DNA of 25,240 nt from a virus. A program made the position numbers and the translations under genes. Location: positions 1 through 25,240 of the IMG/VR virus record IMGVR_UViG_3300027659_000190. The stretch is one strand, 5' to 3'. Positions 1-25,240 of the stretch are shown one piece after another (position 1 is the stretch's first letter; each line of letters begins with the position of its first letter). Below the pieces are notes generated by a model. It saw nothing but the letters and a program-made list of their open reading frames with translations, had not been told where the DNA came from and did no database searches.

Positions 1-2
1 TT

Positions 3-68
3 GATGATGAGCATTTGCTCATTTGTTTTGGTATAGTTACTTAAACTACCAACTTGAAATCCTGCCAT
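3..68 (-). CDS. Probable major capsid protein, N-terminal fragment (runs off left edge)
   Basis: Only 22 codons are visible, starting at the ATG at 66-68 and running off the left edge (two more bases belong to a cut codon). The peptide begins MAGFQVGSLSNYTKTNEQ. Its position directly after a protease and a scaffold-like gene, and an opening in which a hydrophobic start leads to Asn/Tyr/Glu-rich residues, fit the N-terminus of HK97-fold capsid proteins of Bacteroidetes phages. The upstream gap is A/T-only with a run of T before the start (A-run in the mRNA), as expected for a Bacteroidetes leader without Shine-Dalgarno. The identification rests mainly on context; another head or decoration protein is possible. 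Confidence 0.55.
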   Translation of the reverse strand, partial: MAGFQVGSLSNYTKTNEQMLII

Positions 69-95
69 TTTTTTTTAAATTAAATTAGTTATAAA

Positions 96-716
96 TTATT
101 TTCTTGCTGCTTTCCATTGTAAGAAAGCGTTTATTTTGTCATCTGCGGTTAGTGCTTTTTCTTTCTTTTCAGATAAGAATTTTACTGCACCATTTGGTTT
201 GTTTTTCTCTGAAGGTTCAGCAGGAGTTTCAGCAATCTCTTTTACGATTTCAGTAACGGCAGCAAATTTCTCACCCATTGATTTGTCTTTGCTTTCCATC
301 TCTTTGCTGATTGCTGCAAGTTTTTCTTCGTAAGATTTCATTGCAGTTTCAATAGCCTCAACACGGCTAACAACACCTGCGAAATCTTCTGCATATTTAG
401 CGAATGCGGTTTCAAACTCACTTGCCATCTTTTCTTCTTTCTTGTCCTCAACTTCAACTTCGATTTCCATTTCTGGTTTTTCAATGCCAGTTACTAAACC
501 ACCAACTGTTGTGATTTTAGTTCCATCTTCAAGTTCGTGAGTTCCATCAGGTGCAGGAGTGGTATTGCCATCTTCTGCAATTACGTTAATGGCTGCGCCT
601 TCTACAAGTTCGCCTTCCCATTGAACTATTGTTCCGTCTGCTAATTTAGCTTCGGCCATTTTTTGCTCTCCAAATAATAGTCTTTGGATTTTCTCAAATG
701 CTTCTTTGCGTGTCAT
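96..716 (-). CDS. Scaffold-like coiled-coil head protein
   Basis: This 206-aa acidic protein probably guides capsid assembly. Residues about 20-80 are a Gly/Asp/Glu-rich, beta-prone segment with two similar turns (LADGTIVQWEGEL and LEDGTKITTVGGL). Residues about 85-155 are a charged heptad-like stretch rich in Glu, Lys and Ala, typical of a coiled coil. The C-terminus (AFLQWKAARK) is short and basic, as in scaffolds that touch the inner capsid wall. It lies between the XkdF-type protease and the probable capsid gene, which is the usual place for a scaffold. An internal ATG at 657-659 (MAEAKLADG) could be an alternative start, but the first 19 residues look like a real amphipathic helix. The family was not recognised precisely. 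Confidence 0.6.
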   Translation of the reverse strand: MTRKEAFEKIQRLLFGEQKMAEAKLADGTIVQWEGELVEGAAINVIAEDGNTTPAPDGTHELEDGTKITTVGGLVTGIEKPEMEIEVEVEDKKEEKMASEFETAFAKYAEDFAGVVSRVEAIETAMKSYEEKLAAISKEMESKDKSMGEKFAAVTEIVKEIAETPAEPSEKNKPNGAVKFLSEKKEKALTADDKINAFLQWKAARK

Positions 717-757
717 GTTCTTTTTTATTAAATAGATATTTATTTTTTTGTTGCTTT

Positions 758-1918
758 TTAATCCTCGATTTGTTTCACTATCTCGATAATTTTCTCAATA
801 GTTGTTTGCGGTTTCTTATCAATCTTCACCATATTAAACACACCCTCAACCGAGAATCCTTTGAATTTGCCTGTCTTTATAAATTCATTCCACACCTCAT
901 CATTGTCCACTTTATATGAACCAAACCAACTGCCATCTGTTAACTTAAACCCAGCAGGGGAGTGGATGCCTCTTTTGCTATCAATCAAAAAGGACTCAAT
1001 CATATATACACCCTCAATCATTTGGTTTGAATCGTGCATAGCATTAACCTCTTTGGTATAGGACTTTTTAAAGAACTTGTTGCGGATGTTATAAATGTCA
1101 TCTGCCGTAAATAGTCCGTAATATTCGCCATTCTCATCTGAACGATAGATTGGCAAATCCGCCACCATTAGCGGTCCAGATATGATTCTTTTTTCTTTGT
1201 CGGCTGCAAACTTGAATTGCTTTTTGTCTATCTGCTCAAGTTTACGTTGCGCCCATTCTATGCCCTCATCGCCACCCCAAGCTAACCACATTAATCTGCC
1301 ACATCCATCGCCTAACTTCTTATTGGAGTTTTGTCTGTGCCTTTCAAATGCTGCCATGCGAGCAATGGTATCACGGCTAATTGCCTCACCATTTGCTAAC
1401 TGATTGGCTCTTGCCTTGCCCACATCTGTTCCGCAATCACCCCATCCGTTTTCCTCCGCCCATCTTAAAGCAATCTTTGCATTTTCTTTGGCTGCCTCTG
1501 GATAGTCTGTATAGCTTTCAAACTTTTGCAACTCATCTTCGTGGTATAAATACTCACTATCTTCTGTGTGTGTTGCACCTGTCATCAATCTGCCATCCGC
1601 ATCTTTATGTGTTGGTCCTGTCCATAGTTTTCCATCGGCAGTATAGTGTGGCACACCTTCGGCAAAACCTTTTTTCTCCCACTTGGCATAACACATTGCT
1701 GCTGCTTGGTCTTGCTCATAACCATTGCCAACTTCAACCCCTATGCAGCGAGAAACAAATTCATCTTTGCTCTCGCCTTCTTTTGGCTCAACTATAAATT
1801 GATTATTGAACGCTTGCCAGTTCATTTCGATGGCAGGCATATCAACCAAAGCAACTGCGGTCACTTCGGCCTCGTCATCTTCGCCAACTTTAAATCTGTA
1901 AATGGGTAATTTTTCCAT
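758..1918 (-). CDS. XkdF-type prohead protease with inserted modules
   Basis: This 386-aa protein is a likely capsid maturation protease of the PBSX XkdF type. The C-terminal part (about 245-365) has the XkdF pattern: FFKKSYTKEVNAMHD (His295), a hydrophobic strand ending in ESFLID, a GSWFGSYKVDNDEVW block and GFSVEG at 354-359 with the candidate catalytic Ser356. The N-terminal part is composite. Residues 50-81 form a module with two Cys and a Trp (FVSRCIG...MCYAKWE). Residues 90-127 repeat DG-WTG/DG-MTG and end in TEDSEYLYH. Residues 137-232 are an alpha-helical module (YPEAAKENA...ANQLANGEAISRDTIARMAAFERH...WAQRKLEQID) that recurs in Bacteroidetes phage head proteins. It precedes scaffold and capsid genes. 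The catalytic assignment is inferred from family resemblance. Confidence 0.75.
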   Translation of the reverse strand: MEKLPIYRFKVGEDDEAEVTAVALVDMPAIEMNWQAFNNQFIVEPKEGESKDEFVSRCIGVEVGNGYEQDQAAAMCYAKWEKKGFAEGVPHYTADGKLWTGPTHKDADGRLMTGATHTEDSEYLYHEDELQKFESYTDYPEAAKENAKIALRWAEENGWGDCGTDVGKARANQLANGEAISRDTIARMAAFERHRQNSNKKLGDGCGRLMWLAWGGDEGIEWAQRKLEQIDKKQFKFAADKEKRIISGPLMVADLPIYRSDENGEYYGLFTADDIYNIRNKFFKKSYTKEVNAMHDSNQMIEGVYMIESFLIDSKRGIHSPAGFKLTDGSWFGSYKVDNDEVWNEFIKTGKFKGFSVEGVFNMVKIDKKPQTTIEKIIEIVKQIED

Positions 1919-1949
1919 CTCTTATAAATAGATTAATTTGTTTTAATTG

Positions 1950-3473
1950 TTATTGTACTGTGGCTTGGTCACGAATATTACTAACAGTTCCTTGAGCCTT
2001 TGTAATGTCTTTCTCTAATACATAAACTTTATTCTCTTTAACATCAAGTGTTCTGGTAATTACTGGCTCATTGCCATTTACTAATCTTGTTGCATTGCTT
2101 GTTGGAGGCAAAACAGGTGCAGCAGGTGCAGGAGTGCTAAAACCACCACCATTACCGCCTGCAACTTTTGGAACTTTTGTCGAAATAATTTTAGTAACAT
2201 TCGCTAACCCCGATGCTATTATTCCTACTGCTGCAATCTTACCAAATATACCACCTTGAGCAAGTGCTTTAGAAGCCCCAACGTAAGTGTCTATGGTTGC
2301 TGATGCAACTGCAAGTGCTTTGCCCGCTTCTGTTTGTTGTCCTGCTAATTGCCCTAATCCAGTTAATGCACCAGAAACTGCCTCTGCATTTGACATCTTT
2401 TGGTTAAATTCTGCTAACTCTATTGCTTTTCTTGCATCTGATGCTTGTTTTGCGATTGCTATTGATTTAGCTTCATATTCTTGTTTTGTCATTAAAGCCT
2501 TACCTTCCTCATCGACTGCATTCTTTTTTAATTCAAGCATAGCTTGTTCTAATGCAAATACTTTTTCTACTTGTGCAATAGTTTCAACACCTTTTGCTTT
2601 TTCAATAGCAATCAAATCTTCCCCTAACTTAATTTGATTATCAAGTCTTTTTTGGTGGTCTTCTCTTTCAAATTTTGCTAAAAGTTCACTTTGCTCTTTT
2701 GCTGCATTTGTTCTTATCTGTTTTTTTAATTCTTCCGCTTGTTGAACAGAATATGTTTCCTCTTTTAATGCTTTATCAATCTCATGGAGTTGATGATTCA
2801 TATTGCGTTTAATATTTGCAAGTTCTCTCTCCCTGCCACGCATGTTTTCAACCCGCAAATCTTTTATTTTTTCGCTATATGCTTCATGTTGTTCCTGTGC
2901 CTTTTTCGTAGCAGCAGCAGCATCTTCAGCAGCCTTCTTTTCCTTGTACCATTCATATATTAAAACACCTAATGAGGCAACTAATGCAATAATACCTGTG
3001 CTTTTAATTGCCTTTCCTAATGTATTAAATGATGTTGCAACTTGAGTTTTAATTACATTTGATAAAATGACAAATTGGTCTTTCATTCCAAGCAAACCAT
3101 TTACACCAGTAGCCAACGCAATCGCACCTTGTGTTTGTTGAATTGCTTTTTCAACGTCTTTGTTTTTATCCCCGAATATCTGCATCGCACCTTGCAATGC
3201 CGAAAAACCATTTGCAACTCCACCCAATACACCTGCAAATGCTTGAAACTTTGCCTCTGGATTAAATGCTTTTACCGCTGCATTTGTGTCATCTATCCTA
3301 TCTCTTAACTCGCCTGCACGTTGAGCAACATCACGAAACTTTTGACTTGCAGGGTCTAATGTGGCAAGTTCGTTTGTTAGTTGCCTTAATTCTTGCTTTA
3401 CTGACTTAACACTTGCTGCACTATTGCCTGTATCAATAGTTGTTTTTAATATTATTTCTTCGGTCTGTGCCAT
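1950..3473 (-). CDS. Tail tape measure protein (short)
   Basis: This 507-aa protein has the make-up of a tape measure: almost wholly helical, very rich in Ala, Lys, Gln and Glu, with hydrophobic patches in the middle. Residues 1-75 hold a coiled coil (VKQELRQLTNELATLDPASQ). Residues about 155-175 (GIIALVASLGVLIYEWYKE) form a membrane-type helix, 180-380 a long charged coiled coil, and 385-440 an Ala/Gly-rich hydrophobic region ending in GGNGGG. The short length predicts a tail of roughly 75 nm by the usual 1.5 A per residue rule. The ATG at 3471-3473 shares one base with the TAA of the preceding tail gene (TAATG), so translation is probably coupled. No muramidase or peptidase domain is visible. 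Confidence 0.75.
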   Translation of the reverse strand: MAQTEEIILKTTIDTGNSAASVKSVKQELRQLTNELATLDPASQKFRDVAQRAGELRDRIDDTNAAVKAFNPEAKFQAFAGVLGGVANGFSALQGAMQIFGDKNKDVEKAIQQTQGAIALATGVNGLLGMKDQFVILSNVIKTQVATSFNTLGKAIKSTGIIALVASLGVLIYEWYKEKKAAEDAAAATKKAQEQHEAYSEKIKDLRVENMRGRERELANIKRNMNHQLHEIDKALKEETYSVQQAEELKKQIRTNAAKEQSELLAKFEREDHQKRLDNQIKLGEDLIAIEKAKGVETIAQVEKVFALEQAMLELKKNAVDEEGKALMTKQEYEAKSIAIAKQASDARKAIELAEFNQKMSNAEAVSGALTGLGQLAGQQTEAGKALAVASATIDTYVGASKALAQGGIFGKIAAVGIIASGLANVTKIISTKVPKVAGGNGGGFSTPAPAAPVLPPTSNATRLVNGNEPVITRTLDVKENKVYVLEKDITKAQGTVSNIRDQATVQ

Positions 3474-6352
3474 TATTTTATTGGTTTTAATCTGTAATAA
3501 ACTTCAACATTGATAGCACTATTGCCACCTGTCATTTCATCTTTTGATGTTATAAACACCGCATCTTCAAATTGAGCCACATTTTCTATAACTGTCCCTT
3601 TGTATCTCGTGTCAACTGCTGAACTTGTTAACACATCTGGCAACTCCGCAATGACTGTAGAATCATTCTCGTATTTTAACTGAATCTTTGTTGCATTGTA
3701 AGCACTTGGTGAAACGAGTGGGTCATATATAACCTGCCCATAGATATCCGTTACTTCCGTATAATAGCCATCAAATTTAGGAATGATGCAAACAGGAGTT
3801 GTATATATGCCTGACACATCGTATTGCGTGAATCCACTCGCTGCATAAAATGGATATTGGATATTGTTAATAACCTGCTCACCATAAACCCCTGCCGTAT
3901 ATCCAGAACAATTTAGCAAGTTTACATTCGATGCTGCAACCTGATTGTTTGCGCCTCCAAGAATGTTTATATATTCACCTGCATACGCATTGCCCTGACT
4001 ATTTACAATCGCATTATCGGTTTCACTCCCCTGCACATTGCCATCCCCATAACTCATATTATTTGAGTTGCCATTGAAACCATTATCGCCTTTAGTTTGG
4101 TCATTGTAAAATACAGGGGAATCACCCACAAATTTACCTTCCTCATCTGTCCATATTTCACTACCACCATTCATTGTTTTAGCACCAATGTCTTGCCACT
4201 TACTATATGGCAGCAACTTGAAGAACTTGCATTGAACAGTATCATATCCTGCCACATTGTAATTAATCTCAATAAGCCTATAATAGCTTCGGTCAATTAA
4301 ATACTTTTTGTCAAAGGTTAAATCCCTTACCTCAAATTCATTTAGCTTTAAACTCAATTCAATAACCTTGCTATCTGGGTCGGTTATCTCTTGTATGTTC
4401 TTTCGCCAATATTTATTAAATAAGTTGTTAGTTGTGTACCCACTTGCTGAATAGTAAACAATTTCGGGAACACCCCACGATAAATCAAATGTTGCATTGT
4501 TAGGGTTATCCAAATGTCCCGCATATTGGAAAACAGGAACGCTGCTTCCATTTACAGGAACTATTCCACTTCCTGACCTATCATCTAAGGTAACAACATT
4601 TGTAAAACCAGATTCCAAAACATTGGCATACAAAACCCTGCCCTTTGAAACCTTCTGTGTATAGGTGTTGTCTTTGTTTTTATATCTTACTTTGCTGAAT
4701 ATCCTATCGTGCCAACCTGGAGTATCACTCAATGGACTTGGCGCAAATGTTACCTTTATATCTTTGGTTTCTTTTATAAACTGATTAGATATATCAAATT
4801 TCCTAAATCCATAACTGTATGGGGAAAGTTGATTATACTTCTGATTGTACTCATCATCATCTTTGTCATACTGGTATATATAAGTTTTATATTTTGCAAG
4901 TTCAAGCGGAGTAATTTTAATCTCTTTGCTTACATCAACCTTGTTAGTAATATCAACAACTGTGTCGGTATAATAGTCATCTCTCGGCTCAATCTTAATC
5001 TTGTTTGGAACATTTGGGTCAGGCTCAAAATAAAGATTAAACATGTTCTTCAAGTTGGTCATAAACTCAACTTGAGTCATATCTTGTGGCACAAAGTTTT
5101 TTAACTGAATGTTTGCCCCATCGTATTTCTGTGCGCTTGGCACATTGTAAAACTGAATCGGAACATTCGTTGTATTAAACCTCCACTCTAACGTGCCTAA
5201 TCCACCTCTGTATGTATTTATCGGGGTATCAATTTCAAGGTAAACTACATCTGTTGTTTTTAAGAAAACAGGGGTTGTCATCTCGATTGAGATTGCCCAA
5301 TCAAAGAAATCGCCCCCAAATAATGGGTCACCTCTGAATGTGGTTACAGTTGCTAACGTGGTATAGTTAGTGCCATCATATTTCCAAATGTTAACAGTTA
5401 CAGGAAAGTTTCTTATATAATTACTTGCTGAATCGTTATACTTAATATAAATCTCGCCTGTCATTATAAACCTATAATAGCCATCTTCTGGTATTGCGAA
5501 CAATCCAGTTGTGGTATCATAGCCTGTTCCTGTGGTCGGTTGCTTTGGTGCATTCGGTAACACAATCGTTCCTGCTGCCGTTGGAATAGTGGCATAGGAG
5601 TTATTGGTATCTCTTTTTGCTAAGAATGTCCTATCATTTATTTGGGTTGCGGTTAAATATTGGGCAGGGTTATCGCCACACCATAACACCAAGTTCTTAA
5701 ATAGGTTGCTATTGAAGAACGTGGAGTCATAAGTATATCCGTAGGTTTCAAATATTTTATCGACTAAGGTCTTTAAATAAACCGCAGGGCTCATTTGGTC
5801 AATGAAATACTGCGACTCAAATCTTGCCAATCCTGTATCGATTATTGGGTATATATATCCATCAGCGGATGTGTGTGCGGTTGTGTCAACGTTTGCAACA
5901 GTCAATGAATGGTCATAGGCTGACAAGTCAAGTTCCCTCAACTTCTTCTCACCCATATCTTTGAACAAGTTGGCAACCTCACCGAATAGCACTATCTCAT
6001 AATCGACTGCACCATCAGGTCGCTTGACAATATTTGTCAACTGAATGAAACCTTTAATCTGCACCAACCCATTGCGATAAAGGATAGCACTTGTTTTTAG
6101 TGCCACATTAAAGTCAGGGTTGTATTGCGTTTCAGTTGTGTTTATTGTATATCTTGACAAATCAAATATGAACGAAAACACCTTATTGTTATTTGATGTT
6201 CCAGGCACTTTGATTGTGCGAGTATAGTCTGACCGCCTTTGCTCTGGGTCAACTATATCCGTAATGCTCTTTGTCAGGTCAATAGTTTCTGACTCGTATA
6301 GGTCTATCTTATACGATGTGTTGCCTTGATATACTAATAATTCATTTATCAT
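3473..6352 (-). CDS. Large tail protein, probable tail hub
   Basis: This 959-aa structural protein begins with a motif (DLTKSITDIVDPEQRRSDYT, then TIKVPGTSNNNKVF) that I associate with tail-tip proteins of Bacteroidetes phages. Residues about 430-570 (DMTQVEFMTNLKNMFNLYFE, then KIKIEPRDDYY) resemble the part of gp27/Tal-type hubs that docks to the tube. The middle (about 230-400) is rich in Tyr, Thr, Asn and beta-strand patterns and may be a receptor- or carbohydrate-binding insert. The C-terminal 200 residues are Asn/Gly-rich (NGFNGNSNNMSYGDGN) and probably form a fibre-like stalk. It overlaps the upstream tail gene by ATGA at 6349-6352 and the tape measure by TAATG. The hub role is inference. 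Confidence 0.65.
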   Translation of the reverse strand: MINELLVYQGNTSYKIDLYESETIDLTKSITDIVDPEQRRSDYTRTIKVPGTSNNNKVFSFIFDLSRYTINTTETQYNPDFNVALKTSAILYRNGLVQIKGFIQLTNIVKRPDGAVDYEIVLFGEVANLFKDMGEKKLRELDLSAYDHSLTVANVDTTAHTSADGYIYPIIDTGLARFESQYFIDQMSPAVYLKTLVDKIFETYGYTYDSTFFNSNLFKNLVLWCGDNPAQYLTATQINDRTFLAKRDTNNSYATIPTAAGTIVLPNAPKQPTTGTGYDTTTGLFAIPEDGYYRFIMTGEIYIKYNDSASNYIRNFPVTVNIWKYDGTNYTTLATVTTFRGDPLFGGDFFDWAISIEMTTPVFLKTTDVVYLEIDTPINTYRGGLGTLEWRFNTTNVPIQFYNVPSAQKYDGANIQLKNFVPQDMTQVEFMTNLKNMFNLYFEPDPNVPNKIKIEPRDDYYTDTVVDITNKVDVSKEIKITPLELAKYKTYIYQYDKDDDEYNQKYNQLSPYSYGFRKFDISNQFIKETKDIKVTFAPSPLSDTPGWHDRIFSKVRYKNKDNTYTQKVSKGRVLYANVLESGFTNVVTLDDRSGSGIVPVNGSSVPVFQYAGHLDNPNNATFDLSWGVPEIVYYSASGYTTNNLFNKYWRKNIQEITDPDSKVIELSLKLNEFEVRDLTFDKKYLIDRSYYRLIEINYNVAGYDTVQCKFFKLLPYSKWQDIGAKTMNGGSEIWTDEEGKFVGDSPVFYNDQTKGDNGFNGNSNNMSYGDGNVQGSETDNAIVNSQGNAYAGEYINILGGANNQVAASNVNLLNCSGYTAGVYGEQVINNIQYPFYAASGFTQYDVSGIYTTPVCIIPKFDGYYTEVTDIYGQVIYDPLVSPSAYNATKIQLKYENDSTVIAELPDVLTSSAVDTRYKGTVIENVAQFEDAVFITSKDEMTGGNSAINVEVYYRLKPIK

Positions 6353-7737
6353 AATGACTGCCTGTATCTGTTATAAGAGTATTGCATATTGCAGGTAATC
6401 TTGTGTAACTGCCTGCCAGAGTTTAAGTAGGTTTGATTTTGATATCCTGTTTCGGTTACTTGCACTGCAATGAAATCAGTCGCACTTCTTTCTAACCAAA
6501 TCAAAGGACTTTCAAATAAACCTTGCATCCATTCCGATTGTGCATCGGTTATCCAATCAGAGTTCAATAATACGTTATCGGTTATCTCGGTGTTGTAGTT
6601 TACCTTCAATCTGTCCGCATCTATGTAACCAAGTGGCAGCATTTTTCTGTATTGTGTTCTGTTAACCTCAATGCTCTTTTGATTTACTGCGGTGAAGTTA
6701 TATGCCTCCCAACCTCCATACTGATTTAGCCAATGCAATCTATATGTTCCATATTTTGTGCAGGCAGGAACTATATCGATTCTGTATGTTTCAAGTAAAG
6801 TTTCGGTCATTGATATTATGTTCATAAACTCAACATCATAGTATGCAGTATTTGCATTCAAACTGAATCCACTTATCTTTTCTGCATTTACATTATAAAC
6901 ATAGGTTGTTCCCGATTGACTTATTCCTTCAGTTGTGGTAACAAGCAAAGAGCCTGCATTATCATATTGCTTCACTCTTATATGGCTCAACCTTCTGCTT
7001 GCGGTCAAAGTAGTTGTTACATTCGATGTTCCGTTATTTGATAACACAATAATGTTTGAGCCTAACCCTGCATTGTATTCCACATTAACAATGGTTGTGT
7101 TTGCAGGTATGCCTGTTCCTGTGATGCCCAATCCTGGCGATAACGTTGGTGGCATTATGGTTGCATATTCGCCAGTCAACAAAACATTCGGACTTCCATT
7201 GCTGACTATTCCTTCAATCTTCGTTACAGGGTCAAAGTAGGTAATTGTCTTGTATTGCCCTGCATACTTATAATTTGGGATGCTTTCTTGCAAGGTAAAC
7301 CCAGATGCAATGTTCATCTTTGAAAATTCAAACTTACCAAACTCCTCAAAATCAAACACGGCATTGTAGGCAAACTTATCATTGCTCTTTGTTAGGTCAG
7401 GATAGATAATCAATGTTCCTGATGCGTTGTTATATGCCTCACCAAACTGCACATAATATGGGCATCTGCTACCAGTATTGGCGGATAATAATGTACTCGA
7501 TGCGTTCAGAAAGTCTGCCGATAAGTAATTCCTAACCACAGGTGAAACATCAACTTTTAATGAAGTCGATGCGGGTTGCTTTGGGTATAGTTGCCTATTT
7601 ACCCTCACTCCACCCACATAAACATCAATGACAAAGTTGAAGTTCGTTTGTGCGGTCTGTGTACTTGTTACATCAAATACAAGTTGGTTATAGCCTGCCC
7701 CATGTTCGGCAGGTTCGCTATTTACTGTTATACTCAT
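6349..7737 (-). CDS. Tail protein, beta-rich, possible distal tail protein
   Basis: This 462-aa protein is beta-rich with many Asn, Thr and Tyr residues. The N-terminal 100 residues look like a beta sandwich. Residues about 195-247 contain a module (LSPGLGITGTGIPANTTI followed by SNIIVLSNNGT) that recurs in unrelated phage virion proteins and looks like an insertion. The C-terminal half has aromatic-rich segments (LHWLNQYGGWEAYNF; SPLIWLERS). It lies between the gp10-like gene, with a 20-base overlap, and the putative hub gene, with an ATGA overlap, which fits a distal tail or adaptor protein. The precise family was not recognised; a structural role is fairly safe. Confidence 0.6.
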   Translation of the reverse strand: MSITVNSEPAEHGAGYNQLVFDVTSTQTAQTNFNFVIDVYVGGVRVNRQLYPKQPASTSLKVDVSPVVRNYLSADFLNASSTLLSANTGSRCPYYVQFGEAYNNASGTLIIYPDLTKSNDKFAYNAVFDFEEFGKFEFSKMNIASGFTLQESIPNYKYAGQYKTITYFDPVTKIEGIVSNGSPNVLLTGEYATIMPPTLSPGLGITGTGIPANTTIVNVEYNAGLGSNIIVLSNNGTSNVTTTLTASRRLSHIRVKQYDNAGSLLVTTTEGISQSGTTYVYNVNAEKISGFSLNANTAYYDVEFMNIISMTETLLETYRIDIVPACTKYGTYRLHWLNQYGGWEAYNFTAVNQKSIEVNRTQYRKMLPLGYIDADRLKVNYNTEITDNVLLNSDWITDAQSEWMQGLFESPLIWLERSATDFIAVQVTETGYQNQTYLNSGRQLHKITCNMQYSYNRYRQSL

Positions 7738-8350
7738 TTGCTGCTCGTTTAATACTTACTTTAATTGTTGCCCCTAATCCTTTGGCAACCTCATTCACTA
7801 ATTGGTCAACCCTCTTTTTATTAGTGGCTTCTCTAACAAAGTTTACAGGCTTTATACCTCCAATCTTTGTGGCTACTGCCATTGCCTTTGCCTCCTGCTC
7901 GATTGCACTTGCCTGTTTCTTTTTGTTCTTACTGGTTAGCTTCTTGCCACTCATACTTTTGCTACCTGTCTTGGCAATGTATTTTTTAAAGCTATCAACC
8001 ATATTCTTGCCTGCACCTATTGTTTTGAACTTATACGGAGAGTTGCCTGCCTTGTTTTTCTTCACACCCCTAACACCTTTGTCCACGAACTTCCAGTAAT
8101 AGCCATCTTTACCTGCAACTATATTAATGCTAACTTTTGAGCCTCCAACTTTTGCAGGCATAGGTGCTATATTTGCAACCAATGCACCTCTCGTTCCTGT
8201 GCGTGTATTTTTTATAATCTTATCACGCATCAAATCAATACCACCATTGCACCACCTCAATACAATATCGGTCAGGGTATTGCCCTGTGCCGTTGCAAAG
8301 TCATCTGTGCTTTGTCCGTATTTACTGCCTATCTGTTCTGCGGTTGTCAT
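7718..8350 (-). CDS. HK97 gp10-like tail-completion/head-tail protein
   Basis: This 210-aa very basic protein carries the block GYYWKFVDKGVRGVKK, which matches the F-V-(E/D)-x-G core of the HK97 gp10 / tail-completion family, followed by a Lys-rich loop (KSMSGKKLTSKNKKKQ) and a C-terminal helix. Such proteins sit at the junction between head connector and tail tube. The N-terminal residues (LTDIVLRWCNGGIDLMRDKI) form a helix. The gene overlaps the end of the -1 frame of the tail chaperone by 29 bases and the next tail gene by 20 bases, so the group is tightly packed. At 210 aa it is longer than typical gp10 proteins (about 110-150 aa); the extra length is the Lys-rich C-terminal part. Confidence 0.65.
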   Translation of the reverse strand: MTTAEQIGSKYGQSTDDFATAQGNTLTDIVLRWCNGGIDLMRDKIIKNTRTGTRGALVANIAPMPAKVGGSKVSINIVAGKDGYYWKFVDKGVRGVKKNKAGNSPYKFKTIGAGKNMVDSFKKYIAKTGSKSMSGKKLTSKNKKKQASAIEQEAKAMAVATKIGGIKPVNFVREATNKKRVDQLVNEVAKGLGATIKVSIKRAANEYNSK

Positions 8351-9040
8351 TGTCTGATTTATCTTTATAGAATGAAGCGGTATTCAAAAACTCCGTTACA
8401 TTCATATCGAAGTAAAAATCCCACTTAGTTCTGTCATTGTTTGCCATGTCATTTATCGTTGCAATCCAACCATATCTTTGATAGAACTCATTTGCTTCTC
8501 CGCCTCCGCCCCCAAATAGGTTAGCATATTGGTTACTAATGCCTCGTAGTACTTGCAAAAAAAAAGCATGATTGGGTATGCGGTGCTAATTTTCATTTGA
8601 TTGTAGAATAAGTCTGCAATCTCTTTATGCTTATCACCATTGTACTTTTTCTCCTTGCCCCACCAAGTTCTTTCCACTACCAATGCAGCCAGAATGTTAT
8701 GGATGTTATGAATTATTTTATCCTGCTCTTTGCAAAAATGCGTTGCATCAATGTATTGGGCAGCGGTCAAATCTTGCTGCCTCCACTTTACAATAAACCT
8801 CTTGCCGCCCAGTTTGAACTTTAACTTTATTTTTTGGTCAGGTTGCATAGCCTCAATCTGGTCAAGTCCTTTTAACCTTGCTAACAAATCGCCAATCGGC
8901 AATGATTCAACTTCATCCACATCCTTGCCCTCGATTTCAGCCAACATCTTGACCTTCCTCATGATAGGGTCAGTTTCCAAGTCGGCAATGGTTTTGCATC
9001 TTAGGAATTGCTTAATAGTCAGTTCGGAGTAATTCTTCAT
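8322..9040 (-). CDS. Tail assembly chaperone, -1 frameshift product (gpGT-like)
   Basis: If ribosomes slip by -1 on the T TTT TTT heptamer, residues 1-161 are joined to a 78-residue extension starting LQVLRGISNQYANLF, giving 239 aa and a stop at 8322-8324. The extension has no ATG start near its beginning, only the TTG at 8556-8558 that lies in the slip site itself. It codes for a sensible sequence with a GGGGGE hinge followed by an aromatic-rich helix (FYQRYGWIATINDMA). This mirrors lambda gpG/gpGT, where the T part recruits tail tube proteins. Frame arithmetic: the zero frame reads CTT-TTT-TTT-TGC and the shifted frame reads TTT-TTT-TTG-CAA, a -1 change. The extension overlaps the start of the gp10-like gene by 29 bases. 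Confidence 0.7.
8453..9040 (-). CDS. Tail assembly chaperone, zero-frame product (gpG-like)
   Basis: This 195-aa protein is mostly helical (LTIKQFLRCKTIADLETDPI; DLLARLKGLDQIE) and has the size, charge and position of a tail assembly chaperone that keeps the tape measure soluble. Near its end, codons 159-161 are CTT TTT TTT within a run of nine T on the coding strand (8557-8565), giving a T TTT TTT slippery heptamer. After the slip site the zero frame continues for 34 residues and stops at 8453. Unusually, the gene lies immediately after the large terminase and is separated from the tape measure by three genes. The family assignment rests on composition and the frameshift architecture. Confidence 0.7.
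   Translation of the reverse strand: MKNYSELTIKQFLRCKTIADLETDPIMRKVKMLAEIEGKDVDEVESLPIGDLLARLKGLDQIEAMQPDQKIKLKFKLGGKRFIVKWRQQDLTAAQYIDATHFCKEQDKIIHNIHNILAALVVERTWWGKEKKYNGDKHKEIADLFYNQMKISTAYPIMLFFCKYYEALVTNMLTYLGAEAEKQMSSIKDMVGLQR
8557..8566 (-). promoter_or_regulatory. Programmed -1 frameshift slippery site
   Basis: The minus strand reads C followed by nine T. In the chaperone frame it is CTT TTT TTT TGC, so a canonical X-XXY-YYZ heptamer with all T is present. Slipping moves translation into the open -1 frame that extends to 8322. No downstream pseudoknot was established by eye. Confidence 0.7.
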
Positions 9041-9063
9041 CTTTAATAAATAGAATTTAAGGG

Positions 9064-10239
9064 TTAAATTGTTATGGTCGAATACTTGCCAGATGGTCGG
9101 TTGTTTAGCTTATTCAGTCCTACATATCGCAGACTATCAATAGCGTGATTCATATAGTCAATGGGTTTGCCGGTATATGTTCCTGTATTGTCCTTATCCC
9201 ATGTGTAGGCTCGTAGTTCTTTGATTAAGTTGGTACTTCGTTTGGTTACCATTAACTTATATCGCTTCAATATATCAATGCCTATCTTGATTGAGTCAGG
9301 ACCTTTGATTGCAGGATGCACATTGAAACCTTGCAGCCTTAGTTCCTCAATCGACTTTGGCTCTGCACTATCGCAAACTAATTCTTTGCGTTCAAAGTTT
9401 ATGGATTTGAGAAAATTGCCTATATCATTATTGGTCATGTTTGTTCGGTATAGCACCTCATCAATCCATATCTTGCCATCTTGTTTATAGACTGCCACCA
9501 ATGTGGTAGGGTCATTTGTAAACCCGAAGTCCATTCCGTGTGCTATCAGTTGTGCCTCATTCGGTATTGAATCTACCTGTTCCCAATCTTCAAACACTAC
9601 ACCTTGCAGGCTGCCTATCTCACCTAACCCATAAACCTTCCACCAATTTGCCCAATAGGTTGATGTGGCTGCTTTCTTTTCTGCTGCCTCAATATCCGCT
9701 ACAATAGTTGCCGGCAATGCCTCATTGTCTTTATAAGTCAATACAATAAGTTCAGCATCGGATTCTTTCAATACTTCAGTATGCGCCCAGAACTCATGCG
9801 TTGGGTTAAAGTCAATCCATATTTCACCACTTGTCCTGATGGCTAACTGATAGTAAGATTCAAAGTCGATATTATTTGCTTCATTGATATATAACATATT
9901 GCGCCTTGCACCTCGCAATTTGCTTTCCTGTTCGGCACTAAAAAACTCAATGTAGCTGCCATTGGCAAAACTATAAGTTAACAATGACCGATTCCAGTTG
10001 TTCTCAAAGTATCGGCCTGTTTGTTCCATGATTTTTAGAAAGTCCTTCATTGCGCCCCTGCGAAGGTGAGGGATAGTTTCAGACACAACCGATATTTCTA
10101 ATCTCGGTGTCTTTGCTGCCCTGTCAATTAATATGGGCAGAATCCCGAATGTCTTTCCTGCCGATGTTCCGCCTTGTACTATTTTCTTTCGGGCCTTGAG
10201 TTGAAGTAGTTTGTTTATTGCAGTTGTGCGCCTAAACAT
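9064..10239 (-). CDS. terL: Terminase large subunit
   Basis: This 391-aa protein is the packaging motor ATPase and headful/cos nuclease. Walker A is GGTSAGKT at residues 23-30. The Walker B strand LYINEAN (about 116-122) carries Asn-Glu instead of the common Asp-Glu, and the coupling motif is DFNPTHEFW near 143-151. The RNase-H-like nuclease has MDFGFTNDPT (Asp237), VCDSAEPKS (Asp290) and NHAIDSLRY (Asp368), the three acidic metal ligands. The start overlaps the small subunit by 8 bases. At 391 residues it is slightly short for the family, but no motif is missing. It is followed not by a portal gene, as is usual, but by the tail chaperone. Confidence 0.95.
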   Translation of the reverse strand: MFRRTTAINKLLQLKARKKIVQGGTSAGKTFGILPILIDRAAKTPRLEISVVSETIPHLRRGAMKDFLKIMEQTGRYFENNWNRSLLTYSFANGSYIEFFSAEQESKLRGARRNMLYINEANNIDFESYYQLAIRTSGEIWIDFNPTHEFWAHTEVLKESDAELIVLTYKDNEALPATIVADIEAAEKKAATSTYWANWWKVYGLGEIGSLQGVVFEDWEQVDSIPNEAQLIAHGMDFGFTNDPTTLVAVYKQDGKIWIDEVLYRTNMTNNDIGNFLKSINFERKELVCDSAEPKSIEELRLQGFNVHPAIKGPDSIKIGIDILKRYKLMVTKRSTNLIKELRAYTWDKDNTGTYTGKPIDYMNHAIDSLRYVGLNKLNNRPSGKYSTITI

Positions 10240-10639
10240 TGTCCGGGAATAGTGGTTGCTCTTTTACAACCATTTCACTTTTATCGGTAAGTCCATTTAG
10301 CCTTTGAGTTATGCTCGGATTGTACTGACCAACCATGCCTCCTGTTATTTGGTCTTCCCTGATGGTTTTCCTTATGTGCGAACAGATAGCTACAAAATCA
10401 CTATACCTATTATCTAAATTTGCAAAATAATGGCTTAAATCGCTTATAATTTTGTTCCTAAAACAATATAGTTCAAAACCCTCCATTGTTAATGGTGGCT
10501 CAAGTAACTCATAGTCTTTTTTTCCATCCTTGCCTACAAAGACCATTTTCTTGCGTGGTTTACTTTTGGTTTCTTTAACGTATGCTTCAAAGTATTCCCA
10601 CATTTTTTCGGGTGATTCTATGTATTTATGTATTCCCAT
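10232..10639 (-). CDS. Terminase small subunit (gp3-like DNA-packaging protein)
   Basis: This 135-aa protein recognises phage DNA for packaging. The pattern begins with a helix (YIESPEKMWEYFEAYVKETK) and continues with PPLTMEGFELYCFRNKI, where helix-turn-helix binding is expected. It ends with GGMVGQYNPSITQRLNGLTD, close to the G-L/V-(Y)-N-x-x-I-x-x-R-L-x-G-L-x-D tail of the GP3-package family that is common in Bacteroidetes phages. It overlaps the large subunit by 8 bases and the upstream methyltransferase gene by 14 bases. Confidence 0.8.
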   Translation of the reverse strand: MGIHKYIESPEKMWEYFEAYVKETKSKPRKKMVFVGKDGKKDYELLEPPLTMEGFELYCFRNKIISDLSHYFANLDNRYSDFVAICSHIRKTIREDQITGGMVGQYNPSITQRLNGLTDKSEMVVKEQPLFPDNV

Positions 10640-11336
10640 TTTTCCTCCTCCAGATTCTGTTGTGTACTATGTTAAAATAATATTCAAAGTTCGGGTTTTC
10701 TGTGAATGGTGGCAAATACTCATCGACTGCTCGGCTAACAGGCTCAATGCCTTTAAAGAATCCGAATGGCATATTGAACTTATCAGCGCAGTCATCAATG
10801 ACTAACCACTTCTTTGCCAAATGTGCATAGGCTTGTAAGTCTGAAGTGATTACATCGTAAGTATGGCCTCCGTCAATATAGACAATATCAAATTTATCTT
10901 TCTGAATAAAGTCTATAATTGCAGGCTCGGTACTTAAACCTTTAACAATAACAGGTTGTTCAAGTTCAAACATCGTATGCAGGAATTTAATGTCATTCTC
11001 ATAGTCTGACTGCCAATGCCCATCCGTGTCATCCAATGGTGTAACTCCTACAATGTTAACTTGTTTGCCTTTTTGATTTGCCAGTTCACGAATCAATGCA
11101 AGTGTCTGACCTCTGAATACCCCTATTTCTAAGAATGAGAATTTTTTGGGCATCGTGTCAATGATGAGATTCCACATTTGATAAAATGCACGTTCACCGA
11201 AGCCGAATGCGTTTTGCTCTACAAAATCCCTCAAGTCTTTTAATCTTGGGTTTGCATTTACGGCAGCATTAAATTGTTCAACTATTTGTTGATTCCATTC
11301 TTGCGTGTCTTGATATGTTTGTTTTATCTTATCCAT
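10626..11336 (-). CDS. Class I SAM-dependent methyltransferase of the glycan cassette
   Basis: This 236-aa protein has a Rossmann methyltransferase core. Motif I is FLEIGVFRGQT (69-78), motif II lies near VNIVGVTPLDD, a DIVYIDGGHTYD block is at 150-161, and LVIDDCAD follows at the metal or substrate site. This layout resembles the Methyltransf_24 / macrocin O-methyltransferase group, whose members often modify sugars. Three glycosyltransferase genes lie just upstream in the same operon with 4-13 base overlaps or close spacing, so O-methylation of a phage-borne glycan is the likely job. An amino-acid or small-molecule substrate cannot be excluded. Confidence 0.7.
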   Translation of the reverse strand: MDKIKQTYQDTQEWNQQIVEQFNAAVNANPRLKDLRDFVEQNAFGFGERAFYQMWNLIIDTMPKKFSFLEIGVFRGQTLALIRELANQKGKQVNIVGVTPLDDTDGHWQSDYENDIKFLHTMFELEQPVIVKGLSTEPAIIDFIQKDKFDIVYIDGGHTYDVITSDLQAYAHLAKKWLVIDDCADKFNMPFGFFKGIEPVSRAVDEYLPPFTENPNFEYYFNIVHNRIWRRKNGNT

Positions 11337-11944
11337 TCCATATTTGCTTTGCCGTTCCCATGTATAAATATAGGCATATTTCCATAATTTGTTAGGAATG
11401 TGCCATCTATAAATGAGTAGTCATTGTCTGTTAATCCACATAAAGTTTGAAATGCTAACCGCTTGGTATCAATAGCAAGGTTGTTATCCAATACTTTTTT
11501 GGTTAGCCACCTCTGGTCATCATCAGTTTCCTGTGGTGGGTCTGACTGATACATATTGCAAAATAGTTCTTTGGTCATGTAATACGTTCCAGAGTTTACA
11601 AATCTATACTTGTCAATGTTTGGGTTTATTTTTTCGTATGCCTCATATCTTTCCAACATTGCTACATCAGGCCAACAATTTACCTCCGAAGATATTAAGG
11701 CAGGTTTGCCATTTACTATTTCAATCAACTGCTCTGGTGTTCCTTTAACCACAACATCGTAAGCATCAGCAAATACAAAGTCGTGTATATCTGTGGTTGT
11801 TAGGTATTCATATAGCTTTACAAGTTTAGTTCCAAACCCCCTCCATGATGTTCTTATAGGTGTATATTCCCATCCAAACTTATTGGCAGATTCTTCTAAC
11901 ATCTTTGCCCTATTATAGTCATCGCATACTGTTATGAGTTTCAT
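11324..11944 (-). CDS. PLOD/procollagen-like glycosyltransferase
   Basis: This 206-aa protein resembles the glycosyltransferase domain of lysyl hydroxylase (PLOD/LH3) and related viral enzymes. It opens with a beta strand (MKLITVCDDYNRAKML) and has FADAYDVVV at 58-66 as the nucleotide-sugar/metal DxxD site. SSEVNCWPD follows at 85-93, YRFVNSGTYYMT at 113-124, a second acidic cluster TDDDQRW at 140-146, and IFIHGNGKA near the C-terminus as the metal-binding His. The enzyme is predicted to move a hexose from a UDP-sugar to a protein or glycan in the cytosol. It overlaps the GT2 gene by ATGA (11941-11944) and the methyltransferase by 13 bases. Confidence 0.75.
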   Translation of the reverse strand: MKLITVCDDYNRAKMLEESANKFGWEYTPIRTSWRGFGTKLVKLYEYLTTTDIHDFVFADAYDVVVKGTPEQLIEIVNGKPALISSEVNCWPDVAMLERYEAYEKINPNIDKYRFVNSGTYYMTKELFCNMYQSDPPQETDDDQRWLTKKVLDNNLAIDTKRLAFQTLCGLTDNDYSFIDGTFLTNYGNMPIFIHGNGKANMEWIR

Positions 11945-12690
11945 ATTGCCACAAAAGGGTTAAGCCTGCCCATTAATATATCATCCTTTAATCGGTTAAA
12001 CTCTGCCATATCATTTCCTGCAAGTCTTTCCTTTTCTTTTTGATATGGATTCTCGCCTGTGTCGATATGGTCAATCTCAATATGTGGCAAGAAGCTATTG
12101 CGGAATCCCGATACTTTGCACCTAACCGCAGCAAGTGTGTCATCAAATCCATAAATGCCCGGTTGCATCATTCCACCAATCTTATCAATTAATCGATAGT
12201 TATACATTTGGCAAGTGCCTATAACGTGAGCCACATCTTCAACTATTATCCATCGTTGACCTTTGTAGTGTGGAAGCATCCGCAGTTCTGACTTATACAT
12301 ATCATTTCGGAATGGGTTTTCCATTAGGTCTTTTCTTTTCAATCCAAGTATGCCGATTAATGGGTCTCGTTCAATAGCCTCCTCCATTTCATCAACCCAG
12401 TTGATATAGTTAATGTCAACATCGTTGTCCATCTTTATCAGATGTTGTTTTGGCTCTTTCTTTGCCCATGCCTGATTGATTGCCTTTGCAGTGCCTACAT
12501 TCTCGTTGTTGGTTATAACCTCAAATGGGCAAGCCTTTAGCAATTCTTTGGTTTCCTCGCATGAAGCATTGTCCACAATTATAATTCTGTGGTCGGTAAC
12601 TGTATGCTCTAAGCATTGCAGAGTTACTTGAGTATATTTACTTCTTTGATTTTCTTCGGTGTCGAACACCGCCATTGCTATCAGGCTCAT
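11941..12690 (-). CDS. GT2-family glycosyltransferase
   Basis: This 249-aa protein has a GT-A fold. The first strand is followed by RIIIVDNASCEET (VDNAS at 39-43), then NNENVGTAKAIN (61-72), the typical N-x-G-x-A-x-A-x-N pattern of rhamnosyl-type GT2 enzymes, and MDNDVDI (87-93) as the DxD metal site. Later GFDDTLAAVRC may be the acceptor/catalytic acidic loop. It lacks a membrane segment, so it should be cytosolic and act on a protein or on a soluble acceptor. Its first 53 bases overlap the end of the zinc-knuckle-like gene, a long overlap; an internal ATG at codon 6 would shorten it only slightly. Confidence 0.8.
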   Translation of the reverse strand: MSLIAMAVFDTEENQRSKYTQVTLQCLEHTVTDHRIIIVDNASCEETKELLKACPFEVITNNENVGTAKAINQAWAKKEPKQHLIKMDNDVDINYINWVDEMEEAIERDPLIGILGLKRKDLMENPFRNDMYKSELRMLPHYKGQRWIIVEDVAHVIGTCQMYNYRLIDKIGGMMQPGIYGFDDTLAAVRCKVSGFRNSFLPHIEIDHIDTGENPYQKEKERLAGNDMAEFNRLKDDILMGRLNPFVAI

Positions 12691-12952
12691 TTTGAATTGG
12701 GTTTATTGGGTTTTCTGCTTCATATTTATTTAGGAATCGCAACATATTCTTAAGGGTTTCCAAGTTGCAACCCGGACAAGTGCCGGGCCTTATGCCTGTG
12801 ATTTCAAGTATCAACTCCCTTAATCTCAATAGCTGCTCTGTCTTGCCTATCCATTCGGAGTTAGATTCAAATATCTGTAATAACTCTTTAAGCGTATGCC
12901 TATGTCCTGTGTCGGCGCATAGGTCTGCATATATGTCTTTATAGGTTCTCAT
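12638..12952 (-). CDS. Small protein with CPGC zinc-knuckle-like motif
   Basis: This 104-aa protein of unknown role has a helical N-terminal part (LKELLQIFESNSEWIGKTEQ), then GTCPGCNLETL (a lone CxxC), and a basic C-terminus (RHRRKSKK). A single CxxC could bind zinc only as a dimer or with two His. It lies inside the glycan cassette, overlapping the membrane-protein gene by ATGA (12949-12952) and the GT2 gene by 53 bases. Nothing in the sequence shows enzymatic function. Its place next to the small membrane protein suggests that the two act together. Confidence 0.6.
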   Translation of the reverse strand: MRTYKDIYADLCADTGHRHTLKELLQIFESNSEWIGKTEQLLRLRELILEITGIRPGTCPGCNLETLKNMLRFLNKYEAENPINPIQNEPDSNGGVRHRRKSKK

Positions 12953-13200
12953 ATCTTAAATAAGAATCGTTTTGCTACCATACCCAAATAAACTGCATAC
13001 CCACCATAACTCAATATGGTGATAAGGTCTTTTAGTTCTGGCAAATAAATTAAACAGGCCATTGCAATAACTGATGCCCAGAATGATAAGCAAGTGGCAC
13101 AATTAAATGGTTTAAAATCCAACCAATCAGGAATGGATGTTAACGACATAAACACCACAACCAGTAGTGATATGCCAATCATAAGTGTTAATTCAAACAT
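12949..13200 (-). CDS. Small membrane protein with CxxCxxxW motif
   Basis: This 83-aa protein has three hydrophobic segments: about 4-24 (LTLMIGISLLVVVFMSL), 36-54 (CLSFWASVIAMACLIYL) and 60-78. Between the first two lies FNCATCLSFW, a C-x-x-C-x-x-x-W pattern reminiscent of DUF1360-type membrane proteins. It sits between the GT4 gene, overlapping by 13 bases, and the CPGC protein gene. A role in anchoring the glycan enzymes or as a holin is conceivable, but neither is shown by the sequence. Confidence 0.6.
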   Translation of the reverse strand: MFELTLMIGISLLVVVFMSLTSIPDWLDFKPFNCATCLSFWASVIAMACLIYLPELKDLITILSYGGYAVYLGMVAKRFLFKI

Positions 13201-14231
13201 TGTTTATAAATATTAAATCGGGTTTCTGCGATGTGTTTAATCTCATAAGGTTGTACTGACTCATATAACTTCTCGGCAAGGTCTGCAATCATGTTTGGGT
13301 TTTTTACCAACTTAGTCATTTGCTTATACCAATCATTCTTGTGGTTTACCTGCAAACAATTATCAGCTATTATCTCACTATAAGGCCACACATTTGAAAC
13401 AATTGCTGCCTTCTTTTTAAAGCCTGCCTCCAACATCTTGAGGTTTGATTTCATATTGTTAAAGCGGTTGTTCCTTAATGGTATCAATGCCACATCAATA
13501 GCCTCATAGAATAAAGCATATTGGCTAACATCGCAAGCTGCATAGTAACTAAATTGCTCTGGCTTTGCTATACCTTTTGCAGTCAATATCCCTGCCATTG
13601 CCTGACTTGTCATATCCTGCGATTCAAACCCACCATAAACCACTTTAAAATTATCGTGATTCTTATACATACCGAGCAATGATTCAAACATTTCCAACAC
13701 ATCCTCAAAGTGAGTTACTGACCCTGACCAACCAAAACTGGTAACATCTTGTTGCCTGTTATGTATCTTGAATTGTTCTTCGTTTGTGTCTATGCCGTTT
13801 GGTATGATATAAACATTTTTCTGCCCAAGTTCTTTTTTTATAGCATCTGCAAGCAATGAGTGGGTAGTTGTTACTGCTAACGCACCTTTGGCAGCCGTTG
13901 CAATTTGCCCAGAATGATTCATCTTCTTTGCTGCCTGCCTCAAAACGTGCCATTCTGGTATGCGGTAGTCATCATCTAAGTCAAGTATATACGGAACGCC
14001 TGCTTGTTTTAGTTTTAAAATAACCCCTTCCTGATTGCCTGTCTTACTTATGAATCGGTTGGCTACCACCAAATCATGCTCTTGCAGGAAGTCAATCTCT
14101 GCCGTGTCGATTTCGTTTACCTGACTTATCTCAACTCCGTGATTCTTTCCCATATTGCCATGCGGAATCCACAACCTGTGATAGTCTACACCGCTTAATT
14201 TAGGATATTGAGTTATGATTAATACTTTCAT
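13188..14231 (-). CDS. GT4/GT1-family glycosyltransferase
   Basis: This 347-aa protein has a GT-B fold. The N-terminal Rossmann domain starts MKVLIITQYPKLSGVDYHRL, and the linker carries YIIPNGIDTNEE, the hallmark (V/I)-x-x-NG(I/V)D of GT4 enzymes. The C-terminal domain has FGWSGSVTHFED for the donor phosphate and IDVALIPLRNNRFNNMKSNLKMLEAG, the variant of the EX7E region in which the first Glu is replaced, seen also in phage and capsule enzymes. A sugar-nucleotide donor is likely; the sugar cannot be told. It overlaps the sigma-like gene by ATGA-type 4 bases (14228-14231). Confidence 0.8.
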   Translation of the reverse strand: MKVLIITQYPKLSGVDYHRLWIPHGNMGKNHGVEISQVNEIDTAEIDFLQEHDLVVANRFISKTGNQEGVILKLKQAGVPYILDLDDDYRIPEWHVLRQAAKKMNHSGQIATAAKGALAVTTTHSLLADAIKKELGQKNVYIIPNGIDTNEEQFKIHNRQQDVTSFGWSGSVTHFEDVLEMFESLLGMYKNHDNFKVVYGGFESQDMTSQAMAGILTAKGIAKPEQFSYYAACDVSQYALFYEAIDVALIPLRNNRFNNMKSNLKMLEAGFKKKAAIVSNVWPYSEIIADNCLQVNHKNDWYKQMTKLVKNPNMIADLAEKLYESVQPYEIKHIAETRFNIYKQCLN

Positions 14232-14686
14232 TGGAGTTGTTTTATTTTTTCTTTAACCATTCGGAGTGCGGAATAACTTATGCCTGTGGCTCGTTGTACT
14301 TTCTTCATATCGCCTAACTGGTTATATAACAACACAACCCTATTCTCAAACTCGGATAAGTTTAACATAAACCTTTCTGCCTCACGGATAAGATTTTCTT
14401 TTTCCTGCTCACTTGTTTGGAAGGCTTTAACATCAATCTGTGGTTTATGAATGATACTGCCTAACTTTCCTCGCTTGCTGAATATATTAAATGCCACTCG
14501 GTAAAACCAAAAATTTAAGAACTTTAAATCAGGCAACCTATGCTCTGGCATTTCAAGAACTTCAACACATACCTCTTGGAATATATCCTCTGCATAGTTG
14601 GCATTAATTCTCTTGCAGATTTCTCTGAAATTTTTATCAGTTGTTACTCTGTGGATTATCTGCTCTCGGTTGTTCACCGATAACAA
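14228..14686 (-). CDS. Sigma-70-like / late transcription regulator
   Basis: This 152-aa protein resembles a reduced sigma factor. An N-terminal region 2-like block reads NANYAEDIFQEVCVEVLE and FLNFWFYRVAFNIF (core-binding and -10 recognition helices). The C-terminal region 4-like block reads LNLSEFENRVVLLYNQLGDM followed by a helix-turn-helix (VQRATGISYSALRMVKEKI). No ATG is available: the first usable start after the preceding stop is TTG at 14684-14686, with an AAAAAGG sequence about 10 bases before it, or GTG at 14675-14677. It is followed by the glycan, packaging and structural genes, so control of late transcription is plausible. Start choice is uncertain by three codons. Confidence 0.65.
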   Translation of the reverse strand: MLSVNNREQIIHRVTTDKNFREICKRINANYAEDIFQEVCVEVLEMPEHRLPDLKFLNFWFYRVAFNIFSKRGKLGSIIHKPQIDVKAFQTSEQEKENLIREAERFMLNLSEFENRVVLLYNQLGDMKKVQRATGISYSALRMVKEKIKQLQ

Positions 14687-14688
14687 AA

Positions 14689-14943
14689 TTAAAACCTTTT
14701 TCTATTAATCGAAAATAAATACTCCTTTGTTAATAAGTTTTTATGTGCCTTTTCGTGGCATGTTCTACACAATGCAATGAGGTTTACCGGTGCATCTTGT
14801 TCCTCTTTACGTTTGCTGCCAAACTTGGAACGTGGAATAATATGGTGAATATCGTTGGCAAGGGCATTACATACCTCACATCTGATGCGTGTTGATTCAT
14901 CTGCACCTATTGAAGCAAGGTAGTTACGGATGTGCCGTTGCAT
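14689..14943 (-). CDS. HNH endonuclease
   Basis: From the ATG at 14941-14943 this gene gives an 84-aa protein starting MQRHIRNYLASIG. It contains RCEVCN (zinc pair one), DIHHIIPRS (the catalytic His-His), PVNLIALC (the Asn of HNH) and CRTCHEKAH (second zinc pair plus the last His). In-frame ATGs at 14964 and 14985 are also possible, but they enlarge the overlap with the upstream gene from 20 to 41 or 62 bases. HNH proteins of this size next to packaging genes often help terminase cut DNA in cos-type phages. Here the glycan cassette separates it from the terminase, so a homing or general nuclease role is also possible. Confidence 0.8.
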   Translation of the reverse strand: MQRHIRNYLASIGADESTRIRCEVCNALANDIHHIIPRSKFGSKRKEEQDAPVNLIALCRTCHEKAHKNLLTKEYLFSINRKRF

Positions 14944-15628
14944 AGTGTTGTTTAAGCAACTCATTGTAAGCCTCTGCCTCGACATCTTTCTGTTTATTGC
15001 CCATATTTAATTCTTTGATTTCAGATTTAATGCTTCGCACTTCTGATATTAATGATGTCTTGTTTAGTCGAGTGTTCAATTCAGCATCCAATCTTACCTG
15101 CACATATTCGCATACTTGCTGAAACCTCGCAGGAGTTAATTGAATCTTGCCTTGCTTGATTAACTCTTTGCAAACCACATTGCCAAAATCAACAATGCTA
15201 CCAGTTCGTTTATAGTTATCATAGCAGGCTGCAATAGATTTCTCAATTATTGCCTGTTTTTCTTCGTTTGTAGGCTCGATTGTGGGTTTAGGTATATATA
15301 CCTTAGCCTGCTTTGCAATAATTTGTTTATGCTCATTGTATTTGGTCAGGAAAAATACAAAGTTTGAGGTCGACAAACCACCCACAAAATCCCCATATTT
15401 TAACTTAACCCCATTCTGGAATGCCTCTGATACCTCTTTTAAGGTCATATTTGCGAAATCAGTCTTTACGCAATGGGCAAGGTTGCTCACCACAAAATCC
15501 AAATCCTCCTTTGTGGTTTTGAAGTTCATGAATTTATATGCCCATGATACGAGCAGAAGTAGTTGCGGTTTAATGTCTGCTATGGCAATATGCCTGACTG
15601 GGTTGGTGCGGACTATTTCGGTATTCAT
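14924..15628 (-). CDS. Conserved phage protein, replication-associated, unknown function
   Basis: This 234-aa protein is mainly helical. Residues 55-100 hold a compact motif (FANMTLKEVSEAFQNGVKLK and YGDFVGGLSTSNFVFFLTKY) of a kind I recall from proteins next to helicase-loader genes in Bacteroidetes phages. The C-terminal third is charged and probably coiled (SEVRSIKSEIKELNMGNKQK). It overlaps the 84-aa replication protein by 4 bases at its start and the HNH gene at its end. A part in replisome loading is inferred from context only; I do not recognise an ATPase or DNA-binding motif. Confidence 0.6.
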   Translation of the reverse strand: MNTEIVRTNPVRHIAIADIKPQLLLLVSWAYKFMNFKTTKEDLDFVVSNLAHCVKTDFANMTLKEVSEAFQNGVKLKYGDFVGGLSTSNFVFFLTKYNEHKQIIAKQAKVYIPKPTIEPTNEEKQAIIEKSIAACYDNYKRTGSIVDFGNVVCKELIKQGKIQLTPARFQQVCEYVQVRLDAELNTRLNKTSLISEVRSIKSEIKELNMGNKQKDVEAEAYNELLKQHYATAHP

Positions 15629-15879
15629 TTTAAATACTCATTCATTAATTGAGCAGTTGCAGCATTGATTGACTTAGTGCGGTCTTTTATTGGAAACAAC
15701 CCTAACCAACAATTAAACGTGGATTGGTCGAGTATCTCGATTGCGTGTTCCATGTCCCCTGCACTTAAATCAATTAGTTTTTTCTTTGCCAGAGATTCGG
15801 CATAAGGTGTTAGTGGTTTCTTTAGCTTTTTACGCATAGCCACATATTCGTTCCATGCGGTTGTAAGTTCATTTTCCAT
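15625..15879 (-). CDS. Small replication protein like C-terminal domain of phage helicase loaders
   Basis: This 84-aa protein consists of one domain: WNEYVAMRKKLKKPLTPYAE, a central helix AKKKLIDLSAGDMEHAIEIL, and DQSTFNCWLGLFPIK. The pattern W-x-x-Y...KKPLT...AI-x-x-x-x-QS-x-x-x-x-W-x-GLFP is the common C-terminal module of phage replication initiators and DnaC-like loaders. Here it stands alone without the ATPase or HTH part. It is the first gene after the promoter at 15942-15972, with a leader of about 60 bases. It overlaps the 234-aa gene by ATGA (15625-15628). Confidence 0.65.
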   Translation of the reverse strand: MENELTTAWNEYVAMRKKLKKPLTPYAESLAKKKLIDLSAGDMEHAIEILDQSTFNCWLGLFPIKDRTKSINAATAQLMNEYLK

Positions 15880-15937
15880 AGGTTTCTTTATAGTATGATT
15901 CGGTTGTTAATTGTTCTATAACCCATTATCTTATATT

Positions 15938-15972
15938 TTGCCAAAACTATGTTTATCTTCTACTTTTGGCAA
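15938..15972 (-). promoter_or_regulatory. Promoter with inverted-repeat operator
   Basis: On the minus strand TTG (15970-15972), a 20-base spacer and TAGTTTTG (15942-15949) match the Bacteroidetes -33/-7 promoter pattern. A perfect 9-bp inverted repeat on the + strand, TTGCCAAAA (15938-15946) and TTTTGGCAA (15964-15972), covers most of the -7 box with one arm and the whole -33 box with the other. It is the right size for a dimeric repressor or activator. It would start the operon from the 84-aa replication gene towards the structural genes. A T-run needed for a terminator is absent. Confidence 0.55.
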
Positions 15973-15984
15973 GTTATATTTTTT

Positions 15985-16152
15985 TTATTTGTTGTTCAGC
16001 AAGTTTATAATTATAGAATCTTGGTAGTGCCTGTCGCAATCAAGTTGCCCGATGAGGCTACTTTGTGCCTGATTTATTCCATATTGATATGCAAGTATAA
16101 CACTTAGCACCAATATAACAATAGGGTAAATGGTTTCTTTTAGTTGTTTCAT
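15985..16152 (-). CDS. Small single-span membrane protein (55 aa)
   Basis: The ATG at 16150-16152 opens a 55-codon frame ending with TAA at 15985-15987. The protein has a short basic N-terminus (MKQLKET), one hydrophobic helix (about residues 8-25, IYPIVILVLSVILAYQYG) and a polar C-terminal part with one Cys. The layout fits a type II or N-anchored inner-membrane protein, such as small Rz-like or holin-accessory proteins, but no family was recognised. It lies alone between the HTH gene, after a GC-rich hairpin, and the operator-bearing promoter. Confidence 0.6.
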   Translation of the reverse strand: MKQLKETIYPIVILVLSVILAYQYGINQAQSSLIGQLDCDRHYQDSIIINLLNNK

Positions 16153-16167
16153 TTCAGTTTTGTTTAA

Positions 16168-16193
16168 GCCTGCCGAGCCGAAACCCGACAGGC
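16168..16193 (-). terminator. GC-rich hairpin, possible weak terminator
   Basis: GCCTGCCG (16168-16175) pairs with CGACAGGC (16186-16193) with one C/A mismatch and a 10-base loop. It sits eight bases after the stop of the HTH gene. The following sequence on the minus strand (TTAAACAAAA) lacks a T-run, so it may only pause transcription or protect the mRNA end. Confidence 0.4.
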
Positions 16194-16200
16194 ATTGGTT

Positions 16201-16437
16201 TTACTTTCTTTTCAAAATGTACTTAGCTACTTCAACTTCCTTGCCGTAGCGTGTCTTAACTTTGACCAACTTAGTCGCTATCTCATAGCCTGCTCTACGG
16301 AGGTCTGCAATTCTCGCTGAACATTTCCAACTGCCGTAGCGTTCAATGGCTTGCAAGTTGGTGATGCTTCCGTGTCTTTGTAAGTGTTTCAACACATCAG
16401 ATGTGAAACTGGGTTTTGATTTTTTTGCGGTTTTCAT
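16201..16437 (-). CDS. Winged helix-turn-helix DNA-binding protein
   Basis: This 78-aa basic protein has FTSDVLKHLQRHGSITNLQA, a recognition part (ERYGSWKCSARIADLRRAGY) and a beta wing with KVKTRYGKEVEVAKYIL. The pattern matches small phage winged-HTH proteins of the HTH_39 kind, where ARIADLRRxGY is typical. It probably binds DNA as a regulator or replication accessory. Its start overlaps the end of the DnaA-like gene by 4 bases (ATGA). It is a candidate to bind the inverted repeat at 15938-15972 about 230 bases downstream. Confidence 0.7.
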   Translation of the reverse strand: MKTAKKSKPSFTSDVLKHLQRHGSITNLQAIERYGSWKCSARIADLRRAGYEIATKLVKVKTRYGKEVEVAKYILKRK

Positions 16438-16784
16438 TTTTTGTAAAGGTTAAATTTGTTTAAAAAAAAGGAGATGTCTTTGTATTGTTGGTCATGCTTG
16501 GGCATACTGGTTATGTAGTCAGTTGCATGAAGAACAGTTGAATGGTCTCTGCCTCCGAAATGCTCACCGATTTGTTTTAGAGAATACGATGTGCATACCC
16601 TGATTATATACATTGCCATTTGCCTTGCCATAACAAACTCACGTTTCCGGGATGGCGATTTCATATCTGCAACCGTAACTCCGTAATGGTTAGCGACTGC
16701 GCTCACAATATGGTTTCGCTTTACTTCATCATTGGCATTGATAATCATATCAGATTGAGCCATGACTTGATATAAATAATTCAT
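16434..16784 (-). CDS. Stand-alone DnaA domain IV-like DNA-binding protein
   Basis: Using the ATG at 16782-16784, just after the stop of the upstream gene (TAATATG), the product is 116 aa. Residues 20-95 match the C-terminal DNA-binding domain of DnaA: IVSAVANHYGVTVADMKSPSRKREFVMARQMAMYII with the basic loop, then LKQIGEHFGGRDHSTVLHA (DnaA signature at 77-87). There is no AAA+ ATPase part. It should recognise DnaA-box-type sites, either at a phage origin or to compete with host DnaA. A longer in-frame extension up to 16952 is open, but it overlaps the whole end of the upstream gene and looks non-conserved. Confidence 0.85.
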   Translation of the reverse strand: MNYLYQVMAQSDMIINANDEVKRNHIVSAVANHYGVTVADMKSPSRKREFVMARQMAMYIIRVCTSYSLKQIGEHFGGRDHSTVLHATDYITSMPKHDQQYKDISFFLNKFNLYKK

Positions 16785-16785
16785 A

Positions 16786-17034
16786 TTAGAATGGGGCTTT
16801 TGTTTGGGTTGCATCTGGTTTGTATTGCTTTCCATTGCCAACAAACTTACTTTCTTTGGTGTCTTTGTTGTAAACCTTAACCGCAATGTCATTGCCATAT
16901 TGGTCTGCCTTGTCATTAATCCATAGGTCAAGGTTAATGTAAACCTTTCCATTCTTAGCAGTTGTAACGGATGGATGCTTCTGTGTAATTAGTTCCTGTA
17001 CATCGGTCAGGCAAATACTGATTCTGTGTTTCAT
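16786..17034 (-). CDS. Small conserved protein of replication block, unknown
   Basis: This 82-aa protein has a helix (LTDVQELITQKHPSVTTAKN) followed by a beta-rich part (KVYINLDLWINDKADQYGND and IAVKVYNKD) and a Lys/Gln-rich disordered tail. An OB-like small DNA-binding protein is conceivable from composition and from its neighbours (ParB-like and DnaA-like genes), but no signature is present. The ATG at 17032-17034 follows the stop of the ParB-like gene by 13 bases and the gene ends two bases before the DnaA-like start. Confidence 0.6.
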   Translation of the reverse strand: MKHRISICLTDVQELITQKHPSVTTAKNGKVYINLDLWINDKADQYGNDIAVKVYNKDTKESKFVGNGKQYKPDATQTKAPF

Positions 17035-17047
17035 TTTTTTTAGGGGT

Positions 17048-17791
17048 TTATGAGTATCTTAAATTGATTTTTTCACGTCTGCGATAGTTGTATATTTCTT
17101 CGATTAAAGAAACATATTGATTTACATCATTGCATATCTGCAAAGCAGTAGGCTGAAGTTTTAACTTTTGTATAAATTCAGTAAATTCAAACTGCTCTTT
17201 TTTCAAAAGTTTTACCATTGCATATACAAACCATCTCATTTTATAATGAGGGAAATATGTTCCGCAAATATGCAGTTTATCCATGATAATTTCTGCTTCT
17301 TGCAAGTTTTTAATCTTAAATTGACCTGATGCAAATGTTTTTATCATATCGCCATTATCATTCCCAGATAACAAATACATAGCAATTTGGATATTTAAAT
17401 CATGCTTATCTGCGAACTTTTTGAAATTAATATATTCAGTATAACCTAACTTACAATAGCCATCTAAATAATCTGAAGAAGTCCAATTCTTTGAATTTTG
17501 GTTTAATATATGCACCTCATTCAATCCATAACCTTTGCAGATAATATAATTCAATGGCAGTTTTAGTTCCTGTATGAACTCAAATCTGTGTTGCCCATCA
17601 ATTATCTCATACTTTTCATTCACGATTATAACCGTAAATAAATAGTTTTCAGACATTGATTTCTTTAGTCGATTAATGTGTAGCAGGTTTTTGTTTCTGT
17701 TACCATCAATAGGCCTAAATAGGAAATAATCGGTTGTTGTGTGAACTTGGTTACTGTGCTTCACCATTGGTTCGGTTTGATAGTTTATCAT
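17048..17791 (-). CDS. ParB/DGQHR-domain protein
   Basis: This 247-aa protein has a ParB-N/sulfiredoxin-like fold in its N-terminal half: an upstream helix (INRLKKSMSENYLFTVII), YEIIDGQHRFEF (DGQHR at 65-69, the nucleotide-binding loop) and a following LPLNYIICKGYGLNEVHILN. The remainder (about 100-247) is helical and includes WTSSDYLDGYCKLGY. Phage ParB-like proteins with DGQHR are known as CTP/ATP-dependent clamps, nucleases or modification partners; which of these applies cannot be told here. No HTH domain is obvious. It overlaps the exonuclease gene by ATGA (17788-17791). Confidence 0.75.
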   Translation of the reverse strand: MINYQTEPMVKHSNQVHTTTDYFLFRPIDGNRNKNLLHINRLKKSMSENYLFTVIIVNEKYEIIDGQHRFEFIQELKLPLNYIICKGYGLNEVHILNQNSKNWTSSDYLDGYCKLGYTEYINFKKFADKHDLNIQIAMYLLSGNDNGDMIKTFASGQFKIKNLQEAEIIMDKLHICGTYFPHYKMRWFVYAMVKLLKKEQFEFTEFIQKLKLQPTALQICNDVNQYVSLIEEIYNYRRREKINLRYS

Positions 17792-18459
17792 AAATTATTA
17801 ATCAGGGTTGTTTTAAATTGGTTTGCAATGTTAATCTTATGCAGCATAGTTAAGATATAGCGGTCATCTTTGTTTACTTCGATAATCTTAATCTGATGCG
17901 CCTCATTATAGAAGCGGTCATCAAAACTTACAAAGTAACACATATCACGTTGACTCAATACCATGTTTAACTGCATCTGTGCATAGTAGTCAGGCATCTG
18001 GTCTGCAATATCGGATTGGGTTTTAAGCATCATATACTTCAAATGGGTATGCGGTGCAGGGCATTTAATCTCTGCAATGGCATCAGGCAATATAATGTCT
18101 GGAGTTCCGCAGTACACTTCATTGTCATCCGAGAATATAACCCATGCACTTATTCCATTATGAATAAAATCTGAATCCGTTAATTCATAACCCATTATTT
18201 TTGCGAATGCTATTGCTGCCTGTGGTTCGGTTTCGTTTCCGTGCTGCATTGCTGCCGAGTAATAGTCAGGCTCTGGCAATGCAAGTTGTGTAGCAATACG
18301 ATGCAGCACATAAGTCTTTGCACCTTTGCTTAACTGCTCACCCATTTCTTGCTCTTTTTTTGTTGGGTCGGTCATTAATTTTTCAATATCTGAAGATGTA
18401 AACTTTCCATATCGATATTGTAACCATTCTTCTTTAGTTCCAAAAACAAACATTTTCAT
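17788..18459 (-). CDS. YqaJ-like / lambda Exo-type recombination exonuclease
   Basis: This 223-aa protein is a PD-(D/E)xK exonuclease that resects double-strand ends for the neighbouring annealing protein. It starts with the usual EEWLQYRYGKFTSSDIEKLM. It has HGNETEPQA at 73-81 (Glu78), CGTPDIIL with Asp121, AEIKCP with Glu130 and Lys132, and the YYAQMQLNM block around 158-166. All catalytic positions are in place, and the length is normal. It overlaps the annealing protein gene by 4 bases (18456-18459), which fits coupled expression of the pair. Confidence 0.9.
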   Translation of the reverse strand: MKMFVFGTKEEWLQYRYGKFTSSDIEKLMTDPTKKEQEMGEQLSKGAKTYVLHRIATQLALPEPDYYSAAMQHGNETEPQAAIAFAKIMGYELTDSDFIHNGISAWVIFSDDNEVYCGTPDIILPDAIAEIKCPAPHTHLKYMMLKTQSDIADQMPDYYAQMQLNMVLSQRDMCYFVSFDDRFYNEAHQIKIIEVNKDDRYILTMLHKINIANQFKTTLINNL

Positions 18460-19091
18460 TTCTTGCCCTCCAATCTTTTCTTAGCAATGCCAAATTCAAC
18501 TTTAAATCTGTTATTAGTGTGCATCTCTGGGTATGATTCCCAAAGTATTTTAAGTTCATCAACATTCTTGCACAATCCTATCTGACTGCTCACCTCGTTT
18601 ATGGTTTCCTGTGTGGTATATTCCGGCTCATAGGCTTCCTCAAACTTCCTATTGAGGTTTGCGCCATACTTAATACCGATTTTCTTTGCTGCATTCTTAA
18701 TCGCTTCGGCATAGGCTTTCGGTGCGTTCATTTGCAAAGCATTCTTTTTCTTTGTTTCGTTAAAGTTAGCAAGGTTTGCACCCGAGTCTTGCATGATTTG
18801 CACCGCACCCAAGCCATCATAGTTCATCCATTGCATGATTATTGGGTTAAATACTTTGATACGAGCGGATACGATGTACTCATTCAACTCCCTGCGTTCA
18901 GATAATATCTCGTATTGAACTAATCCAGCAAAGTCTTGCCTTAGTTGGTTTTCAATTATCCCAATAGGGATGTAATTTGCTTTGCCATCTGGTGTCTTTT
19001 GCAGCCATTCTGCTTTAGGCTCTGTGTTTAGTTTGGTAGTTAGCTTCTCAATCTCGATGAGTGCTTCCTGTTTTGTTGTTGTAAGTTCCAT
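18456..19091 (-). CDS. Single-strand DNA annealing protein (Rad52/ERF-like)
   Basis: This 211-aa protein should anneal complementary single strands in Red-type recombination. The core is YIPIGIIENQLRQDFAGLVQYE, then YIVSARIKVFNPI...WMNYDGLGAVQI, and the conserved helix NAPKAYAEAIKNAAKKIGIK followed by GANLNRKFE. This layout (strands, a YDG-G turn, then A-K-x-A-x-KNAAKK-x-G) is close to Rad52/Sak and ERF annealers rather than to RecT. The C-terminal 60 residues are a helical tail. It lies directly before its exonuclease partner. It overlaps the preceding small gene by 44 bases. Confidence 0.75.
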   Translation of the reverse strand: MELTTTKQEALIEIEKLTTKLNTEPKAEWLQKTPDGKANYIPIGIIENQLRQDFAGLVQYEILSERRELNEYIVSARIKVFNPIIMQWMNYDGLGAVQIMQDSGANLANFNETKKKNALQMNAPKAYAEAIKNAAKKIGIKYGANLNRKFEEAYEPEYTTQETINEVSSQIGLCKNVDELKILWESYPEMHTNNRFKVEFGIAKKRLEGKK

Positions 19092-19272
19092 TGTTTATCA
19101 GTTTAAGGTAAATTGTTTCTGCTGCTTTGAAATTATCTCGCATAATCACTTCATCATATCCATCTTGTGTTATCACTACACAATGAGTTGATGTGCGAGG
19201 TTTGTGTTTTATGGTTATTCTGGGTGGGCCGATATGGATGCAGAGTGCAGGCCATGTTTCGTAGTCTTTCAT
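19048..19272 (-). CDS. Small protein of unknown function, first gene of recombination operon
   Basis: This 74-aa protein starts MKDYETWPALCIHIGPPRIT, and no family was recognised. The ATG at 19270-19272 lies only four bases after a well-matched -7 promoter box, so the transcript may be leaderless. Residues 30-60 form strand-helix patterns (HCVVITQDGYDEVIM then FKAAETIYLKLINNG). It overlaps the annealing gene by 44 bases and may act through translational coupling. Confidence 0.55.
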   Translation of the reverse strand: MKDYETWPALCIHIGPPRITIKHKPRTSTHCVVITQDGYDEVIMRDNFKAAETIYLKLINNGTYNNKTGSTHRD

Positions 19273-19276
19273 ATTG

Positions 19277-19307
19277 CAAATATAATAATATTATTTAAAA
19301 TGGCAAA
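19277..19307 (-). promoter_or_regulatory. Promoter of the recombination/replication operon
   Basis: On the minus strand TTTG (19304-19307), a 19-base A/T-rich spacer and TATATTTG (19277-19284) give the full Bacteroidetes consensus TTTG-N19-TAnnTTTG. A 12-bp palindrome AATAATATTATT (19284-19295) lies in the spacer next to the -7 box. The start codon of the 74-aa gene is four bases downstream. Confidence 0.65.
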
Positions 19308-19388
19308 TATTCTTGATTCCGTGTGTGATTATTAGCATAATTCCTACATTAGTAGCGTGTATGCAGTAGTTATGTTCAATTTAATTTT

Positions 19389-19413
19389 AAAAAAGTCCTT
19401 CGCACTTTTAAAA
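19389..19413 (-). terminator. Possible terminator at end of methyltransferase gene
   Basis: On the minus strand AAAAGT (19409-19404), a 7-base loop (GCGAAGG) and ACTTTT form a 6-bp stem, followed by TTTAAAATT. It overlaps the stop codon of the methyltransferase (19408-19410). The stem is A/T-rich and short, so the call is weak. Confidence 0.35.
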
Positions 19414-20145
19414 TAATTTTGGTTGAGATAGTCTAATATTAAGTCGTTTCTCAGCAAGTTTAATATAATCTATATTTAATTCGCTTCCAATAAAATTCCT
19501 TTTGTATTCTATACAAGCTAAAGCAGTTGTTCCACTTCCCATATATGGGTCATACACTAAGTCGCCTTCTTGTGTTGTTGCCATAATGCAATTTGATGCT
19601 AACAAAATTGGGAATGGAGCAGGATGTTCATTAAATGTGTCAGGCGACATATCCCAAATATTCTTTTTGTAAAATGCGTTATCTCTATAAAAATTAGGTT
19701 TAGCATCATTTGTTTTTTTAATCCAAAATATGTATTCGTTTATAGGGTAAAAATAACTCATATCTAATTTTGGAGTGTTTTTTCTGTTCCATATAATTAT
19801 TTGTTTCATCGGGAAATCGTGAACATATTTAGGATGGATTGTTGTGTGCAAATGCAAAATATCAATATGATTGTAAAATATACTACCTGTTGGCTTAATT
19901 ACTCTTATACATTCGGTTAAAACCTCTCTCTGTTGCCTTTCGTATTCTTCGGGATGTAAGTTATCATTAAAATCACCATAAGTTATTTTTCGTGATTTAG
20001 TTTTAAATCCATTATTTACATTTTGGTTCATGCTCCAATATGATTTATTGTATGGCGGAGAAGTTACAATGCAATCAATAAAATTGTCTGGCATCTTTTT
20101 GAGAGTGTCTAAACATTTTTCGTTATATATTTTATTTATTTCCAT
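19408..20145 (-). CDS. DNA methyltransferase, beta class (N6-adenine or N4-cytosine)
   Basis: This 245-aa protein methylates an exocyclic amino group in DNA. The catalytic motif IV is TSPPYN (28-33) near the N-terminus, and the SAM-binding motif I is YDPYMGSGTT near 198-207 close to the C-terminus. This order defines the beta class. TSPPY is used by both m4C and m6A enzymes, so the base is not settled. The intervening region is short and includes NEHPAPFPILLA, typical of type II-like orphan enzymes. No restriction gene is near, so it is an orphan that likely protects phage DNA against host restriction. The first codons overlap the tiny basic ORF upstream by 10 bases. Confidence 0.9.
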   Translation of the reverse strand: MEINKIYNEKCLDTLKKMPDNFIDCIVTSPPYNKSYWSMNQNVNNGFKTKSRKITYGDFNDNLHPEEYERQQREVLTECIRVIKPTGSIFYNHIDILHLHTTIHPKYVHDFPMKQIIIWNRKNTPKLDMSYFYPINEYIFWIKKTNDAKPNFYRDNAFYKKNIWDMSPDTFNEHPAPFPILLASNCIMATTQEGDLVYDPYMGSGTTALACIEYKRNFIGSELNIDYIKLAEKRLNIRLSQPKLF

Positions 20146-20228
20146 CGCTTTTTTCTTTTTGTTTTTCTGTTCGTGCTTCGATTAAATTTTATCGTTTCTA
20201 ATCCGCTACTTCTTATAGCACCATCCAT
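20136..20228 (-). CDS. Tiny highly basic peptide (30 aa) bridging two genes
   Basis: The ATG at 20226-20228 shares its base with the TAA of the 91-aa gene (TAATG), and the frame runs 30 codons to TAA at 20136-20138, ten bases inside the methyltransferase gene. The peptide starts MDGAIRSSGLETIKFNRS and ends in a cluster of Lys and Arg (KTKRKKRWK). The coupling at both ends suggests real translation, either as a nucleic-acid-binding peptide or to help reach the methyltransferase start. Too short to compare with a family. Confidence 0.4.
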   Translation of the reverse strand: MDGAIRSSGLETIKFNRSTNRKTKRKKRWK

Positions 20229-20503
20229 TATATTTCAGTTATCTCACCACCATCTTCCATGTATTGCCTGATAATATCCTCATATTGTCGCATATCTAAC
20301 TCATCGAATGGGATGCTGCCAGAATATTGGATATGCAATCCACTTGGCTCAAATCTGTCCTCAATCCAGTTAATCGGGTTGGTATAGTAGTAATCTTCAA
20401 CCCTCCATACAGGAATCATGCAGGTCTGCAAATCGCCTCCGTTAACGCAGTATTCAACTTCAATTAAGGCCTTGTCGGTGTGTGTGTCAATTATGTCTAT
20501 CAT
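20228..20503 (-). CDS. Acidic protein of unknown function (91 aa)
   Basis: This 91-aa protein is strongly acidic at the C-terminus (FDELDMRQYEDIIRQYMEDG). An aromatic stretch (WRVEDYYYTNPINWIEDRF) lies in the middle. No family was recognised. Small acidic early proteins of phages often bind host proteins or mimic DNA, but this is only a possibility. It overlaps the 113-aa gene by 4 bases (20500-20503). Confidence 0.55.
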   Translation of the reverse strand: MIDIIDTHTDKALIEVEYCVNGGDLQTCMIPVWRVEDYYYTNPINWIEDRFEPSGLHIQYSGSIPFDELDMRQYEDIIRQYMEDGGEITEI

Positions 20504-20841
20504 AGTTTTTTCAATTTTAAAAGTTCTGTTTCCCAGTCTTCAACCCAGTGCATCATATTTGTGTTATCAAACACCGCAATAAGTCTCTCTAATGCTTTGA
20601 TGCGATACCAAGTCGGCAGTTCCTTATCGTATTTGGCAGTCGCACCCAGAAACCCAACGATGTTATAAAGTTCCTGCGTTTGCTCAATGTTCTTATTGAG
20701 TGGCTTGCCATCAATAGCTTGAAGTTGGAAGTCGGCAGCATAGGCATATTCATCTGCAAGAATCTGTTTTGCCTCGACTAAGGTGTTTGCCCCTATGTCA
20801 ATCGGAGTTTGTCCGTAATGTGCGAAGGAATATACTTTCAT
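20500..20841 (-). CDS. Protein of unknown function (113 aa)
   Basis: This 113-aa protein begins MKVYSFAHYGQTPIDIGANT, then shows helices (LVEAKQILADEYAYAADFQL; WYRIKALERLIAVFDN) and a C-terminal WVEDWETELLKLKKL amphipathic helix. No family was recognised. It is coupled to its neighbours by ATGA overlaps on both sides (20838-20841 and 20500-20503), placing it in the early small-gene train. Confidence 0.55.
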   Translation of the reverse strand: MKVYSFAHYGQTPIDIGANTLVEAKQILADEYAYAADFQLQAIDGKPLNKNIEQTQELYNIVGFLGATAKYDKELPTWYRIKALERLIAVFDNTNMMHWVEDWETELLKLKKL

Positions 20842-20999
20842 AATGCACCCCTCCCTTTATTAAATTCATCTTTGTCATCTATATCAAACAAACCTTTGAT
20901 TGCAGATATGCAGATAAACACATATCCAATGACTAAGGCTAACAACATAACGCTATCCATAGCATCAAGTTTGGCCATAAACTCGCTGATTTGTTTCAT
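20838..20999 (-). CDS. Small membrane protein (53 aa)
   Basis: The ATG at 20997-20999 gives 53 codons to TGA at 20838-20840. One hydrophobic helix at about residues 17-35 (VMLLALVIGYVFICISAI) is followed by an acidic/basic tail with DIDDKDEF. It overlaps the RHH-like gene and the 113-aa gene by ATGA, which supports translation. Function unknown; a single-span holin-like or membrane-exclusion protein is possible. Confidence 0.6.
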   Translation of the reverse strand: MKQISEFMAKLDAMDSVMLLALVIGYVFICISAIKGLFDIDDKDEFNKGRGAL

Positions 21000-21172
21000 A
21001 ACTTTATCCCTTCCGATTTTAGTTTTTCAAGGATAGCCATCTCAACAAGGTCGCTCAAGGTTATTACACCTTCAGAGGCAAGTCGCTGACTGTTTAATTT
21101 AAGTTGCAATTTTTGCAGGGCATCCGGCATTCTCTTATCCAGATGAAAGGTTTGGTTTTTGCGGTTACTCAT
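20996..21172 (-). CDS. Ribbon-helix-helix-like small protein (58 aa)
   Basis: The ATG at 21170-21172 gives 58 codons to TGA at 20996-20998. A basic strand NQTFHLDKRM is followed by a helix DALQKLQLKLNSQRLASEG and, after ITLS, a second helix DLVEMAILEKLKSEG. Strand-helix-helix with a Ser/Thr cap before the second helix is the Arc/CopG (RHH) pattern, so the protein could be a dimeric repressor. It is a candidate reader of the palindromes that overlap the promoters at 21785 and 15942. Confidence 0.55.
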   Translation of the reverse strand: MSNRKNQTFHLDKRMPDALQKLQLKLNSQRLASEGVITLSDLVEMAILEKLKSEGIKL

Positions 21173-21279
21173 TTTGTTATAATGGTTATAATTGTTTCCA
21201 AGTTACTTGCTACATAGATTGCTGCCCACCATAGGAAAGCGCTAAATGAGTAGCTGATAAGTTTTTTAAGAGTTTTCAT
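21169..21279 (-). CDS. Tiny membrane peptide (36 aa)
   Basis: The ATG at 21277-21279 gives 36 codons to TGA at 21169-21171, overlapping the next start by ATGA. The peptide has a basic start (MKTLKKL) and one hydrophobic helix (about 8-25, SYSFSAFLWWAAIYVASN). Its first 15 bases are the same as those of the 64-aa gene just upstream. Function unknown. Confidence 0.5.
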   Translation of the reverse strand: MKTLKKLISYSFSAFLWWAAIYVASNLETIITIITK

Positions 21280-21285
21280 AATTAT

Positions 21286-21480
21286 TTAAATTAATTGAAT
21301 ACCTAAGATTTCCTTAAAAGACATTGTTTCACCATCCTCATCATCAATCCATCCATCTTTTTGCCTATCTTTTTTGCATAATCTTTTAAAGGCATCTCTA
21401 AAATCTTTTGCTTTAATTTTAAAGCATCCAGTACCAAATTCAGTTGGTGTCCAGATTGTAAATTGTTTAAGAGTTTTCAT
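21286..21480 (-). CDS. Protein of unknown function (64 aa)
   Basis: This 64-aa protein begins MKTLKQFTIWTPTEFGTGCF and continues with a basic helix (FRDAFKRLCKKDRQKDG) and an acidic turn (WIDDEDGETMS). The pattern resembles small domains that follow two-strand/helix folds, but no family was recognised. It ends six bases before the tiny membrane peptide gene. Confidence 0.5.
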   Translation of the reverse strand: MKTLKQFTIWTPTEFGTGCFKIKAKDFRDAFKRLCKKDRQKDGWIDDEDGETMSFKEILGIQLI

Positions 21481-21520
21481 ATTGTTTTGTGCAGTGTAGG
21501 ATGCTGCGCCCCTTTGGTTG

Positions 21521-21760
21521 TTAAATTAATTTCTTCAATTGCTCGTTAATTTTATGCAATTCCAATTCCTCGCCTTCGATAGAGAATAGCATTCTTCGTT
21601 GAGTTTCTGCGTTTGCTTTTGGATTGTTCAGAATTTCAGTATAGAATTCTATCTGTTCTATACAATTGCTAATCTTGCCTTTCAAGATATAGATTTCGTG
21701 ATTTTTCTGTTCTTCAGCAGTTACTTTTCTTCTTAAAGTTTGAGGAGCAATGTTTTTCAT
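21521..21760 (-). CDS. Coiled-coil protein of unknown function (79 aa)
   Basis: Using the ATG at 21758-21760, the product is 79 aa starting MKNIAPQTLRRKVTAEEQKN. Most of it is one long charged helix (YILKGKISNCIEQIEFYTEI; FSIEGEELELHKINEQLKKL) suited to a helical hairpin or dimer. A longer TTG-started version would begin inside the -7 promoter box and is rejected. It is the first gene after the promoter at 21785-21814, with a leader of about 20-25 bases. Confidence 0.6.
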   Translation of the reverse strand: MKNIAPQTLRRKVTAEEQKNHEIYILKGKISNCIEQIEFYTEILNNPKANAETQRRMLFSIEGEELELHKINEQLKKLI

Positions 21761-21784
21761 AATCTTTGTTTTGTTTTGATGAAG

Positions 21785-21826
21785 CAAAGATATATTTAGT
21801 TATTCAAAAAACAATAGACCTATTGT
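21785..21826 (-). promoter_or_regulatory. Promoter of small-gene operon with palindromic operator
   Basis: On the minus strand TTG (21812-21814), 19 bases and TATCTTTG (21785-21792) match the Bacteroidetes promoter pattern. A 16-bp palindrome, ACAATAG-AC-CTATTGT (21811-21826), covers the -33 element and looks like an operator. It would drive the gene train from 21760 towards the methyltransferase. Confidence 0.6.
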
Positions 21827-21875
21827 AAGACAAGGCAAGAAATATGTAACTGCTTGATAATCAGCTACAATAATT

Positions 21876-22301
21876 TTATTTTTTTGTTAGGTAAAAGCCT
21901 AATAACAGGCCCAAAATGAAGATAATCAGCAGAGGGAATCTATACTCTTTGGCAAGTTCCCAGAACGAAGGCCGTTTATTTTGCACAGGAACGCTTATCT
22001 CCTTTGAAATGTATATTGTATCGCCCTCACATTCTCCGCTTATATATACGCTATCTCTGACCTTTTTGTAAACTATCTTCAACTTGTCCTTAACTATGGT
22101 TACAGAGTCCACAGATTCGTGGAAAATAGTGTCGGTTCTGACTGTTTCGGTTCTAATCGTATCATGCACCATCACTTTAACTGTATCTGCGCTGCAATAT
22201 TTCTTCTGCATCTTTGCACGATAGCCGGCACATGATGTAATTACAAAGAATACCCACACTATTGCGGATATAATTACAAAGTCTTTAATTTTTCTTGCCA
22301 T
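21876..22301 (-). CDS. Candidate single-protein spanin (u-spanin) lipoprotein
   Basis: This 141-aa protein starts with a basic stretch and a hydrophobic helix ending in a lipobox (VITSC, Cys24), so the mature protein should be an outer-membrane lipoprotein. Residues 35-105 are periplasmic, rich in Thr, Val and Asp, with repeated DT motifs (SADTVKVMVHDTIR; VRTDTIFHES). The last 20 residues (FPLLIIFILGLLLGFYL) are an inner-membrane helix. A lipidated N-terminus combined with a C-terminal transmembrane helix is the architecture of unimolecular spanins such as T1 gp11 (131 aa), which fuse inner and outer membranes at lysis. No endolysin is adjacent, and the middle part is beta- rather than coil-like, so the role is inference. 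Confidence 0.6.
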   Translation of the reverse strand: MARKIKDFVIISAIVWVFFVITSCAGYRAKMQKKYCSADTVKVMVHDTIRTETVRTDTIFHESVDSVTIVKDKLKIVYKKVRDSVYISGECEGDTIYISKEISVPVQNKRPSFWELAKEYRFPLLIIFILGLLLGFYLTKK

Positions 22302-22401
22302 ATACTTTTATTCTTATTTCTTTTCTTACTTGTTTCAACTGCCATTCAAGGTCTTTCTTCAGTTCCATCAACTGCTCAATCGTTAACTCTTTTAATTCCA
22401 T
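22285..22401 (-). CDS. Tiny coiled-coil protein (38 aa)
   Basis: The ATG at 22399-22401 gives 38 codons to TAA at 22285-22287, overlapping the spanin-like gene by 17 bases. The sequence is one amphipathic helix (LKELTIEQLMELKKDLEWQL then KQVRKEIRIKV). Its place between two genes with proper spacing and a good A/T leader argues for translation. Function unknown. Confidence 0.45.
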   Translation of the reverse strand: MELKELTIEQLMELKKDLEWQLKQVRKEIRIKVYGKKN

Positions 22402-22410
22402 TGTGCAAAT

Positions 22411-22620
22411 TTAAGCATATCTTGCGGTAATATATATATCAAGTTTTGGACAATAACTTTTTCTTATCCTGCCAGAAACTAAATCCCTAATCTTGCACAA
22501 CCCTGCCTTAGTTCCTGCAAATAATTCTACTGCTGCCCTTTTTTGGCTCGGATATGTGGCAATTAGTTCTTTTCTTTCAATGTCATATATCTTGACTGGT
22601 GTTTCTTTTATTTCTATCAT
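22411..22620 (-). CDS. NUMOD1-like DNA-binding protein without nuclease
   Basis: This 69-aa protein is close to the NUMOD1 pattern: KIYDIERKELIATYPSQKRA (I-Y-D...L-I-x-x-(Y/F)-x-S-x-x-x-A), then AAVELFAGTKAGLCKIRDLV and SGRIRKSY. NUMOD1 normally follows a GIY-YIG or HNH homing nuclease and binds DNA with a helix-turn-helix. Here the domain stands alone. It probably binds DNA, as a regulator or as the remnant of a homing enzyme. Confidence 0.55.
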   Translation of the reverse strand: MIEIKETPVKIYDIERKELIATYPSQKRAAVELFAGTKAGLCKIRDLVSGRIRKSYCPKLDIYITARYA

Positions 22621-22633
22621 ATTTTTAAATTAA

Positions 22634-23446
22634 TTAATCTGTACAAAATCCTGCCTGACATCCACTACCTGTGCCAAAGAAAAAGTCCTGCTGAAGACCT
22701 ATTTTTTTTATTTGTTCGTAACTAATATACTCTTTCCAAGTTCCTTTTCCAATTTTTTCTTTATCAGAAAACCATTGTAGTTTTTGAGTATTATCATCCC
22801 AATTCTTTCTTAATTGTTGATTTGGTTTATGAAAACATCCAACACAATTAGAATCTTTTGGGAATATAATACCTGAGCTTTCTGCCCATTTGTAAACCCT
22901 GTAATGTCCTATTTTATTATCTATTAAAGGAAACCATCCTTCTCGCCACTCTATTTCTTCCCATTTATTTCTTGTTCCTCTTTTTCCTGTTATTCCCTTG
23001 AAAATAGTACTAAATCTATCTGCTCTTTCTTTTTCATCATATCTATAACCAATTCCCATCTTAACCTTTTCTCCAATGTTCTTATACCACCAATCCCAAA
23101 TGGGTCTAATTTTCATTTCTGTTGTGCAAAATCTGCGTAGTTTAGATGGAAGCCATCCACCATTATTTTTTATTACATTATCAAATGACTTACCTGTAAC
23201 CCAAATAATTTCTTTGCCTAATAACTGCTCTAAATCTAACATCGCAATTAAAGTAGAATCATCCTCTGCGGTGGCTATAAATTCTTTTCCTATTTTATCG
23301 CTTACTTTCTGAACAAGTCTTTTATCTTTTGGTTGGCAATTAATATCATCAATCGTTACTAATGCGAAAATATTATAATCGGCAGGATAATGAACCGCCA
23401 TAAATGAAGATGTTTTTCCTCCTGATAATGAATGTATTGTTTTCAT
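22634..23446 (-). CDS. PP-loop ATPase / PAPS-reductase-like protein
   Basis: From the ATG at 23444-23446 the product is 270 aa. The PP-loop SGGKTSS (8-14) would bind ATP and release pyrophosphate. Further signatures are FCTTEMKIRPI with Cys107, NCVGCFHK (Cys201, Cys204) and CQAGFC (Cys263, Cys268). Five cysteines in this arrangement could hold an Fe-S cluster or zinc, as in sulfur-transfer relatives (DndC, TtcA). It might thiolate tRNA or DNA, or reduce sulfate; the substrate is not shown. An upstream TTG-started extension of 12 residues is rejected. A long leader with hairpins precedes it. Its base composition is slightly more A/T-rich than the structural genes. Confidence 0.8.
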   Translation of the reverse strand: MKTIHSLSGGKTSSFMAVHYPADYNIFALVTIDDINCQPKDKRLVQKVSDKIGKEFIATAEDDSTLIAMLDLEQLLGKEIIWVTGKSFDNVIKNNGGWLPSKLRRFCTTEMKIRPIWDWWYKNIGEKVKMGIGYRYDEKERADRFSTIFKGITGKRGTRNKWEEIEWREGWFPLIDNKIGHYRVYKWAESSGIIFPKDSNCVGCFHKPNQQLRKNWDDNTQKLQWFSDKEKIGKGTWKEYISYEQIKKIGLQQDFFFGTGSGCQAGFCTD

Positions 23447-23478
23447 ATTTTTACTATTTGGTATTATACTGATTAGTA

Positions 23479-23502
23479 TCAAACTTTTTGTTTTATCTTC
23501 AT
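23479..23502 (-). CDS. Seven-codon upstream ORF with strong Shine-Dalgarno
   Basis: ATG at 23500-23502 encodes MKIKQKV and stops at 23479-23481, 32 bases before the PP-loop gene. AAAGGAG lies five bases before the start, a strong Shine-Dalgarno sequence that is rare in this window. It may be a leader peptide that controls the downstream gene, or chance. Confidence 0.3.
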   Translation of the reverse strand: MKIKQKV

Positions 23503-23504
23503 AA

Positions 23505-23816
23505 CAACTCCTTTATGCAGGAAGGGGAGGTTATCCTTACTACATTTGAAATATAACCTTTTAAAGAAAACAGGTCATAAATCTATACAAAAAGAATAAA
23601 CACTACCACGTTGTTAAATGGTCGTTATGCAGCGAACTTTATGTTTGTTAATCAACTCCCTTCCTGCCCACGTTGTTAGTTTAAACAGAGCGTGGTTTTA
23701 CTTTTACAAACACAGTTTATTCTTTTCAGTTGTTTTTGTTTGCAGGTTGTGTTTTCTTACCCTGACAGGAAGTACAATTCATACAACTCCCCCATGTATG
23801 TCTTGTTGTTATGCAG
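23505..23816. repeat. Repeated short motifs in leader of PP-loop gene
   Basis: The gene-free stretch repeats three short words on the + strand. TTATGCAG occurs at 23513-23520, 23625-23632 and 23809-23816. CAACTCC occurs at 23505-23511, 23653-23659 and 23784-23790. CCACGTTGTT occurs at 23606-23615 and 23668-23677. CGTGG at 23691-23695 can pair with either CCACG copy, giving two mutually exclusive hairpins. No gene over 20 codons with a credible start lies here. Confidence 0.5.
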
Positions 23817-23820
23817 CTAT

Positions 23821-23860
23821 AAAAAGGAAAAGCCTGCTTCATAGCGGGAAGACAGGCTTT
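23821..23860 (-). terminator. Strong intrinsic terminator
   Basis: On the minus strand an 8-bp stem (AAAGCCTG with CAGGCTTT, 23853-23860 and 23829-23836) with an inner 4-bp extension is followed by TCCTTTTT. This is a good intrinsic terminator for leftward transcription. It ends the candidate small RNA or transcripts reading through from the phosphoesterase. Confidence 0.65.
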
Positions 23861-23919
23861 ATATAGAAAATCCTTAAACAGAAAGGTCTTATAAAAGTGT
23901 TACCCGCTATGTAACAACA
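23821..23919 (-). ncRNA. Candidate small RNA with complementary hairpin loops
   Basis: A predicted minus-strand transcript of about 95-100 bases starts near 23919, just after the promoter at 23923. Hairpin A (23898-23916) has a 6-bp stem TGTTAC/GTAACA with a 7-base loop. Hairpin B (23829-23860) has an 8-bp stem AAAGCCTG/CAGGCTTT, a 4-bp inner stem CTTC/GAAG with one bulged base, and a 7-base loop. The + strand loops are CCGCTAT and ATAGCGG, exact reverse complements, so the loops could kiss. A small third hairpin CCTT/AAGG lies at 23872-23886. The RNA would end at the T-run after hairpin B. This is a candidate; expression is not shown. Confidence 0.5.
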
Positions 23920-23922
23920 ATG

Positions 23923-23953
23923 CAAATATCTACTTATTTTTTGAATAAACAAA
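23923..23953 (-). promoter_or_regulatory. Promoter candidate for small RNA
   Basis: On the minus strand TTTG (23950-23953), 19 bases and GATATTTG (23923-23930) give the Bacteroidetes pattern with a single mismatch in the first base of TAnnTTTG. It lies between the two terminators, and its expected start point is next to hairpin A. Confidence 0.45.
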
Positions 23954-23966
23954 TAAAAGTTATAAA

Positions 23967-23996
23967 CAAAAAAAGAGGCCGACATTGCTGCCGACC
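23967..23996 (-). terminator. Strong intrinsic terminator after phosphoesterase gene
   Basis: On the minus strand GGTCGGCA, loop GCAA and TGTCGGCC form an 8-bp stem with two G-T wobbles and a GNRA loop, followed by TCTTTTTTTG. This is an unambiguous leftward terminator 85 bases after the phosphoesterase stop. Confidence 0.75.
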
Positions 23997-24080
23997 CCAC
24001 AAAACTGATAATATGAAAGAAACTTACTGCACAAATGTAATCAATCTTTGTTAGGTAGTTACTCAAACTTATTAACAATA

Positions 24081-25097
24081 TTAATATATTTTGCCTTCAA
24101 TAATTGTTTTTTGCGTTACCTTGTAATCTCCCTGCTTATCTATTTGCAGATGGATAAAACCATGCGACCAGTTGTTATGTGCGCCCATATATGCAGGAAA
24201 CAAATCACAAAGGCATCCACTCGAATAACAGGAATATGGTTGCTCTCCAAAGTTCTTACCCATGTCTTTAGTTTCCCGATGAAAGTGGTTAATGATTGCA
24301 GACTTATTTAGCTTTAACCTTGCTGACCTTGCAGGGTTTACTCCTCCAGATGACAACCCGATTTCGTGGCCGTGAAATATAGCCATGTGCTTGCCTGCAT
24401 AAATAACCTGTTTATCGTAAACGAGATGAATATTTAAACTAACCAACTGCAATAAATCTTCCAACTTTGTGCCTTCAATATCCATCAACTCTGGTGCTTT
24501 CTGCATAATCCACTTTTCGTAGCGGATGTCGTGGTTTCCAAGTTTGTAAACTATGTGTTTATTAGGAAACATTGCCCTCAATCCTTTTAGAAATGTTCTT
24601 GCAGTGTCTAATTCATAACTTACACTTCGCTTCCTTAAGTCCTTTTCGTGTCGACTAATCAAAGAAAAGTCTATTAAATCGCCATTTATTATAATTGTGT
24701 CTACATCATTTTCCAATCCATATTCCAATGCAGCAAATAATGCCGTGTCATCGTGGTATGGGATATGAATATCTCCAATGATGAGAATGTTCTTGCTTGC
24801 AGTTGGCAAATGGTATGGCTCTTTCTTTTCGGTTTCACCTTTGGGCAAATCTTTCTTTAGCTTGTCAAGTTCTGCCCGAAAGTCTTTGTGCAACACCTCT
24901 CTGCTTCTGTCACCAAGTGAGCCTTTTAAAACTCTGATTTGAGTTCTTGCCTGCTCGACTGATAAATAAAACTTTGGGTACTTTTTAACAAATGCTTTGG
25001 CAAGGGTTAAATGTGGAGTGTTAGGAAACTTTAATACCATTTCCTTTAGTGCGGTAATGTGAGGTTGTTCAATCCTCTTCCGTTGCGTTGGCTTCAT
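24081..25097 (-). CDS. Calcineurin-like metallophosphoesterase with N-terminal helical domain
   Basis: From the ATG at 25095-25097 the product is 338 aa. Residues about 100-300 are a two-metal phosphoesterase: GDIHIPYHD (108-116), NGDLID (138-143), GNHDIR (187-192), HGHE (242-245) and HFHRE (271-275) provide the metal and phosphate ligands. Residues 1-90 are helical and basic (RIEQPHITALKEMVLKFPNT), perhaps a DNA-binding domain. Such enzymes in phages act on nucleic acid ends or on nucleotides. An ATG-led extension to 25130 would add 11 residues and lengthen the overlap with the upstream gene, so the shorter form is chosen. A strong terminator follows. Confidence 0.85.
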   Translation of the reverse strand: MKPTQRKRIEQPHITALKEMVLKFPNTPHLTLAKAFVKKYPKFYLSVEQARTQIRVLKGSLGDRSREVLHKDFRAELDKLKKDLPKGETEKKEPYHLPTASKNILIIGDIHIPYHDDTALFAALEYGLENDVDTIIINGDLIDFSLISRHEKDLRKRSVSYELDTARTFLKGLRAMFPNKHIVYKLGNHDIRYEKWIMQKAPELMDIEGTKLEDLLQLVSLNIHLVYDKQVIYAGKHMAIFHGHEIGLSSGGVNPARSARLKLNKSAIINHFHRETKDMGKNFGEQPYSCYSSGCLCDLFPAYMGAHNNWSHGFIHLQIDKQGDYKVTQKTIIEGKIY

Positions 25098-25239
25098 ATA
25101 TATTTTTAAGGTGGTTGTAGCATAGTTCAATGGCCATTCGCCTTATCTCAATGACCCTATCTCTTTCCTTCTTGCTCATCATAGCAGTATCAATGGAATC
25201 AACCATTGCAAATGCGTTATAGGCTGCACCTATTATTTC
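25069..25239 (-). CDS. Unknown protein, C-terminal fragment (runs off right edge)
   Basis: The last 56 codons of a gene enter from the right edge and stop with TGA at 25069-25071. The residues are helical and charged (SKKERDRVIEIRRMAIELCY then NHLKNIYEANA). The frame overlaps the phosphoesterase start by 29 bases. The start lies outside the window, and no family was recognised. Confidence 0.55.
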   Translation of the reverse strand, partial: EIIGAAYNAFAMVDSIDTAMMSKKERDRVIEIRRMAIELCYNHLKNIYEANATEED

Positions 25240-25240
25240 A

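Follow-up and report, generated by a model that had tools for sequence, protein, structure and literature searches.

A predicted small RNA with complementary, covarying hairpin loops in a virus record and its counterparts at the replication genes of Bacteroidetes phages

The stretch of DNA analysed here, called the window, is a virus record of 25,240 bases whose terminase has its closest cultured match, at 55% identity, in Flavobacterium psychrophilum phages. Its minus strand carries a metallophosphoesterase gene (24081-25130) and a PAPS-reductase-like gene (22634-23446), and the intergenic region between them holds a predicted RNA unit on the same strand. The upstream metallophosphoesterase transcription unit ends at an intrinsic terminator (23975..23998, minus), a 10-bp stem followed by TTTTTTT, which is also kept in the contigs L002, L003, L005-L008 and L011. 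Beyond it lies a promoter of the Bacteroidetes sigma-A type, TTTG-N19-GATATTTG (23923..23953, minus), with TTTG at 23953-23950 and GATATTTG at 23930-23923; this promoter is conserved in L002, L005, L008 and L100, and the version in L006 reads TTTG-N19-TATCTTTG. The TAnnTTTG box of Flavobacterium sits at -12 to -5 (PMC9723704), which places the +1 of the window RNA near 23918. The predicted small RNA is about 97 nt from this inferred start to the end of its T tract (23822..23918, minus), transcription being inferred from promoter spacing, terminator and covariation, and both RNA ends are accounted for by a sigma-A-type promoter and an intrinsic terminator.

The 5' hairpin, P1 (23898..23916, minus), lies almost at the 5' end of the RNA, given the inferred start, and has a 6-bp stem (TGTTAC 23916-23911 / GTAACA 23903-23898) in which L002 shows a compensatory C-G to A-U change. 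It presents loop 1, ATAGCGG (23904..23910, minus). A small middle hairpin, P2 (CCTT/AAGG, 23872..23886, minus), is read from the bases alone; it is retained in L005 despite differing flanks, and other hairpins of 4-6 bp occupy its position in L006 and L196. The terminator hairpin, P3 (23829..23860, minus; -14.6 kcal/mol alone), has 8 + 4 bp and a bulged T, and runs in the order AAAGCCTG (23860-23853), bulged T, CTTC, loop, GAAG and CAGGCTTT (23836-23829), followed by the T tract TCCTTTTT (23821..23828, minus). Loop 3, CCGCTAT (23841..23847, minus), is complementary to loop 1 at seven of seven positions and covaries with it, so that the two are taken as kissing partners. The match extends to nine bases (CATAGCGGG/CCCGCTATG), each partner being present exactly once in the window. 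An earlier note on this DNA had described the promoter, hairpins and terminator together with the exactly complementary 7-base loops and their extension to nine, and its coordinates and sequences are correct base for base; the two hairpins that it listed stand, and P2 (23886-23872) had been overlooked.

In what form might the two loops meet? The fold of the window RNA has a z-score of -3.2, and in the nested minimum-energy fold (-27.3 kcal/mol) the 9-bp match forms an ordinary long-range helix, while P1, P2 and P3 together amount to -21.2 kcal/mol and the loop-loop duplex by itself to about -9. Because the energy model leaves out the loop-loop kiss, the kissing and long-helix states are close, and on these modelled energies a switch between the hairpin state and the long helix is possible.

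The closest relatives of the window RNA, group A, were obtained with a protein search of IMG/VR using the metallophosphoesterase, which gave ten close contigs; those that reach far enough have the same promoter-hairpin-terminator unit at the same place, with loops that differ yet match. The loop pairs are ATAGCGG/CCGCTAT in the window and L008, GTAACGG/CCGTTAC in L002, ATAGGAC/GTCCTAT in L005 and L011, and GAGAGAG/CTCTCTC in L006 and L100, the last of these contigs having been retrieved by a promoter pattern and not by the metallophosphoesterase search. Compared with the window, two loop positions differ per side in L002 and three in L005, all of them compensated, with the terminator stem unchanged in L002 and a single change in the inner stem of L005. 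Over five sequences, five of the seven loop-loop pairs have changed on both sides, and the covariation score is 0.743, where slid partners give 0.09-0.30. In a more distant relative, G012 (phosphoesterase 69% identical), the unit occupies the same position and its loops match over 6 bp (L196). A scan with a fixed loop and stem pattern returned 14 matches, one of them a true relative (L090, the contig of L008) and the others about the chance number, and no relative came up when phage records were searched at the DNA level, whether the query was the window region or a group-C RNA. As a separate observation, the identity of L008 and L002 to the window stops right after the RNA terminator (window ~23820), and L008 combines the window's loops with the downstream DNA of L002.

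A wider set of RNAs was found by searches that ignore the loops and by some that use them. These RNAs follow a common plan, in which a TAnnTTTG promoter is succeeded by a 5' hairpin, a linker and an intrinsic terminator, and the 5' loop pairs over 6-8 nt with the apical or an internal loop of that terminator; by this architecture the window RNA belongs to a broad Bacteroidetes-phage RNA set. A descriptor of promoter, hairpin, terminator hairpin and complementary loops, run over 1.6 Mb, gave only the family and a few weak matches in coding regions; in related phage genomes it gave group B (L185, L207) and group C (L148, L152, L177). With the group-C terminator pattern and the loops left free, 51 contigs were retrieved, whose loops form the matched sets ATTGCAGC/GCTGCAAT, ATTCCAGC/GCTGGAAT, GTCGCAGC/GCTGCGAC and ATAGCAGC/GCTGCTAT; of 53 cases, two are exceptions. 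A covariance model blind to the loop pairing brought up the diverged L154, whose new loops TTCGCAGG/CCTGCGAA match at 8 of 8 positions. A search with the replication protein 3' of the RNA, rather than with the RNA, gave 80 contigs; the loops match in all 20 distinct complete group-C leaders from this search, which added the types GTAGAGG/CCTCTAC, ATTCAGGC/GCCTGAAT, ATTACGGC/GCCGTAAT and TTCCGGC/GCCGGAA, as well as a group-B leader with loops ATTGCAG/CTGCAAT (L378). Group D comprises a larger leader of about 140 nt, in which a small 5' hairpin has an 8-nt loop that is matched by a loop within the terminator (TTAGAAC/GTTCTAA, TTAACAC/GTGTTAA, GTGAAAA/TTTTCAC and CTAACAA/TTGTTAG). Free folding leaves both partners unpaired in all group-D members tested except L395, in which part of the 3' partner is taken up by a competing 3-bp hairpin. 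Upstream of 3001 in L396, another leader of about 140 nt precedes the same replication gene and has a weaker 5-bp candidate, TGCCA/TGGCA, between its hairpin loops.

Group C, the largest, keeps the pairing in 45 of 47 RNAs. Across its 26 distinct sequences 98.6% of the loop-loop cells are paired (3-69% in slid controls), two-sided changes are found at four of the eight loop-loop pairs and one-sided changes at none, and the covariation score was reached by no shuffle. The terminator loop varies by 0.32 differences per site against 0.09 and 0.05 in its own stem, a 3-6-fold excess, and the P1 stem and loop both lie at about 0.33-0.37. Wobbles in the terminator stem number 43 for G·U and 0 for A·C, which indicates an RNA of the predicted strand. 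In L215 and L412 the minimum-energy fold already consists of P1 and P3 with open loops. The only group-C contigs with a broken match are L224 and L248, each with 5 bases left; L224 resembles a cross between two loop types, and L248 carries one substitution. Two further apparent breaks, L425 and L443, were withdrawn because the wrong P1 hairpin had been picked, independent analyses showing a match. A GGGTT/AACCC anti-terminator was likewise dropped for most members, as the terminator stem begins after AACCC and the pair forms a separate P2. The idea put forward in the earlier note, a small RNA transcribed from the minus strand and carrying hairpins with complementary loops, is therefore supported by the covarying loops of relatives, though without transcript data, and the comparison it had proposed comes out as expected: both loops change and the pairing is kept, with loop-breaking exceptions in 2 of 47 RNAs in group C.

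Where the RNA lies differs between the window's own group and all others. In every group except A, the terminator stands between the promoter and phage replication genes, about 10-50 nt before genes of the replication module, with DUF6291, VapE/primase-type and DnaB-type genes as neighbours; for groups C and D and the majority of group B the distance to the replication-gene start codon is 10-20 nt, and in L185 (group B) a DnaA-like gene lies just upstream. Various genes follow the group-C element, so that, with the identity break after the terminator, the RNA marks a module border. The group A RNAs, the window's included, are not 5' of a replication gene and stand alone behind another gene. 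A relative of the window phage with a 72% identical terminase, G001, carries instead an RNA of group B, flanked by a DnaA-like gene and the replication genes, which suggests, without proving it, that the RNA has moved in the window's lineage. At least three tandem promoter-terminator units of about 100 nt each are also present in G001, 3' of its phosphoesterase gene (L012 4033-4800), and no kissing loops were recognised in these tandem units. Outside phages, the group-C pattern found scattered GC-rich terminators in bacterial genomes, where a strict scan gave nothing convincing; the covariance model had no match in five Bacteroidota genomes; and plasmid records were without the replication protein that follows the RNA.

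Cultured carriers are found among phages of Flavobacterium, Cellulophaga and Olleya. Leader RNAs of the lillamy-type and mumin-type Flavobacterium phages are nearly identical except in their loops, which are GTGAGACG/CGTCTCAC in lillamy, hattifnatt, hemulen, filifjonk, sniff, snork, stinky and tooticki, and GTGGAACG/CGTTCCAC in mumin and snusmum; the more diverged morran has GTGAGAAG/CTTCTCAC, so that phages of two related hosts hold three loop types. All eight loop positions pair in every one of these cultured phages (100%), with three of the eight pairs changed on both sides. These Flavobacterium phages, which infect hosts LMO6 and LMO9, have been described as virulent, the mumin-type included (PMC7077304). 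Identical loops are shared by at least eight virulent phage species whose Flavobacterium hosts are related, which means that loop diversity is not needed among those phages. Cellulophaga phages phi10:1 and phi19:1 have GTACGAC/GTCGTAC in two hairpin loops 5' of the corresponding replication gene, and downstream of this leader lies an operon that includes a TOPRIM primase/helicase. In Cellulophaga phage Nekkels_1 (L457 2325-2485) TTGGAA/TTCCAA is joined by a second pair, GTCTAAC/GTTAGAC, read by eye, and two separate kissing pairs seem to lie within one very long terminator. For Olleya phage Harreka_1 the terminator was seen before its partner: its loop predicted the upstream sequence, and GTGGTGG/CCACCAC was found there.

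Taken over all groups, all 28 tabulated loop pairs reach a match of at least 6 Watson-Crick bases, against only 20 of 756 wrong pairings, and two further pairs read by eye both matched. Pairs A5, B1, B2, C5 and C11 are not unbiased, since the descriptor behind them requires complementarity; the close relatives in group A, C1-C4, C6 to C10, group D and the cultured phages were not obtained with this descriptor, the group D and Cellulophaga pairs having been read by eye from leaders retrieved by protein similarity. What ties groups A to G and the Olleya phage together is architecture and the kinship of their phages rather than any similarity in RNA sequence, and the groups may therefore be one old family or repeated inventions. 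Since IMG/VR contigs are fragments, a single RNA per genome is only suggested.

How does such an RNA compare with known systems? No Rfam 15 family, pRNA included, reaches its gathering threshold, the best being tp2 at 28 bits against a threshold of 50, and another Rfam search gave none at E<=0.5; no description of RNA-level control of Bacteroidetes-phage replication was found in the literature searched. RNA-directed early termination of replication genes is established for phage P4, where complementary segments of one untranslated leader transcript 5' of these genes govern termination in cis or as a released short RNA, the CI RNA, with its relatives IsrK and SeqA (PMC4825925). Complementary segments in a leader 5' of replication genes are equally present in groups B, C and D and in the Cellulophaga, Flavobacterium and Olleya phages, and not in the window. 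The leaders described here differ from P4 in ending at their own terminator, in pairing loop to loop, in the virulent lifestyle described for the cultured Flavobacterium carriers (PMC7077304) and in the absence of an Rfam match, whereas the P4 CI RNA is made by processing and is used in lysogeny.

The terminator of plasmid pT181 also lies upstream of a replication gene. Its kissing-hairpin antisense attenuator is an established mechanism in which a kissing hairpin controls the terminator and the recognition hairpin confers the specificity of pairing (PMC3753616). The pT181 partner RNA, however, comes from the opposite strand, while both partners here are on one RNA and one strand, as the wobble count bears out, so the case is not one of opposite-strand antisense and every change needs a second change 50-90 nt away. 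The right- and left-hand loops of phi29 pRNA covary across phages and likewise provide two complementary loops on one small phage RNA (PMC12670572), yet they pair over 3-4 bp and serve packaging, whereas the RNAs here pair over 6-8 bp in a replication-gene leader; covarying loops of the pRNA kind are present, a phi29-type motor and membership of the pRNA family are not. The phage RNAs GOLLD and ROOL are held together by conserved kissing loops (PMC12286853); they are hundreds of nucleotides long and often near tRNA islands, and the RNAs here have about 100-160 nt, a promoter and terminator, and no Rfam match.

The two hairpins, the covarying complementarity, the strand, the promoter, the terminator and, in every group other than A, the position at replication genes are established by these comparisons; whether recognition occurs in cis or in trans is inferred. 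Since the pairing is kept, loop 1 must meet loop 3, within one molecule or between copies. The position of the RNA suggests control over transcription passing the terminator, and the changing letters suggest that the match and not the sequence is read; perhaps foreign copies must not match. The reading preferred here, at about even confidence, is that the RNAs are self-recognising leader attenuators with competition in trans included. The terminator would cause most transcripts to end early and leave a short RNA, an inference from its presence in the leaders; P1 could kiss the emerging terminator loop in cis, finished copies of the RNA would compete for this kiss in trans, and kiss and competition would jointly scale read-through into the replication genes with phage genome number. 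Such competition would act only among RNAs of the same loop type. An attenuator with a trans-competing product fits the kept pairing, the fast-changing letters and the leader position, and by analogy would resemble control by the phage P4 CI RNA and in plasmid pT181. Against it stand the absence of group A from replication genes, the 2 breaks among 47 group-C RNAs, the loops shared without difference by the eight or more virulent Flavobacterium phage species, the long-range helix in the window's minimum fold and the lack of RNA sequence similarity between the groups. The attenuator part is inapplicable to the window because no replication gene follows; the window RNA, alone behind another gene, would act only as a free short RNA.

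The main rival holds that the kiss is purely structural and confined to cis, tying the 5' end to the terminator so as to protect the short RNA or stabilise the terminator, without recognition from one molecule to another, while the loops drift, any complementary sequence being good enough. This possibility, rather unlikely though not to be dismissed, draws on the geometry, with P1 within about 3 nt of the inferred start and P3 at the 3' end, so that a kiss closes the RNA, and with linkers of about 20-40 nt that permit contact in cis; identical loops in several phages of related hosts agree with it too. Neutral drift, however, would alter the terminator stem as well as its loop, which diverges 3-6 times more, and C-G to G-C exchanges and adjacent double changes, seen in near-identical backgrounds, also speak against it. 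The roles suggested in the earlier note fare unequally. A regulatory role is favoured by the location of the RNA in relatives, where it lies between promoter and replication genes, and packaging and host targeting are left without support. For packaging, a multimer in the manner of phi29 pRNA would join loop 1 of one copy to loop 3 of the next; pRNA loops covary too (PMC12670572) and each RNA here has both partners, but the window phage matches ordinary terminase large and small subunits, relatives have the RNA at replication genes and Rfam, pRNA included, has no match, which makes this very improbable. Small RNAs often bind their targets through loops, and the group A RNAs stand alone behind another gene, so a trans-acting RNA aimed at host or phage mRNAs, with the mutual match as a storage or sponge state, might be considered. 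An outside target would nevertheless fix one loop, whereas both change completely and vary freely between relatives provided that the mutual match holds, and the proposal is accordingly improbable.

Could the RNA be incidental, or the match fortuitous? Inverted repeats serving a recombinase or replication protein at the DNA level would suit the end of identity right after the terminator in L008 and L002 and the different genes behind the group-C element, but neither the preference for G·U over A·C on the transcribed strand nor the fixed spacing to promoter and T tract is met by such an element, for which there is hardly any likelihood. As for chance, two hairpins whose loops have 7 bases in complement do arise about once per few kb under loose criteria; when promoter and terminator are required as well, the 7-base matches in 1.6 Mb are only the window RNA and its relatives. 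In all fetched phage DNA, 103 terminators have an upstream loop-loop partner of at least 7 Watson-Crick bases, against a mean of 7.5 (2-11) when the upstream DNA is shuffled; the count includes alternative stem registers and comes from a set in which the family is over-represented. With covariation in several independent groups, the relatives refute chance, to which practically no credence remains, and the loop-loop match of the window is real and selected.

The significance of the RNA plan lies in its recurrence across many phage groups with one pairing rule and changing letters, placed where replication-gene expression could be set. Bacteroidetes phages are abundant in water and gut. A tentative extension, possible but not probable, is that the replication-leader loops are widespread 'passwords' that sense RNA of their own kind, control copy number, exclude co-infecting siblings and diversify like plasmid incompatibility groups. 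Cultured carriers of three naturally occurring loop types are available for two related hosts and make recognition in cis versus trans testable at once, and the natural, mutually distinct kissing-loop pairs would offer a ready parts list for RNA control circuits.

Two minor features of the window also lie between the metallophosphoesterase and PAPS-reductase-like genes. One is an exact 10-base inverted repeat, GCAGGAAGGG/CCCTTCCTGC (23517-23526 and 23658-23667, minus), the downstream arm of which is just 5' of an AAGGAG-ATG start; both arms are retained in L006 and nearly so in L100, and the repeat is possibly another regulated leader. The other is a short reading frame, MNCTSCQGKKTQPANKNN (23726-23782, minus), with GGGGGAG upstream, which is kept in L006 with a longer C-terminal end (MNCTSCQGKKTQPANKNNGKE).
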